DNA of 64,000 nucleotides from Clostridium algifaecis (lineage in GTDB: Bacteria; Bacillota; Clostridia; Clostridiales; Clostridiaceae): NCBI RefSeq assembly GCF_017874415.1, contig NZ_JAGGLM010000009.1, forward strand, positions 1-64,000, written 5' to 3'. Shown here in pieces: positions 1 to 64,000 of the stretch (position 1 is the first letter of the stretch; the number at the start of each line of letters is the position of its first letter). The notes under the pieces were generated by a model. The model saw nothing but the letters and a program-made list of their open reading frames with translations, had not been told where the DNA came from and searched no databases. Both the position numbers and the translations under genes were made by a program.

Positions 1-44
1 GGTCTTCGGGCTTACCAGCCCTTTAAATAAGTGTAATTGGATAC

Positions 45-77
45 AATTCCAGTAAAAATACAATTTTTACTGGAATT
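45..77. repeat. Perfect 14-bp inverted repeat just upstream of gerKA
   Basis: Arms at 45-58 (AATTCCAGTAAAAA) and 64-77 are exact reverse complements around a 5-nt loop. There is no U-run after the second arm. It ends three bases before the gerKA ATG. It could be a weak terminator of the gene to the left or the scar of an inserted element. Which one cannot be told from this window. Confidence 0.6.
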
Positions 78-80
78 TAG

Positions 81-1520
81 ATGCGAAATCTCTGTGAATT
101 TAGTGCAATGCTTGTATATTTAAATAATATGATAGAAACAAACCTTATTGAAACATCCGTTATTCAAAAATTGACAAATAAATGTGAAGAATATACCTAT
201 TATCCTGGAACTAAGAAATATTCTAAATATTTATTTGGAATAAGGGATGAGGACATATATAGAAGTATGGGTAATATTGTTGATTCAATATTAAGTGGAA
301 AACTTATTCTATTTATAGATGGATTAAATGAAGCAATGGTAATTAATATTAATAAGCCTCCAGCTAGAAATATAGAAGAACCCAAAGTAGAGACCATAAT
401 TCGTGGACCAAGAGAGGGATTTACAGAATCTATAGGTGTCAACATGACTCTCATAAGGAAAAAAATCAAAAGTACAAATCTTAAAATGGAATCCTTCAAA
501 ATAGGAAGGGAAACAAGAACAGATATTGTCATTACTTATCTTTCTAATATAGCAAATCCTAAAATAATAAATGAAGTAAAAGAAAGATTAAATAAAATTG
601 ATATAGATGCAGTAATTGGTGCTAACTATATAAAAGAATATTTGATTGATGATCCTATAAGCAGCTTTCCCACCATGTTTTCTACAGAAAGGCCGGATGT
701 AGCGGCCTCTAAAATATTAGACGGTCGTATTTGCATTCTTGTAGATGGAACGCCTTTGGCTATAACCGTACCATCTCTTTTTCCAGAATTTTTAATAAGT
801 AATGAAGATTATTATCTAAGATTTATTCCAGGTACTATTAATCGCTGGATTAGATATTTATCTTTTGTATTCACACTTACTTTACCAGGATTTTATTTGG
901 CAATAACAACATTCCATCAGGAAGTTATTCCAACCCCATTACTTATTACTTTTATAAAAGCACGTTCTAGAGTACCATATTCAGCATTGTTTGAATGTAT
1001 TCTAATGTTATTAATGTATGAAATATTAAGGGAGGCAGGTATTAGAATGCCAAGAACTGTAGGTCAGGCAATGAGTGTAGTAGGTGCTTTAGTATTAGGC
1101 CAGGCTGCCGTGGAAGCAGGTATTGTAAGCGTTCCTATGGTAATTGTAATATCTGTAACTGCTATAAGTTCCTTTGCCATACCCTCCATAGAAATGTATG
1201 AAGCAGTCATATTACCTAGATTTATATTTACATTACTTGGAGGATTCTTCGGATTGTTAGGTTTAATCTGCGGCATAATAATACTATTTATGAGTCTTAT
1301 ATCCAAGCGTTCTTTTGGAGTTCCATATATGGCACCTCTTGCACCATTTATAGGAGAAGATTTTCCAGATTTGATCATAAGGCGTCCCATTTGGTTTAAA
1401 TTTAAGAGACCTCATTTTATAACAGGAAAACCTTCTTTTAAAAGAAAGCCAAAGTCACATATAAAGTCAATAAAAGAAGAACAATCAAAAGCTATTAAGG
1501 AAAAGGAAAACAAGGAGTAG
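81..1520 (+). CDS. gerKA: Spore germination receptor subunit GerKA (GerA family), apparently 5'-truncated
   Basis: This is the A subunit of a nutrient germinant receptor in the inner spore membrane, acting with the C and B subunits that follow. A soluble N-terminal half is followed by about five membrane segments from residue ~255 (RWIRYLSFVFTLTLPGF) and a basic cytoplasmic tail. Conserved GerA stretches such as SSFPTMFSTERPD and RSRVPYSALFE are present. It has 479 residues. Family members normally begin about 50 residues earlier, but an in-frame TAG at 78-80 closes the frame directly before the ATG and no ribosome-binding site is visible. It is therefore either a shortened protein or a 5'-truncated pseudogene. 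The family is certain; functionality is not. Confidence 0.85.
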   Translation: MRNLCEFSAMLVYLNNMIETNLIETSVIQKLTNKCEEYTYYPGTKKYSKYLFGIRDEDIYRSMGNIVDSILSGKLILFIDGLNEAMVININKPPARNIEEPKVETIIRGPREGFTESIGVNMTLIRKKIKSTNLKMESFKIGRETRTDIVITYLSNIANPKIINEVKERLNKIDIDAVIGANYIKEYLIDDPISSFPTMFSTERPDVAASKILDGRICILVDGTPLAITVPSLFPEFLISNEDYYLRFIPGTINRWIRYLSFVFTLTLPGFYLAITTFHQEVIPTPLLITFIKARSRVPYSALFECILMLLMYEILREAGIRMPRTVGQAMSVVGALVLGQAAVEAGIVSVPMVIVISVTAISSFAIPSIEMYEAVILPRFIFTLLGGFFGLLGLICGIIILFMSLISKRSFGVPYMAPLAPFIGEDFPDLIIRRPIWFKFKRPHFITGKPSFKRKPKSHIKSIKEEQSKAIKEKENKE

Positions 1521-1523
1521 CTT

Positions 1524-2687
1524 ATGAAAAAAATTATTTGCATTTTAATTTCAATTATAATTTCACTTTCCTTTACAGGCTGCAGAGGTTCAAAACAGGA
1601 GGTCGAAAAATTAGCAGTAGTAATGGCAATTGGTTTTGATCTTACACCTGAAAATAAATATTTAGTAACAGTACAAATACTTAACGCCCAGAAGGAATCA
1701 TCAAAAGGTGACCAGGGAAGTTCTTCACCACAGGTTATGATTTTTAGTTCTGAGGGGTACACTCCTTATGATGCCATAAGCAATCTATCTACAAAGTACG
1801 GCAGAGATCTATATTTTGGTCACAGTCAATATATTGTTATAGGCAAGCACCTGGCTGAATCTGGTTTGTCCTTGTTTATTGATTCTGCATTAAGAAGCCA
1901 TCAAACAAGAGCAGGCGATATTTTGCTCCTGGCAAAAGATAAAGCTTCAGAAGTAGTAGCATTTAAACCTATTGACGAAACAATTCCTTCTAATTCAGTA
2001 AAGAATTTAACAAAGCTCCAATCATTTAAAGGATATTCTCCTATAATTTCCAGATTAGATTTTGCTAATGCCCTGTACAGCAAGACATCATCTCCTATTA
2101 TGGGTGTAATTGATATAAATCAAAGCAGTAACATAAGTCCAACATTGAAACTGGATGGTACCGGAGTGTTTAGAAAGGATAAACTTATTGGACATTTAAA
2201 TATTAAGGAAACACGGGGGATGCAGTGGATAAAAGGCAAGGTTAAAAATGGAACTATAACAACATCTTTGCCAAATGGCAAGAAGATAACGTTTTATATA
2301 CTAGGTGCAACTAGTAAAGTAAAATCTATAATAGAAAATAATAATATAATAATTAAAGTAAATATAAAATCACAATCAAGTATATTAGAGCTTGATGATA
2401 AACTAGACACTATGAAACATCCAAAAATAATGGATGATCTAGGCAAGTTACAGAGTGAAGCTATAGAAAGAGAAGTTAATCTAGCTTTAAATGCATCACA
2501 GAAAAAATTTGATGCAGATATATTTGACTTTGGCAGCTTAATACATAGAGATTACCCTAAAGAATGGAAATCATTAGAAGGCAATTGGAATAACATTTTT
2601 CCACATATAAAAGTAGAAGTTACTGTGACCTCTAATTTAAAAAATCCAGGTACAATTTCTAAGTCCATAGATAGCAGCATAAAATAA
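1524..2687 (+). CDS. gerKC: Spore germination lipoprotein GerKC (GerAC family)
   Basis: This is the lipoprotein subunit of the germinant receptor, anchored on the outer face of the inner spore membrane. The N-terminus is a lipoprotein signal peptide: a basic start, a hydrophobic run, and the lipobox SFTGC with the acylated Cys at residue 20. The body keeps the Ger(x)C pattern (EKLAVVMAIGFDLTPENKY near the start, GHSQYIVIGKHLAESGL in the middle). Its 387 residues are normal for the family. The start lies three bases after the gerKA stop, so it is translationally linked to gerKA. The operon order is A-C-B. Confidence 0.93.
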   Translation: MKKIICILISIIISLSFTGCRGSKQEVEKLAVVMAIGFDLTPENKYLVTVQILNAQKESSKGDQGSSSPQVMIFSSEGYTPYDAISNLSTKYGRDLYFGHSQYIVIGKHLAESGLSLFIDSALRSHQTRAGDILLLAKDKASEVVAFKPIDETIPSNSVKNLTKLQSFKGYSPIISRLDFANALYSKTSSPIMGVIDINQSSNISPTLKLDGTGVFRKDKLIGHLNIKETRGMQWIKGKVKNGTITTSLPNGKKITFYILGATSKVKSIIENNNIIIKVNIKSQSSILELDDKLDTMKHPKIMDDLGKLQSEAIEREVNLALNASQKKFDADIFDFGSLIHRDYPKEWKSLEGNWNNIFPHIKVEVTVTSNLKNPGTISKSIDSSIK

Positions 2688-2706
2688 TTTTACAAGAGGT
2701 AGTATT

Positions 2707-3822
2707 ATGAAAACAAAAATATCAGCTTATCAACTATTTTCTAGTATTGTTTTAGTACCTTATGGCAGCGCATTGCTTTTTTTTATAATTCCAAATGCAA
2801 AACAAGATGCATGGTTATCAATGCTTATTTATATGTTTCCTGCAATTATACTACAGATTGTATATACCTATCTCTGGAGTAAATATCCTGATGATACTAT
2901 CGTTACATATATGCCTAAGATTTTTGGAAAAATCATTGGAACTATTTTAAGTATATTGTATACAATTTTTTTTACATATGAAGCGGCAAGAGTACTGAGA
3001 GATATTGCTTCTCTTATAACAATTAATACAATGCCTAAAATGCCACTTAGTCTAACTACAGTACTTATAGTATCAACAGTTGTATGCAGTGTCCATACAG
3101 GTATAGAAAATCTTTGCAGGGCAGCACAGGTAATATTACCTATTCTAGTATTTTTCTTTATATTAGAATGGATATTTTTATTTACAACACCTAATGCTTT
3201 AAAATTTTATAATTTAAAACCTGTCCTTGAAAACGGAATACTACCTGTTATAAAAGAAGGCTGGAAGCTCATAACTTTTCCATATGGTGAGACTATATTA
3301 CTAACTATGTTATATCCATCTGTAGTTGAAAAGTCAAAGGTAAGAAAAGCTGCAATACTAGCTGTTATTTTTCAAGGAATAATCCTAACTCTAACCTCTA
3401 TAATGTTTATATCCGTACTTGGTGCAGACTTTGCGGGCACTTCACTTTTTCCACTGCTGCGAACCGTACGTTTAATGCATATAGGTGAATCCTTCGATAG
3501 GGTAGATGTATTTTTAATACTTATTATGGTAGTGGGTGGTTTTATCAAAATAAGTCTGTTTACCTATGGTGGAATGCTGGGTACTGCACAGCTTTTAAAA
3601 TTAAAAGATACAAAACATTTAGCTGTACCTTTCAGTGTAGTAATTTTAATAACATCACTGCTTATAGCTAAAAATTATACACAACATATATACATAGGTC
3701 AGGTAATAACACTATTATATGTTCATCTTCCATTAGCAATTTTTATACCTATTATTGCGTTATTACTTCAATGGATAAAAGATTTAGTTAAAAATAAAAA
3801 GAGTTGTGAAAAAAATCTGTGA
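2707..3822 (+). CDS. gerKB: Spore germination permease GerKB (GerAB family)
   Basis: This is the integral membrane subunit of the germinant receptor, an APC-superfamily permease-like protein thought to bind the germinant. About ten hydrophobic segments cover its 371 residues, beginning with QLFSSIVLVPYGSALLFF, and it ends in a short Lys-rich tail. The start at 2707 follows an AAGAGGT ribosome-binding site, 19 bases after the gerKC stop. It completes the gerKA-C-B operon. No terminator with a clear U-run follows it. Confidence 0.93.
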   Translation: MKTKISAYQLFSSIVLVPYGSALLFFIIPNAKQDAWLSMLIYMFPAIILQIVYTYLWSKYPDDTIVTYMPKIFGKIIGTILSILYTIFFTYEAARVLRDIASLITINTMPKMPLSLTTVLIVSTVVCSVHTGIENLCRAAQVILPILVFFFILEWIFLFTTPNALKFYNLKPVLENGILPVIKEGWKLITFPYGETILLTMLYPSVVEKSKVRKAAILAVIFQGIILTLTSIMFISVLGADFAGTSLFPLLRTVRLMHIGESFDRVDVFLILIMVVGGFIKISLFTYGGMLGTAQLLKLKDTKHLAVPFSVVILITSLLIAKNYTQHIYIGQVITLLYVHLPLAIFIPIIALLLQWIKDLVKNKKSCEKNL

Positions 3823-3858
3823 TATGGACAAAATTAGAGTGCAATGTTATCATTAAAT

Positions 3859-3888
3859 TTGTTATACTTTATAAATTTTGTATATTAT
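3859..3888 (+). promoter_or_regulatory. Possible sigma-A promoter for map
   Basis: TTGTTA at 3859-3864 is followed after 18 bp by TATTAT at 3883-3888 in the AT-rich gap before the methionine aminopeptidase gene. The match is modest and the surrounding DNA is very AT-rich. Confidence 0.35.
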
Positions 3889-3953
3889 GATTTTAAAAAT
3901 ATCATAACTAAGAGAAGACTTATATAATAAATTTTAAGATAGAGGCGATAAAC

Positions 3954-4709
3954 TTGATAGATATAAAAACTAAGAAAGAGATAGGATATATGGCAGAAGC
4001 AGGTAAAATACTGGTTTCATGTCACAAGAAAGTTAGAGAACTTATAGAACCTGGTATAAGCACTATGGAAATAGATAGTGCTGTAGAAAAACACATGAGA
4101 GAATGTGGAGCAACGCCAGAACAGAAAGGATATGAAGGTTTTCCATATGCTACTTGTGCTTCTGTGAATGATGAAATATGTCATGGATTTCCAAACAAAA
4201 AGCCTTTAAAAGAAGGCGATATTGTAACTATTGATATGGTTGTAAATTTAAATGGATGGCTTGCAGATTCTGCATGGTCATATGCAGTTGGAAAAATATC
4301 AAAAGAGGCAGAGAATCTTATGAAAGTAACTAAGGAATGCCTTTATAGAGGTATAAAAAAGGCTGTTATAGGAAATAGAATAGGTGATATAGGCCATGAA
4401 ATTCAAAGCTATGCAGAACCACTTGGATATTCAGTGGTAAGGGATTATACAGGACATGGAATAGGCAAAGAAATGCATGATGATATAGCTGTACCGCATT
4501 ATGGAAAGCCAGGCAGAGGATTAAAGCTTAGAGATGGAATGGTAATTACAATAGAGCCGATGATAAATATAGGAGACTATAAAACTAAAGTGGACAGCAA
4601 TAACTGGACAGCACGTACTGTAGATGGAAGTCTTTCAGCTCAATATGAGCATACTCTTGCTATAACAGAAGATGGCCCTATTATACTTACAGATCAGGGT
4701 GATGAATAG
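3954..4709 (+). CDS. map: Methionine aminopeptidase, type I
   Basis: It removes the initiator methionine from new proteins in the cytoplasm using a dinuclear metal centre. All five metal ligands of the family are present: D94, D105, H168, E201 and E232, plus the substrate-site H77 (ICHGF). It has 251 residues, matching the usual length without an N-terminal zinc extension. The start is TTG at 3954, chosen because AGAGGCG lies six bases upstream and there is no earlier in-frame start with a better site. It sits alone between the ger operon and aspA, followed by its own terminator. Confidence 0.95.
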   Translation: MIDIKTKKEIGYMAEAGKILVSCHKKVRELIEPGISTMEIDSAVEKHMRECGATPEQKGYEGFPYATCASVNDEICHGFPNKKPLKEGDIVTIDMVVNLNGWLADSAWSYAVGKISKEAENLMKVTKECLYRGIKKAVIGNRIGDIGHEIQSYAEPLGYSVVRDYTGHGIGKEMHDDIAVPHYGKPGRGLKLRDGMVITIEPMINIGDYKTKVDSNNWTARTVDGSLSAQYEHTLAITEDGPIILTDQGDE

Positions 4710-4716
4710 ATCAATT

Positions 4717-4745
4717 AGGCACTCAATTTTGGGTGCTTTTGTTTT
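4717..4745 (+). terminator. Rho-independent terminator after map
   Basis: GCACTC at 4719-4724 pairs with GGGTGC at 4731-4736 across a 6-nt loop (one G-U pair) and runs into TTTTGTTTT. Confidence 0.8.
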
Positions 4746-4792
4746 ATATAAACATTGATGAATTAGATTAGAAATAGAAGGTGAGGTAAAAA

Positions 4793-6190
4793 TTGGATTT
4801 TAGGATAGAGAAAGATTTACTTGGAGAAAAGGAAATAGACAAATCAGCTTATTTTGGAATTAATACAAAAAGGGCTTTAGAGAACTTTGAACTCCCGGGA
4901 AAAATTGTAAACTTAAATTTGATTAGAGAAATTGCACTTATAAAGAAAGCTGCTGCCATGGTTAACAAAAATTTAAAAGAGCTGAATAAAGATAAGGCTG
5001 ATGCAATAATTAAAGCCAGCGATGAAATTATAGATGGAAAATTTGATGATGAGTTTAAATTGAGTGCATTTCAGGGTGGGGCTGGCACATCTACAAATAT
5101 GAACGTAAATGAGGTTATAGCTAATAGGGCTATAGAAATACTTGGAGGAGAAAAGGGAGATTATAATTTAGTACATCCATTAAATGATGTAAATATGTCA
5201 CAGTCAACTAATGATGTATATCCTACAGCTCTTAGAATTGCAGCTATACATCTTATAAGAAGGTTAAGTACGAGTCTAGCTGATTTGCAGGATGAACTTC
5301 AGATAAAGGAAAATGAATTTTCAGACATAATAAAGCTTGGAAGAACTGAACTTATGGATGCACTTCCTATGATGGCAGGTCAGGGTTTTGGAGCTTATGC
5401 AAAGGCGATATCAAGAGATAGGTGGAGAATCTATAAATCAGAGGAAAGACTTAGAGAGATTAATATAGGTGGCACAGCTATTGGAACAGGCCTCAATGCT
5501 ACGAATAGATTTGCATATGAAATAACCGACATAATTCAAAATTTAACCGGGCTTGGCATGGCAAGATCTGATTATCCTATGGATGGTACGGAAAACTGTG
5601 ATGTATTTGTAGAAGTTTCAGGACTTTTAAAGTCTTTAGCTTGTAATCTTCTGAAGATATCCAATGATTTAAGACTTCTAAATTCCGGACCAAAGGGAGG
5701 AATTGGAGAAATCATTCTTCCGGAAGTCCAGGCGGGATCTACTATTATGCCAGGAAAGGTTAACCCGGTTATAGCTGAAATGGTTGGACAGGTGAGCATG
5801 AAAGTGATTGCAAATGATACAGCTATTACAATGGCATGCAGTGCAGGACAGCTTGAATTAAATGCTTTTACTCCGCTTATTGCTGATTGTTTGCTCGAAT
5901 CACTGGAACTTTTGGATGGAGCTGTTATAATATTTAAAGAGAAATGCATTAAAGATATTAAAGTAAATGAGGAAAATTGCAGAAAAAACCTTGAAAGATC
6001 TACTGCTGCAGCGGCAGCTTTGGTTCATTATATAGGATATGACAGGGCGGGAAAAGTTGCAAAAATGGCATTAAAAGAAAATAAGACAATAAAAGAAGTT
6101 TTATACAAAGAAAAGATATTGTCAGAGGAGAAAATAGATAAGATAATAAATCCATATGAGCTTACTAAACCGGGAATACCTGGCAAATGA
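4793..6190 (+). CDS. aspA: Aspartate ammonia-lyase (fumarase/aspartase superfamily)
   Basis: It probably converts L-aspartate to fumarate and ammonia as a cytoplasmic homotetramer. The superfamily signature GSTIMPGKVNP is at residues 315-325 with the catalytic serine at 316, and the substrate-binding SQSTND loop is at 136-141. It has 465 residues, the usual length. The start is TTG at 4793 behind a GGTGAGG site. Its stop overlaps the region just ahead of hydF, so the two genes are surely co-transcribed. That pairing suggests, but does not prove, that the ammonia released serves the H-cluster dithiolate ligand. Class II fumarase is the main alternative, as the motifs are shared. Confidence 0.85.
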   Translation: MDFRIEKDLLGEKEIDKSAYFGINTKRALENFELPGKIVNLNLIREIALIKKAAAMVNKNLKELNKDKADAIIKASDEIIDGKFDDEFKLSAFQGGAGTSTNMNVNEVIANRAIEILGGEKGDYNLVHPLNDVNMSQSTNDVYPTALRIAAIHLIRRLSTSLADLQDELQIKENEFSDIIKLGRTELMDALPMMAGQGFGAYAKAISRDRWRIYKSEERLREINIGGTAIGTGLNATNRFAYEITDIIQNLTGLGMARSDYPMDGTENCDVFVEVSGLLKSLACNLLKISNDLRLLNSGPKGGIGEIILPEVQAGSTIMPGKVNPVIAEMVGQVSMKVIANDTAITMACSAGQLELNAFTPLIADCLLESLELLDGAVIIFKEKCIKDIKVNEENCRKNLERSTAAAAALVHYIGYDRAGKVAKMALKENKTIKEVLYKEKILSEEKIDKIINPYELTKPGIPGK

Positions 6191-6207
6191 TATTGGAGGG
6201 ATTACTC

Positions 6208-7446
6208 ATGAGTTTAAATGAAACACCGCGTTCTGTTAGAATACATATAGCTTTATTTGGCAGAAGAAATGCTGGAAAATCAAGTATCATAAATACAATG
6301 ACAGGTCAGGAGATAGCTATTGTATCTGATGTAGAAGGTACTACGACAGATCCTGTTTATAAATCTATAGAAATTCTTCCTATAGGGCCCTGTGTCATAA
6401 TAGATACTGCAGGACTTGATGATGAGGGCAAGTTAGGAGAACTTAGGAAAGAGAAGACCTTAAAGGTTTTAAATGAAACGGATATATCGATAATTGTGAT
6501 AGATGCGTCTATTGGGATTACAGAATACGATAGATATATAATAAAACAAATAAAAGATAAGAAAATTCCTATTATAGGTGTATTGAACAAAATTGATGAA
6601 TCAGATGTAAGCGATGATGATGCAAAAAAATTACAGAATGAGTTTAATATAAATTTTGTGAAAGTTTCAGCGGTTACGGGAAAGGGAATAAACGAATTAA
6701 AAAATGAGATTATAAATATAATGCCCAAAAGTGAAGACAAATTTAAAATAATTGGAGATTTAATAAATCCAGGTGATTTTGTAGTGCTTGTTACACCTAT
6801 AGACAAGGCAGCTCCTAAAGGAAGACTTATACTTCCACAGCAGCAGACAATAAGAGATACTCTCGAAAGTGATGCTGTTGCTGTTGTAACCAAGGAATAT
6901 GAACTTAGAGAAACTTTGGATAATCTTAAGAAGAAGCCTAGAATAGTGATTACTGATTCTCAGGCATTTTTAAAGGTTGCCGCAGACACACCTAAGGATG
7001 TTTTAATGACATCATTTTCTATATTATTTGCAAGATGCAAAGGTGATTTATTGGAACTTATAAAAGGTGTCAAGGCTGTAGAAAGGTTAAAGGATGGAGA
7101 CAAGGTATTGATAGCAGAAGGATGTACACATCATAGACAATCTGATGACATAGGAAAAGTAAAAATACCTAGGTGGATAAGGCAGATAACAGGCAAAAAG
7201 ATAGATTTTGAATATTCATCGGGTGTATCATTTACAGATGATGTAAAAAAATACTCGCTTATAGTTCACTGTGGCGCATGTATGCTGAATAGGAAAGCTA
7301 TGCTGTACAGAATTGATTCTGCAAAAAAGTTCAATGTACCTATAGTAAACTATGGAATACTTATTGCATATGTGCATGGAATACTTGATAGAGCTCTTGA
7401 ACCATTTCCACTTGCCAGGATGATATGGAAAGAAGAAAATTTATAA
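6208..7446 (+). CDS. hydF: [FeFe]-hydrogenase H-cluster maturation GTPase HydF
   Basis: HydF is the scaffold GTPase on which the 2Fe subcluster of [FeFe]-hydrogenase is assembled before transfer to HydA. The GTPase motifs are G1 GRRNAGKSS at 18-26, G3 DTAG at 66-69 and G4 NKID at 127-130. The C-terminal FeS site is C306-T-H308 and H354-C-x-x-C358, the CxH...HCxxC pattern typical of HydF. I chose the ATG at 6208 (412 residues) over an ATG at 6187 because TTGGAGGG lies just before it. It follows aspA. hydE and hydG are not in this window. Confidence 0.95.
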   Translation: MSLNETPRSVRIHIALFGRRNAGKSSIINTMTGQEIAIVSDVEGTTTDPVYKSIEILPIGPCVIIDTAGLDDEGKLGELRKEKTLKVLNETDISIIVIDASIGITEYDRYIIKQIKDKKIPIIGVLNKIDESDVSDDDAKKLQNEFNINFVKVSAVTGKGINELKNEIINIMPKSEDKFKIIGDLINPGDFVVLVTPIDKAAPKGRLILPQQQTIRDTLESDAVAVVTKEYELRETLDNLKKKPRIVITDSQAFLKVAADTPKDVLMTSFSILFARCKGDLLELIKGVKAVERLKDGDKVLIAEGCTHHRQSDDIGKVKIPRWIRQITGKKIDFEYSSGVSFTDDVKKYSLIVHCGACMLNRKAMLYRIDSAKKFNVPIVNYGILIAYVHGILDRALEPFPLARMIWKEENL

Positions 7447-7456
7447 AATTTTTAGC

Positions 7457-7485
7457 TTGACTAGTGCTATTTTCTGTATTATAAT
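7457..7485 (+). promoter_or_regulatory. Sigma-A promoter of tRNA-Trp
   Basis: TTGACT at 7457-7462, a 17-bp spacer, and a perfect TATAAT at 7480-7485, about 48 bases before the tRNA. Confidence 0.8.
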
Positions 7486-7533
7486 ATCTCTTGTCGGCAA
7501 TGGCTATTGTTAATAGTTAAAGCTTGATAATAT

Positions 7534-7609
7534 AGGGGTATAGCTCAATTGGTAGAGTAGTGGTCTCCAAAACCATTGGTTGAGGGTTCGAAGCCTTCTA
7601 CCCCTGCCA
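7534..7609 (+). tRNA. trnW: tRNA-Trp (anticodon CCA)
   Basis: The acceptor stem 7534-7540 (AGGGGTA) pairs with 7599-7605, and CCA is encoded at 7607-7609. The anticodon loop 7565-7571 carries CCA at 7567-7569, closed by a 5-bp stem. The T-arm GGTTCGA is present. Total length is 76 nt. An integrase remnant pointing at its 3' end shows that the gene has served as an insertion site. Confidence 0.97.
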
Positions 7610-7623
7610 AAAATGTTGAAACT

Positions 7624-7660
7624 AAAGGGTTTGCAAAAATGCAGATCCTTTTTTATTTTG
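7624..7660 (+). terminator. Terminator of tRNA-Trp
   Basis: AAAGGGTTTGCA at 7624-7635 pairs with TGCAGATCCTTT at 7640-7651 (12 bp with two G-U pairs), followed by a T-rich tract. Confidence 0.75.
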
Positions 7661-7694
7661 TTTTTCCATCCATAGTTTTTAATAAGCCTTTATT

Positions 7695-7850
7695 TTAATT
7701 GAATAGATCATTTAATTTATCTACTGCTTTTATTTTTTGTTCAGGCATAACATGAGTGTAAATATTAGCCGTAGTAGAAATATCTGCATGACCTAAAAGT
7801 AACTGAACTGTTTTTAACGGAACACTTCTTTCAAATAGTAATGATGTAAT
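7695..7850 (-). pseudogene. C-terminal remnant of a tyrosine recombinase (phage-type integrase)
   Basis: On the minus strand about 52 codons read ITSLLFERSVPLKTVQLLLG, then HADISTTANIYTHVMPEQ, up to a TAA at 7695-7697. This is the end of a phage-type integrase, keeping only the penultimate catalytic His (LLGH) and the nucleophilic Tyr (IYTH). A stop (TAA, 7851-7853) lies just upstream in frame, and the Arg and first catalytic boxes are gone, so it cannot be active. It converges on tRNA-Trp, the normal position of an integrase whose element used that tRNA as attachment site. Confidence 0.85.
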
Positions 7851-7854
7851 TTAG

Positions 7855-7883
7855 TTAACAGTTGTAAATTTTTATGGCATAAT
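7855..7883 (+). promoter_or_regulatory. Possible promoter of the DUF1648 pseudogene
   Basis: TTAACA at 7855-7860, a 17-bp spacer, and CATAAT at 7878-7883, about 29 bases before the GTG start. Confidence 0.5.
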
Positions 7884-7911
7884 AATAAACGGAAAATTAG
7901 GAGGACAAAGA

Positions 7912-8413
7912 GTGGAAAAAAGACCTAAAATTAAAATTCGTTATTCGATTTACGAAATAATAATAGATCTTATTAGTATTGCGGCAATAATAATAAATGT
8001 TTATTTATTATTAAAATACTATAAAGCACTTCAAAGCACTTCCAAATGTTATACCAACACATTTTAGTGGTGCAGGTGCACCTGATGGATATGGTAGTAA
8101 AAACTCTATACTCATACTTGCTGGTATAAATTTTATAATGTATATTTTTTTAACTACTTTAAGTAGATTTCCACGTATATATAATTATCTGAAACCAATA
8201 ACTAAAGAAAATGCAGAATATCAGTACAAATGTGCTAGACAATTGATTATTATAATTAAAGCAGAATTTGCAATAATTTTTACCTATGTTGGATGGAACA
8301 GTATAAAAGTTGCTTTAGAAAAAGTTAGTGGTTTAGGTATATGGTTTCTTCCAATTATTTTAGTAGTTATTTTTGGTACACTTGCAATATATATTAGAAA
8401 ATGTTTAAAATAG
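7912..8413 (+). pseudogene. DUF1648 membrane protein gene, frameshifted by a 10-bp tandem duplication
   Basis: Translation from GTG 7912 (AGGAGG at 7899-7904) gives an N-terminal membrane segment and then reaches a stop after KCYTNTF. Just before that, AAAGCACTTC is present twice in tandem (8023-8032 and 8033-8042). Removing one copy restores ...YYKALPNVIPTHF followed by SGAGAPDGYGSKNS, the LPxxIPtHF...GxpDgygsK signature of DUF1648 proteins, and the frame then runs through three more membrane segments to 8413. The downstream part (from ATG 8138) is open but lacks the signature. The DUF1648 role is unknown. Related proteins include the SdpI-type immunity factors. Confidence 0.8.
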
Positions 8414-8415
8414 TT

Positions 8416-8444
8416 TTGACACAATATTCTTTTATTGTTAATTA
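8416..8444 (+). promoter_or_regulatory. Promoter of the leader peptide and MBL-fold gene
   Basis: A perfect TTGACA at 8416-8421, 17 bp, then TAATTA at 8439-8444. A 7-bp dyad (ATTTGTA 8451-8457, TACAAAT 8463-8469) lies at the expected start of transcription and could be an operator. Confidence 0.55.
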
Positions 8445-8499
8445 AAAATCATTTGTACAGCATACAAATAAAATAGTAATTTGTAGAGAAGGTGAAGTC

Positions 8500-8556
8500 A
8501 TGAAGATATTTTTACGTATGCATCCAAGAAATCGCTTATCCTCTGTACAACTATAA
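8500..8556 (+). CDS. Short leader peptide upstream of the MBL-fold hydrolase
   Basis: This is an 18-codon open frame beginning ATG AAG ATA with a GAAGGTGA ribosome-binding site five bases before it, and ending in TAA at 8554-8556. The peptide contains the sequence PRNRL. R-x-R is the kind of motif at which macrolide-bound ribosomes are known to stall. Its last codons form the 5' arm (8540-8549) of a hairpin whose 3' arm overlaps the ribosome-binding site of the next gene. This is the geometry of erm and cat translational attenuators. Its role is inferred from that geometry, not shown. Confidence 0.6.
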   Translation: MKIFLRMHPRNRLSSVQL

Positions 8557-8575
8557 AATTATTACTGTACAGAGG
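8540..8575 (+). promoter_or_regulatory. Hairpin sequestering the RBS of the MBL-fold gene
   Basis: CCTCTGTACA at 8540-8549 and TGTACAGAGG at 8566-8575 are perfect 10-bp complements with a 16-nt loop. The 3' arm covers half of the AGAGGAG ribosome-binding site used by the ATG at 8588. The 5' arm lies inside the leader peptide frame. The same dyad could instead be a repressor-binding site on DNA. Confidence 0.7.
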
Positions 8576-8587
8576 AGTGTATATTAA

Positions 8588-9403
8588 ATGAATAGATTAA
8601 ATAAACCAGTTTTTACAAAAGAAACAATAAGAGAAATGGAAGATATGTCATCTTTCATACATGCTAAGATTTTTGATGATTTGCTAATTGTTGCACAAAA
8701 GCAAACAAACTGTTTTGTATTGAAAACAAGTGATGGGCTGATAGTAATAGATGCTATTTGGCCAGCAAAAGAAGCTTTTGAGGCAATAATAGATTCAATT
8801 AAAGATATTGGCTGGAATTCTGATACAATAAAAAAACTGGTTTTGACACATGGACACGTTGATCATACAGGATGTGGGAGATGGTTTGTTGAAAAATATC
8901 ATGTTGAGACATATCTTTCTAAAGTAGATGATATTTTCTGGAAAGAACATCCAACAAAACCTAATAGACCGGAAACGTGGAAAGATTATAAAATTGATGT
9001 TTATATTCAAAATGGTGATACCATAACATTGGGTGATAAAACAATATATGTTTATGGCACTCCTGGTCATACTCCGGGAGGATTGAGTTACATATTCCCT
9101 GTAAAAGAAGATGGGAAAATACACATGGCAGCATTATGGGGAGGCACGACACCACCATGGACAAAGAATGAAGTAAAACAATATCTCAAGTCATTGGATT
9201 ACTTTATAAGTGAAGCAATTCTTAAAAAGGTAGATGTAGCTTTAAGTAATCATACAGCTATAGATAATGGATTGGAACGTATTATGTATTCAAAAAAAAG
9301 ATTAGACTATATGCCAAATATTTATATTATCGGGCAGGATGGATTCCAAAATTATTGTCAGGTATTTCGTACATTGAGTTACGAAATGTTGGAAAAATTA
9401 TAA
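8588..9403 (+). CDS. Metallo-beta-lactamase-fold hydrolase (subclass B3-like)
   Basis: This is a zinc hydrolase with the MBL fold. The metal motif H88-G-H90-V-D92-H93 (LVLTHGHVDHTG) is intact, the third ligand His is H161 in GTPGHTPGG, and a late His (H222, LSNHT) fits the last position. The layout is closest to B3-type lactamases and related hydrolases. It has 271 residues and no signal peptide, so it is probably cytoplasmic, which argues against a classical secreted beta-lactamase. The substrate is unknown. The ribosome-binding site AGAGGAG is partly locked in a hairpin (8540-8575), suggesting inducible translation. It lies in the tRNA-Trp accessory stretch. Confidence 0.8.
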   Translation: MNRLNKPVFTKETIREMEDMSSFIHAKIFDDLLIVAQKQTNCFVLKTSDGLIVIDAIWPAKEAFEAIIDSIKDIGWNSDTIKKLVLTHGHVDHTGCGRWFVEKYHVETYLSKVDDIFWKEHPTKPNRPETWKDYKIDVYIQNGDTITLGDKTIYVYGTPGHTPGGLSYIFPVKEDGKIHMAALWGGTTPPWTKNEVKQYLKSLDYFISEAILKKVDVALSNHTAIDNGLERIMYSKKRLDYMPNIYIIGQDGFQNYCQVFRTLSYEMLEKL

Positions 9404-9446
9404 ACATAACATGAAGCAGACTTTGTATAATTAAACAATATTGAAC

Positions 9447-9484
9447 AAAAGACATATCAATTGCTGATACGTCTTTTGTTTTTA
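9447..9484 (+). terminator. Terminator of the MBL-fold gene
   Basis: AAAAGAC at 9447-9453 pairs with GTCTTTT at 9471-9477, and TATCA pairs with TGATA inside it with one mismatch between them. A T-run follows. Confidence 0.8.
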
Positions 9485-9760
9485 TATTAATTGGCATAGT
9501 TTAGCTACTTTGCTATAATGACAAGCTTGCTTATATTACTCCAAATATTAAAAAACATCTAAAATTTTATGGAGATTAGTATATGGGCAGGCAGGTCTTA
9601 TGTAATTTATACAGGTATAAAAAGCAATAAACGACTTTCTATAGATTTATAATAAAGATAAGAAATAGCTACATCACAATATTCTTACAAGGCTTATTAA
9701 TTGTAAATTTGAGATTAATGAATAATAGTAAATTAATACGTCTAAATAAAATTCTACAAT
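9485..9760. other. Non-coding gap with a possible transposase tail
   Basis: There is no convincing gene. On the plus strand, 9510-9575 reads YNDKLAYITPNIKKHLKFYG then D and a stop, which resembles the last residues of Tn3-type transposases (yitpxixxHixxfGdY), but a stop codon interrupts it just upstream. I treat it as a possible decayed fragment. The rest is AT-rich with no clear structure. Confidence 0.3.
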
Positions 9761-9768
9761 AAAGGAAG

Positions 9769-10227
9769 GTGAGTATTATAAAGAAAAACTTTATTGCAAC
9801 TTGTATCCTTTGTATAATTAGCATTTTGGTAGGAGTAGGCTGTAGTAATAAAACAGCAAATTACGAACCAACATTTAAAAATATTGGCTTGAAAACAGAT
9901 TCTACAAAAGTAAAAGAAATTTCCTATCAAATTATGAAAGAATATCTTAATGAATATAAGAAAGATACAGTATCAAAAAAAGTTAAAATCACAGATTATA
10001 CCATAAATGGTATCTATAATATAAAGGGGAATACCGACAAATTTAGTTTTTCCGTTGACTATTCTGTAAAACCATCAGAAAAACCATCCGATGAGAATTC
10101 AGGTTGGTTAGCAGGGACAGGTGATGGAGTACTAAAAGGTGATTGGGTTATAGATAAAGATGAATTTATATATGTAAATAAAGTAAACAATGAATATAAG
10201 ATTACTAGCATAGGAACTGGTCCATAA
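9769..10227 (+). CDS. Putative small lipoprotein, unknown function
   Basis: This is an exported protein of about 150 residues: a basic start (KKNF), a hydrophobic stretch, then GVGCSNK, which resembles a lipobox although the -3 position is Gly rather than Leu/Val. The mature part is polar with alternating charged strands (KVKITDYTINGIYN, DKFSFSVDYSVKP) and no motif I recognise. The start is awkward. GTG 9769 overlaps the ribosome-binding site, while the site GGAAGGTG is ideally spaced for ATA at 9778, which looks like a mutated ATG before AAGAAAAAC. Expression may be reduced. A terminator follows. Confidence 0.55.
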   Translation: MSIIKKNFIATCILCIISILVGVGCSNKTANYEPTFKNIGLKTDSTKVKEISYQIMKEYLNEYKKDTVSKKVKITDYTINGIYNIKGNTDKFSFSVDYSVKPSEKPSDENSGWLAGTGDGVLKGDWVIDKDEFIYVNKVNNEYKITSIGTGP

Positions 10228-10242
10228 ATTAAACATTTTTTA

Positions 10243-10285
10243 TAAACACTGCATTATTCAATTTTGAATTTTACAGTGTTTTTTC
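10243..10285 (+). terminator. Terminator after the putative lipoprotein gene
   Basis: AAACACTG near 10244 pairs with CAGTGTTT near 10274, with an inner ATTCAA/TTGAAT helix and a run of T afterwards. Confidence 0.75.
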
Positions 10286-10336
10286 GTCGCATTTCAAAAA
10301 ATTTATGAAGATATGGTCAAGTTTTTTATCTGAGTA

Positions 10337-10378
10337 TAGAGGTATTCTCTACAAGCTAAGTACTAGAGAGAGCTTTTT
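10337..10378 (+). terminator. Possible attenuator-like terminator with two competing hairpins
   Basis: TAGAG (10337-10341) can pair with CTCTA (10347-10351). The same central arm, extended as TCTCTA (10346-10351), can instead pair with TAGAGA (10364-10369), which is followed by GCTTTTT. The two states exclude each other. No gene with an obvious link follows directly. Confidence 0.35.
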
Positions 10379-10411
10379 AAACTAAAAAAATTTAGAAGTA
10401 AATTAATTCTA

Positions 10412-10441
10412 TTGACTTATATAAGCCAATAAATGTATTAT
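10412..10441 (+). promoter_or_regulatory. Promoter of a short presumed non-coding transcript
   Basis: TTGACT at 10412-10417, an 18-bp spacer, and TATTAT at 10436-10441. Confidence 0.55.
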
Positions 10442-10448
10442 ATTACAA

Positions 10449-10520
10449 AAGAAAACAATGCTGGTTTTCCCATAAAAACGTGGGATGTCAAGGAGTAGCT
10501 ATCCTTGACCATTTTATTTA
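10449..10520 (+). ncRNA. Candidate short RNA of about 70 nt
   Basis: A promoter ends at 10441 and a strong hairpin GTCAAGGA/TCCTTGAC (10487-10494, 10502-10509) followed by ATTTTATTT would end transcription near 10520. A second small hairpin TCCCA/TGGGA lies at about 10468-10485. No open frame with a ribosome-binding site lies inside. It could be an independent small RNA or the left end of an IS200/IS605-derived element. Confidence 0.4.
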
Positions 10521-10535
10521 TAAAATTCCTACTTA

Positions 10536-10742
10536 CAGTAAACCTCAATACTGAAATTAACGTGGATTTAGTTTCTTTAACGTTCTCCTGGCTAAAGGTT
10601 TTGGTTTACTGCTTTCAGAATTATGCAACTTTATTGAATTGTAGATTTTAGATTATAGCACACAATATAAATGCTGAAAACTTGATACAATGATAGTATT
10701 TACCACGAAGCCATCCACATCTATAGATGGTGGCAGTTCACA
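10536..10742 (+). mobile_element. Possible non-autonomous IS200/IS605-type remnant with pseudoknot-forming arms
   Basis: CAGTAAACC (10536-10544) pairs with GGTTTACTG (10603-10611), while CTGAAA (10551-10556) pairs with TTTCAG (10613-10618). The arms interleave, as in an H-type pseudoknot. Further on, GAAGCCA (10707-10713) opens an imperfect hairpin with a TCTATAGA core that closes in TGGCAGTTCAC (10731-10741). That resembles, from memory, the right ends of TnpB-carrying elements. No transposase reading frame remains. Confidence 0.35.
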
Positions 10743-10901
10743 TAAAGTAATAATATTATTATGAGCTGCACTGGCATTATGAAGGATTTTGATGCAAATT
10801 ATGAAAAGAATAGTGTTAAAATATACTGAAACAATACCTGAGATATCATATATATTATTTGTAAGAGAAATATTTATAATGGCAGAGGGAGGGTGATATT
10901 T

Positions 10902-11066
10902 ATGTATGACCAGCTGATTAGTTTAATCAGTACCGTAGGGTTCCCAATAGCAGTTAGTATATATCTCCTCGTAAGGTTTGAAAATAAGATTGATGCTATT
11001 GCTAAATCTATCCAGGACTTGAGGGCAGATATATTGGCCGTTATAAAAGAACAGAAAAAGAAATAG
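10902..11066 (+). CDS. yvrJ: YvrJ family small membrane protein
   Basis: This is a 54-residue protein with one N-terminal hydrophobic helix (LISLISTVGFPIAVSIYLLV) followed by a charged amphipathic tail (RFENKIDAIAKSIQDLR), the hallmark of the YvrJ family. The function is unknown. Many relatives are phage- or bacteriocin-associated holin-like proteins, which would fit its accessory setting. The start has a very strong GAGGGAGGG site eight bases upstream. The terminator stem begins inside the last codons. It is too short to be picked up by a length-limited gene search. Confidence 0.85.
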   Translation: MYDQLISLISTVGFPIAVSIYLLVRFENKIDAIAKSIQDLRADILAVIKEQKKK

Positions 11067-11090
11067 GCATTAGGCCTGTTTCTTTTTTTG
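11059..11090 (+). terminator. Terminator overlapping the yvrJ stop
   Basis: AGAAATAGGC (11059-11068) pairs with GCCTGTTTCT (11074-11083), 10 bp with one G-U pair, followed by six T. Confidence 0.9.
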
Positions 11091-11149
11091 CTTCAAGTAC
11101 TGCTTTTATTGGCGATTTTTAATATAAAGATGTCTAAACACATCTAACT

Positions 11150-11179
11150 TTGAAAAAAACAATATAATATTAATATAAT
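11150..11179 (+). promoter_or_regulatory. Promoter of the MEDS-like gene
   Basis: TTGAAA at 11150-11155, 18 bp, then TATAAT at 11174-11179. The leader to the ATG is about 110 nt of AT-rich sequence. Confidence 0.6.
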
Positions 11180-11298
11180 ATAGGGATAAATAATTAAAAG
11201 ATTTAGTTATTTAATATTAATATTAAGAGGAGTATCTACATATTATGTAGAATATAGAAATAACAAATTAATTGTGAGGATATAGAGGATATAAGATT

Positions 11299-11853
11299 AT
11301 GGATGATAATAAAATTTTTGGGTTACATTCTTCATTTTACTATTTTGGGTTACAACATTTATATATAAATATGTATCAGTATATAAAGTTGGGTTTAAAA
11401 AGAAATGAATTTATATGTTTATTTACAAATTATGATTTATACGATTTCATAAGACATTCTCCGAAAATAGATGAAAATAAAATTTTATATGTTCAGGATG
11501 TATCAAGGATACTTAATATGTATAAATCTTTAGAATTAAAGGATATAAAAAATGAATTATTGAAGTATGAGAAGACAGTCACAGACAAGGGTTATTCTGG
11601 AATTAGATTTATCATAGATTCCAAACATTTAATAGATAATACATCGAAAGAGGAGTTCTTAAAAATAGATTCTGATGTTACAAAAATTATTTCTAAGACT
11701 AGATCATCTGTAATGTGCATATATGATTTTGAAGATTATATTGTTGATAAAAAAACTATAGATGATGAAATTATGGATGAATCATATAAAAACCATTTAC
11801 ACAGGTTGTATAATAGTAAGTTGATAGATTCAAGAAAACTTATTAAAATTTAG
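11299..11853 (+). CDS. MEDS-domain-like protein (RecA/KaiC-type sensor fold)
   Basis: This is a 184-residue soluble protein. The opening (LHSSFYYFGLQHLYINMYQY, then IKLGLKRNEFICLFTN) matches the MEDS domain layout: an early His, a helix, then G-L-x-x-x-E before a beta strand. The domain occurs in the DcmR regulator and in signalling proteins of Firmicutes and archaea, where it is thought to sense or transmit signals. There is no Walker A motif, no kinase domain and no membrane segment. It stands alone with its own promoter. The ligand and partner are unknown. The assignment rests on pattern recognition and is moderate. Confidence 0.5.
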   Translation: MDDNKIFGLHSSFYYFGLQHLYINMYQYIKLGLKRNEFICLFTNYDLYDFIRHSPKIDENKILYVQDVSRILNMYKSLELKDIKNELLKYEKTVTDKGYSGIRFIIDSKHLIDNTSKEEFLKIDSDVTKIISKTRSSVMCIYDFEDYIVDKKTIDDEIMDESYKNHLHRLYNSKLIDSRKLIKI

Positions 11854-11932
11854 GTATTTTATACACTTATATCAAAAGAAGTTCTATATATATTTATACT
11901 TTTTATATAGAGTTTTCCAAGTAATAAATTGA

Positions 11933-12004
11933 TTATTTATTAATAGCATGTTCAACTGCAACTGCTGTTTCTGCCATATCAAAAACTTTATCTACAGACC
12001 CACT
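11933..12004 (-). pseudogene. Short remnant resembling the C-terminus of the GGGtGRT protein
   Basis: On the minus strand an open stretch ends FDMAETAVAVEHAINK and TAA (11933-11935), preceded by a stop at 12005-12007. The tail resembles the end of the intact GGGtGRT gene at 12745 (VAVAVAVEEAMNK), and the DNA also matches over AGTTGCAGTTGAA. It may be what is left of a duplicated 3' end. It is only 24 codons, so chance or another family cannot be excluded. Confidence 0.35.
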
Positions 12005-12067
12005 TTACAATGCCCCATTTTATGACATATAATGATACAATTTACGCTTATTTTTCATGATTTATTA

Positions 12068-12076
12068 TGATATAAT
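12068..12076 (+). promoter_or_regulatory. Extended -10 promoter of the zinc-ribbon gene
   Basis: TGATATAAT is an extended -10 element. Only a weak -35 (TTATTT, 12048-12053) lies 17 bp upstream of TATAAT. The ATG follows 31 bases later. Confidence 0.55.
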
Positions 12077-12107
12077 CTGACCATGAAATAGAAATGGGAG
12101 GGTTAAA

Positions 12108-12560
12108 ATGGGTAATTTGATTAATTGCAAAGATTGCGGAAAAGAAATTAGTAAAAAAGCAAAAACTTGTCCACATTGCGGTGCAAAAGTGAAGAAAAAG
12201 AAAATAGGATTATGTATTGTTATCGGTATTATAGCATTATTTATTATTGTAAGTGCTGCTTCAAATGGTTCAAAAACAAATTCAAACAATGCATCACAAA
12301 AGTCAACATCAGCAAATAGCAGCACCAAGAAGGATAAAAAGTCAGAAATTACAAAAGAAACTTATGATAAAATTCAAAATAATATGACGAAAGAAGAAGT
12401 TAAAAAGTTATTAGGTGAACCAACATCTGTTAGTGAAAGTGAAACACCTGGAGTTGGAAAAATGGAACTTTATCATTATCAAAAAACATTTGATACAAAA
12501 GCCATCACTATAACATTTTTTAATGGTAAAGTGTACACAAAGAATTGGACTCAGCTATAA
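12108..12560 (+). CDS. Zinc-ribbon membrane protein with a BamE-like C-terminal domain
   Basis: This 150-residue protein has three parts: an N-terminal zinc ribbon (C7-x2-C10, C21-P-H-C24), a membrane helix around residues 33-50 (GLCIVIGIIALFIIVSA), and a Ser/Asn/Lys-rich linker leading to a small domain starting TYDKIQNNMTKEEVKKLLG. That last motif (kI..gMt.eEV.klLGeP) is the DUF3862/SmpA-OmlA fold used in protein-protein contacts on the outer face. The zinc ribbon would then face the cytoplasm. The function is unknown. It has a GGGAGGG ribosome-binding site and its own terminator, and lies at the right edge of the accessory stretch. Confidence 0.75.
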   Translation: MGNLINCKDCGKEISKKAKTCPHCGAKVKKKKIGLCIVIGIIALFIIVSAASNGSKTNSNNASQKSTSANSSTKKDKKSEITKETYDKIQNNMTKEEVKKLLGEPTSVSESETPGVGKMELYHYQKTFDTKAITITFFNGKVYTKNWTQL

Positions 12561-12614
12561 TAAAGCAGTCACACAGAATTATTATTCATAAAATAACTCT
12601 AGCAATAGTCAAGT

Positions 12615-12652
12615 AGAATTACTGGTGTCATAACTGGTAATTCTTTTTTATT
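12615..12652 (+). terminator. Terminator of the zinc-ribbon gene
   Basis: AGAATTAC at 12615-12622 pairs with GTAATTCT at 12637-12644, followed by TTTTTATTTT. Confidence 0.85.
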
Positions 12653-12681
12653 TTCATATAAGCCTACTAAAATGCACAGAA

Positions 12682-12736
12682 AAAGACTGCACACATCATT
12701 AAAATTTTACTTAAAATAATGTGAACAGCCTTTTAA
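12682..12736 (-). terminator. Terminator of the GGGtGRT operon
   Basis: Read on the minus strand, AAAGGCTG/CAGTCTTT and CACAT/ATGTG segments form an imperfect stem ending in CTTTTT. It lies directly after the GGGtGRT stop. Confidence 0.6.
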
Positions 12737-12744
12737 ATTAGTTT

Positions 12745-13746
12745 TTATTTATTCATAGCTTCTTCAACTGCAACTGCTACAGCAACAGATGCACCAACCA
12801 TTGGGTTGTTACCCATTCCGATTAGTCCCATCATTTCAACGTGAGCTGGAACTGATGATGAACCTGCGAATTGAGCATCTGAATGCATTCTTCCCATAGT
12901 ATCAGTCATGCCATATGAAGCAGGACCTGCACCCATATTATCTGGATGAAGAGTTCTTCCAGTACCACCACCTGATGCAACTGAGAAGTATTTCTTTCCT
13001 TGTGCAATACATTCTTTCTTGTAAGTTCCTGCAACTGGATGCTGGAATCTTGTTGGGTTAGTTGAGTTTCCAGTTATTGATACGTCGACGCCTTCATGGT
13101 GCATTATAGCAACACCTTCTCTAACGTCATCTGCTCCGTAGCATCTAACTTGTGCTCTTTCTCCATCTGAATATGCAGTTTCTTTAACTATGTTAAGTTT
13201 TCCTGTATAATAGTCAAATTTAGTTTGAACATAAGTAAATCCATTAATTCTTGAGATTATAAAAGCAGCATCTTTTCCAAGACCGTTTAATATAACTCTT
13301 AATGGCTTTTTTCTTGCTTTGTTAGCTGAATTAGCAAGTCCAATTGCACCTTCAGCAGCTGCAAATGATTCATGTCCAGCTAAGAACGCAAAGCACTCAG
13401 TTTCTTCTCTTAAAAGCATTGCAGCTAAGTTTCCATGTCCAAGTCCAACTTTTCTATCGTCTGCAACAGAACCAGGAATACAGAATGATTGTAAGCCTTC
13501 TCCTATAGCTTCAGCAGCTTCAGCAGCTTTTTTGCAGCCTTTTTTAATTGCTATTGCAGCACCTACAGTGTAAGCCCAACATGCATTTTCAAAACAAATT
13601 GGCTGAACGCCTTTAACTATGTTATAAGCGTCTACTCCTTTTTCGTCGCATACAGCTTTAGCGTCTTCTAATGAATTCATACCATATTTTTTTAATACAG
13701 GTATAATTTGATCTATTCTTCTTTCATAACTTTCAAATAATGCCAT
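12745..13746 (-). CDS. GGGtGRT protein, uncharacterised
   Basis: The family is named after its motif, seen here as SGGGTGRT at residues 258-265. The protein has 333 residues, is cytoplasmic and has no signal peptide. It is Gly/Ala-rich with conserved-looking stretches GLGHGNLAAMLL, FLAGHESFAAAEGAIG and GNSTNPTRFQHPVAGTY, and Cys at 33, 51, 56, 71, 89, 118, 202 and 246. No catalytic function is established. It is translated 22 bases after the NifU-like gene and must form an operon with it, suggesting a role linked to FeS clusters or a metal cofactor. Both ends look intact. Confidence 0.85.
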   Translation of the reverse strand: MALFESYERRIDQIIPVLKKYGMNSLEDAKAVCDEKGVDAYNIVKGVQPICFENACWAYTVGAAIAIKKGCKKAAEAAEAIGEGLQSFCIPGSVADDRKVGLGHGNLAAMLLREETECFAFLAGHESFAAAEGAIGLANSANKARKKPLRVILNGLGKDAAFIISRINGFTYVQTKFDYYTGKLNIVKETAYSDGERAQVRCYGADDVREGVAIMHHEGVDVSITGNSTNPTRFQHPVAGTYKKECIAQGKKYFSVASGGGTGRTLHPDNMGAGPASYGMTDTMGRMHSDAQFAGSSSVPAHVEMMGLIGMGNNPMVGASVAVAVAVEEAMNK

Positions 13747-13768
13747 AACAATCTTTTCCTCCTATTCC

Positions 13769-14461
13769 TTATTCTTCTCTTGGATCGATGATTTTTGCAG
13801 CTTCGTCATATCTTCCGTATGTACCAGTAGCTTTCTTTAAAGCTTCAGCAGGTTCCATGCCTTTTTTAATGGCTTCCATCATTTTCCCAAGACTTATAAA
13901 TTCATATCCTATAACCTGATTATTTTTATCAAGAGCTATATGATTAACGTAACCTTCAGTCATTTCAAGGTATCTAGTTCCCTTAGCTTTAGTTCCGTAC
14001 ATAGTACCAACTTGGCTTCTTAGACCTTTTCCTAAATCCTCAAGGCCTGCTCCTATTGGAAGTCCGCCTTCAGAGAATGCAGTTTGAGATCTTCCATAAA
14101 CTATCTGTAAAAATAATTGTCTCATTGCTACATTTATAGCATCACAAACAAGGTCTGTGTTTAATGCTTCAAGTATAGTTTTTCCAGGTAGAATTTCTGA
14201 TGCCATAGCAGCTGAATGAGTCATTCCTGAACATCCTATAGTTTCAACTAAAGCTTCCTCTATGATGCCATTTTTAACATTTAAAGTTAATTTGCAGCCA
14301 CCTTGTTGTGGAGCACACCAACCTATACCGTGAGTTAATCCTGATATATCTTTAATTTCCTTAGCTTGTACCCATTTCCCTTCTTCTGGAATTGGAGCTG
14401 GCCCATGATTTGGACCTTTAGCTACGCAGCACATTCTATCTACTTCTGTTGAATAAATCAT
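13769..14461 (-). CDS. NifU/IscU-like iron-sulfur scaffold protein paired with GGGtGRT
   Basis: This is a 230-residue protein whose centre matches the IscU/NifU N-terminal fold. ETIGCSGMTHSAAMASE (C77) corresponds to the Gly-Cys...ASxS ligand loop, and C49, C56 and C106 could supply other ligands. C11-C12 form a CC pair near the start. It is longer than ordinary IscU (about 130 residues) because of an N-terminal extension and a C-terminal tail (KAKGTRYLEMTEGYVNHIAL). It is the first gene of the GGGtGRT operon, with an AGGAAGGAG ribosome-binding site. It probably holds or delivers a metal cluster for its partner; that is inference from context. Confidence 0.8.
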   Translation of the reverse strand: MIYSTEVDRMCCVAKGPNHGPAPIPEEGKWVQAKEIKDISGLTHGIGWCAPQQGGCKLTLNVKNGIIEEALVETIGCSGMTHSAAMASEILPGKTILEALNTDLVCDAINVAMRQLFLQIVYGRSQTAFSEGGLPIGAGLEDLGKGLRSQVGTMYGTKAKGTRYLEMTEGYVNHIALDKNNQVIGYEFISLGKMMEAIKKGMEPAEALKKATGTYGRYDEAAKIIDPREE

Positions 14462-14516
14462 ATTTTATCTCCTTCCTGATTTATAAATATTATATTTGCA
14501 TATGGTTTTATAATTA

Positions 14517-14541
14517 TCCCACTGGGACTGAAATAATCCCA
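14517..14541 (-). promoter_or_regulatory. Promoter and dyad of the NifU-like/GGGtGRT operon
   Basis: On the minus strand TTGGGA and GATAAT are separated by 18 bp. Inside the spacer and -10 lies the palindrome TCCCACTGGGA (14517-14527), with another TCCCA at 14537-14541. An operator overlapping the promoter would suit repression. The regulator is unknown. Confidence 0.45.
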
Positions 14542-14617
14542 ATGTGTGTATAATCGTTTTGCAAACAATATAATTTTATCAAATATATCATACTATCTCA
14601 ATAGTTATATATAAAAA

Positions 14618-15271
14618 TTAAGCACTGTGATTGTATTGAGAGTAATTAAAATGTATAGAAATTAAGGTTCTGGGGCTGAATTTCCCTATGGAACATTTTT
14701 TTATTATATCCATGGATTTATGTATATCTTTAATTAAATCTACATTGTTTTCTATTAAATCTTCTTTTATACATTCATTTGAATAATTGCAGTAGGCAAA
14801 GTAATCCTGTCTTTCTTCAAAATAAGTTCTGTATTCTTTCCTACATAATTTTATTACCCGTCTGCATAGATATAAGTTACAGGGATGTGGTCTCAATATA
14901 AAATTCAAACTGCATCCATTTTTACTTAAAAATGGACATAATTTAAAAAAGAGAGATGTATCAAAATTTTCATACTTTTTATTAGAATTTATAAAGTCTG
15001 CATATTTATTTTTTAGAAAAGTTCCGTTAATTTTTATTGAATAACTTTTTAATAAAGAATTTTTAAGCGATACTAGATAATATATAAAATTACTTTTACC
15101 ATTATCTATAATATTTTTGATGTCTATTAGTCTGTATTCAGGAAAATACCAGCAGCAACCTCTATTTTTGATAGAAGTATAAGATGTAGATTCAAGAATA
15201 TTAGAGCACTTTCCACATAAAGTACATCTGAATACTGGAATATTATTCATAAAATTATAATTTAAAATCAT
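14618..15271 (-). CDS. Cys-rich YkgJ-like zinc/iron-chelating domain protein
   Basis: This 217-residue protein has an N-terminal C-x2-C-x2-C cluster (FRCTLCGKCSN), a CC pair (GCCWYFPEYRL), then CPFLSKNGCSL followed by RPHPCNLYLCRR. This is the YkgJ/UPF0153 pattern of Cys clusters with an RPxxC motif, thought to bind zinc or an FeS cluster. Some relatives act as protein lysine methylases (FliB), but no partner is visible here. There is no signal peptide. It is transcribed toward the GGGtGRT operon with about 155 bases between, and divergently from polA. Confidence 0.7.
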   Translation of the reverse strand: MILNYNFMNNIPVFRCTLCGKCSNILESTSYTSIKNRGCCWYFPEYRLIDIKNIIDNGKSNFIYYLVSLKNSLLKSYSIKINGTFLKNKYADFINSNKKYENFDTSLFFKLCPFLSKNGCSLNFILRPHPCNLYLCRRVIKLCRKEYRTYFEERQDYFAYCNYSNECIKEDLIENNVDLIKDIHKSMDIIKKCSIGKFSPRTLISIHFNYSQYNHSA

Positions 15272-15453
15272 AAAAACACCTTCTAATATAATTTTAATAC
15301 TTTTTGCTAAGTTTTTAAATAGTTAGTTTAATATAGTATATTTTATTTATATTTACAATAATATTAAACAATATAAAATTATTTTTTATAAATAACAATG
15401 AAAAAATATTTGTGATAAAATATTAATAAAAGCGGTAAAAAAGGAGCAATTAA

Positions 15454-18093
15454 ATGACTAATGAAAGATTATTAATATTGGATGGACATAGTTTAATGAA
15501 TAGAGCATTTTATGCACTGCCTGATCTTACAAATAATGAAGGAATTCATACCAATGCAATTTTGGGCTTTGTAAATATGCTTTTAAAAATGAGAGATGAG
15601 ATAACTCCTGATTATATAGTATGTACTTTTGATAGAAGTGCACCTACTTTTAGACATAAAGAATATGAAGAGTATAAAGCTGGAAGGAAAAAGATGCCAC
15701 CTGAACTTGCAGAGCAATTTCCAATTTTAAAGGATATTTTAAAGTATTTATCTATAGATGAATTCGAAATAGATGGATTCGAAGCAGATGACCTTATGGG
15801 AACTTTATCTACATTTGCAGAAAGCAAAGGAATAGAAGTATATATAGTAACAGGTGATAGAGACCTTCTTCAGCTTGCCTCTGATAAAATAAATATAGTT
15901 ATAACTAAAAAAGGAATTACTGAAAAAGAAATATACAACAAAAATAGAATGATAGAAGATTATGGGGTTACTCCAGAAGAATTTATAGATGTAAAGGGTC
16001 TTATGGGTGATAATTCGGATAATATACCCGGTGTTCCAGGTATAGGTGAAAAAACTGCATTTAAACTTATCAAGGAATATAAAAATATTGAGAATGTTCT
16101 TGAAAATATAAATAATATAAGTGGTAAAAAATTAAAAGAGAATCTTGAAAAGTATTCAGAACAGGCAATATTCAGTAAAAAACTTGCTACAATTATGAAG
16201 AATGTGCCTGTTGATATAGACCTTGAATCAATAAAATCAAAAGAAAATTATGATATAGTATCTTTGAAAAATTTATTTGAAAAACTTCAATTTAAGTCCT
16301 TAATAAATAAGATACCGGGACTTAAGGAAAGTGAAGAAAAAGAAAAGGCAAAATTAAATTTGAATTTTGAAGTTATAAACAATGTGGATAAGTTTAATGA
16401 TTTTATAGAAAATAAAGTTTCAAATAAAAAAAATGAAATACTATATGTAAATTTTAATACTTTAAATAATGAAGTATATTCGAAAAGTTTTATAGACAAA
16501 ATTTTTATAAATTTTTATAACAGCAATTATGTAGTTTACATAAAGGATATTTTCGAAGAAAATGAGGAGAAAACAGTTAATATTCTAAAACAGTTATTTA
16601 ATCATATGGGTATGGCGACAGTTTCCTATGATGTCAAGACTGCATATAACATATTAAGCAAGAAAGGCATAGATTTAATTAACGTAAAATTTGATATAAA
16701 AATAGCGGCATATCTTTTAAATCCATCCAGGGGAGAGTATAATCTAAATGATATTATAAGAGAATGTACTGGAATTGATATATCATGTGATGATGATACA
16801 TTTATGGTGGAGGAAACTTTACTTTTAAAGAATACATATGAATGTTTAGAGAAAAAAATACATGAAAAAGATATGGAAAATCTTTTATATAAAGTTGAGC
16901 TTCCACTGTGCAAGGTTCTCTCAGCTATGGAATGTGAAGGGTTTAGAGTAGACAGAGACAAATTAGATGAATTGAGAAAAAAATTTAAACTTGAAATAGA
17001 TAAAGTCGAAAAGGATATATATGATCTTTCAGAAGAAGAGTTTAATATAAATTCACCAAAACAGCTTGGAAAAATATTATTTGAAAAATTGGATCTTCCT
17101 GTTATAAAGAAGACTAAAACTGGATATTCCACAAATGCTTCAGTACTTGAAAAACTTATGGATAAACATCCTATAATACAAAAAATAGTGTATTACAGGC
17201 AGCTTTCTAAAATTTACTCTACATATATTGAGGGCTTAAGTTCTGTTATAGATGCAGATAGCAAAATTCATTCTAATTTCAATCAGACTGTAACTGCTAC
17301 AGGCAGGCTTTCGAGTACAGAACCTAATCTTCAAAATATACCTGTAAAATATGAAATGGGAAAAGAAATAAGGAAAATATTTGTTCCGGATGATGATGAT
17401 TCTGTTATACTATCCGCTGATTATTCACAGATAGAACTCAGAGTACTTGCACATATTGCAGATGATAAAAATTTAATAGATGCCTTTAAGAATCACAGTG
17501 ATATTCACACAAAAACTGCATCTGAGGTATTTAATGTTCCAATAAATGAAGTTACTAAAGCTCAAAGAAATAATGCTAAGGCAGTAAATTTTGGAATAAT
17601 ATATGGTATAGGTGATTTTAGTCTGGCAAAAGATCTGAATATATCGAGAGCTGAGGCTAAAGAGTATATAGATAAATATCTGGAAAGATATCCAAATGTA
17701 AAAAAATATATGGATGATATTGTGGATAGTGCAAAAAAACAAGGCTATGTTACTACTATAATGAATAGAATAAGATTTATAAAAGAAATAAAGTCATCCA
17801 ATAAAATAGTTAGGTCATTAGGTGAAAGATTAGCTATGAATACTCCTATACAGGGAAGTGCTGCTGATATCATTAAAGTGGCTATGATAAATGTATATAG
17901 CAAATTAAAAAGTGAAAATTTAAAAAGTAAAGTTATACTTCAAGTTCATGATGAACTTATTTTGAATGTACATAAAAATGAAATAGAAAAGGTTAAGAGC
18001 ATAGTGAAAACTGAAATGGAAAATGCAGTTTCTCTTAAAGTTCCACTTGAAACGGATATTAATTTAGGCAATAATTGGTATGAAATTAAATAA
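15454..18093 (+). CDS. polA: DNA polymerase I
   Basis: It fills gaps and removes RNA primers in replication and repair. The N-terminal 5'-3' exonuclease domain (about 1-290) shows DGHSLMNRAFYAL, FEADDLMG and GLMGDNSDNIPGVPGIGEKT. The polymerase domain has motif A DYSQIELR from D656, motif B KAVNFGIIYG at 709-718 and motif C HDE at 832-834. The middle domain lacks the acidic residues of a 3'-5' exonuclease (FNT where proofreading enzymes have DxE), so it should not proofread. That is usual for this enzyme in Gram-positives. It has 879 residues and an AAAGGAG site before the ATG. coaE follows. Confidence 0.98.
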   Translation: MTNERLLILDGHSLMNRAFYALPDLTNNEGIHTNAILGFVNMLLKMRDEITPDYIVCTFDRSAPTFRHKEYEEYKAGRKKMPPELAEQFPILKDILKYLSIDEFEIDGFEADDLMGTLSTFAESKGIEVYIVTGDRDLLQLASDKINIVITKKGITEKEIYNKNRMIEDYGVTPEEFIDVKGLMGDNSDNIPGVPGIGEKTAFKLIKEYKNIENVLENINNISGKKLKENLEKYSEQAIFSKKLATIMKNVPVDIDLESIKSKENYDIVSLKNLFEKLQFKSLINKIPGLKESEEKEKAKLNLNFEVINNVDKFNDFIENKVSNKKNEILYVNFNTLNNEVYSKSFIDKIFINFYNSNYVVYIKDIFEENEEKTVNILKQLFNHMGMATVSYDVKTAYNILSKKGIDLINVKFDIKIAAYLLNPSRGEYNLNDIIRECTGIDISCDDDTFMVEETLLLKNTYECLEKKIHEKDMENLLYKVELPLCKVLSAMECEGFRVDRDKLDELRKKFKLEIDKVEKDIYDLSEEEFNINSPKQLGKILFEKLDLPVIKKTKTGYSTNASVLEKLMDKHPIIQKIVYYRQLSKIYSTYIEGLSSVIDADSKIHSNFNQTVTATGRLSSTEPNLQNIPVKYEMGKEIRKIFVPDDDDSVILSADYSQIELRVLAHIADDKNLIDAFKNHSDIHTKTASEVFNVPINEVTKAQRNNAKAVNFGIIYGIGDFSLAKDLNISRAEAKEYIDKYLERYPNVKKYMDDIVDSAKKQGYVTTIMNRIRFIKEIKSSNKIVRSLGERLAMNTPIQGSAADIIKVAMINVYSKLKSENLKSKVILQVHDELILNVHKNEIEKVKSIVKTEMENAVSLKVPLETDINLGNNWYEIK

Positions 18094-18138
18094 AAATAAA
18101 AGCCTTTAAAGTTATAATTAATGGAGGTTAGTGTGTTT

Positions 18139-18786
18139 ATGATAAAAATAGGACTTACTGGAGGAATTGGAAGTGGAAAGAGTACTATTTCCAATATAAT
18201 AAAAAATAACAAGATTCCAGTAATAGATGCGGATATTATAAGCAGGACAGTTTTAAACAAGTATCCTGAAATAATGAACGGTATTAAATTGAATTTTGGC
18301 AAAAAGTTCTTTGATGAGTATGGAAATATTAAAAGGAGAGAGCTTGGAAATTTTATATTTCAAGATAAAGATAGAAAATGTAAATATGAAGAAATAATAA
18401 TGCCTTATATAAAAAATGATATACTTTCTGAAATGAAAAAGTTTAGTATGCAGGGAAATGAATTATGTGTATTAGATGCGGCAACACTTATAGAAAATAA
18501 TTTTCAGAAATATGTAGATGATGTTATACTTGTATGGGTTAATAAAAATATACAAATAGAAAGAGTAAAAAAGAGAGACAATCTGACTTCAGAACAGGTA
18601 ATAATGAGAATTAATTCTCAGATGTTGTTAGATGAAAAAAAGAAATATGCAGATTTTATTTTAGACAATTCAAATGATATAGCTAGTACCAAAGATAACT
18701 TGAAAATTATATTTGAAAAAATAATTACTAAACATAGGGGGGTGAAGTGCCTTAAAGAAGTATATTTAGGGCATACTCAGCATTGA
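18139..18786 (+). CDS. coaE: Dephospho-CoA kinase
   Basis: It catalyses the last step of coenzyme A synthesis, phosphorylating dephospho-CoA at the 3' hydroxyl. The P-loop is GLTGGIGSGKST at the N-terminus and the substrate motif VLDAATLIENN follows in the middle. I start at ATG 18139 (215 residues), because GGAGG at 18123-18127 lies 11 bases before it. The ATG at 18121 is itself part of that ribosome-binding site. Its stop overlaps the TTG of the next gene (TTGA), so the two are translationally coupled. It follows polA by 45 bases in the same operon. Confidence 0.96.
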   Translation: MIKIGLTGGIGSGKSTISNIIKNNKIPVIDADIISRTVLNKYPEIMNGIKLNFGKKFFDEYGNIKRRELGNFIFQDKDRKCKYEEIIMPYIKNDILSEMKKFSMQGNELCVLDAATLIENNFQKYVDDVILVWVNKNIQIERVKKRDNLTSEQVIMRINSQMLLDEKKKYADFILDNSNDIASTKDNLKIIFEKIITKHRGVKCLKEVYLGHTQH

Positions 18787-19325
18787 AGTTTGCAAAAAGG
18801 TTATTAACTTTTATACTTATTTTATTTATAGTTTTAAATGCAAAGAATATTGTAAAACATTTTTATCCTCTAAAGTATTCAGAATATATAAAAGAATATT
18901 CGCAAGAATATAATTTAGATCCATATTTTATAATGGCTATAATAAAGACGGAAAGTGGATTTAAAGAAAATGTAAAATCAAATAAAGATGCCATAGGGCT
19001 TATGCAGATAACACCTGATACTGCCAGTTGGGCGGCACAAAAAATGGGTATATATAATTTTAGGCAGGATATGCTTGAAGACCCTAAGTTTAATATAAAT
19101 ATGGGGTGCTGGTATATAAATAATTTAAAAACTGAATTTAATGGTAATATGGATTTAGTGCTGGCGGCATATAATGGCGGCAGGGGAAATGTTCAAAAAT
19201 GGCTTAAGGAGTCGGAGCATTCCTCTGATGGAAAAAATCTTCATTATATACCTTTTAAAGAGACTGATAAGTATGTAAAGAAAGTAAATGTTAGCTATAA
19301 ACTATATAAATATATATACAAATGA
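18783..19325 (+). CDS. Lytic transglycosylase, SLT domain
   Basis: It cleaves peptidoglycan between MurNAc and GlcNAc at the cell surface. Residues 5-20 form a membrane anchor or signal peptide. The SLT domain has the catalytic Glu57 in AIIKTESGF, then AIGLMQITPDTA and LAAYNGG, the canonical motif order. The length is 180 residues, a minimal single-domain form. The start TTG at 18783 shares bases with the coaE stop, and no better site exists. A long hairpin terminator follows. Confidence 0.93.
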   Translation: MKFAKRLLTFILILFIVLNAKNIVKHFYPLKYSEYIKEYSQEYNLDPYFIMAIIKTESGFKENVKSNKDAIGLMQITPDTASWAAQKMGIYNFRQDMLEDPKFNINMGCWYINNLKTEFNGNMDLVLAAYNGGRGNVQKWLKESEHSSDGKNLHYIPFKETDKYVKKVNVSYKLYKYIYK

Positions 19326-19335
19326 GATTGATTAT

Positions 19336-19378
19336 AAATATAAGGGTAAAGTGTAATATGGCATTTACCCTTATATTT
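19336..19378. terminator. Terminator after the transglycosylase gene
   Basis: AAATATAAGGGTAAA (19336-19350) and its exact complement (19364-19378) form a 15-bp stem with a 13-nt loop. Confidence 0.75.
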
Positions 19379-19395
19379 GTAAGTTTGATAAAACA

Positions 19396-19434
19396 TTAAA
19401 ATAAAAAGAGAGACATAATAAAACATCTCTCTTT
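19396..19434 (-). terminator. Terminator of the minus-strand ncRNA
   Basis: AAAGAGAGA at 19405-19413 and TCTCTCTTT at 19426-19434 are perfect complements. On the minus strand the stem is followed by TTTTTATTTT. Confidence 0.85.
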
Positions 19435-19646
19435 AAAGCTTTTTTATAATCCAAAATACCGCTGACTTCATTTGACACCTATCTCCCGATAGGTGGGTGT
19501 CCTCACAGATGATTCTATCACTTCCTATGACTCAAAGGTTACATATACACATCTAAATATTGAACTCCCTTTTTTATAATGTAGGTTCAAATTAAAGCCT
19601 GACGAATACCCTAGAAATTAAATTCAATTTTCAAAACTCATATTAC
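19400..19646 (-). ncRNA. ssrS: Independent structured ncRNA, 6S RNA-like in architecture
   Basis: A strong promoter (19653-19681, minus) and a terminator (19396-19434) bound a transcript of about 240 nt with no plausible reading frame. Its 5' part, TCTAGGGTATT (complement of 19605-19615), can pair with the 3' part, complement of 19450-19460, in a long closing helix rich in G-U pairs. Near the 3' end CACCTATC-GGGA-GATAGGTG forms an 8-bp hairpin capped by a GNRA tetraloop on the minus strand only, which fixes the sense. Size, closing stem and solo transcription suit 6S RNA. An IS605-type guide RNA is an alternative. Confidence 0.5.
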
Positions 19647-19652
19647 AAAATT

Positions 19653-19681
19653 ATTATAAATCTTGTTTTATATAAAGTCAA
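19653..19681 (-). promoter_or_regulatory. Sigma-A promoter of the minus-strand ncRNA
   Basis: On the minus strand TTGACT (complement of 19676-19681), a 17-bp spacer, and a perfect TATAAT (complement of 19653-19658). Confidence 0.85.
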
Positions 19682-19682
19682 T

Positions 19683-19710
19683 ATCTTTTTGAAATCATTT
19701 TCAAAAAGAT
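19683..19710 (-). terminator. Terminator of tRNA-Leu
   Basis: ATCTTTTTGAAA (19683-19694) and TTTCAAAAAGAT (19699-19710) form a perfect 12-bp stem with a 4-nt loop just after the tRNA. Part of the promoter of the next ncRNA follows at once. Confidence 0.75.
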
Positions 19711-19714
19711 TATT

Positions 19715-19799
19715 TGGTGCGAAAGACGGGAGTTGAACCCGTACGATGTTACTCACACGCCCCTCAAACGTGCGCGTCTGCCTATTCCGCCACTCTCGC
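19715..19799 (-). tRNA. trnL: tRNA-Leu (anticodon GAG)
   Basis: The acceptor stem GCGAGAG pairs with CTTTCGC with one G-U pair, and CCA is encoded. The anticodon loop TTGAGGG sits on a CACGT/GCGTG stem and gives GAG at positions 34-36. A long variable arm (GAGTAACATC) fits class II. Length is 85 nt. Confidence 0.97.
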
Positions 19800-19823
19800 A
19801 TTAACTTAACTCAACATATTAGT

Positions 19824-19852
19824 ATTATAAACACATTTTTTTATGTTGTCAA
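19824..19852 (-). promoter_or_regulatory. Sigma-A promoter of tRNA-Leu
   Basis: On the minus strand a perfect TTGACA (complement of 19847-19852), 17 bp, and a perfect TATAAT (complement of 19824-19829), 24 bases before the tRNA. Confidence 0.9.
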
Positions 19853-19864
19853 CTATAATTTTTT

Positions 19865-21238
19865 TTAATCGAACGATTTTAAATTTATGTTGAACTTGTT
19901 TATTTTTCTATATATGGTTGCTTTGCTTATTTTTAATATTTGAGCTGCACTTGCTGCATTTCCATGAAAGTGATTAAGTGCATTTTCTATACAAATTTTT
20001 TCTACTTTATTTAGTGGCAGTATATCTTTAAAGTTGTCAGGTAAAAAATTTGGAGCACTTTTAGTAGGGCTGAAAGACTCATATTTGGAAGTTATTGTAG
20101 TATCTTCACATAAATAATAAGATCTTTCAACTATATTTCTAAGTTCTCTTATATTTCCATCAAAGTTATGAAGCTTTAGGTTGTTTATATATGAAGAATC
20201 CAAATATTTAGGAGAACTTGGGTTTTTCATATTTAATTTATTTACAAAATATTGAGCAAAGAGATCTATGTCTTCAGTTCTCTGACTTAATGGTATAAGG
20301 TGCAGATTCATGACATTGAGTCTATAAAATAAATCTTTTCTGAAATTATTGTTTTTAACTTCTTCCTCCAGAAGCTTGTTTGTAGCGGCAATAATTCTAA
20401 CATTGATAGATTTTTCGTGGGTAGAACCTACTCTTACTATTTTTAAATTGTCAAGTACTCTCAAAAGCTTTGATTGAATATCAAGCGGAAGCTCACCTAT
20501 TTCATCTAAAAATATAGTACCTCCATCTGCAAGTTCAAACTTTCCCGGATAACCACCTGTCAGAGCTCCTGTAAAAGCACCTTTTTCGTATCCAAACAAT
20601 TCACTCTCAACTAATTCTCTTGGTATTGCAGCACAGTTAACAGCAACAAAAGGCGCCATATGCCTTGCACTATAGTTGTGTATGGATTGGGCAAATACTT
20701 CTTTACCCGTACCGCTTTTACCTTCTATAAGTATATTGCAATTTGTTTTTGCAGCTTTTTTTGCAAGTTTTATAATATTTTTCATGCTTTCTGATTTGGT
20801 TATGATGTCGTCAAAAGTAAAGGAAGCTTTATATCCAACTACATTATTTACTATTTTGTGTAATTTTTTAGTATTCCTTATAGAAAGCACTATCCCTAAT
20901 ATTTTAATATCTATTTTTACAGGTATTATATTTACTACACACCTTATTTTGCTATTGTTTACATAAAAAGTACAGTCTTCATCAAGTACTTTTTCTCCTG
21001 TAATCATTATTTTATCAAGTATATCATTTCTTAAAATTTTATTTAAATTAATTTTGTAAAGAAATTTATCATCCATCCCCAATATTTTAATAGCAGCAGC
21101 ATTTGCTTTTTTTACAATTAGATTTTTATCTGCAATTATAATACCATCATATGTAGAATCACAGATGGACTGAATTGTGGAGGATAGTAAAGCATTTTTC
21201 AATAATGAGTTGCTATTTGATTGACACATTGATATCAT
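19865..21238 (-). CDS. PAS-containing sigma-54-dependent transcriptional activator
   Basis: This is an enhancer-binding protein that uses ATP to open sigma-54 promoters. It has a PAS sensor (about 20-125), the AAA+ domain with Walker A EGKSGTGKE at 172-180 (Ser where most have Glu), GAFTGA at 220-225 that touches sigma-54, and Walker B TIFLDE at 241-246, then a Fis-type helix-turn-helix at the C-terminus (GNAASAAQILKISKATIYRK). It has 457 residues and no receiver domain, so it should sense its signal directly. It is divergent from a permease gene 321 bases away, a possible target, though I see no clear GG-N10-GC promoter there. Confidence 0.9.
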   Translation of the reverse strand: MISMCQSNSNSLLKNALLSSTIQSICDSTYDGIIIADKNLIVKKANAAAIKILGMDDKFLYKINLNKILRNDILDKIMITGEKVLDEDCTFYVNNSKIRCVVNIIPVKIDIKILGIVLSIRNTKKLHKIVNNVVGYKASFTFDDIITKSESMKNIIKLAKKAAKTNCNILIEGKSGTGKEVFAQSIHNYSARHMAPFVAVNCAAIPRELVESELFGYEKGAFTGALTGGYPGKFELADGGTIFLDEIGELPLDIQSKLLRVLDNLKIVRVGSTHEKSINVRIIAATNKLLEEEVKNNNFRKDLFYRLNVMNLHLIPLSQRTEDIDLFAQYFVNKLNMKNPSSPKYLDSSYINNLKLHNFDGNIRELRNIVERSYYLCEDTTITSKYESFSPTKSAPNFLPDNFKDILPLNKVEKICIENALNHFHGNAASAAQILKISKATIYRKINKFNINLKSFD

Positions 21239-21559
21239 CCTTACTATAAATTTGTATATTTATATTACTTTAGATTAAGTATAACATTTATATATTTATT
21301 TTAGAAAAAAATTTGTATGAATATATATAAATTAATTGAACAAACTAATTTATACTAAGAAATATATTTTATATAAATTTAAGAATTGTAATGAAAAACA
21401 AAAAGAATAATATATATCTTTGCTAAAATTAACTAATTCGGTTTTAAATCAGCTTTAAATGTAAAAAAATGAATTATGATAAAAATTAATAATAATATAT
21501 AATCAATCTCATACTAAAACTAAAAAATTAAAGCAAAATTTGTTTTTAGAGGTGCGAAA
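21239..21559. other. AT-rich intergenic region between divergent genes
   Basis: The region must hold the promoters of the activator and the permease, but I cannot single out a convincing sigma-A pair in such AT-rich DNA. I saw no sigma-54 -24/-12 element and no GC-rich riboswitch structure. Confidence 0.5.
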
Positions 21560-23401
21560 ATGGGATCTAAATTAGAAAAGTTTTTAATAGGAAACAGCTT
21601 GAAAACTGAACAGCTAAAGGGAGAGAAATTCAATATATTTTGGGGACTACCAATAATGTCCAGCGACGCAATTTCATCAGTAGCTTATGCCGGACAGGAA
21701 ATACTTTTGGTGCTTGTTCCTGTACTGGGAATGTTGTCATATAAGTATATGTTGTATGCATCGCTTTGCATTGTGTTTTTAATGTTCATGCTTACATTTT
21801 CTTATAGACAAACTATAGATGCATATCCTACAGGTGGAGGCTCTTATATAGTAGCAAAGGATAATTTAGGAACAATTCCTGGACTTGTAGCAGGTGCCTC
21901 TCTAACCATTGATTATATATTGACGGTAGCAGTAAGTACTTCTGCGGGCACGGCTGCTATAACTTCTGCGGCACCTTCGCTGCTGCCGCATAAAGTAGTC
22001 ATAACTCTGGTACTTATAGTATTTTTGACTATTGGAAATTTAAGAGGTATAAGAGAATCTTCAAAGATGTTTGGAATTCCAACTTATTTATTTATAGTTT
22101 CTGTATTATTTATGATTATATGGGGAATATTCAAGGTACACTTTTTAGGATATGTGCCTAAATCAATATACAAAATACCTCAAATTTCAGGAGATATAAC
22201 TTTATTTTTGTTTTTAAGGGCTTTTGCAGCTGGATGTACAGCTTTAACTGGTATAGAAGCTGTAAGTAATGGTGTACCTAGTTTTAAAGAGCCATCACAG
22301 AAAAATGCAAAAAGAGTTCTAGAACTTCTTTCACTTACAATACTTTTGATGTTTGGTGGAATTTCATATTTATCTACAATCTATCATTCAGTACCTAATG
22401 ACCAGATAACTGTACTTGCACAAATTGCAAATGAGGTATTTGGTGGAAATGTTATGTTCTATGAAATTCAGGCAACTACAGCTATTATACTTGTTATGGC
22501 TGGTAATACTGCTTTTGCAGGTTTGCCACTTTTAATGGCATTTATGGCCAAAGATGGATTTGTACCAAGACAGTTTGCAAAAAGGGGAAAAAGGCTTGGA
22601 TATTCCAATGGAATAATAATACTTGGAGTTTTATCTGGTCTGCTTGTTATAGTATTTAAAGGAGATACTCATTTGTTATTGGCGCTTTATGCTGTAGGTG
22701 TATTTATATCTTTTACGCTATCTCAATCAGGAATGTTTGTGAGATGGGTTAAAAATAAAAAATCAGGATGGGTTCATAAGTCTCTTATAAATGGTACTGG
22801 AGCAGTTCTAACTTTTATAACAACTATTATTATAGGAATTACTAGATTTAAACACGGAGCATGGATTGTTATTATACTTATACCTGCAATGGTTTATCTT
22901 ATGTTAGCTATAAAAAGACATTATTCAGAGGTTGCAAGACAGCTTAAACTGCCATTAAATGAAAAGCCTAAGGATATAGATTTTGAGAAACAGAAGAGAT
23001 ACGTTATAGTTCCAATAGATACACTTAACAAGTCATTCTTAAAGGCGTTGAATTATGCTAGGACAATATCTGATAATATAATAGTATTTCATGTATCTGT
23101 AGATGACGAAGCTACAGGAAAACTGCTGAAAAAATGGAATGAATATGATGTAGGAATACCAATAATAGTAAAGAAATCACCATATAGGAGTATTGTAGGA
23201 CCTCTTGTAAAGTTTATAGAGTCAGAAGAATATGCAGCTGGATCAAAAGATACTGTAACCGTAGTTCTTCCACAGTTTGTAGTTACAAAGTGGTGGGGGA
23301 ACATACTCCATAATCAGACTGCACTCCTTATCAAGACTATGCTTCTAAAAAGAAGAAATATTGCTATAGTAACAGTTCCTTATATAATATTTGAAAAATA
23401 A
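21560..23401 (+). CDS. APC-superfamily permease, KimA/YdaO-like
   Basis: This 613-residue transporter has about twelve membrane segments (residues ~30-450) and a soluble C-terminal domain (about 465-613, KRYVIVPIDTLNKSFLKALN, then DNIIVFHVSVDD) with a UspA-like look. The signature MSSDAISSVAYAGQEIL near the N-terminus and the length match the KimA/YdaO group of high-affinity K+/H+ symporters rather than ordinary amino-acid permeases. KimA genes are often under a c-di-AMP riboswitch, but none is visible upstream here. An amino-acid substrate remains possible. A strong terminator follows. Confidence 0.8.
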   Translation: MGSKLEKFLIGNSLKTEQLKGEKFNIFWGLPIMSSDAISSVAYAGQEILLVLVPVLGMLSYKYMLYASLCIVFLMFMLTFSYRQTIDAYPTGGGSYIVAKDNLGTIPGLVAGASLTIDYILTVAVSTSAGTAAITSAAPSLLPHKVVITLVLIVFLTIGNLRGIRESSKMFGIPTYLFIVSVLFMIIWGIFKVHFLGYVPKSIYKIPQISGDITLFLFLRAFAAGCTALTGIEAVSNGVPSFKEPSQKNAKRVLELLSLTILLMFGGISYLSTIYHSVPNDQITVLAQIANEVFGGNVMFYEIQATTAIILVMAGNTAFAGLPLLMAFMAKDGFVPRQFAKRGKRLGYSNGIIILGVLSGLLVIVFKGDTHLLLALYAVGVFISFTLSQSGMFVRWVKNKKSGWVHKSLINGTGAVLTFITTIIIGITRFKHGAWIVIILIPAMVYLMLAIKRHYSEVARQLKLPLNEKPKDIDFEKQKRYVIVPIDTLNKSFLKALNYARTISDNIIVFHVSVDDEATGKLLKKWNEYDVGIPIIVKKSPYRSIVGPLVKFIESEEYAAGSKDTVTVVLPQFVVTKWWGNILHNQTALLIKTMLLKRRNIAIVTVPYIIFEK

Positions 23402-23427
23402 ATTTATTATATATATTAGAACGAAAG

Positions 23428-23476
23428 AAAACATCTCACAATAATAGTTATTCATTATTGTGAGATGTTTTTTTAT
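23428..23476 (+). terminator. Terminator of the permease gene
   Basis: ACATCTCACAATAAT (from 23431) pairs with ATTATTGTGAGATGT (to 23468), giving 15 bp, then TTTTTTATTT. Confidence 0.95.
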
Positions 23477-23608
23477 TTAAATTGGATTTATTGATGATAT
23501 TTTATGAAATATAATTTAAATGAAACGTTGACATTTAACAATTAATTAAAAAACAATGCTTTTTTTAAACATATGTTAATAAATGCGGTGAGCAATTTTT
23601 AAATTTTG

Positions 23609-23637
23609 TTGAATTATTAATTAATATGTGTTACTAT
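23609..23637 (+). promoter_or_regulatory. Promoter of pheB-hom-thrB
   Basis: TTGAAT at 23609-23614, 17 bp, and TACTAT at 23632-23637. Confidence 0.6.
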
Positions 23638-23658
23638 AGGAAATATAAATTTTACATA

Positions 23659-23672
23659 CGTACATTTGTACG
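23659..23672. promoter_or_regulatory. 14-bp palindrome in the pheB leader
   Basis: CGTACATTTGTACG has perfect arms CGTACA/TGTACG around TT. It lies about 15-30 bases after the predicted transcription start and 24 bases before the pheB ATG, a suitable place for a repressor. Confidence 0.45.
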
Positions 23673-23696
23673 CTATATACGGACAAGGAGAGGATT

Positions 23697-24134
23697 ATGA
23701 ATAATAAGTTTTTAATAATTGATTCAGAAATTCTTCCTGATGTTTTTCTGAAGGTTGTAAAAGTCAAGGAACTTCTTAGAACTGGTAGTGTAAAAGATAT
23801 ATCCGAAGGTGTAAAAAAAATTGGGATAAGCAGGAGCACTTATTATAAATACAAAGATTCTGTTTTTACAATGTCGGAGGGTGTAGCCGGTCATAAAGTT
23901 ACTTTGGGTTTTATGGTTTTGCATAAAGCAGGAACTTTATCTAAAATAATTGACAAAATAGCACAGATGAAGGGAAATATACTCACAATAAATCAGGATA
24001 TACCTATAAATAATGTGGCTAGTGTTACAATAACTTTTGATGCTTCAAAGCTTATAATTGATACCAATGAGTTGGTTGATGAGATAAAGTCTATGGACAG
24101 CATTGTAAATGTCAGATTGTTAGCAGTTGAATAG
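23697..24134 (+). CDS. pheB: ACT-domain regulatory protein PheB
   Basis: This is a 145-residue protein of the UPF0735 family. The N-terminal half carries a helix-turn-helix-like segment (EGVKKIGISRSTYYKYKDSV) and the C-terminal half an ACT domain (FMVLHKAGTLSKIIDKIAQ), which binds amino acids. It precedes hom and thrB in Firmicutes and probably senses threonine, isoleucine or an aromatic amino acid to tune the pathway. A regulatory role is inferred; no enzyme activity is expected. It has a GGAGAGGATT site directly before the ATG. Confidence 0.88.
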   Translation: MNNKFLIIDSEILPDVFLKVVKVKELLRTGSVKDISEGVKKIGISRSTYYKYKDSVFTMSEGVAGHKVTLGFMVLHKAGTLSKIIDKIAQMKGNILTINQDIPINNVASVTITFDASKLIIDTNELVDEIKSMDSIVNVRLLAVE

Positions 24135-24203
24135 ATTAATTTAAAATTTGAGAGGTTGTTTTTTTATATAAATAAAAAGATAAATAAAAAGGAGGCAATA
24201 AAC

Positions 24204-25448
24204 ATGGCAGTTATAGCTATGCTTGGATATGGAGTTGTTGGCAGTGGGGTAGCCGAGCTTATATTAAAAAATAAGAATAAGTTTAAAAACAGATTGAATG
24301 AGGAACTTGTAATATCAAATATTTTGGTTAGAGATATGGATAAGTATAAGGACAACAAAAATAAGGCTTTGCTAACTAACAATATAGAAGATATTTTTAA
24401 AAAAAAGGTTGATATAGTAGTAGAAGCAATGGGCGGTCTTAATCCATCATATGAATATGTAAAAAGGGCATTAGAAATGAAAAAACATGTGGTTACATCC
24501 AATAAGGATTTAATTGCAGAATATGGTACTGAACTTCTGGAACTTGCAAATAAAAATGGAGTAAGTATTCACTTTGAAGCTAGTGTTGGCGGCGGAATAC
24601 CAATATTGAAATCAATGAATGAATGCTTGGTTGGAAATGAAATAAAAAGTATCAGATCAATATTGAATGGTACTACTAATTTTATACTTTCAAAAATGAA
24701 TCATGATAATATGAGCTATGAAGATGCCTTAAAGCTTGCTCAAAAGCTTGGTTTTGCAGAAGCAAACCCTGAATCTGATGTAATGGGTTATGATGCAGCA
24801 AGGAAACTTTCTATACTATCTACTATTGCATATAATAAAAAAGTTTATTGGAAAGATATAAATATAGAGGGAATTACGGATATAGACATAAATGATTTCA
24901 AATATGCAAAAATGAGAGGATGCAGCATAAAACTTCTTGGGGTAAGCCAAAAAGATGCTGACAATATATATGCATCAGTAAGACCGGTTATGGTAAAAGA
25001 GAATTCTGTGCTTGGAAAAATTGAAGATGAATACAATGCAATTTTAGTTGAAGGGGATGCAGTAGGAGATGTATTATTTACAGGTAAAGGTGCAGGCATG
25101 TTCCCAACAGCTAGCTCAGTGTTTGCAGATATTGCAGATATAGTTATCCATAAAGAAGAAGAAGCGATTACTTTTAATGAAGAAGAAGCTAAAATAAATA
25201 AAAAATGGAATACGGATGGCAAATGGCTAATCAGAATAAAGACTGACGATAGAATAAAGGTTATTGAGAATATAACGGCTAATTTTACAAGTTCATATAT
25301 TTTATCAAATGCCATATCTATGGACAAAGATGAAGTAGTAGCCTTTATAAATGCAGACAGTGAAACTATTATAGATGATTGTATTTATAATTTGAAGAAA
25401 GACGGCTATGTTAAATCATCAAAGAAATTATTGATATTTGAAAAATAA
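24204..25448 (+). CDS. hom: Homoserine dehydrogenase
   Basis: It reduces aspartate semialdehyde to homoserine, the branch point to threonine and methionine. The Rossmann motif GYGVVGSG is at the N-terminus, followed by the catalytic region SVGGGIPILKSMNECL and NGTTNFILSKM, and a C-terminal ACT domain (LIRIKTDDRIKVIENITANF). I start at ATG 24204 (414 residues), because GGAGG at 24191-24195 lies just before it. An upstream extension to 24156 has no ribosome-binding site. It stands between pheB and thrB. Confidence 0.96.
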   Translation: MAVIAMLGYGVVGSGVAELILKNKNKFKNRLNEELVISNILVRDMDKYKDNKNKALLTNNIEDIFKKKVDIVVEAMGGLNPSYEYVKRALEMKKHVVTSNKDLIAEYGTELLELANKNGVSIHFEASVGGGIPILKSMNECLVGNEIKSIRSILNGTTNFILSKMNHDNMSYEDALKLAQKLGFAEANPESDVMGYDAARKLSILSTIAYNKKVYWKDINIEGITDIDINDFKYAKMRGCSIKLLGVSQKDADNIYASVRPVMVKENSVLGKIEDEYNAILVEGDAVGDVLFTGKGAGMFPTASSVFADIADIVIHKEEEAITFNEEEAKINKKWNTDGKWLIRIKTDDRIKVIENITANFTSSYILSNAISMDKDEVVAFINADSETIIDDCIYNLKKDGYVKSSKKLLIFEK

Positions 25449-25502
25449 TTTCTCGAATTAATTTATAAAGTCATAAACTAGATTGGCAAGGGAGGACATA
25501 AT

Positions 25503-26405
25503 ATGTCTAAAGTAAAAGTTAGAATACCGGCCACCACTGCAAATATGGGACCTGGATTTGATACTTTGGGTATGGCACTTAAATTATATAATGAAATTGA
25601 AGTTCAAGAAACAAATGGTGGAACTGAAATATATAATAATGGAGTTAGAGAAGAAGAAGATTTTAAAGATAATTTAATATACAAAACTATAATGAAAACT
25701 ATTGGTAAACAGGGGTATTCATGTAAAGGACTTAAAATAAATGTAACAAAATGTGATATACCAATGTCAAGGGGACTTGGCAGCAGTTCAGCATGTATAG
25801 TTGGCGGCATAAAAGCTGCCAATTCGATTACAGGTGTAAAAATGACTCAGGAAGATATAATCTCTCTGGCAACTGAAATAGAGGGACATCCAGATAATGT
25901 AGTTCCTGCAGCTTTAGGAGGAATGGTCATATCTTTAAAAGTTGGAGATAAAATAACTTATTCAAAAGTTAAATTGCCTTCACAGTTAAGATTTGCAGCA
26001 ATGATACCTGAATTCGAAGTGAGTACAGCTCTTTCTAGAAAAGTTCTTCCAGAATCCTATTCAAAAGAGGACTGTATATTTAATATGTCAAGAGCTGCAA
26101 TGCTTGTAAATGCATTAAATAATAATGAGTTTAACAAGTTGAGCTTATGTTTTGATGATAAAATTCATCAGCCTTATAGAAAAAAATTAATAAAAAATTT
26201 AGATGCTATTTTCAAAGAGTCTAACAAACTTAAATCTTTAGGTGAATTTATAAGTGGATCAGGATCTACATTAATGGCTGTTATTTCAAACGAAAATGCA
26301 GATGAATTTACATATTGTATGAAAAAATTTCTTGATGGGCTTGAAGATAAATGGAACATAATTTTACTTGAACCTGATTTGGAAGGCGTTAAGATTTTAA
26401 AATAA
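25503..26405 (+). CDS. thrB: Homoserine kinase
   Basis: This GHMP kinase phosphorylates homoserine on the way to threonine. The motif RGLGSSSACIVGGI binds ATP, the N-terminus VRIPATTANMGPGFDTLG is typical of ThrB, and the C-terminal GSGSTLMA is the third GHMP motif. It has 300 residues and a GGGAGGACAT site. thrC is not adjacent. Confidence 0.96.
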   Translation: MSKVKVRIPATTANMGPGFDTLGMALKLYNEIEVQETNGGTEIYNNGVREEEDFKDNLIYKTIMKTIGKQGYSCKGLKINVTKCDIPMSRGLGSSSACIVGGIKAANSITGVKMTQEDIISLATEIEGHPDNVVPAALGGMVISLKVGDKITYSKVKLPSQLRFAAMIPEFEVSTALSRKVLPESYSKEDCIFNMSRAAMLVNALNNNEFNKLSLCFDDKIHQPYRKKLIKNLDAIFKESNKLKSLGEFISGSGSTLMAVISNENADEFTYCMKKFLDGLEDKWNIILLEPDLEGVKILK

Positions 26406-26489
26406 ACTTTTTCAAAAAGTAATATTTTTTTCATCTCATACTTATATTTAATATATAGATATTAACAATAAGAAGATTGAGGTGAGAAA

Positions 26490-27194
26490 ATGAAATACAC
26501 ACGATATGACTTAAAAAAGAAAACTGGGACAAAGAGTTTTGTAATTATAATAACCTTAATATTTATAACAGCATTCATTATAGGTACTTTTGCATTCAAA
26601 ATATTAATGAGCAATTATGGGGGAAATGCAATTAAAACTGATATGTCTGCAGACAAAACAGAAGATTCATATAATAAGAAATCTGCAATTGATGGAAGTG
26701 AAACTAAATTTATAGCTGTTCAGGGCGGTATATATAAGGATAACAACAATGTGGATGAAGAAAAAAAATTACTTTCAAGCTATGGTGTACCTTTTGAAAT
26801 AAAAGACGGCGATAAAGTAAGAGTTTTTTTAGGAATATATACAGAAGCAGGCGCAAAGGACATTGTATCTTCTCTAACAAAGCAGAAAGTGGATAATTCA
26901 AATATGAATTTTAGCATAAAAAAGGACAGTCTATGTAATGCAGAAATAATAGAAATAATAAATGCAAATTTGCAGATATTGAATAAATTTTCTGAAAAAG
27001 ACGTAGAATCAATAAAAACTGATGAATTAAAAAAATGGTGTGCTTCATTAAAAGATGTTAATAAAAGTGATAAGAACTATTATGTATTTAAAGATTTAAG
27101 GGATTATATAAATAAATTTCCAGACAAATTACCTAAAGATAAAATTGATGAGAATTATATATATATTTATGGTAAATTAAAAAATATGAATTAA
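26490..27194 (+). CDS. Membrane-anchored SPOR-domain-like protein
   Basis: This 234-residue protein has a short cytoplasmic start, one membrane helix (about 16-38, FVIIITLIFITAFIIGTFAF) and an extracytoplasmic part. Residues about 70-140 (FIAVQGGIYKDNNNVDEE, then VRVFLGIYTEAGAKDIVSSL) have the betaalphabeta pattern of a SPOR domain, which binds denuded peptidoglycan at division sites. The C-terminal 90 residues are helical and unassigned. It lies upstream of the division and shape cluster. A terminator follows. Confidence 0.7.
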   Translation: MKYTRYDLKKKTGTKSFVIIITLIFITAFIIGTFAFKILMSNYGGNAIKTDMSADKTEDSYNKKSAIDGSETKFIAVQGGIYKDNNNVDEEKKLLSSYGVPFEIKDGDKVRVFLGIYTEAGAKDIVSSLTKQKVDNSNMNFSIKKDSLCNAEIIEIINANLQILNKFSEKDVESIKTDELKKWCASLKDVNKSDKNYYVFKDLRDYINKFPDKLPKDKIDENYIYIYGKLKNMN

Positions 27195-27223
27195 AAATAT
27201 TGATTATATATAATTTTAATAAT

Positions 27224-27264
27224 TGGCAAGTATATGTATATATTTTACAGTACTTGCCATTTTC
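27224..27264 (+). terminator. Terminator after the SPOR-like gene
   Basis: TGGCAAGTA (27224-27232) pairs with TACTTGCCA (27251-27259), then TTTT. Confidence 0.8.
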
Positions 27265-27367
27265 ATACTTAATTTAAAAATTTTTTTGAACAATGGTATA
27301 TGTACTTGTTTATGCTTTTATTAAATGATAAACTATATTAGATATATTGTTAATTAGGGGGATTTAG

Positions 27368-27628
27368 GTGAAAGGGGCAGGAAAAAGTACAGTTCTTTTA
27401 TGGTTTCTGATATTTTTAGGAGCTGTGGCCGGAAGCCTTATAGGCGATACTATAGGCAGCAGCTTTGATATGTTTAAATTTTTAAAGAATTCATATGCTA
27501 TAGGCACAAACGCACCTTTAGCATTAAGTCTTAAAATTTTAACTATTACTATTGGTATAAATTTTAATATTAATATTATGACTATAATAGGTGTAATTGT
27601 GGCTATAATATTATATAGAAGATATTAG
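27368..27628 (+). CDS. DUF4321 small membrane protein
   Basis: This 86-residue protein has an N-terminal hydrophobic segment with Gly-rich GAVAGSLIGDTIG, and a second helix at the C-terminus (IMTIIGVIVAIILYRRY). The function is unknown. The family is found at this position upstream of maf-radC-mreB in clostridia, suggesting a link with the cell-shape operon. The start is GTG with AGGGGG upstream. Confidence 0.75.
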   Translation: MKGAGKSTVLLWFLIFLGAVAGSLIGDTIGSSFDMFKFLKNSYAIGTNAPLALSLKILTITIGINFNINIMTIIGVIVAIILYRRY

Positions 27629-27639
27629 GAAGTGGTTTA

Positions 27640-28218
27640 TTGAAAATTGTATTAGCTTCATCATCCATAAGAAGGCGTCAACTCTTAGGAAGACTTTTAG
27701 AAAATTTTGACGTATTTGTAAGTGATTTTAAAGAAGACAGCGTCAGATTTGAAGGTGACTGTGGCAAGTATGTTATGGAACTTGCTTTAGGTAAAGCTAA
27801 AAATGTATGCAGCAAATTAAAAAATGAGCAGGCTATAATAATAGGATGTGATACTGTTGTATATTTAAATGGAAAAATACTTGGAAAACCGGAGAATGAG
27901 AATGATGCTTTTAATATGTTAAAAGCTTTGAGTGGAAATGAACACCAGGTATATTCAGGAATAGCAGTTATTGACAAAACTTCAGGAACTGTGAAAAGTG
28001 ATTTTGTCAAAACTGTAGTTAAGTTTTCAGATATATCGGATGATCAAATAAAGAAATATCTAAAAAGAGGAGAATATAAAGATAAGGCAGGAGCATATGG
28101 CATTCAAGGTTATGCAGGAGTATTTGTATCTGAAATTCATGGATGCTATTATAATGTTGTTGGCCTTCCTCTTAATAGACTTTATCAAATTTTAACTGGA
28201 ATGGGGGTAAATCTATAA
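27640..28218 (+). CDS. maf: Maf family nucleotide pyrophosphatase
   Basis: It hydrolyses non-canonical or pyrimidine nucleoside triphosphates to monophosphates, a house-cleaning function also linked to septum control. The signature LASSSIRRRQLLG is at the N-terminus, followed by IIGCDTVVYLNGKILGKP and NEHQVYSGIAV, then GAYGIQGYAGVFV. It has 192 residues. The start is TTG at 27640 behind AGGAAGTGG, 11 bases after DUF4321. It belongs to the maf-radC-mreBCD operon. Confidence 0.94.
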   Translation: MKIVLASSSIRRRQLLGRLLENFDVFVSDFKEDSVRFEGDCGKYVMELALGKAKNVCSKLKNEQAIIIGCDTVVYLNGKILGKPENENDAFNMLKALSGNEHQVYSGIAVIDKTSGTVKSDFVKTVVKFSDISDDQIKKYLKRGEYKDKAGAYGIQGYAGVFVSEIHGCYYNVVGLPLNRLYQILTGMGVNL

Positions 28219-28232
28219 TAAGGAGTTTTTAA

Positions 28233-28919
28233 ATGAATAGAACATTAAAAATCAAAGATTTACCTGAAAATGAAAGACCAAGGGAAAGACTTTTTAGATA
28301 TGGGTCAGAGGCATTATCAAATGTAGAACTTTTAGCAATACTTCTTGGCTCAGGGACTAAAAATGAGAATATAATATCATTAAGTAGTAAAATTATAAGA
28401 GATAATGGAGGGCTGAATGGAGTTTTTAATTCAAGTCTAGAAGATTTTACCAAAATTAATGGTATAGGAAAAGCAAAAGCTTCCAAACTCCTGGCCATGA
28501 TAGAATTGTCAAAGAGGTTTAAATCTTTTAAAGATGGTGATAATTATAAAATATCCAGTCCTAAAGATGCTGCTTTTTTAGTTATGGAAGAGATGAAGTT
28601 GCTTAAACAAGAACAGCTTAAGGTTATAATGTTAAATACAAAGAATATTGTTATAAATGTAAAAAAAGTTTTTGTAGGAAGTTTAAATTCATCTATAGTA
28701 CATCCAAGAGAAGTTTTTAATGATGCTATTAAGAAAAGCAGTGCATCTATAATAATATGCCATAATCATCCGTCAGGTGATCCAACGCCAAGTGATGAGG
28801 ACATAAAGGTAACTATTAGGATAAAAGAATGTGGAGAAATTTTGGGAATACAGCTTATTGATCATTTAATAATAGGAAATGGAATATATATTAGCTTAAA
28901 AGAAAAAGGAATAGTGTAA
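28233..28919 (+). CDS. radC: RadC family JAB/MPN domain protein
   Basis: The C-terminal JAMM metalloprotease-like domain carries the metal motif ICHNHPSGDPTPSDED. The N-terminal half is a helix-hairpin-helix region (INGIGKAKASKLLAMIELS). It has 228 residues. The in vivo role is unclear; the old link to recombinational repair is not supported in E. coli. It lies in the maf-radC-mreB order typical of Firmicutes, 14 bases after maf. Confidence 0.95.
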   Translation: MNRTLKIKDLPENERPRERLFRYGSEALSNVELLAILLGSGTKNENIISLSSKIIRDNGGLNGVFNSSLEDFTKINGIGKAKASKLLAMIELSKRFKSFKDGDNYKISSPKDAAFLVMEEMKLLKQEQLKVIMLNTKNIVINVKKVFVGSLNSSIVHPREVFNDAIKKSSASIIICHNHPSGDPTPSDEDIKVTIRIKECGEILGIQLIDHLIIGNGIYISLKEKGIV

Positions 28920-28938
28920 ACTGAAAGGAGAAATATAA

Positions 28939-29949
28939 ATGGGATTTTTTGGAATATCAAGAGACATGGGAATTGATTTAGGTACAGCTAATACCTTAAT
29001 ATATGTAAAAGGAAAAGGTATAGTGCTTAGGGAACCCTCTGTTGTTGCTATAAATAGTGATGTTAAAAGAGTTATGGCTGTTGGAAATGAAGCAAAGGAC
29101 ATGATAGGTAGGACACCGGGAAATATTGTGGCAATACGTCCGCTTAAAGATGGGGTTATTGCTGATTTTGATGTAACTCATACAATGCTTAGAAAGTTTA
29201 TTGAAAAAGTTAGTCCTAAATCTGCATTTACAAGTCCTAGAATATTTGTGTGCTTTCCATCTGGAGTTACAGAAGTTGAAAAAAGAGCAATAGAAGAAGC
29301 AACAAAGCATGCAGGCGCAAGGGATGTATTATTGATGGAAGAACCTATGGCAGCTGCTATAGGAGCAGGATTACCTGTAAATGAGCCAACAGGAAGTATG
29401 ATTGTGGACATAGGTGGTGGTACTACAGAGGTTGCTATAATATCACTTGGAGGAATAGTTACAAGTAAATCACTTAGAATTGCAGGAGACGAATTAGATG
29501 AAGCTATAGTAAATTATATAAAGAAAGAATACAATTTAATGATAGGTGAGAGAACTGCAGAAAATGTAAAAATAGAATTAGGTTCAGCTTATGATATAGG
29601 TGAAAATAATGAAATGGAAATAAGAGGACGAGATCTTGTAACTGGATTGCCTAAAGTTATAACTATAAATGAAGAAGAAATAAGAGGTGCATTGAAGGAA
29701 CCTGTAGCTGCAATAATAGATTCAATAAAGACAACTCTTGAAAAAACTCCACCAGAGCTTGCAGCTGATATAATGGACAAAGGGATTATGCTGGCAGGCG
29801 GCGGTGCAATGCTCAGAGGATTAGATCAGCTTGTAAATTTGGAAACCCATATTCCAGTTCATATAGCAGAAACTCCACTGGATTGTGTAGCGCTCGGTGC
29901 AGGAAAAGCACTAGATACTATAGATAAAATAGTAGCTAGTAGAAAATAG
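28939..29949 (+). CDS. mreB: Rod-shape actin MreB
   Basis: MreB forms membrane-bound filaments that guide lateral wall synthesis. Actin-fold motifs are present: phosphate 1 [19 protein letters not shown], phosphate 2 [15 protein letters not shown], and the adenosine motif [15 protein letters not shown]. Its 336 residues are the standard size. It has an AAAGGAG site and is the first of mreBCD, with mreC starting 11 bases after its stop. Confidence 0.98.
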
Positions 29950-29960
29950 AGTGGTGGATT

Positions 29961-30821
29961 ATGCGATTTTTTAAGAATAAACTGGCAGTAGTTATAATAA
30001 TACTGTCAGTTACATTTTTAATCTTAATTTCTTTTAGCATAAAAAATGGCGGCACATTTTTTATGAGAAATGGTATGGGCAGTGCATTAAACACAATACA
30101 GGGTGGAGTATATAAATTTAACAACAGCATAAAACAGTCTTTAGGATTTATAATAAATATTTCAAGTATTAAAAGTGAAAATCAGCAGCTTGATAAAAAA
30201 AATAGTGAACTGGAAAACAAGCTTGTGGAGTACAAAGATTTAAAAAACGAAAATACTAACTTGAGAGAAATGCTTAATTTTAAAAAGCAGAGATCAGAAT
30301 ATAATTATATAGGATGTGACATAATAGGCAGAGGCGGAAATGATGCTTTGGATCAATTTACAATAAACAGAGGAAGTAATGATGGAATAAAGAAGGGCAT
30401 GGTCGCTGTTACAGACAAAGGTCTTGTTGGTACAGTAACACATGTTGAAAAAGGTTGGGCCATAGTTCAAGCATTATCTAACGAAAATTCTGCTGTTGGA
30501 GCAGAACTTGAAAATACGGATCAAAAAAATGAAATTTCAGAAGAGGGAATTTTGAAAGGATATAAAGAAGGAACAAATAGTTACCTTGGAAAAATATATT
30601 ATCTCCCAAGTGAATCTAAAATTAAAAAGGGAGATTCGATTTTAACTTCTGGAATTGATAATTCCTATCCTAAAGGAATAAGAATAGGAACTGTTGTAAG
30701 TGTAGAATTAGATAAGGGAAAAGTAATGAAAAATGCTATAATAAAGCCATATGTCAATTTTGATAAGATTGAGGAAATGCTAATAGTAATTCCAAAAAAT
30801 CAAATAGACATAAAGTATTAA
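29961..30821 (+). CDS. mreC: Rod-shape-determining protein MreC
   Basis: This bitopic elongasome protein activates PBP2/RodA. It has one N-terminal membrane helix (about 8-25), then a coiled coil (SIKSENQQLDKKNSELENKL) and a beta-barrel domain with DQFTINRGSNDGIKKGM and VAVTDKGLVGTV. It has 286 residues. mreD overlaps its end by a few bases. Confidence 0.96.
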   Translation: MRFFKNKLAVVIIILSVTFLILISFSIKNGGTFFMRNGMGSALNTIQGGVYKFNNSIKQSLGFIINISSIKSENQQLDKKNSELENKLVEYKDLKNENTNLREMLNFKKQRSEYNYIGCDIIGRGGNDALDQFTINRGSNDGIKKGMVAVTDKGLVGTVTHVEKGWAIVQALSNENSAVGAELENTDQKNEISEEGILKGYKEGTNSYLGKIYYLPSESKIKKGDSILTSGIDNSYPKGIRIGTVVSVELDKGKVMKNAIIKPYVNFDKIEEMLIVIPKNQIDIKY

Positions 30822-30831
30822 GGTGATGTAT

Positions 30832-31323
30832 ATGAAAAAAATATTAATGCTAATTCTTATATCGATTTTGCTCTTTATACTTGACAATGTATTTGTTCCT
30901 TTTTTCCCTATAAGAAATATATATCCAAGTTTACTTTTTGTATTTATAGTATGTTATTCTATTGCCAGTGGAAGTTGGGAAGGGCTGTGGCTTGGAGTTT
31001 TTGCAGGAATACTTCAGGACATTTATTTTATAGACGGATTCTGGATAAATACTTTCTTAAATATGATAATATGTGTGATAGCTGGAATTTTAGGCAACAG
31101 TATATTTAAAGAAAAAAAATTTATTCCTATTATTTTCTGCTTTTTACTTGCGAATTTGAAGGGACTGCTATTATTTTTTACATTGAATTTGAGTGGAATA
31201 TATTCAGATATAACTAATATGTTCTTTATCAGTATATATGACATGATTATTTGCATCTTTATGTATAAGACAGTATATAAATTTTCTAAAAAAAATTACA
31301 TGGAAAGCAAGTGGAAATTTTAG
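30832..31323 (+). CDS. mreD: Rod-shape-determining protein MreD
   Basis: This integral membrane partner of MreC has five or so hydrophobic segments in 163 residues, starting KKILMLILISILLFILDNV, with PFFPIRNIYPSLLFVFIVCY and DIYFIDGFWINTFLN as family-like features. I use ATG 30832, because AAGGTG at 30820-30825 then has a spacing of six. GTG 30823 overlaps the ribosome-binding site. pbp2 follows after 15 bases. Confidence 0.92.
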   Translation: MKKILMLILISILLFILDNVFVPFFPIRNIYPSLLFVFIVCYSIASGSWEGLWLGVFAGILQDIYFIDGFWINTFLNMIICVIAGILGNSIFKEKKFIPIIFCFLLANLKGLLLFFTLNLSGIYSDITNMFFISIYDMIICIFMYKTVYKFSKKNYMESKWKF

Positions 31324-31338
31324 AGGAACGGTGATTTT

Positions 31339-34008
31339 ATGAGATTAAAAAAAGGGAAAAAAAGAATGTCTAGATATACTGCTCTTATTGTAATCATGGC
31401 TATTATTTTTGGTTGTATTGGAGTACAGCTTTTTTTGTTGCAGATTGTAAAAGGTGATGACTACAAGGAGCAAGCAAACAATAAATCTATTAAGGAAATA
31501 TCAGATCCGGCGCCGAGAGGAAATATATTGGACAAAAATGGAGCAGTTCTTGCCACAAGCAAACAGAGTTATACTCTGGTTTACAATCAGACAGATGAGA
31601 GTGATAAATACTTTTTCAAAACTATGGACAAAGTGTTCAAGATACTTGATGCTAATGGTGAGACCCAGCAGGATGATTTTGAACTTAAAATAAATCCTTT
31701 TAAATTTGAATTTAGAAGCGATGATGCAAATACAAGAAGGGCTCTTGAGATAAAGTTTAAAAGGGATAGAGGACTTAATACGGACATAGAAAAAAAGATA
31801 AAAGCAAATAATAAAAATATTTCAGATGATGACTTAAAGAAACAGGTTAATGATGAATTAATGAAGATATCACCGCAGGATACCTTTAATAAGCTTCTTA
31901 AGCAGTACAAAATAAGCAGTGCATATCCAATTGAAGAACAGAGAAGATTTATGATTATTAAAGATACTATAAAGATGCACAGTTTCTCAGGCTACAATCC
32001 TGTGACTATAGCCAGCAATATGAACAAAGAGACTGCATTAAAATTTTCTCAGATGCTTAGTGACCTGCCGGGAGTAGATGTAAATACACAGCCAATAAGA
32101 TATTATCCTAACAATGATTTAGCATCAGCGGTAATTGGATATATATCAAAAATAAGTACTGACTATGATAAATACACTGAAAAAGGATATGATTCAAATA
32201 GTGACTATATAGGTCAGGCTGGTATTGAAGCTGCGCTTGAAGATAGACTTAAAGGATCAAAGGGCGGAAGAATAGTAAAGCTTGATAAAAATGGAAAGAT
32301 AACCGAGGAGCTTGGCAAAAAAGATCCTTATCCGGGCCAGACAGTACAGCTTACTATAGATAAGGATGTACAGAAAGCAGCTGAGACAGCACTTGATACC
32401 AGGATGCAAGAACTTAGATCAAATCCGTATGGACAGCAAAGGTCAGATACAACCAATGCAACCAGGGCAGCAGCAGTTGTAATTGATGTCAATACAGGAG
32501 GCGTAATTGCACTAGCCAGCAGGCCGGGATATGACCCTAATCTTTTTGCAGTACCAGGGAGACTATCAACAGATTTATATAATCAATATTTCAGTCCTGA
32601 TTTAGAAAAATTCGGGAAACAATATATTGAACAGAGGGGAATTGCAAGCAGATTAGGCGGAACTGAAGAGGATGCACTCAATAAACTCTTCCCTATAGAT
32701 AAAAGTATAAAAAATAATACAACTATAAGACAGGATGCTTACGATATATATCCAAAACCATTTTATAATTATGCAACACAATCACTTATACCACCAGGAT
32801 CAACATTTAAACCAATGACAGCTATTGCAGGACTTGAAAGTGGAGCAATAACCCCTGATTTTGGTGTCGATGATGAAGGTATATTTGATAAAGGTGGAAA
32901 AATTGTAAAATTTGAATTGGATGGCGCAAATGGTTATGTTGATTTAGCTTCAGCAATACAAAAATCCAGTAACCCTTATTTTATGACAGTTGGCAAGAGA
33001 ATTAGAGAGTATTTTGGAGATGATACTTTAGCTAAATATGCATGGAAATTTGGGCTTGGAGTATCTACAAGTGGAAATGTTAAAGCATCTACCGGTATAG
33101 AAATTCCAGAAAAATTCGGTCAGGTGTACAATACTGTAACAAACAAAAATACATTTGCAAGCACGTATCTTTGGAAAACTATGTCTTCACTAAAAAACGG
33201 ACAGGATGATTATGGACATAAATTTACTCAGATAAACTTATATGATAATGATAGTGATTCAAGTAAAGTTAAGAGTATAAAGACAAATATCAAAAATTTA
33301 ATACAAGACTCTATAAAAAATGGTGATAAAGCTTTTGACAAGGCAAAATATAAAGATTTGATTTCACAACTTATAAGTGAAGATCCTGCATATAATGGAA
33401 AAGAAATCAGCGACAGCAAATTAAATTCAATAATTCAGGCAATTTATTATATAACAGTATCTGATGCAAATGCTCAGTTGAACGTTCCTGCAAATATAGA
33501 AGATGCATCTATTGGACAGGGAATTGACCAGTTTACACCACTGCAGATGGCAAATTATATTGCAACTATTGCAAATGGTGGAACAAGATATAAAGTACAT
33601 CTTGTAAATAAAATATTGGATTCAAACGGAAAAGTTATAGAGAATGTAAATCCTAGTGTTATAGAAAATACTGGAGTCAAGGCTTCTAATATAGCTGCTG
33701 TCAAGGCTGGTATGGAAGCTGTTAATGAAAAAGGTACTGCATCCCAGACATTTGCCAATTTCCCTATACCTACAGCAGGAAAAACAGGTACTGCAAGTAT
33801 GGGAAATCAGGAGCAGATAGGAAGAACTGACTATGCTGAATATGTTGGATATGCACCTCTTGATAAACCACAAATAGCTGTCTGTGTTGTAGTATTTGAT
33901 GGTGGTCAGGGAGCAGGTTCTGCTGAAGTTGCAAAAGCTATTTATTCTGCGTATTTTAAATTAAACAATAGCACGAGCACTCAAAGTACTACTGCATCAC
34001 AAAATTGA
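31339..34008 (+). CDS. mrdA: Penicillin-binding protein 2 (class B transpeptidase)
   Basis: It cross-links peptidoglycan during cell elongation, working with RodA. It has a short cytoplasmic start, a membrane helix near residue 15-35, a dimerisation domain starting at DPAPRGNILDKNG, and the transpeptidase domain with S488-T-F-K, S543-S-N and K815-TGTAS. It has 889 residues. This is far longer than E. coli PBP2 (about 630) and as usual in clostridia, because of insertions in both domains. It closes the mre operon, and rodA lies further on after minCDE. Confidence 0.95.
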   Translation: MRLKKGKKRMSRYTALIVIMAIIFGCIGVQLFLLQIVKGDDYKEQANNKSIKEISDPAPRGNILDKNGAVLATSKQSYTLVYNQTDESDKYFFKTMDKVFKILDANGETQQDDFELKINPFKFEFRSDDANTRRALEIKFKRDRGLNTDIEKKIKANNKNISDDDLKKQVNDELMKISPQDTFNKLLKQYKISSAYPIEEQRRFMIIKDTIKMHSFSGYNPVTIASNMNKETALKFSQMLSDLPGVDVNTQPIRYYPNNDLASAVIGYISKISTDYDKYTEKGYDSNSDYIGQAGIEAALEDRLKGSKGGRIVKLDKNGKITEELGKKDPYPGQTVQLTIDKDVQKAAETALDTRMQELRSNPYGQQRSDTTNATRAAAVVIDVNTGGVIALASRPGYDPNLFAVPGRLSTDLYNQYFSPDLEKFGKQYIEQRGIASRLGGTEEDALNKLFPIDKSIKNNTTIRQDAYDIYPKPFYNYATQSLIPPGSTFKPMTAIAGLESGAITPDFGVDDEGIFDKGGKIVKFELDGANGYVDLASAIQKSSNPYFMTVGKRIREYFGDDTLAKYAWKFGLGVSTSGNVKASTGIEIPEKFGQVYNTVTNKNTFASTYLWKTMSSLKNGQDDYGHKFTQINLYDNDSDSSKVKSIKTNIKNLIQDSIKNGDKAFDKAKYKDLISQLISEDPAYNGKEISDSKLNSIIQAIYYITVSDANAQLNVPANIEDASIGQGIDQFTPLQMANYIATIANGGTRYKVHLVNKILDSNGKVIENVNPSVIENTGVKASNIAAVKAGMEAVNEKGTASQTFANFPIPTAGKTGTASMGNQEQIGRTDYAEYVGYAPLDKPQIAVCVVVFDGGQGAGSAEVAKAIYSAYFKLNNSTSTQSTTASQN

Positions 34009-34042
34009 ATTTTTAATTCTCAGCATAGAGAATATTATAATA

Positions 34043-34082
34043 TTAAATTTGCGGATAGGTGGCTTTCTATTCGCAAATTTAA
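34043..34082. terminator. Stem-loop after pbp2
   Basis: TTAAATTTGCGGATAG (34043-34058) pairs with 34067-34082 (16 bp with one G-U pair). There is no U-run, so termination or RNA protection is possible. Confidence 0.6.
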
Positions 34083-34169
34083 TGTATTTAAAGAGAAAAA
34101 TTTTAAATTAAGGAGGATTTACAAATATTGTGTTGAAATAATATAATGTAGGTATTATGGAGGTCTGAT

Positions 34170-34802
34170 ATGTTGGAAGATAGTATAAAGATAAAGGGAA
34201 ATAGAGATGGAATAAATATAATTATAAACATGAATAAGTTTAAAGATTTTGACGAAATGGTTGAAGCTTTAAGTGAAAGACTTTCACCGGGTAAAACTTT
34301 TTATAGAGGTTCTACCTTAAAAATAACTACAGATTTGAAATATATAAATGAAAAACAATATATAAAATTAAAAGATATATTATTTGATGAATTTTTAGTT
34401 AGGGACTGCATACTTGAAGATAGAAAAGAGAAATCAAATAAAATATTTTCAGGAATTTATGAAGGAAGGACTAAATTTTTAAGAAAGACTGTAAGAAGTG
34501 GACAGATTGTAGATTATTCTGGAAATATAGTTATAATAGGAGATGTAAATTCTGGATCAGAAATATATGCGGGTGGTAATGTAATTGTATTTGGTTCGCT
34601 TAAAGGATATGTGCATGCAGGATATGGCGGTAATGGCAGGGCGATAGTTGCTGCATTTTGTCTTCAGCCAGAAATGCTTCAAATTGCCAATATAGTTACA
34701 AGGTCACCTGAAGATAATATTAAACCTGAATATCCAGAGGTGGCAAAAGTTAGAGGAAATACAATAATTGTAGAACCGTACCTTCCAAATAAATTTATTT
34801 AA
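34170..34802 (+). CDS. minC: Septum site-determining protein MinC
   Basis: It inhibits FtsZ ring formation away from midcell together with MinD. The N-terminal half is short, and the C-terminal half is the beta-helix that binds MinD and FtsZ ([20 protein letters not shown], then [19 protein letters not shown]). It has 210 residues and a GGAGGT site. It is separated from minD by a terminator and 261 bases, so minD may have its own promoter. Confidence 0.94.
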
Positions 34803-34836
34803 AAAATCTTTCTTATTTGAGGGATTTTTTATTTTT
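34801..34836 (+). terminator. Terminator after minC
   Basis: AAAAAATC pairs with GATTTTTT around a 14-nt loop, followed by ATTTTT. The stem is AT-rich, so leakage is likely. Confidence 0.6.
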
Positions 34837-35063
34837 ACAGAGGAATTTTTAAGCATTTTGTGGAAAATATAAATTGAATAAACCTTTATTTTTTATTAAA
34901 TTGTTAAAATAAATCAGGTTATTCAAATATTATAGATTAAGTTTGTTATATTTAGTATAATATTATACAGATAGCGTTAGTACTTAATTGGTTATAAGTA
35001 CCTGTATGTATTTATATAGATTCATATTTACCAAATAAATTTATTTAATGGAGGTTTTTGTAA

Positions 35064-35867
35064 ATGGGAGAAGCAATTGTAGTAACATCAGGTAAAGGTG
35101 GAGTAGGTAAGACTACTACTACAGCTAATATAGGTACGGGACTTGCAGCTTTAGATAAAAAAGTAGTTGTAGTCGATGGAGATACAGGACTTAGGAATCT
35201 TGATGTTCTTATGGGACTTGAAAATAGAATTGTGTTTACACTAATAGATGTAATAGAAGAAAAATGTAAATTAAAACAGGCACTTATAAAGGACAAAAGA
35301 TTTCCTAATTTGTGTCTTTTGCCTACAGCACAAACAAGAGATAAGGAAGATGTGAAAAGTGAAGATATGTCCAAGCTTGTATCTGAATTAAAAAAAGAAT
35401 TTGATTATGTAATAATTGATTGTCCTGCAGGAATTGAACAGGGATTTGAGAATGCCATAGTTGGTGCAGACAGGGCATTAATTGTAGTTAATCCTGAAGT
35501 TACATCTGTAAGGGATTCTGATAGAGTTATTGGAAAATTAGATGCCAGGGGACTAGAAAATCATCAACTTATAGTAAATAGAATAGATTATGAAATGACT
35601 AAAAATGGAGAAATGCTTGATGTAAGCGATATACTTGACAGTCTTGCTATAGAATTAATTGGTGTAGTTCCAAATGACAAGGAAATAACTATATCTACAA
35701 ATAAGGGTGAACCGGCAGTCTTAGATAATAACTCTATGGCAGGCCAGGCATTTAGGAATATATCTAGGAGAGTGACTGGAGAAAAGATTCCACTTATGAA
35801 TTTAAATGTAACTCAAGCTGGTTTTATTTCTTCTATAAAAAAATTATTTGGAATAAATAGGAGGTAA
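35064..35867 (+). CDS. minD: Septum site-determining ATPase MinD
   Basis: This membrane-associated ATPase recruits MinC and is moved by MinE. The deviant Walker A is SGKGGVGKTTTTANIG, with switch regions VVVVDGDTGLRNLDVLMGLE and VIIDCPAGIEQG, and the C-terminal amphipathic membrane-targeting helix is ISSIKKLFGINRR. It has 267 residues. minE starts four bases after it. The presence of MinE means the oscillating Min system rather than the DivIVA type. Confidence 0.97.
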   Translation: MGEAIVVTSGKGGVGKTTTTANIGTGLAALDKKVVVVDGDTGLRNLDVLMGLENRIVFTLIDVIEEKCKLKQALIKDKRFPNLCLLPTAQTRDKEDVKSEDMSKLVSELKKEFDYVIIDCPAGIEQGFENAIVGADRALIVVNPEVTSVRDSDRVIGKLDARGLENHQLIVNRIDYEMTKNGEMLDVSDILDSLAIELIGVVPNDKEITISTNKGEPAVLDNNSMAGQAFRNISRRVTGEKIPLMNLNVTQAGFISSIKKLFGINRR

Positions 35868-35871
35868 GTAT

Positions 35872-36138
35872 ATGGATTTATTTAAAATTTTTTCAAGAAC
35901 GTCTTCCAAAAATGTAGCCAAGGAAAGATTGAGATTGATACTTATACATGATAGATCTAATATGTCTCCTGATTTGCTTGAAAATATAAAAGAAGACATT
36001 TTAAAAGTACTTTCAAAGTATGTGGAGATAGATTGTGGGGATGTTGATGTAAAAATGACAAGTACAGAAGATATAGAAGGCTCATCACCAGCACTTATTG
36101 CAAGTATACCTATAAAAAATGTTAAACATAAAAAGTAA
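35872..36138 (+). CDS. minE: Cell division topological factor MinE
   Basis: It stimulates the MinD ATPase and drives Min oscillation. The N-terminal part ERLRLILIHDRSNMSPDLLE is the MinD-binding motif, and the C-terminal part IDCGDVDVKMTSTEDIEGSS is the dimerisation domain. It has 88 residues. It is coupled to minD (4-base gap, GGAGGTAAG site at the end of minD). Confidence 0.95.
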   Translation: MDLFKIFSRTSSKNVAKERLRLILIHDRSNMSPDLLENIKEDILKVLSKYVEIDCGDVDVKMTSTEDIEGSSPALIASIPIKNVKHKK

Positions 36139-36207
36139 AATGGTAGATAGCTTTTTAAACTATATGTGTTATAATCATATATAGTTTTAATGGAGGTAGG
36201 AGATATT

Positions 36208-37329
36208 ATGCTAGAAAAATTTGCTATTAGTAGAAGGTATTTAAGGGAACTGGATTTTACAATAATAATAACTGTATTAATTATCTCTATATTTGGAGTC
36301 TTAAACATATATAGTGCTACGCACATGACATCTGGAAGGTATTATTTGAAAAGTCAACTTATATGGATAGCTGGCGGTATTTTATTAACATATCTTATAC
36401 TTATTCTGGATTATAATATAATAGAAAATTATGCCAGTGTAATATATTGGTTTGGCGTATTTTTGCTTGTTTTAAATACAATTCCAGGAATTAAATCTAC
36501 AGTTAATGGAGCTTCATCCTGGATAAAACTTGGACCTGTATCTTTTCAACCATCTGAAATTGCAAAGATAGGTATAATAATTATGATTGCAAAGCAATTG
36601 GATGATATGGAAGGAAACATAAACAATTTAAAAAATTTCTGCAAACTTACACTTTATGCTGCTATTCCAATGGTACTTATAGTAGTTCAGCCAGATTTAG
36701 GAATGACTATGGTTTGCTTTTTTACCGTACTTGGAATATATTTTGCTTCAGGCTTAAATTCAAAGACTATAATTATAGGGATACTAACTGTGGCTGTAGT
36801 GGTAGCCATAGCGTGGAATTCTTCACTTATAGAATACTATCAAAAAATGAGAATACTAGCACTATTTAATCCGGACAAATATCAACTGAATTATGGGCTG
36901 CAGCTTAAACAATCTCAAATAGGAATTGGATCAGGTGGGATACTTGGAAAAGGGTTTTTAAAAGGAACTCAAATATCTGGTGGATATGTACCATTTGCAT
37001 CTACAGATTTTATATTTGCAGTAGTGGGAGAAGAATGGGGATTTATAGGTGCTGCTATGCTTGTAACATTTTATGGAATTATACTATACAGAATAATAAA
37101 GATAGCTAAAGAAGCCAAAGATATATTTGGTTCTGTAGTATGTGTAGGTTTAGTTTCAACTATGCTATTTTCAATATTTCAGAATATAGGAATGACTATA
37201 GGATTACTTCCTATAACGGGAATAACACTTCCGTTTATGAGTTATGGTGGTAGTTCACTTCTTACAGCATTTATAACTGTAGCTTTGGTTCTAAATATAG
37301 GTATGAGAAGGAAAAAAATCAATTTTTAG
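36208..37329 (+). CDS. rodA: Peptidoglycan polymerase RodA (SEDS family)
   Basis: This SEDS glycosyltransferase polymerises lipid II during elongation with PBP2. It has about ten membrane segments in 373 residues. SEDS motifs are KLGPVSFQPSEIAKIG and, near the end, LLPITGITLPFMSYGGSS. I start at ATG 36208 after GGAGGTAGGAG, rather than an upstream ATG at 36190 that lies in that site. An extended -10 TGTTATAAT at 36167-36175 may give it a separate promoter. It follows minE. Confidence 0.94.
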   Translation: MLEKFAISRRYLRELDFTIIITVLIISIFGVLNIYSATHMTSGRYYLKSQLIWIAGGILLTYLILILDYNIIENYASVIYWFGVFLLVLNTIPGIKSTVNGASSWIKLGPVSFQPSEIAKIGIIIMIAKQLDDMEGNINNLKNFCKLTLYAAIPMVLIVVQPDLGMTMVCFFTVLGIYFASGLNSKTIIIGILTVAVVVAIAWNSSLIEYYQKMRILALFNPDKYQLNYGLQLKQSQIGIGSGGILGKGFLKGTQISGGYVPFASTDFIFAVVGEEWGFIGAAMLVTFYGIILYRIIKIAKEAKDIFGSVVCVGLVSTMLFSIFQNIGMTIGLLPITGITLPFMSYGGSSLLTAFITVALVLNIGMRRKKINF

Positions 37330-37408
37330 TGTTCCATATTGTAGAATTTTGTTCTATAATTTTAATAGGGTTAAGTAGTATTAATAAAACTTAGGGGGAG
37401 GAAACATA

Positions 37409-37789
37409 ATGAAAATTGCATTTATAGCACATGATAAAAAGAAAGATGACATTATAGACTTTGTAAAAAGATATAAAAACATTTTTGAAGGACATGAGTT
37501 ATTTGGGACAGGCACTACAGCAAAACTTATAAGTGAAGCTACAGGATTAAAGGTTCACGGATTTCTTTCAGGACCTCTCGGCGGCGATCAGGAAATAGGA
37601 GGAAAAGTGGCAGAAGGCAAGGTAGATCTTGTATTTTTCTTGAGAGATCCACTTACTGCACAACCTCATGAACCTGATGTATCAGCACTTCTTAGAATAT
37701 GCGATGTTCATAGTGTACCGCTTGCTACTAATTTGGCAGCAGCAGAAATTTTTGCAAAAGTTATTGGAATGCACTGTGTACAGAAATAA
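37409..37789 (+). CDS. mgsA: Methylglyoxal synthase
   Basis: It converts dihydroxyacetone phosphate to methylglyoxal and phosphate, a bypass relieving sugar-phosphate stress. Family motifs are [30 protein letters not shown] and [12 protein letters not shown], and the catalytic Asp lies in [18 protein letters not shown]. It has 126 residues, a GGGGGAGG site and its own terminator. Confidence 0.97.
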
Positions 37790-37810
37790 ACTTAATTTAT
37801 TTTGACAAAG

Positions 37811-37838
37811 AGACTTCATTTATGAAGTCTTTTTTTTA
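37811..37838 (+). terminator. Terminator of mgsA
   Basis: AGACTTCA and TGAAGTCT form an 8-bp stem with a TTTA loop, then eight T. Confidence 0.95.
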
Positions 37839-37931
37839 TGTCTGATTACAGCTCATAACTTAATTGTCATAATTTAAAATATATAAAAATATATATAGAC
37901 TATATACAATGATATGGAAAGGTGATAAGCT

Positions 37932-38291
37932 TTGGGATATTACAATTCGCAGTATGAAGATTATTATAATCAATTAAAGAGGGGTGTTAAATATTCTCCA
38001 CGTTATGATAAAATTTCAAATAAAAATAACAGATTTGATAAAATAAACTTTATTACCAAAAGGATTATAAGGGATTTAAGCGGAGTTTTAATTTTATCTA
38101 TAATTATAGGAGTGTGTAAAATTATACAAACTCCTCAAACTAAGACTGTATACAATTATTCTAAAAAAGTAGTAAGCGAGACCTATGATTACAACAATTT
38201 AAAACATAATTTAAGAAACATTGATTTAAAAGAGATGGAAAGTGAAGCAAAAAGTATGATTAATAGACTTCAAATCAACATATCACAATAG
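37932..38291 (+). CDS. Small membrane protein upstream of the SpoIVFB-like protease
   Basis: This 119-residue protein has a Tyr-rich N-terminus (GYYNSQYEDYYNQ), one membrane helix around 50-66 (LSGVLILSIIIGVCKII), and a polar C-terminus of about 50 residues. I do not recognise the family. Its position just before a SpoIVFB-like protease matches SpoIVFA, but the peptidase-like (LytM) domain of Bacillus SpoIVFA is missing. It may be a reduced partner or inhibitor of the protease. The start is TTG 37932 behind AAGGTGAT. Confidence 0.6.
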   Translation: MGYYNSQYEDYYNQLKRGVKYSPRYDKISNKNNRFDKINFITKRIIRDLSGVLILSIIIGVCKIIQTPQTKTVYNYSKKVVSETYDYNNLKHNLRNIDLKEMESEAKSMINRLQINISQ

Positions 38292-38307
38292 AATTTGAGG
38301 TAATCTT

Positions 38308-39159
38308 TTGATAAAAATAAGTAGATATTTTATTCCTTATGTAATATTTTTAGTTATCATAGGCTATAGAGGGCAGATTGCAATTACTTTTATAATAGTT
38401 TTCTGCCATGAATTGATTCATTATTTATTTGCCAGATATTATAAAATTTCAGGATTTGATATAGAATTTATAGCTGTAGGAACAGTTATAAAATTAAAAG
38501 ATTTAGATGAAGCTGATAAAATGGAAGACATTATAATATCTTCCTCTGCACCTTTGTTCAATATAATTTTTTCAATAATATCTTATGCATTATATAGAAA
38601 ATTAAATATGGATATTTTCTATATGCTTTTTTCTATAAATTTGATTATAGGTATTTTTAATTTAATACCTGCTTTCCCGCTGGATGGCGGAAGAATATTC
38701 AGAGATATTCTTAATTTTAAAGTTGATTATAGAAAGGCCAATAGAATAATGATTGTGATAAGCATTATTATAGGAAGTATATTAATGCTTATTTATATGA
38801 TAAATTTTTTAAAAGAAAAAAGTGTTTTTAATATTGGAATTATAGGATTATTTATAGTTGTCTCGTCACTTAGAGAAAAAGAAAGGGCATCATATATAAT
38901 TATGGGTGATATTATTAAAAAAAAGTATAAATTTATAAAAAGAGGTTATATAGAAAATAGAAACGTGTCTATACATTATAAACAGGATCTTCTTACAGCT
39001 ATGGGCTTATTTGACAAGAACAAATATAATGTGTTTATGGTATTGGATGATACTATGAATATTTTGGACATTATATACGAAGAACAGATAATAGAAGGAC
39101 TTAAGGTATATGGAAATATGAGTTTGGAGAAATTTATGAAATATAAGAATAGTCCATAA
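38308..39159 (+). CDS. spoIVFB: SpoIVFB-like site-2 (M50) metalloprotease
   Basis: This is an intramembrane zinc protease. In Bacillus SpoIVFB cuts pro-sigma-K in the mother cell. The catalytic HELIH lies in a membrane helix (VFCHELIHYLFARY) and the third ligand in NLIPAFPLDGGRIFRDIL. About six membrane segments are followed by a soluble C-terminal region with CBS-like features (HYKQDLLTAMGLFDKNKYNV). It has 283 residues. The start is TTG behind GAGGTAATC, 16 bases after the small membrane gene, so the two form one operon. The exact substrate here is inferred. Confidence 0.85.
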   Translation: MIKISRYFIPYVIFLVIIGYRGQIAITFIIVFCHELIHYLFARYYKISGFDIEFIAVGTVIKLKDLDEADKMEDIIISSSAPLFNIIFSIISYALYRKLNMDIFYMLFSINLIIGIFNLIPAFPLDGGRIFRDILNFKVDYRKANRIMIVISIIIGSILMLIYMINFLKEKSVFNIGIIGLFIVVSSLREKERASYIIMGDIIKKKYKFIKRGYIENRNVSIHYKQDLLTAMGLFDKNKYNVFMVLDDTMNILDIIYEEQIIEGLKVYGNMSLEKFMKYKNSP

Positions 39160-39240
39160 CCTTAGTTTTTATGGCAAATTATTTAAAAAGTTTATTTGTT
39201 ATGTTAGAATATAGAAATGGTACTTAAGAGGAGGAATTTA

Positions 39241-41106
39241 ATGAACAGAATTAATGATGATATATTGTTTAAAGTTGAAAAACCAGCCAGATATATAGGA
39301 GGAGAAATGAACTCTTATATAAAGGATAAGGATAAAATAGATATTAGATTTGCATTTTGTTTTCCGGATGTATATGAAGTTGGTATGTCACATCTTGGAA
39401 TGAAAATACTTTACTATGTTTTAAATGAAAGGGAAGATACCTACTGTGAGAGAGTTTTTGCACCATGGCCAGATCTTGAAGAGCTTATGAGGGAAAATAA
39501 TATCCCATTGTATGCTTTAGAAAGCAAGGACCCTATTAAGGACTTTGATTTTATAGGATTTACACTTCAATATGAGATGAGTTACACAAATATACTTAAT
39601 ATGCTTGATTTAGCGGGAGTGCCTGTAAGAGCTTCTGAAAGGGGAGAAAATGATCCTGTAGTTTTATGTGGTGGACCATGTGCTTATAATCCAGAACCGT
39701 TATATGATATAGCTGATTTATTCTGTCTTGGAGAAGGTGAACAGCAGCTCCAGGATGTAGTTGAGCTTTACAATAAGTTTAAGGGAAAGGGAAAGGGAAA
39801 GAAAAAAGAATTTTTAAGAAAGGCTGCCAGTATAGGAGGAGTCTATGTACCTTCTATGTATGACGTTAGTTATAATGAGGATGGAACTATAAAAGAATTT
39901 AAACCTTTATATGATTATATACCATCAAAAGTTAAAAAGAGAATAGTTAAGGACATGAACGAAGTTGTTTATCCTGATAAATTAATAGTTCCATATACTG
40001 ATATAGTTCATGATAGGATAATGCTTGAAACTTTTAGGGGATGTACTAGGGGATGCAGGTTCTGTCAGGCAGGTATGGTGTATAGACCTGTTAGAGAGAA
40101 AAAAGTAGATACTTTATTGAAGCAAGCAGATGAGCTTATAAAAAGTACCGGATATTCAGAAGTATCTTTAACATCACTGAGTATTTGCGATTACTCAGAT
40201 TTAAAAAATCTTGTATATGGCTTTATAGAAGAACACAAAAGTGACAAGGTTGGAGTTTCACTTCCATCTTTAAGGGTTGATTCTTTTTCTGTAGGACTTA
40301 TAAATGAAATACAGAAGGTAAGAAAAACTGGGCTTACTTTTGCACCTGAGGCTGGAAGCCAGAGAATGCGTGATGTAATAAATAAAGGAGTTACCGAGAA
40401 AAATCTCATGGACTCTGTTAAAAGTGCTTTTGAATCAGGGTGGTCTACTATAAAATTGTATTTTATGATAGGTCTTCCATATGAAACCATGGACGATATA
40501 ATTGGAATTTCAAGTCTGGCTGAAAAAGTTGTAGATGAATACTTTGCTGTTCCAAAGGAAAAAAGGAAGAAAGGATTGAAGGTAACTGTAAGTACCTCAA
40601 TATTTGTTCCAAAGCCTTTTACACCTTTTCAATGGTCACCTCAAATAAAAATGGAAGATGTAAAAAATGAAATAGGAGAACTCAGAAGGTCTATAAAGAG
40701 AAAACAGATAAATTATAATTGGCATGAGAGTCCTGTAAGCTATTTAGAGGCAGTATTTGCAAGAGGCGACAGGAAGCTTTGTGATGTACTTGTAGAAGCA
40801 TTCAAGATGGGGATTAAGTTTGACGGATGGTCTGAGTACTTTGATTTTGACAAATGGAAGTCAGCCTTTGAGAAATGTGGTATTGATGGGGATTTCTATG
40901 CTTATAGAGAGAGAGGTTATGAGGAGATACTTCCCTGGGATTTCATAGATATAGGTGTTGATAAAGAATATTTGATAAGAGAAAATGAGAAAGCTAAGAA
41001 GGCGGAAATCACTCAAGATTGTAGAATGGGCTGCGAAAATTGTGGAGTAAATGTTAATTTAGAGGGGAAGTGCTTTAGCGGTGCGGTATTTAATAAAGTT
41101 CAGTAA
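39241..41106 (+). CDS. B12-binding radical SAM protein, TIGR03960 family
   Basis: This is an uncharacterised radical SAM enzyme. The cluster motif C268-TRG-C272-RF-C275 binds the 4Fe-4S cluster. The N-terminal part (VYEVGMSHLGMKILYYVLNE) is the B12-binding-like fold, and the C-terminus ends in a further Cys group (CRMGCENCGVN). I start at ATG 39241 (621 residues), because GAGGAGG lies before it. The next gene overlaps its end by 26 bases and is always associated with it in Firmicutes, just upstream of RNase G and rplU. Confidence 0.9.
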   Translation: MNRINDDILFKVEKPARYIGGEMNSYIKDKDKIDIRFAFCFPDVYEVGMSHLGMKILYYVLNEREDTYCERVFAPWPDLEELMRENNIPLYALESKDPIKDFDFIGFTLQYEMSYTNILNMLDLAGVPVRASERGENDPVVLCGGPCAYNPEPLYDIADLFCLGEGEQQLQDVVELYNKFKGKGKGKKKEFLRKAASIGGVYVPSMYDVSYNEDGTIKEFKPLYDYIPSKVKKRIVKDMNEVVYPDKLIVPYTDIVHDRIMLETFRGCTRGCRFCQAGMVYRPVREKKVDTLLKQADELIKSTGYSEVSLTSLSICDYSDLKNLVYGFIEEHKSDKVGVSLPSLRVDSFSVGLINEIQKVRKTGLTFAPEAGSQRMRDVINKGVTEKNLMDSVKSAFESGWSTIKLYFMIGLPYETMDDIIGISSLAEKVVDEYFAVPKEKRKKGLKVTVSTSIFVPKPFTPFQWSPQIKMEDVKNEIGELRRSIKRKQINYNWHESPVSYLEAVFARGDRKLCDVLVEAFKMGIKFDGWSEYFDFDKWKSAFEKCGIDGDFYAYRERGYEEILPWDFIDIGVDKEYLIRENEKAKKAEITQDCRMGCENCGVNVNLEGKCFSGAVFNKVQ

Positions 41107-41788
41107 GGAAAGCAGTATAAAATTTATAGGACATCTAGACCTTATGAGGACAATACAGAGAATGATAAGAAGATCAAAACTTAAAGTAGAATATTCTAAA
41201 GGATTTAATCCACATATAAATATGTCTATTGCACAACCTCTTGCAGTTGGAATTTATTCTTGTGGTGAGTACATGGATCTTAATTTTGAAGAAGAAACAG
41301 ATGAAGATGAAATAAAAGAAAAGTTAAATAAAAATGCACCTATGGGAATAAGGATATTTGAAGTTGAGAAAATAAAAGATGCTGAAAATAAAAAAATATT
41401 TAAGTCTATGGCTGAAGTTTATGCAGCCAAATATATAATCAAGATAAAATATCTAAATTCACAGGCTATTTCTCAAAGTATGAATGATTTAATGAATGAA
41501 GAGTGTTGGAATACAATTAAAAAGACTAAAAGAGGAGAAGCAGAAGTTGATATAAAAAAACTTGTGAAGATGATTAAGTATAAAATAGACGGCAATGTAC
41601 TTGTTATAGATACTATCATAAGCTGTGGAAGCAGGGAAAATTTATCGGCGGAACTTTTATCAAGGTATATACAGGAAAATACTGAAAATACAGATAAAGA
41701 TGCTTTTATAGATATAAGAAGAGAAGAAATGTATGGAAATCTGAAAAACAAGCTGGTACCTTTGTATAAATATGTTATTGACTGTTAG
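41081..41788 (+). CDS. Radical SAM-linked DUF2344 protein, TIGR03936 family
   Basis: This 235-residue partner of the preceding radical SAM enzyme starts RYLIKFSKESSIKFIGHLDL, which is diagnostic (kf.K.g.l.yiSHLDlmr). In some bacteria the two are fused. The function is unknown; tRNA or rRNA modification has been guessed from context. The start is GTG 41081, inside the end of the upstream gene, which implies coupled translation. Confidence 0.9.
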   Translation: MRYLIKFSKESSIKFIGHLDLMRTIQRMIRRSKLKVEYSKGFNPHINMSIAQPLAVGIYSCGEYMDLNFEEETDEDEIKEKLNKNAPMGIRIFEVEKIKDAENKKIFKSMAEVYAAKYIIKIKYLNSQAISQSMNDLMNEECWNTIKKTKRGEAEVDIKKLVKMIKYKIDGNVLVIDTIISCGSRENLSAELLSRYIQENTENTDKDAFIDIRREEMYGNLKNKLVPLYKYVIDC

Positions 41789-41821
41789 TTAATTCTTATC
41801 TGGAAAGTGTGGTGTCAATTT

Positions 41822-43252
41822 TTGCAGTATATTTATATAGATAGAAGCAGTGAACTTTTAAGAATTGTCATAAAAAAGGATGATTTGTTAAGGGAATTAT
41901 TTTTTAAAGAAGCAGGAGAAGTCTATCCAGGAGAAATATATAAAGGAGTTGTAAAAAACATTGTCCCTGCAATTAAATGTGCTTTTGTAGATATAGGTAA
42001 AGATAAAAATGCATATATGTACATCGACGGCAGATTTAAAAATAATAGATTGAAAAAGGGCGATGAAGTTTTAGTTCAAATTTCAAAAGATGATATTGAC
42101 AGAAAAGGTGCCAAGGTAGTTAGTTCTATAACTGTGTCGGGGAAGTATTGCGTTCTGGACGGTTTCAATAAAAGCATACAGTTTTCAAGAAAAATTCATG
42201 ATTGTGACTTTAAAGAGCTAATTTGCAGCAAATTGAAGATACCTGAAGATACTGGTATTATGATTAGGACTTCCGGACAAAATGTTTCGCCTGAAATTAT
42301 ACAATCTGAATTTAATAGATTGTATCAAACATATGAAGAAATTTTAAAAAAAAGTAGATATTCTTCAAAGCCGGGTCTCGTGTTTGATGATGGTGGAATT
42401 ATAGAAAAAACCTTAAGAGATAAGCTTGATGAAGATAACTTTAAAATATATGTAAATCAAAGTGATGATTATGATAAAATAATTAAAATGCTTAGTCTGT
42501 ATGATTATAATAAAGACAATGTTGAATTTTATAGAGGCAGCAGGAATATTTTTAGTTATTATGATATTGAAAAGGAAATATTAAAGCTTAGAAATAAAAG
42601 AGTTTATTTAAAATGTGGTGGATACATAGTAATAGATAGAACTGAGGCAATGTATGTTATAGATGTAAATTCAGGGAAAAATATAAAAAACAAATCCATG
42701 AAAAATACTGTGTTTACCACAAATTATGAGGCGTCGGAAGAAATTGTAAGACAGATAAGACTCAGAAATTTAAGTGGTATTATTTTAATAGATTTTATAG
42801 ATATGGATAGTATTCAGAATAAAAACAGTATAATGGATGTACTTAAAAAAGGATTTTTAGATGACAAAAACAAAACTGTAGTTTATCCTTTTACAGAACT
42901 TAATTTAATTCAAATAGCCAGAAGAAGATCGGGAAAATCCATAGATTATTATATAGATGAGGATTGCAGCTGCTGTCAGGGAAGAGGAAGCAGAATAAAA
43001 TTTTCTTATATCAGCATGAATATAAAAAACGAAATAGAAAAAATGAAAACAGATGGCAATATAGAACATATTCATGTAGAAATAGGTAATGCTTATAGAA
43101 GCGATATAGAAAAAGATACATATGAATTTTTAAAAAGTATAGGAGCATTGAAAAAAAATATATATTTAACCTATAAAGAAAGTATGTGCTTTCATGTAGA
43201 ACCACTTGTATTTTCAAACCAAATAGAGAAATTGAAAAAATATAAAATTTGA
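41822..43252 (+). CDS. rng: Ribonuclease G/E family protein
   Basis: This endoribonuclease takes part in RNA processing and decay. It has an S1 domain (VYPGEIYKGVVKNIVPAIKC, AFVDIGKDKNAYMYI), the catalytic DNase I-like domain with two metal-binding Asp (VIDVNSGK and IDFIDMD), and the zinc link CSCCQGRG. It has 476 residues from TTG 41822; GTG 41807 is an alternative start. The TTG is better because the protein then begins with QYIYIDR, as in relatives, and GGTG lies eight bases before it. Confidence 0.92.
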   Translation: MQYIYIDRSSELLRIVIKKDDLLRELFFKEAGEVYPGEIYKGVVKNIVPAIKCAFVDIGKDKNAYMYIDGRFKNNRLKKGDEVLVQISKDDIDRKGAKVVSSITVSGKYCVLDGFNKSIQFSRKIHDCDFKELICSKLKIPEDTGIMIRTSGQNVSPEIIQSEFNRLYQTYEEILKKSRYSSKPGLVFDDGGIIEKTLRDKLDEDNFKIYVNQSDDYDKIIKMLSLYDYNKDNVEFYRGSRNIFSYYDIEKEILKLRNKRVYLKCGGYIVIDRTEAMYVIDVNSGKNIKNKSMKNTVFTTNYEASEEIVRQIRLRNLSGIILIDFIDMDSIQNKNSIMDVLKKGFLDDKNKTVVYPFTELNLIQIARRRSGKSIDYYIDEDCSCCQGRGSRIKFSYISMNIKNEIEKMKTDGNIEHIHVEIGNAYRSDIEKDTYEFLKSIGALKKNIYLTYKESMCFHVEPLVFSNQIEKLKKYKI

Positions 43253-43261
43253 GGCAAAAAC

Positions 43262-43290
43262 TTTACAAAGAAAGTCATATATGCTAAAAT
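43262..43290 (+). promoter_or_regulatory. Promoter of the rplU operon
   Basis: TTTACA at 43262-43267, 17 bp, and TAAAAT at 43285-43290 with an extended TGC before it. Confidence 0.75.
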
Positions 43291-43296
43291 ACCATG

Positions 43297-43367
43297 TGTA
43301 GACCGCACGAAATAGGTTAAAAATGTAATCAATATTCATTACATACCTTTTAGGCGAGACTGGATTG
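43297..43367 (+). promoter_or_regulatory. Ribosomal protein L21 leader (autoregulatory RNA structure)
   Basis: The leader between the promoter and rplU folds into a stem: ATGTAAT (43323-43329) with ATTACAT (43338-43344), closed outside by AGGT (43314-43317) with ACCT (43345-43348). The position and size match the L21 leader known in Firmicutes, where excess L21 is thought to bind. Confidence 0.65.
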
Positions 43368-43380
43368 AGGAGGTGTTTTT

Positions 43381-43695
43381 ATGTACGCAGTTGTAGTTAC
43401 AGGAGGAAAACAGTATAAGGTTTCAGAAGGAGACGTTATATATGTTGAAAAGATCAATGCTGATGTTGATTCAACAGTTGAAATCGACAATGTACTTGCA
43501 GTAAGCAAGGAAGATGGCGAATTAGTTGTTGGAAAACCTAATGTTGATGGAGCTAAGGTAAGTGCTAAGGTTTTAGCTCAGGGTAAAAACAAAAAAGTTG
43601 TTGTATTTAAGTATAAGAGAAAGATTGACTACAGAAAGAAACAGGGACACAGACAACCATATACTAAATTACAAATAGAAAAAATTAATGCTTAA
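43381..43695 (+). CDS. rplU: 50S ribosomal protein L21
   Basis: This large-subunit protein binds 23S rRNA. It starts [20 protein letters not shown] and ends with the rRNA-binding [18 protein letters not shown]. It has 104 residues and a GGAGGTG site. It is first in rplU-prp-rpmA, and its leader is described separately. Confidence 0.99.
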
Positions 43696-43697
43696 TT

Positions 43698-44024
43698 ATG
43701 ATTAAAGTTAATTTTAAAAGAAAATCAGGCAATTTAGTTTCTGTTAAATTAAAAGGTCATGCAGATTCTGTAAGCGAAGGTTATGATTTGGTATGTTGTG
43801 CCGTTTCTGTACTTTCGCAGAGTATTCTCATTGGAATTACAGAAGTGCTGAAGCTTAAAGCCAATTATTCAATAGATGACGGATTTTTAAGTTTTTCATT
43901 GGAGAATATGTCGGCAAATGATATAAAAAAAAGTCAGGTGCTTATGGAAACTATGTTACTTGGTTTAAAAAAGATAGAGATAAGTTATGGTGAATATATA
44001 AATATATTCTTAGAGGAGGTGTAA
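43698..44024 (+). CDS. prp: Ribosomal-processing cysteine protease Prp
   Basis: It removes the N-terminal extension of L27 after a conserved Phe, a step essential in Firmicutes. The catalytic pair is H21 (LKGHAD) and C33 (YDLVCCAVS), spaced 12 apart as in the S. aureus enzyme. It has 108 residues. It begins two bases after rplU and ends two bases before rpmA, its substrate gene. Confidence 0.95.
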
Positions 44025-44026
44025 TT

Positions 44027-44329
44027 ATGATTAACATGGATCTTCAATTATTTGCCCATAAAAAAGGAATGGGTAGTACAAGAAACGGTAGAGACAGTGA
44101 AGCTAAGAGACTTGGAACCAAGGCAGCAGCAGGACAGTTTGTATTAGCTGGAAACATACTTGTTAGACAAAGAGGAACAAAGATTCATCCAGGAAATAAT
44201 GTAGGAATAGGATCAGATGATACTCTTTTTGCTAAAGTTGACGGAATAGTTAAATTTGAAAGAGTAGGAAGAGACAAGAAGAAAGCCAGTGTTTATCCTT
44301 TACCTGAAGAAGAGTTAGTAGTTGAATAA
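44027..44329 (+). CDS. rpmA: 50S ribosomal protein L27 with cleavable N-terminus
   Basis: This protein reaches the peptidyl-transferase centre. The N-terminal extension MINMDLQLF followed by AHKKG is the Prp recognition site; cleavage after F leaves the functional N-terminus [16 protein letters not shown]. It has 100 residues. The start 44027 is supported by AGAGGAGGTG; ATG 44036 would also fit but lies too far from it. Confidence 0.99.
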
Positions 44330-44340
44330 TACTGTATAAT

Positions 44341-44364
44341 AGCACCCTTATGGGTGCTTTTTTT
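44341..44364 (+). terminator. Terminator after rpmA
   Basis: AGCACCC (44341-44347) and GGGTGCT (44352-44358) form a 7-bp stem, then seven T. Confidence 0.95.
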
Positions 44365-44393
44365 AAACTATGGTTAAAAATGGAGGAATATAA

Positions 44394-45668
44394 ATGTTTG
44401 TAGATACGGCTAGGATATTTGTAAAATCAGGTGACGGTGGAGATGGTGCAATATCATTTAGGAGAGAAAAATATGTTCCACTTGGCGGACCTGACGGTGG
44501 AGATGGAGGAAATGGCGGAGATGTAATATTAGTATCCGATGAGAATAGTACTACATTGATGGATTTTACATACAGAAAAAAATATAAGGCTGATAATGGA
44601 GAAAACGGGGCAGGTTCTAAATGTTTTGGTAGAAAAGGAAATGATCTTTATATAAAAGTTCCAATGGGTACCGTTGTTAAGGATGTTAATACAGATAAAA
44701 TTATGGCTGACTTATCACATCCAGGAGATAAATATATAGTCTGCAAAGGCGGAAAGGGTGGAAAAGGTAATGTCAGGTTTACAACTCCTACAAGGCAGGC
44801 ACCAGAATTTGCTGAGCCAGGTATGCCTGGTGAAGAAAGATATATTTTATTGGAACTCAAGGTACTGGCAGATGTAGGACTTATTGGCTTTCCTAACGTT
44901 GGAAAATCAACGCTCCTTTCAGTTGTTACAAAGGCTACCCCTAAGATTGCAAACTATCATTTTACTACATTAAATCCTAATTTAGGCGTGGTAAATATTC
45001 CGGGAATAAATAGCTTTGTGATTGCAGATATACCAGGAATAATTGAAGGGGCATCAAGTGGGGTTGGTCTTGGAATCAAATTTCTGAGACATATTGAAAG
45101 AACCAGACTTCTCATACATGTAGTTGATATATCGCAGATAGAAGGCAGAGATGCTTTTTCAGATTTTGTAAAGATAAATGAGGAACTTAAAAATTATGAT
45201 GTAAAGCTCTGGAATAGGCCTCAGATAATTGCAGCCAACAAGGCCGATATGCTATATGATGATAAAATATTCGATGATTTCCAGAAAAAAGTATCAGAAC
45301 TTGGGTATGGAAAGGTATTTAAAATATCAGCAGCTACAAAACGTGGGGTCGATGATCTTATGAAGGAAGTAGCAAGAAGATTGAGTGAGATTCCTATTAC
45401 TGATATGGAAATAGATGAGGCAGATAAGTTTGTGCCTGAAGATAAAAAGTTTACTTATACTATAAGAAAAGAAGAAAATACTTATATAGTTGAAGGAAGC
45501 TTTGTGGATAGATTGCTTGCTAGTGTTAATGTAAATGACTATAATGAGCTGAGATATTTTTATAAGGTACTTAGAAACAAGGGCGTTATGGAAGACTTAA
45601 TAAAAATGGGAATCAAAGATGGGGATACAATAAAATTAAATGATTTTCAGTTTGAATATTTGCTATAA
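44394..45668 (+). CDS. obg: GTPase Obg (CgtA)
   Basis: This GTPase takes part in 50S subunit assembly and stress signalling, and in initiation of sporulation in Bacillus. It has the Gly-rich Obg domain ([20 protein letters not shown]), the G domain with [19 protein letters not shown] and NKAD, and a C-terminal OCT domain ([16 protein letters not shown]). It has 424 residues and follows rpmA after a terminator, as usual. Confidence 0.98.
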
Positions 45669-45688
45669 TTTATTTTAGGAGAAGATGT

Positions 45689-46291
45689 ATGATTAGAAAA
45701 GCTATTTTTGGCGGTACTTTTGATCCTATACATAATGGTCACATACATATAGCTTATGAAGCATTTTATAAACTTGATTTAAGTGAAGTTATATTTATGC
45801 CATCGGGTATTCCGCCTCATAAATTAGATAAAAAAATAACAGATCCATTTATAAGATATAATATGGTAAAGGCCGCTGTAAAGAATGAGAAAAAATTTGT
45901 AGTAAGTGATTATGAAATTAATAGTCCAGACTTAAGTTATACTTATAAGACGCTTAGACATTTTAATGATTTAGAAACAAATGTAGAGTGGTATTTTCTA
46001 ACGGGGACAGATTGCCTGATGGATATAGAGGAATGGAGTAATACGAGAGAAATATTTAAATTATGTAAATTCGTAGTGTTTAATAGACCGGGTTTTGATA
46101 TTGATAATATAATATGCCAAAAGAAAAAAATGGAGAAAAAGTATTCAGCGGATATTATATTTCTGGATGCCAATCTTTTGGATATATCTTCTACTAATAT
46201 ACGTAAAAATATTAAAATTAATAGAAATGTAGGCTATCTTTTGCCAGAAAGTGTATATAAAATTATAAAAGAATATAACCTTTATAAATAA
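45689..46291 (+). CDS. nadD: Nicotinate-nucleotide adenylyltransferase
   Basis: It joins ATP and nicotinate mononucleotide to form deamido-NAD. The nucleotidyltransferase motif [16 protein letters not shown] is at the N-terminus and the ISSTNIR motif near the C-terminus ([13 protein letters not shown]). It has 200 residues and lies between obg and yqeK in the standard order. Confidence 0.97.
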
Positions 46292-46323
46292 AGATTATAC
46301 AGTTTTGTTTTGGAGTGATTACA

Positions 46324-46893
46324 ATGTGGGATGAGGAAGAAATACAAGAATATTTAAAGGTTAACCTTAAAGCTACAAGATATGAACATAGTTTGGGGGT
46401 TAGAGACACAGCTGTAAAATTAGCAAAAATATATGGAGCAGATGAGAAAAAAGCAAGGATTGCAGGACTTGTTCATGATTGTGCAAAATATGTCCCGGGT
46501 GATGAACTTATATCTATTGCATCTGAAAATGATATCGCTATAGACGATGTCTTTATGGAAACTCCGTCGCTTTTACATGGAGCAGTAGCTGCTGTTATTG
46601 CAAAAAATAAAATGGGAGTATACGATGATGATATATTAAGTGCTATAACATATCATACTACAGGAAAAGAGAATATGAGTTTGATGGAAAAGATAATATA
46701 TGTAGCAGATTATATTGAACCTAATAGAGATTTTCCTGGAGTTGATAGAATAAGAAAGGAAGCATTGGAGAATTTAGATACAGCATTACTTGATTCTTTT
46801 AACAGTACTATAAAACATGTTATTGATAAAAAAGAGCTTTTGCATTTAAATACTATAAGGGGCAGAAATTATTTAATTTCTCAATATAAATAA
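46324..46893 (+). CDS. yqeK: YqeK family HD-domain phosphohydrolase
   Basis: It is probably a metal-dependent Ap4A hydrolase that breaks the alarmone symmetrically to ADP. Metal ligands are visible in YEHSLGVRDTAVKLA, LVHDCAKYVP, LLHGAVAA and YHTTG. It has 189 residues from ATG 46324. A GTG at 46315 lies inside the TGGAGTGAT site, so it is rejected as the start. It follows nadD. Confidence 0.92.
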   Translation: MWDEEEIQEYLKVNLKATRYEHSLGVRDTAVKLAKIYGADEKKARIAGLVHDCAKYVPGDELISIASENDIAIDDVFMETPSLLHGAVAAVIAKNKMGVYDDDILSAITYHTTGKENMSLMEKIIYVADYIEPNRDFPGVDRIRKEALENLDTALLDSFNSTIKHVIDKKELLHLNTIRGRNYLISQYK

Positions 46894-46922
46894 TTTACAT
46901 AAATAAAAATGGAGGTTTTTTT

Positions 46923-47303
46923 ATGAAAAAGCAAATAATAAGCACTAAAAAAGCACCAGGTGCAGTAGGACCGTACTCACAAGCAGTTAAGGCAGGAGAT
47001 TTTTTATTTGTATCAGGTCAAATTCCGATTGATCCAGAAACAGGGGAACTGATTTCAAATGATATACAGAAAGCTGCTGAAAGATCTTTAGAAAATATAG
47101 GGGCAATTTTAAATGAAGGCGGCAGTTCATTTGATAAAGTTGTTAAAACTACAGTATTTGTAAAAAACATGTCAGATTTTGCAAAGGTAAATGAAGTTTA
47201 TGCTAGATATTTTAAAAGTGATATGCCTGCAAGATCATGTGTGGAAGCTAAACTTCCAAAAGATTCTTTAGTAGAAATTGAAGTTATAGCAATATCAGAT
47301 TAG
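46923..47303 (+). CDS. ridA: RidA family enamine/imine deaminase
   Basis: It hydrolyses reactive enamines from amino-acid dehydratases. The motifs GAVGPYSQAVKAGDFLFVSG and MPARSCVEAKLPKDSLVEIE (with the substrate-binding Arg) are intact. It has 126 residues and a GGAGGT site. Confidence 0.97.
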   Translation: MKKQIISTKKAPGAVGPYSQAVKAGDFLFVSGQIPIDPETGELISNDIQKAAERSLENIGAILNEGGSSFDKVVKTTVFVKNMSDFAKVNEVYARYFKSDMPARSCVEAKLPKDSLVEIEVIAISD

Positions 47304-47413
47304 CTTTAAATTTTGAATCTTCTAATGAATTTTGATTGGTACCGTTGATTATTTTTGTTTTAATTAATTGACGGTATTTATTTTAACAAATAAATGTACA
47401 GGAGAATATAATA

Positions 47414-48316
47414 ATGCACAGTAATAAGATATTTTTTAATGTAGAAGAAGGAGAACAAGGTCTCAAATTGAGGGAATATCTTAGAAAAAACAAGAAATTT
47501 TCAGGGAGACTAATAAAAGGCGCAGCTTTAGATGGAAGAATTGAAGTGAATGATAACAGAACTAAATTGAATTATATATTGAAATTACATGATATAGTTT
47601 CTATAGATTTAGCTAAAGAAGAGACTCAAAATGTAGAACCGGAAAAAATGGATATTGATATTGTATATGAAGACGAAGATGTATTAGTGGCAAATAAAAG
47701 GCCTGGTATGGTTGTACATCCTACTAAGAGTTATCAAAGTGGCACACTGGCAAATGGATTATTATATCATTTCAGAGAAGAGGGAGAAAGCTGTATAGTA
47801 AGGTTAGTCAGTAGATTGGATATGGATACTTCAGGACTCGTTATAGTTGGTAAAAATCAATTTGCCCATATGTGTTTGGCTAGGGATATGAAAAGTGAAG
47901 ATTTTGAAAAAAGTTATATTGCAATTGTGCATGGTAATATGGAAAATAAGAGAGGAACTATAGATTTACCTATATATAGACCTGAAAATGTTATGGGAAT
48001 AAAGAGAATAATTGATGACAGAGGTCAAAAAAGTATAACCCACTATAATGTTTTAGAGAGTATGAAGGGCGGAGATATTGTCAAACTTACACTGGAAACA
48101 GGTAGAACACATCAAATAAGAGTCCATTTGAGCAGTATTGGATATCCTATTTATGGAGATTCTCTTTATTGTGAATATGATGATTCTAAATACATAAATA
48201 GACAGGCACTTCATGCATATAGGTTAAAATTTCCTCATCCAAGAACAGGTAAGGTAGTAGAACTTGAAACAGATTTACCAGATGATATGAAAAGATTAAT
48301 AGATAAAATAAGCTGA
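47414..48316 (+). CDS. RluD-type pseudouridine synthase
   Basis: It converts uridine to pseudouridine in rRNA or tRNA. The catalytic Asp lies in VSRLDMDTSGLVIVGKN. An S4-like RNA-binding domain is at the N-terminus (LREYLRKNKKFSGRLIKGAA). The GRTHQIRVHLSSIGYPIYGD region is the family C-terminal motif. It has 300 residues. The exact target (RluD, RluC or YtzF-like) cannot be assigned. Confidence 0.93.
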   Translation: MHSNKIFFNVEEGEQGLKLREYLRKNKKFSGRLIKGAALDGRIEVNDNRTKLNYILKLHDIVSIDLAKEETQNVEPEKMDIDIVYEDEDVLVANKRPGMVVHPTKSYQSGTLANGLLYHFREEGESCIVRLVSRLDMDTSGLVIVGKNQFAHMCLARDMKSEDFEKSYIAIVHGNMENKRGTIDLPIYRPENVMGIKRIIDDRGQKSITHYNVLESMKGGDIVKLTLETGRTHQIRVHLSSIGYPIYGDSLYCEYDDSKYINRQALHAYRLKFPHPRTGKVVELETDLPDDMKRLIDKIS

Positions 48317-48345
48317 AGATGTACTTAATAATAAATCTTCAGCTT
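48310..48345. terminator. Bidirectional terminator between the pseudouridine synthase gene and dacF
   Basis: AAGCTGAAGAT (48310-48320) and ATCTTCAGCTT (48335-48345) are perfect complements. The genes converge here. Confidence 0.85.
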
Positions 48346-48349
48346 AATA

Positions 48350-49579
48350 CTATTCATTTGAAATTTTATTTTTTTTTATTAAAAACGCGGATATTATTAT
48401 CAAAATAATTATTGAAGCTAAAACGAGATACTGCATATTTAAATGTGATATCTTATTTTGATTTCCAGTATAAATACTACTGGATGAATTATTTACACCA
48501 CTTAAAAGCTGCAAATTTCCTACGTTTTTACCATTTAAAGAAAACTCTGCTTCATCAACTGTATCACCCTTTTTAAAAGATTTTAAATTTAAATTATTGT
48601 CTTTTAATTTAAAAGTAGGAGTAGAATTATCTCCAATTTCTCTATCATAGTAAAAATCTGATGCAGCAATTAATGGCACAGATAAATTATTTTTATTATA
48701 ATTAGCTATAATATCTCCTTTAGAATAAAGTTTTTCAAATTTGAAGTTATTATAACCATAGTTGAATAATGATATAGCATCTGGAAAGAAAGTTTTATTT
48801 TTATCATGGACTAAAGCCACAATTAATTGGTGATTTCCTCTAATGGCTGTTGCTACATATGAATGTAGAGATTGAATTGTATAGCCTGTTTTACCACCTA
48901 TACAGCCTTCATAGTAATAATGAGACTGTTTTTGAATCAATCTATTTTCATTCCAAACAACTCTTTCATTCTTGGATTTATTAGTAGGTTTAATTGTGTA
49001 AGAAACTGTACTTGCTATCTTGGAATAATTTGAATTTTTAGATAGTTCCTTCATAATTAATGATAAATCCTTTGCAGAAATATTATGATTTTTATCAAAT
49101 AAACCACTTGGATTAACAAAATGAGTATGTAGTGCACCTAATTCTAAAGCTTTTTTATTCATTTCATCAACAAACTTATTTACAGAACCATTACCAACAT
49201 ATTCTGCAAGTGCCATTGCACAATCATTATCTGAAGCGAGCAACAAACCATATAATAAATCTCTTACTTTTAATTTTTCACCTTCAATAAGGCCAAGCCT
49301 GGTTCCATCAATTTTTGGCGGATTACTTCCTATTGTAACTTCATTATCTAAATTTGTTTTTTCCAGTACCAATAGAGCAGTCATTATTTTAGTAGTAGAA
49401 GCTGGAGGATAAGCTGTATCCGGATTCTTTGAAAATAGAATTTCACCAGTAGTAGCATCTAGTAATACAGCGCTGTCGGCTGAAACAGAAGGAGGCGGAT
49501 CTTTTGCATAAGCTTTAAAAGATGTGCTACAGCTAATTAAAAATAACCATAGTACAATAAAAATTACTGATTTTTTCAT
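48350..49579 (-). CDS. dacF: D-alanyl-D-alanine carboxypeptidase (PBP5/DacF type)
   Basis: It trims the terminal D-Ala of peptidoglycan stems outside the cell. It has a signal peptide (about 1-25), the active-site motif S-T-T-K in PPASTTKIMTALL, the SxN motif SDNDCAMALAE, and KTG in GGKTGYT. A C-terminal membrane helix (LVLASIIILIIISAFLI) anchors it, rather than the amphipathic helix of E. coli PBP5. It has 409 residues and AGGAGG upstream. Confidence 0.95.
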   Translation of the reverse strand: MKKSVIFIVLWLFLISCSTSFKAYAKDPPPSVSADSAVLLDATTGEILFSKNPDTAYPPASTTKIMTALLVLEKTNLDNEVTIGSNPPKIDGTRLGLIEGEKLKVRDLLYGLLLASDNDCAMALAEYVGNGSVNKFVDEMNKKALELGALHTHFVNPSGLFDKNHNISAKDLSLIMKELSKNSNYSKIASTVSYTIKPTNKSKNERVVWNENRLIQKQSHYYYEGCIGGKTGYTIQSLHSYVATAIRGNHQLIVALVHDKNKTFFPDAISLFNYGYNNFKFEKLYSKGDIIANYNKNNLSVPLIAASDFYYDREIGDNSTPTFKLKDNNLNLKSFKKGDTVDEAEFSLNGKNVGNLQLLSGVNNSSSSIYTGNQNKISHLNMQYLVLASIIILIIISAFLIKKNKISNE

Positions 49580-49695
49580 ATTTTCCTCCTTAAATTATAT
49601 ACAACAACATTATATCAAAAAAATACAATATGTGCGACATAATTTTTAATATTTGTCAATAATAAAGATATTAAGAATTACTGGAGGATTTAATT

Positions 49696-50352
49696 TTGAA
49701 TATAATAAATAAAATAACTGATTATATTATAAGGAAGTGCAAGTCAAATAATAAGAAGATAATAGGATCTATTATTATCCTGGTCATATTCATGGTATTT
49801 CTAATTGTTGGGTATTTCAATTCAAGACCTGTCAGCAGCAAGAATAGTGAAGATGTATTTAAACAGAAAAGTTATGATGTAGAAAATAAATCAAATAATA
49901 AAAATTCCGGTAAAAGTGAAGGAAACATAACTGTTTATATAAATGGTGAGGTTAAGAAACCAGGAGTATATGTTTTGAAAAATGATAGCAGAATTGAAGA
50001 TCTGGTTAAAACTTCTGGAGGATTTTTAGATGATGCAGATACTTATAAATTAAATTTAGCAAAGAAATTGAAGGATGAAGATTATATATCCGTAGATAAA
50101 AAACAAAATTCCGGCAGTAATGTGCCTCAGAATTCTAGTTCTGGCATAAGCCAGGATGGAAAGGTAAATATAAATAAAGCGTCTAAAGAAGAATTGAAGG
50201 AGATTCCTGGAGTAGGAGATGTGACCGCACAGAAAATAATAGACTATAGGGAGAAGAATGGAGAGTTTTCGTCTATAGAAGATATAAAAAAAGTAGGAAG
50301 AATAGGAGATAAGACATTTGAAAAAATAAAGGATAAAATTGATGTTAGATAA
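49696..50352 (+). CDS. comEA: Competence DNA-binding protein ComEA
   Basis: This surface receptor passes transforming DNA to the ComEC channel. It has one membrane helix (about 22-42), then an SLBB domain (ITVYINGEVKKPGVYVLKND), a Ser/Asn linker, and a C-terminal helix-hairpin-helix pair (VNINKASKEELKEIPGVGD). It has 218 residues. The start is TTG 49696 with TGGAGGATT. It is far from comEC (58884), unlike Bacillus. Confidence 0.93.
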   Translation: MNIINKITDYIIRKCKSNNKKIIGSIIILVIFMVFLIVGYFNSRPVSSKNSEDVFKQKSYDVENKSNNKNSGKSEGNITVYINGEVKKPGVYVLKNDSRIEDLVKTSGGFLDDADTYKLNLAKKLKDEDYISVDKKQNSGSNVPQNSSSGISQDGKVNINKASKEELKEIPGVGDVTAQKIIDYREKNGEFSSIEDIKKVGRIGDKTFEKIKDKIDVR

Positions 50353-50375
50353 TTATATTCTTTTGAAATATGTAA

Positions 50376-50416
50376 ATAAAAGCCATATTTAGTTTTCAAT
50401 TAAATATGGCTTTTAT
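50376..50416. terminator. Bidirectional terminator between comEA and oppA
   Basis: ATAAAAGCCATATTTA and its complement form a 16-bp stem with a 9-nt loop. The two genes converge here. Confidence 0.9.
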
Positions 50417-50449
50417 GTGTTTTTCATTTTATAAACTTTTTATTAAAAG

Positions 50450-52099
50450 TTATTTTTGGAGACTGGCATCTCTGAATATAAAGAAACCTAAGTTTGATAT
50501 GTGAACATTTTTAAGTTTCTTATTCATACAAACAACTTCAGTATAGTAATAAATAGGTATGATAGGAAGATCTGTCATTAATTGATCTTCTGCAGAGTGA
50601 AGTAAAACTGCTCTTTTTGCTTTGTCAGGTTCAGCTTTTGCTTGAGCAATCAATTGATCGTATTTAGTATTTGAATATCCTGTATTGTTGTTGCCATTAC
50701 CGGTTGTAAACATATCAAGAAAAGTCATGGCATCATTGTAGTCAGCTATCCATCCATCTCTTCCTAATAAGAAGTTATGTTTTTGCAGGTCAGTTAAATG
50801 TACTTTTCTTTCAACATTTCTTAAAGTAATATTTATTCCAAGGTTCTTTTTCCACATATCTTGAACTGCTTGAGCTATATTCTGATGATTTTGCATTGTA
50901 TTGTATAGAATTTCTAATTGAGGGAAACCTTTACCATCAGGATATCCAGCTTCAGCTAAAAGTTTTTTGGCCTGTGATACATCAGCAGTTTTGGGAAGGT
51001 ATTCTTTATTGGTAAATTCATTCCCATTTGAATCACTTGTGCCTAAAGGTACGAATGAAGTAGCAGGTTTTTCACCGCCTTTTGAAATCTTTTCTACTAT
51101 AGAGGTTCTGTCTATAGCAAGATTAAGAGCTTTTCGAACTCTTGCATCACTTAGAACCTTAGCAGCCTGTGAATTGACGCCTTTTGCCTGAGGTGACACA
51201 TTTATATCATAAAAGTAAGTTCCTAAATAAGGGTATGACTTTGCAGTTCCATCTTTTAATAAACCAGGAATTTCAGCAGCAGGAGGTTTATCTATTAAAT
51301 CAAGCTGTCCTGTTTTAAAAGCTGAGTAATAACTGCTTTCATTCTCTAAAGTTTTAAATTCGATTCTATCAATCTTTACATTTTTAGCATTCCAGTAGTT
51401 GGAATTTTTTTCGAAGTTTAAACTGTCTTTTTGCTTATATTCCACCATTTTGAATGGACCATTAGATATATATGTTTCTGCCTTTGTTGCCCAGGTAGTT
51501 GGATTTTTCTCAACAATGTCTTTTCTCACAGGAGCATAGGTAGGAAAAGCTGTTAGAGATATAAAATAAGGTGTAGGACTTTCAAGTGTAGCAACTAATG
51601 TGTAATCATCTGTTGCTTTAACACCTACATTTGCTGCAGTAGATTTTCCTGTATTATAAGCTTCACCATTTTTTAAATAGAATAACTGGTAAGCGTATTG
51701 GGAAGCTGTTTTTGGATCAAGTGCTCTTTTCCATGCATATTCAAAATCTGATGCTTTAACTGTTTTTCCATCAGACCATTTTGCTTTTTTTCTTAAATGG
51801 AAAGTATAAGTAAGACCATCACTTGAAACGTCCCATTTTTCAGCAACACCAGGTACAGACTTTTCATTTTTATCTAGATTTGTCAATCCTTCAAAGGCAT
51901 TAGTAATTACATGACCACCTTCAACTGAATTGTTTAGACCAGGATCAATAGTTTTTGGATCGGCAGCAATATTTACTTTTATTGTACTTTTACCGGTAGT
52001 ATTACCGCCGGTTTTGGAAGTGCCGCATCCAGTAAACAATGAACCCATAAGTGTAAGTGACATTGTAACTGCAAGAATTTTAAATTTGTTCTTTAACAT
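50450..52099 (-). CDS. oppA: Oligopeptide ABC transporter substrate-binding lipoprotein OppA
   Basis: It binds peptides outside the cell and hands them to OppBCDF. The lipobox is LFTGC after a typical signal peptide, and SBP_bac_5 features are IDPGLNNSVEGGHVITNAFE, WSDGKTVKASDFEYAWKRAL and YTEVVCMNK. I start at the ATG complementing 52097-52099, 549 residues, because GGAGGGAC lies just before it. The longer open frame has no such site. It is the last gene of the operon. Confidence 0.94.
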   Translation of the reverse strand: MLKNKFKILAVTMSLTLMGSLFTGCGTSKTGGNTTGKSTIKVNIAADPKTIDPGLNNSVEGGHVITNAFEGLTNLDKNEKSVPGVAEKWDVSSDGLTYTFHLRKKAKWSDGKTVKASDFEYAWKRALDPKTASQYAYQLFYLKNGEAYNTGKSTAANVGVKATDDYTLVATLESPTPYFISLTAFPTYAPVRKDIVEKNPTTWATKAETYISNGPFKMVEYKQKDSLNFEKNSNYWNAKNVKIDRIEFKTLENESSYYSAFKTGQLDLIDKPPAAEIPGLLKDGTAKSYPYLGTYFYDINVSPQAKGVNSQAAKVLSDARVRKALNLAIDRTSIVEKISKGGEKPATSFVPLGTSDSNGNEFTNKEYLPKTADVSQAKKLLAEAGYPDGKGFPQLEILYNTMQNHQNIAQAVQDMWKKNLGINITLRNVERKVHLTDLQKHNFLLGRDGWIADYNDAMTFLDMFTTGNGNNNTGYSNTKYDQLIAQAKAEPDKAKRAVLLHSAEDQLMTDLPIIPIYYYTEVVCMNKKLKNVHISNLGFFIFRDASLQK

Positions 52100-52142
52100 A
52101 ATGTCCCTCCTATTAAAATTTAATTTATTTAAATAATTTATA

Positions 52143-53126
52143 TTATTTAATGCATAAATGACAGGCAACATAATGATTGTTACCAATATCTTTTAAATTC
52201 GGTTCCTGACTGGAACATACTTTATTAGCATATTTGCATCTATCTTTAAATCTGCATCCTGGTGCAGGGTCTATTGGAGAAGGAGTTTCACCCTCCAGCG
52301 TTATTCTCTTATTTTTAGCTGCCATGTCAGGATCAGGTATAGGTATTGCAGATAATAGTGCTTTAGTATAAGGATGCAGTGGATTATCATAAAGCTCATT
52401 ACTTTCAGCAAGTTCTACAATTTTACCAAGATACATCACTCCAATTTTAGTAGATATATGTTTTACCATTGACAAATCGTGTGCTATAAATAAGTAAGTG
52501 AGGCCGAAGTCATTTTGAAGATCCTCAAGCATATTTACAACCTGGGCCTGGATTGATACATCAAGGGCAGATATAGGTTCATCGCAAACTATAAACTCAG
52601 GTTGTACTGCAAGAGCTCTCGCTATTCCTATCCTTTGCCTTTGACCTCCGGAAAATTCATGAGGATATCTGTTTGAATGATCCTTGTTTAAGCCAACTTT
52701 ATTTAAGAGATATTGAATTCTTTTTTGTTTTTCTTTTTTGTTCATGAGATTGTGTATATCAATGGATTCACCTATTATATCTCCTACTGTCATTCTTGAA
52801 TCAAGAGATGCATATGGATCTTGAAATATCATTTGCATTTTTCTCCTGTAGGGGAGCATTTTAGCTGGAGAAAATTTAGATATATTAACACCGTTGTATA
52901 TGATTTGTCCTTGTGTTGGTTCATATAACTTAATTATGGTTCTACCTGTAGTAGTTTTTCCACAGCCTGATTCTCCAACTAATCCAAGAGTTTCTCCTTT
53001 GTTAATTGTAAAAGATACATTATCTACAGCTTTAACATTGCTGATTGTTTTCCCAAAAAAATCTTTTTTTGCTGGAAAGTATTTTTTAAGATTTTTAATT
53101 TCAATAAATGGATTAATATCTGCCAT
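52143..53126 (-). CDS. oppF: Oligopeptide ABC transporter ATP-binding protein OppF
   Basis: This is one of two ATPases driving peptide import. Walker [13 protein letters not shown], signature [14 protein letters not shown], Walker [13 protein letters not shown]. The C-terminal oligopeptide/dipeptide extension has the Cys pattern PGCRFKDRC and C further on. It has 327 residues and starts three bases after the oppD stop. Confidence 0.96.
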
Positions 53127-53129
53127 TTT

Positions 53130-54137
53130 TTATTTACCTCCTGCGTTAGTTTTTTCTATATTTGGTGCATTTTTATGATTTAGCCAGCAGGATGCAAAAT
53201 GGCCTTTATCTATTTTAAATGCTTCAGGCATATTGTTTAAACATATTTTCATAGTGTAGTCACATCTAGGAGCAAAAGGACATCCAGTTGGTGGTTTAAG
53301 TAAATCAGGTGGAGTACCTTCTATTGGCGTGAGTTTTCCTTTTATTTTCTCTTTTGGATTAGGGATGCTTTTTAAAAGACCCCATGTATAAGGATGTCTT
53401 GGATTATAAAAAATGTCTCTTGTGCTGCCGCTTTCAATAATCATTCCGCCGTACATTACATTTATCCTGTTGCAAAGATCGGCAACTACACCAAGGTCAT
53501 GTGTTATTAAAATTATAGACATATCTATTTTAGATTTTAAGTTTTTCATGAGTTCCAGTATTTGTGCCTGTATAGTTACATCAAGAGCTGTAGTTGGCTC
53601 ATCTGCAATTAAAAGCTTTGGATTGCAGACAAGTGCCATGGCAATAAGAGCTCTCTGTCTCATTCCACCAGAAAACTCATGTGGATATTGATTTATTCTC
53701 TTTTCAGCACCTGGTATTCCAACCAGTCTTAGAATTTCGATAACTTTTTTATTAGCCTCTTTTTTACTCATGTGTTTGTGTTTTATGAGTGGCTCTGCCA
53801 ATTGATATCCTATTTTGAAAACAGGATTCAAAGATGTCATAGGATCTTGAAATATCATTCCAATTTCGTTACCTCGTATATTCTCCATATCTCTATCACT
53901 TAATTTATTTAAATCTTTGTTGTTGAATTTTATACTGTCTGCTTTTATTTCTGCATTTTCTGGAAGAAGTCTCATTATAGACATCATGGTAATACTTTTT
54001 CCACTTCCAGATTCTCCCACTATTCCGAGAGCTTCACCTTTATAAAGATATAGGGACACTCCACGAACTGCTTTTATATCGCCAAGATAGGTATGAAAAG
54101 ATGTACGCAGATTGTTTATTTCAAGCAATTTCGCCAT
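53130..54137 (-). CDS. oppD: Oligopeptide ABC transporter ATP-binding protein OppD
   Basis: This is the second ATPase. Walker [12 protein letters not shown], signature [14 protein letters not shown], Walker [13 protein letters not shown]. The C-terminal Cys motif is [15 protein letters not shown]. It has 335 residues and AGGAGG before the start. Confidence 0.96.
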
Positions 54138-54151
54138 TATAAGTCCTCCTA

Positions 54152-55066
54152 TTATTTTTTCATTTTAGGATCTAGAGAATCCCTTAGTCCATCACCTAAT
54201 AAATTAAATGCAAGCATAGTTAGACATATTGCCAGAGATGGAAAAAACAGCTGTAATGGATATAGTTGAAATCCATCTAGCGCATCTGATGCAAGAGTTC
54301 CCCAGGACGCCATTGGAGCAGATACGCCAAGTCCTATGAAACTTAAAAATGATTCTGTGAATATGGCATCTGGAACTGAAAGGGTCAAAGTTACTATTAT
54401 TGGTCCCATGCAGTTTGGAATTAAATGTTTTAATATTATTCTGAATGATGATGCACCAAGAGTTTTTGCGGCTAAAACAAATTCCTGCTGTTTAAGCGAC
54501 ATAATCTCTCCTCTTACTATCCTGGCCATGGTAAGCCAGAAAGCAACAGCCAAAGCTATTATTATACTTTTAAGTCCTGCACCAAATACTACCATAAAGA
54601 GTATTACATAAATTGTCATTGGTATTGAATATAGAATATCCACAATCCTCATCATTATGTTGTCTATTTTTCCACCAAAATATCCTGATATACCTCCATA
54701 TAATATACCAATTAATATATTTAAAATACTTGCTGAATAGCCTACAGTGAGAGAAATTCTAGCTCCATAAAGTATTCTTATAAACACATCTCTTCCAAAT
54801 TTATCTGTTCCAAACCAATGTGAAGCACTTGGTGGCAAGTTTGACATGGTTAAATTTTGACTATAATAATTGTATTTTGACATTAACGGTCCAAATATAG
54901 CTAGCAAAGTAATAAAGATTACAAATATCAAACCAGTCATAGCTAGTTTGTTACTTTTTAGTCTTCTCCATACATCTTGCCAGTAAGAAATATTTGGTCT
55001 TACTATGATTTCTGATTTTTTTTCCTTATTTGAAACTTTTTCAAATGAGTCATCATGTAGTTCCAT
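54152..55066 (-). CDS. oppC: Oligopeptide ABC transporter permease OppC
   Basis: This inner-membrane permease subunit has a cytoplasmic N-terminus (about 30 residues) and six membrane segments. The coupling motif is EFVLAAKTLGASSFRIILKH. HWFGTDKFGRDVFIRILYGAR is typical of OppC. It has 304 residues and starts 12 bases after oppB. Confidence 0.95.
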   Translation of the reverse strand: MELHDDSFEKVSNKEKKSEIIVRPNISYWQDVWRRLKSNKLAMTGLIFVIFITLLAIFGPLMSKYNYYSQNLTMSNLPPSASHWFGTDKFGRDVFIRILYGARISLTVGYSASILNILIGILYGGISGYFGGKIDNIMMRIVDILYSIPMTIYVILFMVVFGAGLKSIIIALAVAFWLTMARIVRGEIMSLKQQEFVLAAKTLGASSFRIILKHLIPNCMGPIIVTLTLSVPDAIFTESFLSFIGLGVSAPMASWGTLASDALDGFQLYPLQLFFPSLAICLTMLAFNLLGDGLRDSLDPKMKK

Positions 55067-55078
55067 ATTATTATCCTC

Positions 55079-55999
55079 CTAAGATTCCAGCTTTATTCTT
55101 GGATCAATAATTACATACAATATATCCACGATAAGGTTGCATATTATTAAAAATGTACTGTAGAATATTGTTACACCTAATATGGTCGTATAATCTCTGT
55201 TGTATATACTCTGAACGAATTCTCTACCTAAACCTGGTATTCCAAACAAATTTTCTATAACAAAACTTCCTGTAAGTATAGCTGCAAAAAGAGGACCTAT
55301 ATACGTAATTATAGGTATAAGTGAATTTTTCAAGGCATGTTTATATATGATTTTTCTTTCAGATAGACCCTTGGCTTTTGCCACTTTTATATAATCCTGT
55401 CTTATTACTTCTAACAGGCTGGATCTAGATAATCTAGCTATAAATGACATTGAATATGCTCCAAGGGCAACAGATGGAAGCACATAGCCTGACGGACTGT
55501 CAAGCCCAACAGCGGGAAACCAGCGCAATTTTACTGCAAAAAGGTAAATGAAAAAAGTTGCCATAACGAAATTTGGAACTGTTACTCCAAGGGTAGCTAT
55601 AATCATTGATGTACTGTCCTGCCATTTACCCTGATTAAGAGCAGCTACTGTGCCCATAAACAAACCTAGAATTAATGCAAATATTACAGCTAATACTCCT
55701 ACCCTGGCAGATACCGGAAAAGAATAGGATATTACTTCATTTACTGTTTTACCCTCATATCTCATGGATGGTCCGAGTTCACCATGTAATATACTGTTTA
55801 AATAGGTAGTATACTGATTAATAAGTGGTTTATCCAATCCAAATTTTTGTTCCAGATTAGCCTTAATTTGAGGTGGAAGTTTTTTTTCTTCGTCAAAAGG
55901 ACCACCTGGAATCAAGTGCATTAATAAAAATGTTACTGATAATACAATCCATATTGTGATGACACTATAAATTAGTCTTTTTAAAATATACTTTGACAT
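55079..55999 (-). CDS. oppB: Oligopeptide ABC transporter permease OppB
   Basis: This is the first gene of oppBCDFA. It has six membrane segments; the N-terminal LKRLIYSVITIWIVLSVTFL and the EAA-like DYIKVAKAKGLSERKIIYKH are characteristic. It has 306 residues and a GGGGG site. Promoters of opp and of the divergent gene share a 225-base AT-rich gap. Confidence 0.95.
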   Translation of the reverse strand: MSKYILKRLIYSVITIWIVLSVTFLLMHLIPGGPFDEEKKLPPQIKANLEQKFGLDKPLINQYTTYLNSILHGELGPSMRYEGKTVNEVISYSFPVSARVGVLAVIFALILGLFMGTVAALNQGKWQDSTSMIIATLGVTVPNFVMATFFIYLFAVKLRWFPAVGLDSPSGYVLPSVALGAYSMSFIARLSRSSLLEVIRQDYIKVAKAKGLSERKIIYKHALKNSLIPIITYIGPLFAAILTGSFVIENLFGIPGLGREFVQSIYNRDYTTILGVTIFYSTFLIICNLIVDILYVIIDPRIKLES

Positions 56000-56224
56000 A
56001 TTCTAGCCCCCATTTAAAATCTTAAAATAATATATAGTATGCATAATTATTAGATATTTTATGTGGTAAAATACAATTAATAAAATTTTAAAACTATTAA
56101 ATTATTTAGAATTTGAGAAAAATATTAATAAAGTATTATAATATAATTTGTAAAGTTAAAATAATTGGATACGATATTTTAAAGTAGTATATAATGTCCT
56201 TTTTTATATTTGAGAGGTGAACTT

Positions 56225-58825
56225 ATGTTTGAATGGTACAAAAAATCCTGGAGTGAAGTTATAAAAGAATTAGATAGCGATAGTTATTATGGGCTTTATG
56301 ATGAGCAAGTTGGAGTTCATAGAAAAAAATATGGAGAAAATAGAATAATTATACCAAGTACTAGGAGTTTTTTATATCATATATTAATGCAATTTAAGGA
56401 AATATGGGTTTTATTTTTGATTTTATGTTTTATAGCGTTAATATATTTTAAGTTGCTTTTAGCAGCTGGTATAGTTTTTATTGTAATTTTTTTAAATAAT
56501 ATATGTATATCGTTAGAGGAATATAAGAATGAAAAAAATATAAAAGAATTGCAGCGATTAAATTATGGTTATGCCAGAGTTATAAGAAATGGAAGAACTA
56601 TGAAAATTCCAGCTGATGAGCTGGTGGTTGGAGATATAGTAATAATTGGTGAAGGCGAGTCAGTACTAGCTGATGTAAGAGTTATAGAAGCGAACGATTT
56701 AAAGGTGGATGAGTGCTCAGTTACGGGTGAAAAATTTTTATCTGATAAATATGAACCTAAAATATCTGATAAAGAAATTTCTCTATCGGATATGAAAAAT
56801 ATATTATTCAAATCTTCTACAGTTATTAGTGGTGATGTTACAGGCATAGTTGTAGCAGTAGGTATGGAAACGCAGATTGCAAATATAATGAAATTACTTT
56901 TGGAGCATAATGAAAAGAGAATTTCCTTTAAATCCATTCTAAATAGTATATTAAACGATTTTGCCAGAATGTCATTAGTAGGAATTTTAGTTGTAAGTGT
57001 ATTGATTTATCAATGGAATAAAGATTTATTTTATTTGATAAAACAAATTTTTGTTATAGGATCAAGTGCATTTCCTGTAGGCTTTTGTTTCATAGTATGG
57101 CTTATAAGTATGATAATAATTAAAGAATTGAAAAAAAATAATAATGTAAATTTTAAAAATTTATTAAGTATTGAAAAGTTCTCTAATGTATCTGTTGTAT
57201 GTACTGATAAAGTTGGTGGATTTTCCACAGATAGAATGGATGTAGCTAAAGCTTATGGAAACAGTGGCTTTATTAAATTAGACGGGGAATCTTTAAAAGA
57301 AAGCATCGATAGCAGTTTATTTAGAATGTTAAATATTGGCCTTTTATGTAATGATACAAAATCTATTGATGGTAAAATTGAGAATTCAAAAGATGATTTA
57401 GTAGAGATTTCTATTACTAAATTTGCACAGCAGATTGGAATTAGTAAAAAAGAAGTTGAAAGAAACCATGAAAGAATATTTCAAATCTCATTTGATACTG
57501 AAAGACATATAATGACTACTGTAAACAAAAAGGACAAGAACTATAGAGCTAATGTAAAAGGAGCAGTAGATTCCATTATTGAAAGATGTACTCATATAAT
57601 GAAAAATGGAGTAGAAGTCAAGATAACGGAAGATGATATAAAGGATATACGTGATGCAGATATATCTATGTCTAATGATTGTTTAAGTGTAACTGGTTTT
57701 GCATATAGAAATTTTAATTATGAACCAAGTCTGAAAGAAAATATAGAAAGTAATTTAGTGTTTGTTGGGCTTATAGGGTTTGAAAATAAATTAAAGGAAA
57801 CTGCAGAAGATTCTATAAAGAAAGCAGCAAGCCTTTCAATAAAACCTGTAATAATCACAGAAGACAGTAAATTAACTGCATTTGCAGTAGGAAAAAAACT
57901 TGGATTTTTATCCAGGCTGCAGCAGATAATCTCTGGTGTTGAAATTGATAATATGGATGATGAAGAATTTAAACGTATTGGAGAAAAAATAAATATTTTC
58001 TCAAGAATTAATTCCAAACATAAGATTAAAATTATTGAAGCTCTAAAGAGTTATGGATATATTACAGCTATGACGGGATGGAAGTTGACTGATTTGCCTG
58101 CACTTAAGATATCCAATATAGGTATAACCAATACGAAAAGCAATATTGTAAAAAAATTATGTGATATATCTATAAAAAATATTGATTTTATGAATTTATT
58201 GAATTTAATAGAAGGTTCAAGAAAAATAATAAGTGTAATGAGAAAAATACTTCTTTATATAATAAGCTGCAGCTTTGGATTTTTAATTTTTTACCTTATG
58301 AATTCAATATTTAATGGTGGCTCTCAGATTGAAGGAGATATATTTATAAAATCAATATGGTTTAATATAGTAACTATGTTTTTATCTTCACTGGCATTGG
58401 TATATCAATACAAATATGAAACAACAGAATATATTAATTGTAAAATAGATAAACAGATGATAAAAAGCAAAAAATATTTTATTATTTTTGCTGGATTTTT
58501 AATGGCTATTTTAGCATTTTCTGCTTTTAAATTTTCACAAATTTTAGGAAGTAAATTTTCTGGTAATATGGCTTTTGGAGTTTTAAATTTTTGTTCGGTA
58601 ATTTTTGCTTATAGTTTTTCAAATACAAAAATATTTAAAAATTTAGTTTCTAATTTTATAATATTTATAAATTTTGTTTTCCAAATTATTGTTATTGTGT
58701 TTATGGGAAAATTTAATATTATATTTGATGGAGTATATTGGATAATTATTTTTGCTTTTTCAATTTTATGGTTCATATTTTGTATGTTTTATAAATTGGA
58801 TGGAGAAAACTACTATATGGATTAA
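56225..58825 (+). CDS. P-type ATPase-like membrane protein with degenerate catalytic motifs
   Basis: The fold follows a SERCA-type P2 ATPase over 866 residues: two N-terminal membrane helices, an actuator domain, a P/N domain and a C-terminal helix bundle. Key motifs are altered. The phosphorylation site is DKVGG at 328-332 instead of DKTGT. The actuator TGES is TGEK at 167-170. PEGLP in M4 is FPVGFC (283-288). TGD is TED at 545-547. TGDGVND is TGWKLTD at 617-623, so the magnesium-binding Asp is lost. The nucleotide-domain KGA (446-448) stays. It is probably a pseudoenzyme or a regulator, not an ion pump. I start at ATG 56225 after GAGAGGTGA. It lies upstream of comEC. Confidence 0.85.
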   Translation: MFEWYKKSWSEVIKELDSDSYYGLYDEQVGVHRKKYGENRIIIPSTRSFLYHILMQFKEIWVLFLILCFIALIYFKLLLAAGIVFIVIFLNNICISLEEYKNEKNIKELQRLNYGYARVIRNGRTMKIPADELVVGDIVIIGEGESVLADVRVIEANDLKVDECSVTGEKFLSDKYEPKISDKEISLSDMKNILFKSSTVISGDVTGIVVAVGMETQIANIMKLLLEHNEKRISFKSILNSILNDFARMSLVGILVVSVLIYQWNKDLFYLIKQIFVIGSSAFPVGFCFIVWLISMIIIKELKKNNNVNFKNLLSIEKFSNVSVVCTDKVGGFSTDRMDVAKAYGNSGFIKLDGESLKESIDSSLFRMLNIGLLCNDTKSIDGKIENSKDDLVEISITKFAQQIGISKKEVERNHERIFQISFDTERHIMTTVNKKDKNYRANVKGAVDSIIERCTHIMKNGVEVKITEDDIKDIRDADISMSNDCLSVTGFAYRNFNYEPSLKENIESNLVFVGLIGFENKLKETAEDSIKKAASLSIKPVIITEDSKLTAFAVGKKLGFLSRLQQIISGVEIDNMDDEEFKRIGEKINIFSRINSKHKIKIIEALKSYGYITAMTGWKLTDLPALKISNIGITNTKSNIVKKLCDISIKNIDFMNLLNLIEGSRKIISVMRKILLYIISCSFGFLIFYLMNSIFNGGSQIEGDIFIKSIWFNIVTMFLSSLALVYQYKYETTEYINCKIDKQMIKSKKYFIIFAGFLMAILAFSAFKFSQILGSKFSGNMAFGVLNFCSVIFAYSFSNTKIFKNLVSNFIIFINFVFQIIVIVFMGKFNIIFDGVYWIIIFAFSILWFIFCMFYKLDGENYYMD

Positions 58826-58883
58826 TTGATTTCCTGTTTATAATTGGATTTTTTGTCAATATTATAAACAAGAGGTGCGGAGA

Positions 58884-60650
58884 TTGAAAAGACCATTGGT
58901 ATTTTATTCTATTTCTACAGCAATAGGTTGTTTATCTACAATGGAGTTTTTTAATGATTTTATTGTAGGCATGACTATTGCTGTATTATTTTTTATAATA
59001 TATTTTTTTACCTTAGATAGAAAATTTTTTATTATTAATGCTATGTTTTTTATTTTAGCTTCTTTTAGTTTTATGTGTTATTTTAATATGTACTTAGATA
59101 CAAATGAAAAGATCAGGGTAGTACAGAAAAAAAGTTATTATTTTATAGGAAATTTTAAAGGAAGAAAAGTTATACTTACAGGCAAGACAGAAAAATTAGA
59201 AGAAGGTTCGAGGATAGAAGCATATGGAAGCTTTGAAAAAAATAATGATTTTTCCAGGGGGATAATTGGAAGATATACTATAAAGAATTATAAACCATTG
59301 AAACATGATATGATATATTATATTTATGAATATAAGAAATTTATTTATAATAAATTTAAAAATAAAATTGGTGAGGATAGAACGGCTTTAGTGATGGGTA
59401 TATGCTATGGTGATACACAATATTTAACTTCTGATCAAAATCAAGAGTTTCAAAAATTGGGAGTGGTTCATGCAGTTAGTGTTTCTGGCTTTCATATGGC
59501 TATACTATATCAATTTATAGAATGTATACTTGGTTTTAAGGCTGCTGTGATATTTTCCATGCTTTATGTTGTTTTTACAGGAATGTCAGCTGCTACTGTA
59601 AGGTCGTTTATCATGATATTTATATTTAAAATGTCTAAAGTATTTTTTAGAGAATATGATAGCCTATCCTCATTATCCTTAGCTGCTATTATTCTTATTA
59701 TGGCAAAACCATATAATGTTGTAGATATAGGATTTTCACTGTCATTTTTAGCTACACTCGGTATAATTTTATACTATAAGAAACTTTCAATGAAATTTTA
59801 TATGCTCCCTAAAAAGTTAAACGAAAGTATCAGCATTACATTAGCTTCTCAAATTTATTCCATGCCATATATAGCCTTTACAATTCAAAATTTCAGTTAT
59901 GGATTTATATTGGGAAATTTATTTTTACTTCCGTTGTATTCTGCTATAGTTGTACTTGGAAATGTTGCTCTTATATTTTCATTCTTAAAACAGGCATTTG
60001 ATTTAATTACAATACCTTTAAATATGGTACTTACAGCATCGGAAGGAGCTAATTCAATAATACTGAAATTTTGTCCTGATATAATCTATTTAAGTTATGA
60101 ACAGGGAATTATAATGCTTTTGTTATATATGAGTTATGTTCTCTATAAGTCGGGATATAAAAAGATAAAGTATTTGCCGGCTGCAGTTTTAATAGCAGTA
60201 TTTATTCAAAATTATAGTTTTATTACAGAAATAACTTTTTTGAATTTTAAAAGTGGAGAAGCAGTTATTTTAAATAATGGAAGCAAGAAATTTATGATGT
60301 GCAATTATGATTCATTTTCATCTAAATGGGTAACAAATATAAGGGATTCTATGAATGTAGACAAAATAGTGACTAACCCATCACAAAATTATATTTATAA
60401 ATTAAATAATAATAGTTTCTTAAATATAAATCCTGAAAACAAGGACGAATTGATTGTAAAATTATGCAATAATAATGAAGAAATTAATTTTGTCCTGGAT
60501 AAACAGTATGAATCTGATATAAAAACGTCTGATAGGAACTTGATTTACATACCAAAATTAAGAAGTGATAGTTCAATGTCTAATGGAGATGTTTTAGATA
60601 AAAGTTGTTCTTATGTTATAATATTTAACAGGGCAATTAAAATTAAATAA
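58884..60650 (+). CDS. comEC: ComEC/Rec2-like DNA channel lacking the metallo-beta-lactamase motifs
   Basis: This is the membrane channel for uptake of single-stranded transforming DNA. It has 588 residues from TTG 58884 (GAGG eight bases upstream; GTG 58875 is rejected as part of that site). Residues 1-70 are membrane, 90-130 resemble the OB fold, and the competence domain has VHAVSVSGFHMAILYQFIEC and SAATVRSFIMIFIFKMSKV. The C-terminus keeps a relic of the MBL start (LNFKSGEAVILNNGSKKFMM) but has no HxHxDH or later ligands, so the nuclease-like domain is degenerate. Bacillus ComEC is about 780 residues. Whether it still works is uncertain. Confidence 0.85.
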   Translation: MKRPLVFYSISTAIGCLSTMEFFNDFIVGMTIAVLFFIIYFFTLDRKFFIINAMFFILASFSFMCYFNMYLDTNEKIRVVQKKSYYFIGNFKGRKVILTGKTEKLEEGSRIEAYGSFEKNNDFSRGIIGRYTIKNYKPLKHDMIYYIYEYKKFIYNKFKNKIGEDRTALVMGICYGDTQYLTSDQNQEFQKLGVVHAVSVSGFHMAILYQFIECILGFKAAVIFSMLYVVFTGMSAATVRSFIMIFIFKMSKVFFREYDSLSSLSLAAIILIMAKPYNVVDIGFSLSFLATLGIILYYKKLSMKFYMLPKKLNESISITLASQIYSMPYIAFTIQNFSYGFILGNLFLLPLYSAIVVLGNVALIFSFLKQAFDLITIPLNMVLTASEGANSIILKFCPDIIYLSYEQGIIMLLLYMSYVLYKSGYKKIKYLPAAVLIAVFIQNYSFITEITFLNFKSGEAVILNNGSKKFMMCNYDSFSSKWVTNIRDSMNVDKIVTNPSQNYIYKLNNNSFLNINPENKDELIVKLCNNNEEINFVLDKQYESDIKTSDRNLIYIPKLRSDSSMSNGDVLDKSCSYVIIFNRAIKIK

Positions 60651-60685
60651 TATAAAACTAGCAGCTGAAATAGAGGTGGTTTATT

Positions 60686-61729
60686 ATTATAGATGTATTT
60701 ACTTTAAAACAGGATATTAAAAAAGGAAACTTGAAAAATTGTTATGTATTTTGTGGGTTAGATGAAAGAATTATTGAAGAATGCGTAAAAACAATAGTTG
60801 ATAAAGTGATTTCGCATGATTTTTTAGAATTAAATTATGTTAAATTTGATGGAAATTCACTTGAGAAATTCGATGATGTTATAAATGCCTGCCAGACCCT
60901 TCCTTTTATGAGTAACAAGAAGGTTGTACTTGTCTATAGAGCTTCTTTTATAGAAGACAATGTTTATGATAAAAATAAATTATCGGGTGAAAAAGAATTC
61001 AATAATATACATAAATATTTAAAACAGGTACCGGATCATTGTATTTTGATATTGTATGATATTTTTAAAAGCAAGAGAGATAAAGCGGGAAAGAGAATAC
61101 ATAAATTAGATAAAGACGTATGCGTGGTTAGAGTAGATAAACTAAAGGGAAGGCAGCTTGAAAATGAAGTTGAAAAAGTATTCATTGAAAAAAACAAAAA
61201 TATAAGAAAGTTTGAACTTAGAATATTTTGCAGTCTTATGGAAGACAATAATTTTAGCGTAATAAGAAATGAAGTTGAAAAACTTTGTTGTTATACTTAT
61301 GGAAGGGATATAACTAAAGAAGACATAAAAGATTTGTTTTTCAAGAATAGTGATGATGATATATTTGATCTTGTAAACCCTATAGCAAACAAGAAAGTAA
61401 AGGAAGCGCTCGATGTATTAAATGAACTTATATATAAGGGTGTAAAGATAAATTATATTTTGAATATGGTTGAAAGACAATTTATGTTGATGTTAAAAAT
61501 GAAAATCGCAATTGAAGCTAAAAAGGATAAAAATGATATAATGAGCATACTTAAAATTAGATCTGATTATGCTTACAAAATTATGCTGAGTCAGAGCAAG
61601 AAGTTTACTTTAAGACAACTTAAAAATGCTGTGGGATTTTGCCTGGATACTGAGCAGAAAATAAAGAACTCACCTGTAAATGAGAAGACAGAAATGGAGC
61701 TTTTAATAATAAAGACAACTGCTGCATAA
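60686..61729 (+). CDS. holA: DNA polymerase III delta subunit, with a non-canonical start
   Basis: HolA opens the sliding clamp within the clamp loader. It begins IDVFTLKQDIKKGNLKNCYV, the usual N-terminus of the family, with later features NKKVVLVYRASFIED and VEKLCCY, and the conserved delta C-terminal fold. An ATG, GTG or TTG exists only at 60731, which would cut off 15 family-typical residues. Upstream the frame is open back to a TAG at 60671-60673, and GAGGTGG at 60673-60679 points to ATT 60686 (or ATA 60689). I therefore propose an ATT start, giving 347 residues. E. coli HolA has 343. Confidence 0.85.
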   Translation: MIDVFTLKQDIKKGNLKNCYVFCGLDERIIEECVKTIVDKVISHDFLELNYVKFDGNSLEKFDDVINACQTLPFMSNKKVVLVYRASFIEDNVYDKNKLSGEKEFNNIHKYLKQVPDHCILILYDIFKSKRDKAGKRIHKLDKDVCVVRVDKLKGRQLENEVEKVFIEKNKNIRKFELRIFCSLMEDNNFSVIRNEVEKLCCYTYGRDITKEDIKDLFFKNSDDDIFDLVNPIANKKVKEALDVLNELIYKGVKINYILNMVERQFMLMLKMKIAIEAKKDKNDIMSILKIRSDYAYKIMLSQSKKFTLRQLKNAVGFCLDTEQKIKNSPVNEKTEMELLIIKTTAA

Positions 61730-61768
61730 ATAAATAACCGGTTAATACCGGTTTATTTATTATGCAGT
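61720..61768. terminator. Shared bidirectional terminator of holA and rpsT
   Basis: CTGCATAAATAAATAACCGGT and its near-complement meet around TAAT, a stem of about 20 bp. It contains both stop codons, so the two converging genes end in the same structure. Confidence 0.9.
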
Positions 61769-62026
61769 TAAGCTATTTAATTTTGCTGCTAATCTGGATT
61801 TCTTTCTTGTTGCTTTGTTTTTATGTATTACACCCTTTGATGCAGCTTTATCTAAAGCTCTTGCTGAAGCAATATAAGTAACTTTAGCTTCATCAACATT
61901 TTTAGCTTCAACAGCAGTTAAGAATTTCTTTATAGTAGTTTTTAATGAAGACTTTATTATTTTATTTCTAAGAGTCTTAGTTTGAATAACTTTTATTCTT
62001 TTCTTTGCTGATTTAATATTTGCCAT
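61760..62026 (-). CDS. rpsT: 30S ribosomal protein S20
   Basis: This small-subunit protein binds 16S rRNA. It starts [20 protein letters not shown] and ends AKLNSLTA, with 88 residues. I start at 62026, behind AGGTGGTG, not at a longer upstream frame without a site. It is convergent with holA. Confidence 0.98.
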
Positions 62027-62106
62027 ATAATTCACCACCTTATAATTTTCCAAGGTCTCAACAGCTTTAGGGAACGCTAGTGAGTTTCGTTTATTTAACA
62101 AGTGCT

Positions 62107-62135
62107 ATTATAACATTAAAAGTAAGTTTCTTCAA
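62107..62135 (-). promoter_or_regulatory. Sigma-A promoter of rpsT
   Basis: On the minus strand TTGAAG (complement of 62130-62135), 17 bp, and a perfect TATAAT (complement of 62107-62112). The leader is about 75 nt. Confidence 0.85.
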
Positions 62136-62160
62136 GTATAAGTTTTAAAAGCAAATTTAA

Positions 62161-63093
62161 TTATTTCAAGCTGTTATAAATCATCTGCAGGTTATATTTC
62201 ATGCTCTGGATATAATCTTTATTATCTTCTTTACTTTCAATTGTATATATTTTTTCTACCTTAGCATCTACTTCTTTTGCGAGAGTATTAGATACTTTAG
62301 GGCTTACCATATCCTCAACAAATATAGTTTTGATTTTATTTTGCTTACAGTAGTTTACCAATCCTTCTAATTTTTTAGGAGAAGGTTCACCTTCTGCAAA
62401 AACATCTTCTACACTATTTTGTTTTAAACCAAAATCTCTGCATAGATACGCAAAAGCAGCATGACCTGTTACAAAATTCTTATTTTTGATTGTTTTGAAA
62501 CTTTTATTGTAATCATTATATAAGTTATCCAGCTGTTTTGAAAAATCTTTGTAATTTTTTTCGTAAAAATCTTTATTTGAAGGATCAGCTTCAATCAAGG
62601 CATCCTTTATATTTTTAGATTGAGTTTCAGCATCCTTTAAACTAATCCAGATGTGTGGATCATATTCACCATGTTCCTTTATTTCATCATTATTAGTATT
62701 TTTTATTGGAGTTACTCCTTTTGAAGCATCTGTTACAATTAAATTTTTGTTGTTTACAGATGATATAACTTTATCTTTCCAGGATTCCATACCGAAGCCA
62801 CTATATACAAATACATTGGCAGTGCTGAGAGTCTTTAGATCTTTTACAGTTGGTTCAAAGTCGTGTGGTTCAGTGCCATCAGGTATTATAGTTTCAATAT
62901 CAATTTTATTTTTTCCTATGGCATTAGCAAATTCTCTCATAGCATTGAATGATACAACTACTTTTATTTTGGAATCAGATTTTTTAGTATTTAATTTTGA
63001 TGTTTCATTATTACAACCACCAAAAATAACTATAGCACAACTAATTGCCACGGCTGATGCTATAGCTTTAATTATTTTGTTTCTATTAAACAT
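62161..63093 (-). CDS. Zinc/manganese ABC transporter substrate-binding lipoprotein (ZnuA/AdcA family)
   Basis: It captures a divalent metal outside the cell for ABC import. The lipobox is FGGC after a signal peptide. Metal ligands are the His in EPHDFEP, DPHIW and TGHAAF, and the acidic residue in VEDMV. A short acidic/His loop (NNDEIKEHGEYD) sits where ZnuA has its His-rich loop, which points to zinc. It has 310 residues. No permease or ATPase gene is adjacent. A perfect 12-bp dyad lies at its transcription start. Confidence 0.9.
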   Translation of the reverse strand: MFNRNKIIKAIASAVAISCAIVIFGGCNNETSKLNTKKSDSKIKVVVSFNAMREFANAIGKNKIDIETIIPDGTEPHDFEPTVKDLKTLSTANVFVYSGFGMESWKDKVISSVNNKNLIVTDASKGVTPIKNTNNDEIKEHGEYDPHIWISLKDAETQSKNIKDALIEADPSNKDFYEKNYKDFSKQLDNLYNDYNKSFKTIKNKNFVTGHAAFAYLCRDFGLKQNSVEDVFAEGEPSPKKLEGLVNYCKQNKIKTIFVEDMVSPKVSNTLAKEVDAKVEKIYTIESKEDNKDYIQSMKYNLQMIYNSLK

Positions 63094-63110
63094 AGAGCTT
63101 CCTCCCTAAA

Positions 63111-63143
63111 CATGTGTAAATGCGAATAAATTGCATTTACACA
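63111..63143 (-). promoter_or_regulatory. 12-bp dyad at the start of the ZnuA-like transcript (likely metal-regulator operator)
   Basis: ATGTGTAAATGC (63111-63122) and GCATTTACACAT (63132-63143) are perfect complements 9 bases apart. The dyad abuts the -10 element, covering the transcription start. It could bind a Fur/Zur-type repressor, though its sequence is not the standard Bacillus Zur box. Confidence 0.65.
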
Positions 63144-63172
63144 TATAGTACTTGATAAAACAATTATTGTCA
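63144..63172 (-). promoter_or_regulatory. Sigma-A promoter of the ZnuA-like gene
   Basis: On the minus strand a perfect TTGACA (complement of 63167-63172), 17 bp, and TACTAT (complement of 63144-63149). Confidence 0.85.
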
Positions 63173-63211
63173 AGAAGTAACAAATGTGAACAAGTTATAT
63201 TTGTTGTTCAA

Positions 63212-63240
63212 GTGAATATTAAAGTAAATTTTTAGATATA
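63212..63240 (+). promoter_or_regulatory. Possible sigma-G promoter of gpr
   Basis: TGAATA at 63212-63217 and GATATAA at 63234-63240 are 16 bp apart, close to the forespore sigma-G pattern (TGAATA and CATACTA). gpr is under sigma-G/F in Bacillus. Confidence 0.4.
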
Positions 63241-63279
63241 ATAAAATTAATACTTAAATTGAGTTTTGGAGTGATGACT

Positions 63280-64000
63280 GTGTTAAATATAAGAACGGAT
63301 CTAGCGTTAGAAGCTAAAGAGATGTGTGAAGATGAAAATAAAAAAATAGATGGTGTTAAAGTAGAAGAAAATCTGATAAATGGAATAAAAGTTACCAATG
63401 TAAAAATAACTGAAGACGTTGGTGAGAGAATAATGGGCAAACCAAAAGGCTCTTATATAACAATAGACATACCTGAATTTACACATTATAACGGAGAGTT
63501 GAGAGATGAGTTAAGCAGAGTATTAGGGAAAGAATTAAAACATATAATTAACTCAATTGTAAAAATAGACAAAAGTATGACAGCTATGGTAGTAGGCCTT
63601 GGCAACTGGAACATAACTCCGGATTCCTTAGGACCAAAAGTTGTTTCAAAATTAATGATTACAAGACATTTGAAACAATTGATACCGGATAAAATAGATG
63701 AAAGAATAAGACCGGTGTGTGCAATATCTCCTGGTGTACTTGGTTTAACTGGAATTGAAACAAGCGAAATTATAAGTGGAATTGTAGGAAAAATTAAACC
63801 TAATATTATAATATGTATAGATTCTCTGGCTTCAAGAAAGGTTGACAGAGTTAATTCTACTATACAGATAAGTGATACAGGGATATCACCAGGTTCTGGA
63901 GTTCAAAATAGAAGAATGGAATTAAGTGAAAAAGCTCTTGGAGTGCCTGTAATAGCTCTGGGTGTTCCAACGGTAGTAGATGCAGCTACTATGGCAAGTG
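63280..64000 (+). CDS. gpr: Germination protease GPR (partial, runs off the window)
   Basis: GPR degrades the small acid-soluble spore proteins at germination; it is made as a zymogen in the forespore. The N-terminus LNIRTDLALEAKEM is typical, as are VVGLGNWNITPDSLGPKV, CAISPGVLGLTGIETSEI and IICIDSLASRKVDRVNSTI, all from the GPR core. I start at GTG 63280, eight bases after GGAG. ATG 63274 lies too close to it. About 240 codons are seen, and the frame is open at the window end. Confidence 0.95.
   Translation, partial: MLNIRTDLALEAKEMCEDENKKIDGVKVEENLINGIKVTNVKITEDVGERIMGKPKGSYITIDIPEFTHYNGELRDELSRVLGKELKHIINSIVKIDKSMTAMVVGLGNWNITPDSLGPKVVSKLMITRHLKQLIPDKIDERIRPVCAISPGVLGLTGIETSEIISGIVGKIKPNIIICIDSLASRKVDRVNSTIQISDTGISPGSGVQNRRMELSEKALGVPVIALGVPTVVDAATMAS

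Follow-up and report, generated by a model that had tools for sequence, protein, structure and literature searches.

A putative drug-sensing attenuator, related to uup RNA, upstream of an MBL-fold hydrolase gene in Clostridium algifaecis

A short element that precedes the gene of an MBL-fold hydrolase in Clostridium algifaecis is very probably a drug-sensing translational attenuator of the two-arm arrest-peptide type, kin to the uup RNA, and the probable role of the hydrolase is to inactivate the drug that induces it, or a relative of that drug. The element lies in a stretch of 64,000 nucleotides, the whole of which was analysed and is referred to here as the window. An initial annotation of this DNA had proposed a macrolide-type attenuator at the same place. 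The attenuator reading is supported by selection on the leader frame, by retention of K/R-N-R in 26 of 28 leaders, by calculations in which a stalled ribosome opens the Shine-Dalgarno (SD) sequence of the main gene, and by kindred leaders at MATE and ABC-F genes.

In the proposed mechanism, ribosomes that meet no drug would finish the 18-codon leader and depart, the end of the leader would pair with the segment bearing the SD, and the hydrolase gene would be off. With a drug in the exit tunnel, the ribosome is predicted to jam while adding Arg12 after K/R10-N11. The jammed ribosome would occupy the 5' arm of the hairpin, the SD would be freed and the hydrolase would be made. The element would be a compact two-arm relative of the uup RNA. 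Attenuation of this kind is already known as a mechanism.

Organisation of the element

The features of the element and its gene are as follows.

8416..8444, forward strand: candidate promoter, with TTGACA at 8416-8421, a 17-nt spacer and a weak -10 element, TAATTA, at 8439-8444
8471..9415, forward strand: conserved unit of leader, hairpin and MBL gene, about 950 bp (blastn)
8487..8495, forward strand: SD of the leader, AGAAGGTGA, strong (sequence reading, alignment of relatives)
8500..8556, forward strand: leader ORF of 18 codons, MKIFLRMHPRNRLSSVQL and a stop (sequence reading, blastn, codon statistics)
8527..8535, forward strand: codons 10-12 of the leader, AGA AAT CGC, encoding R-N-R, a +X+ arrest motif, with a predicted stall that has codon 11 in the P site
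8539..8549, forward strand: 5' arm of the hairpin, TCCTCTGTACA, within leader codons 14-17
8566..8576, forward strand: 3' arm of the hairpin, TGTACAGAGGA, overlapping the SD of the MBL gene
8573..8577, forward strand: SD of the MBL gene, AGGAG, with a calculated unpaired probability of 0.03 in the free RNA, rising to 0.90 when codon 11 occupies the P site
8588..9403, forward strand: MBL-fold hydrolase, 271 aa, B3-like

Homologous loci and their spread

The MBL gene was found in 4 of 13 genus, 22 of 206 family, 6 of 391 class and 3 of 398 phylum genomes, in overlapping samples searched at E 1e-20 (genus) or 1e-60 (family, class and phylum). The genus concerned also takes in C. luticellarii. Scanning for the peptide pattern in 84,980 species, each represented by one genome, yielded 15 loci, and a pattern search of 199 phylum genomes matched the window alone. 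When compared by the gene plus 150 nt upstream, the 43 MBL loci reduce to 33 distinct ones. In 25 of the 33 a two-arm leader resembling the window's begins 85-95 nt upstream of the gene. At L037, L038 and L040 (67-69% protein identity) the leader lies 194-222 nt before the gene. Neither the covariance model nor a stem search detected a leader at L013, L022, L039, L045 and L046, and the protein of leaderless L013 is 89% identical to that of the window.

On a tree of the 33 proteins the absence of the leader needs three changes, which fits one gain and two losses. Copies from Anaerocolumna (Lachnospiraceae, a complete chromosome) and Vallitalea (a MAG) are nested inside the Clostridium group. 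When positions 7001-11000 of the window were compared by blastn with 42 loci, whose flanks extended 1.5 or 5 kb, similarity in the two-arm loci consisted of leader and gene, with an extra piece of at most 46 bp at 10224 in L014, L030 and L033. The aligned block starts at 8462-8490 (8519 in L019/L020 and 8443 in L041) and ends at 9379-9429. Since similarity is confined to roughly the leader and the gene, the unit occupies differing surroundings, and it may be read as a self-regulated gene spread by horizontal transfer.

The leader stretches tried had no counterpart in plasmid and phage collections, and a plasmid search with the MBL protein at E 1e-30 returned a single match, a 32% identical Novosphingobium sequence. 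The viral contig collection held no MBL copy, and PADLOC found nothing. Among ten neighbouring ORFs at seven MBL loci (of 13 with listed neighbours) there was neither a common partner nor a typical ribosome-drug resistance gene; neighbours of MBL loci include a VanZ-like protein (L014), an alpha/beta hydrolase (L019) and a Toprim/DUF3991 protein (L018). One genome carries three MBL copies. Anaerotignum neopropionicum has two copies, L019 and L020, on a single contig; they are separated by about 154 kb, and the stretches around them are identical over at least 10.8 kb.

The leader reading frame

The 18-codon leader at 8500-8556 with its own ribosome binding site, and R-N-R at its codons 10-12, had both been noted in the initial annotation and were confirmed. 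Conservation of the leader peptide and of both arms, which it had named as a check, is borne out by 28 of the 33 distinct loci, in which the leader is always found together with the hairpin. The remaining five have detectably neither, so that the case of a dyad kept without the leader frame, which would have pointed to a DNA operator, was not encountered.

Among the 28 leader-bearing loci there are 25 different leader cores, encoding 20 different peptides. A basic residue, Lys or Arg, occupies codon 10 in all 28 (AAG in 21, AGA in 5 and AAA in 2), Asn is encoded at codon 11 in all 28 (AAT in 26, AAC in 2), and codon 12 specifies Arg in 26 (CGC in 11, CGT in 10, AGA in 2, CGA in 2, AGG in 1). 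K/R-x-K/R at a fixed distance from the stem is found in the same proportion, 26 of 28, and L026 and L041, two of three paralogs within one genome, have K-N-V at codons 10-12. Over codons 2-13, upstream of the stem, pN/pS is 0.25 in the leader frame and 1.53 and 1.32 in the other two frames (27 loci giving 22-23 distinct sequences, with the short leader of L019 excluded). Judged by these substitution patterns, the leader frame is under purifying selection and the leader is translated. The leader of L019/L020 (VPPKNRFSSIQS) lacks the first half, yet K-N-R and its spacing to the hairpin are retained.

A deletion remnant is seen at L071 (genome G021, 1485-1612, reverse strand), where 86 bp of leader region are joined directly to 44 bp from the interior of the MBL gene, and codon 12 encodes Pro.

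The identity of codon 12 bears on a reading that involves no drug, in which attenuation would follow from scarce charged arginyl- or lysyl-tRNA, or from slow decoding of rare CGN codons. CGN codons are rare in low-GC Clostridia, and 21 of the 28 MBL leaders use CGC or CGT at codon 12. Five of the 28 nevertheless have AGA, AGG or CGA at this position, the MATE and ABC-F leaders described below have Lys codons, and the genes downstream are not amino-acid biosynthesis genes, all of which makes such a mechanism very improbable.

The hairpin and the stalled ribosome

The hairpin had been described initially as a perfect 10-bp stem whose arms are the end of the leader frame and part of the ribosome binding site of the MBL gene. 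The hairpin exists and its coordinates were right to within one base pair, but the stem is 11 bp long; the placement of the arms holds, the 3' arm taking in four of the five SD bases. A perfect 11-bp hairpin alone is not rare in the window, where 36 register matches with a loop of 3-25 nt were counted against a mean of 1.4 (maximum 7) in 30 Markov-1 simulations. The local fold is only slightly out of the ordinary (z -2.1; equally good folds arose in 11 of 200 shuffles). The element stands out from chance because leader frame, arms and spacing are retained in relatives.

Pairing of the stem is kept in 98.8% of cells, compared with 38-68% for slid versions. Covariation is thin as judged from the alignment, since the stem hardly varies: its score was equalled by 37 of 500 shuffles, and one pair is changed on both sides, in L019 only, a result equalled by 64 of 500 shuffles. 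At this single locus both arms change in step. L021 was considered as a further compensatory change and rejected, as it has two wobble pairs.

The effect of a stalled ribosome was calculated by stepping the P site through codons 2 to 17, with the 3' edge of the ribosome at +15, and folding the RNA downstream. Across the 25 two-arm loci the mean unpaired probability of the main-gene SD is 0.10 in the free RNA (range 0.01-0.40), and the stem is thus calculated to hide it. Placing the P site at codons 9, 10, 11 and 12 gives means of 0.29, 0.70, 0.88 and 0.89, respectively; in the window the value of 0.03 in the free RNA rises to 0.41 when codon 10 is in the P site and to 0.90 when codon 11 is. 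Codons 13-17 also open the SD (0.77-0.84), so the calculation sets the earliest effective stall and not a unique one. At L037 the SD goes from 0.01 to 0.55 at codon 11 and is closed again at codons 16-17, and the change is smaller at L038 (0.47 to 0.82) and L040 (0.51 to 0.67).

By calculation, and by comparison with ErmDL, the opening of the SD coincides with the register expected of +X+ arrest. It had been suggested that stalling at Arg12 would cover the 5' arm. The calculated stall geometry agrees with this, but by analogy with ErmDL the P site would hold Asn11, with Arg12 entering the A site.

The upstream region

The promoter proposed in the initial annotation fares less well. TTGACA, a perfect -35 element, is present at 8416-8421, but the claim is weak because TAATTA matches TATAAT at only two of six positions, the pair is absent from the output of the promoter scan, and upstream of 8443 the window aligned by blastn with none of the 42 loci compared, so that the region is not shared with relatives.

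It may also be asked whether a repressor uses the dyad as its DNA operator, as the recurrence of TGTACA at 8454, 8544 and 8566 could suggest. The upstream copy, however, falls outside the block common to relatives, except in L041; the dyad is a long way downstream of the promoter candidate, its arms placed within and beyond an ORF under selection; and the arms change in step in L019, albeit at one locus. An operator is extremely improbable on this evidence.

Just upstream of the unit, at 7912-8066 and 8138-8413 of the window, are short ORFs in different frames that resemble one frameshift-broken membrane-protein gene; neither piece had a Pfam or NCBIfam match. Elsewhere in the window, at 19444-19620 on the reverse strand, is a 6S RNA (RF00013, 66.5 bits).

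Relatives preceding MATE and ABC-F genes

We searched 200 family and 391 class genomes with a covariance model built from the leader. Among the family genomes it found 24 places at E < 0.01, 23 of them before an MBL gene and one the L071 remnant; L066 and L067 (E 0.05-0.07) were dropped as chance. In the class genomes it also found L073-L075, from other families, in which a leader reading H-P-K-N-K-L-N-S-V-Q is followed by a MATE gene. Three viral contigs from IMG/VR, L076-L078, which are probably prophages, carry a uup-type leader and a MATE efflux gene as an extra gene. In L078 the leader is at 3130-3244, and the leader-MATE pair adjoins a phage tape-measure gene; the phage shares about 82% identity with Streptococcus phage Javan105. 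A hairpin-only scan, in which the leader was unconstrained, returned the same three viral contigs; L083, a single contig from a G-C variant of that scan, was dropped, as no leader was seen.

The Rfam model of uup, RF03060 (gathering score 36.8), was passed by five of the six loci given to it: L074, L075, L078 (65.8), the distant MBL relative L038 (48.3) and L073 (43.0). The window scores 16.9 bits, under the gathering score, and the two-arm relative L008 gave no gathering-level match. A search with RF03060 of 70, 37 and 35 genomes of three other families added L081, L082, L086, L087 and L088 (L080, L084 and L085 duplicate L074, L073 and L075, respectively). In 59 genomes of the window's own family the same search gave no match, but its controls gave none either, so this negative carries little weight. 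Read by eye in the leader frame, the Rfam consensus encodes K-L-S-S-V-Q from codon 12 onward. Taken together, the sequence comparisons identify the window leader as kin to the uup-type leaders.

All eight MATE ORFs exceed the cut-off of the MATE model. The three ABC-F ORFs, which are cut at the locus ends, have their best match to ribosomal-protection ABC-F proteins, at 282-287 bits against a cut-off of 380. K-N-K is present in seven of seven MATE leaders in L073-L078 and L087, while the MATE leader L082 is basic at neither codon 10 nor codon 12. Among the ABC-F leaders, L081 reads P-K-K-K-I-S-S-V-Q, with K-K-K as its +X+ motif, and L086 (V-R-K) and L088 (V-T-K) are basic at codon 12 and not at codon 10. 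The motif is thus found in 8 of 11 MATE and ABC-F leaders. The Rfam model leaves codon 10 outside its span; among the five leaders that came from this model only, +X+ occurs in two (L081 and L087), and codon 12 is basic in four. It follows that +X+ marks the MBL branch and most MATE leaders, and that a basic codon 12 is the better descriptor of uup overall.

These relatives allow a further reading to be weighed, in which the leader ORF is a bystander and uup-type RNA works as a genuine riboswitch or by binding a protein. Uup is entered in Rfam as a cis-regulatory RNA, and a 2024 review groups it with riboswitch-similar motifs (PMC11477304, in the portion available). That portion, which concerns C. 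difficile, gives no further evidence that uup acts as a riboswitch. The selection on the reading frame, the synonymous variation upstream of the hairpin, and a Rfam consensus that itself encodes K-L-S-S-V-Q in the leader frame all speak for a translated leader, and leave an incidental ORF highly improbable. On the attenuator reading there would be a testable answer to what uup RNA senses, namely a drug-blocked translating ribosome and not a small ligand bound by the RNA.

A terminator-like stem between leader and gene was found by regular expression in 10 of 10 MATE and ABC-F loci; a terminator scan with loops up to 8 missed that of L078. In equilibrium folding of nine loci (without L076) the stem has a probability of 1.00 in the free RNA and 0.78-1.00 after a simulated stall. 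These calculations do not support an antitermination switch in this group, as the terminator-like stem stayed formed after the simulated stall. Complementarity to the terminator loop extends over the uup loop and 3' arm, a candidate antiterminator. Across L073-L078, L081 and L086-L088 there are 13 pairs, including wobbles, in 8 of 10 loci, and 9 and 10 pairs in L086 and L088, with matching changes. For the Watson-Crick run alone, 10-23 of 2000 shuffles were as good in seven loci, which are close kin, and 668-1672 of 2000 in L081, L086 and L088.

The hydrolase

The MBL protein has all six B3 metal-ligand positions and a B3-like fold; H88, H90, D92, H93, H161 and H222 are invariant across 21 aligned relatives. 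No signal peptide was evident on reading the sequence by eye. The NCBIfam model bla_subclass_B3 scores 84.1 bits and its cut-off of 240 is not reached. B3 models overall give 84-90 bits, compared with 36 and 32 bits for the MBL-fold lactonase models AttM and AiiA.

MBL-fold lactonases exist, and a macrolactone hydrolase is therefore possible by analogy. The excess of the B3 scores over those of the lactonase models counts, at the level of sequence, against the lactone part of this reading. The pairing of leader and gene points to an undescribed resistance enzyme, one that would probably act on the inducing drug or a relative of it. Known macrolide esterases are, in the accessible text of PMC12704417, of the alpha/beta-hydrolase type and not of the MBL fold.

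The inducing drug

We infer that stalling at the leader is drug-dependent. A macrolide or ketolide as the inducing drug is plausible from the motif, and the drug class is the least certain step of the account. Natural ketolides exist. With ketolides, stalling takes place mainly at +X+, and in ErmDL with erythromycin +X+ is dispensable (both from the portion of PMC8298421 available).

A variant inside the preferred explanation, whose odds overlap with it, keeps the same attenuator and lets it sense pleuromutilins, lincosamides, streptogramin A or several classes, the hydrolase acting on one of them. In Clostridia, CplR, an ABC-F protein, acts on these drug classes, and ribosome stalling at an upstream ORF controls it (PMC10201436, accessible part); uup leaders precede ABC-F genes, and L086 and L088 lack +X+. 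The CplR upstream ORF, however, has three codons, MR[I/M] (same portion of PMC10201436), which suits drugs that halt ribosomes just after initiation. The motif considered here is at codons 10-12, the codons upstream of it are dispensable, as in L019, and K/R-N-R is retained, a pattern that context-specific drugs of the exit tunnel would fit better. The variant is possible, if rather doubtful.

A more ambitious joint reading would make the protein the first MBL-fold macrolide-inactivating enzyme, cytosolic and B3-like, opening the lactone and induced by its substrate through a +X+ leader. Uup RNAs would be, at least in part, drug-sensing arrest leaders joined to target protection by ABC-F proteins, efflux by MATE proteins and inactivation by MBL enzymes. 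In this full form the reading is unlikely.

To our knowledge such attenuators have so far been tied to rRNA methylases, ABC-F proteins, acetyltransferases and pumps. Neither an MBL gene under such a leader, nor the reduced two-arm form and its link to uup, was found in the literature among the matches listed, in a search whose coverage excludes most subscription journals. An attenuator joined to an MBL-fold hydrolase, and moving with it, predicts a new route of ribosome-drug destruction in anaerobes.

Comparison with known systems

Among enzymes, the nearest comparison is with the subclass B3 metallo-beta-lactamases. BJP-1 and FEZ-1 are 20-25% identical to the MBL protein, which differs from the subclass in having no evident signal peptide and in scoring 84 bits against the 240-bit cut-off. 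The macrolide esterases (Ere) share with the MBL protein the predicted role only, being of the alpha/beta-hydrolase type and not of the MBL fold.

Among regulatory RNAs, uup (RF03060) has the same hairpin core and the same leader reading S-S-V-Q as the window element. Unlike uup, the window element lacks the loop GATGAA, and its 3' arm directly holds the SD. The available text of PMC11477304 ties uup to ABC-F ATPases and does not mention an MBL gene.

The gene ermD encodes a 23S rRNA methylase. Its leader ErmDL, with RLR, shares the basic-X-basic motif and the predicted stall register with the window leader, whereas the peptide differs. In stalled ErmDL the middle residue is in the P site and the second basic residue awaits the A site (PMC8298421, portion available).

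The CplR upstream ORF of C. difficile likewise precedes a resistance gene controlled by stalling in Clostridia, where translational and transcriptional attenuation are combined (PMC10201436, accessible part), but its leader is the three-codon MR[I/M] without +X+.

In layout, the window element resembles the cat-type two-arm attenuators, in which a single stem has a 3' arm that hides the SD and a 5' arm formed by the end of the leader ORF. The cat leaders are two-arm translational attenuators that respond to phenicols through other peptides.
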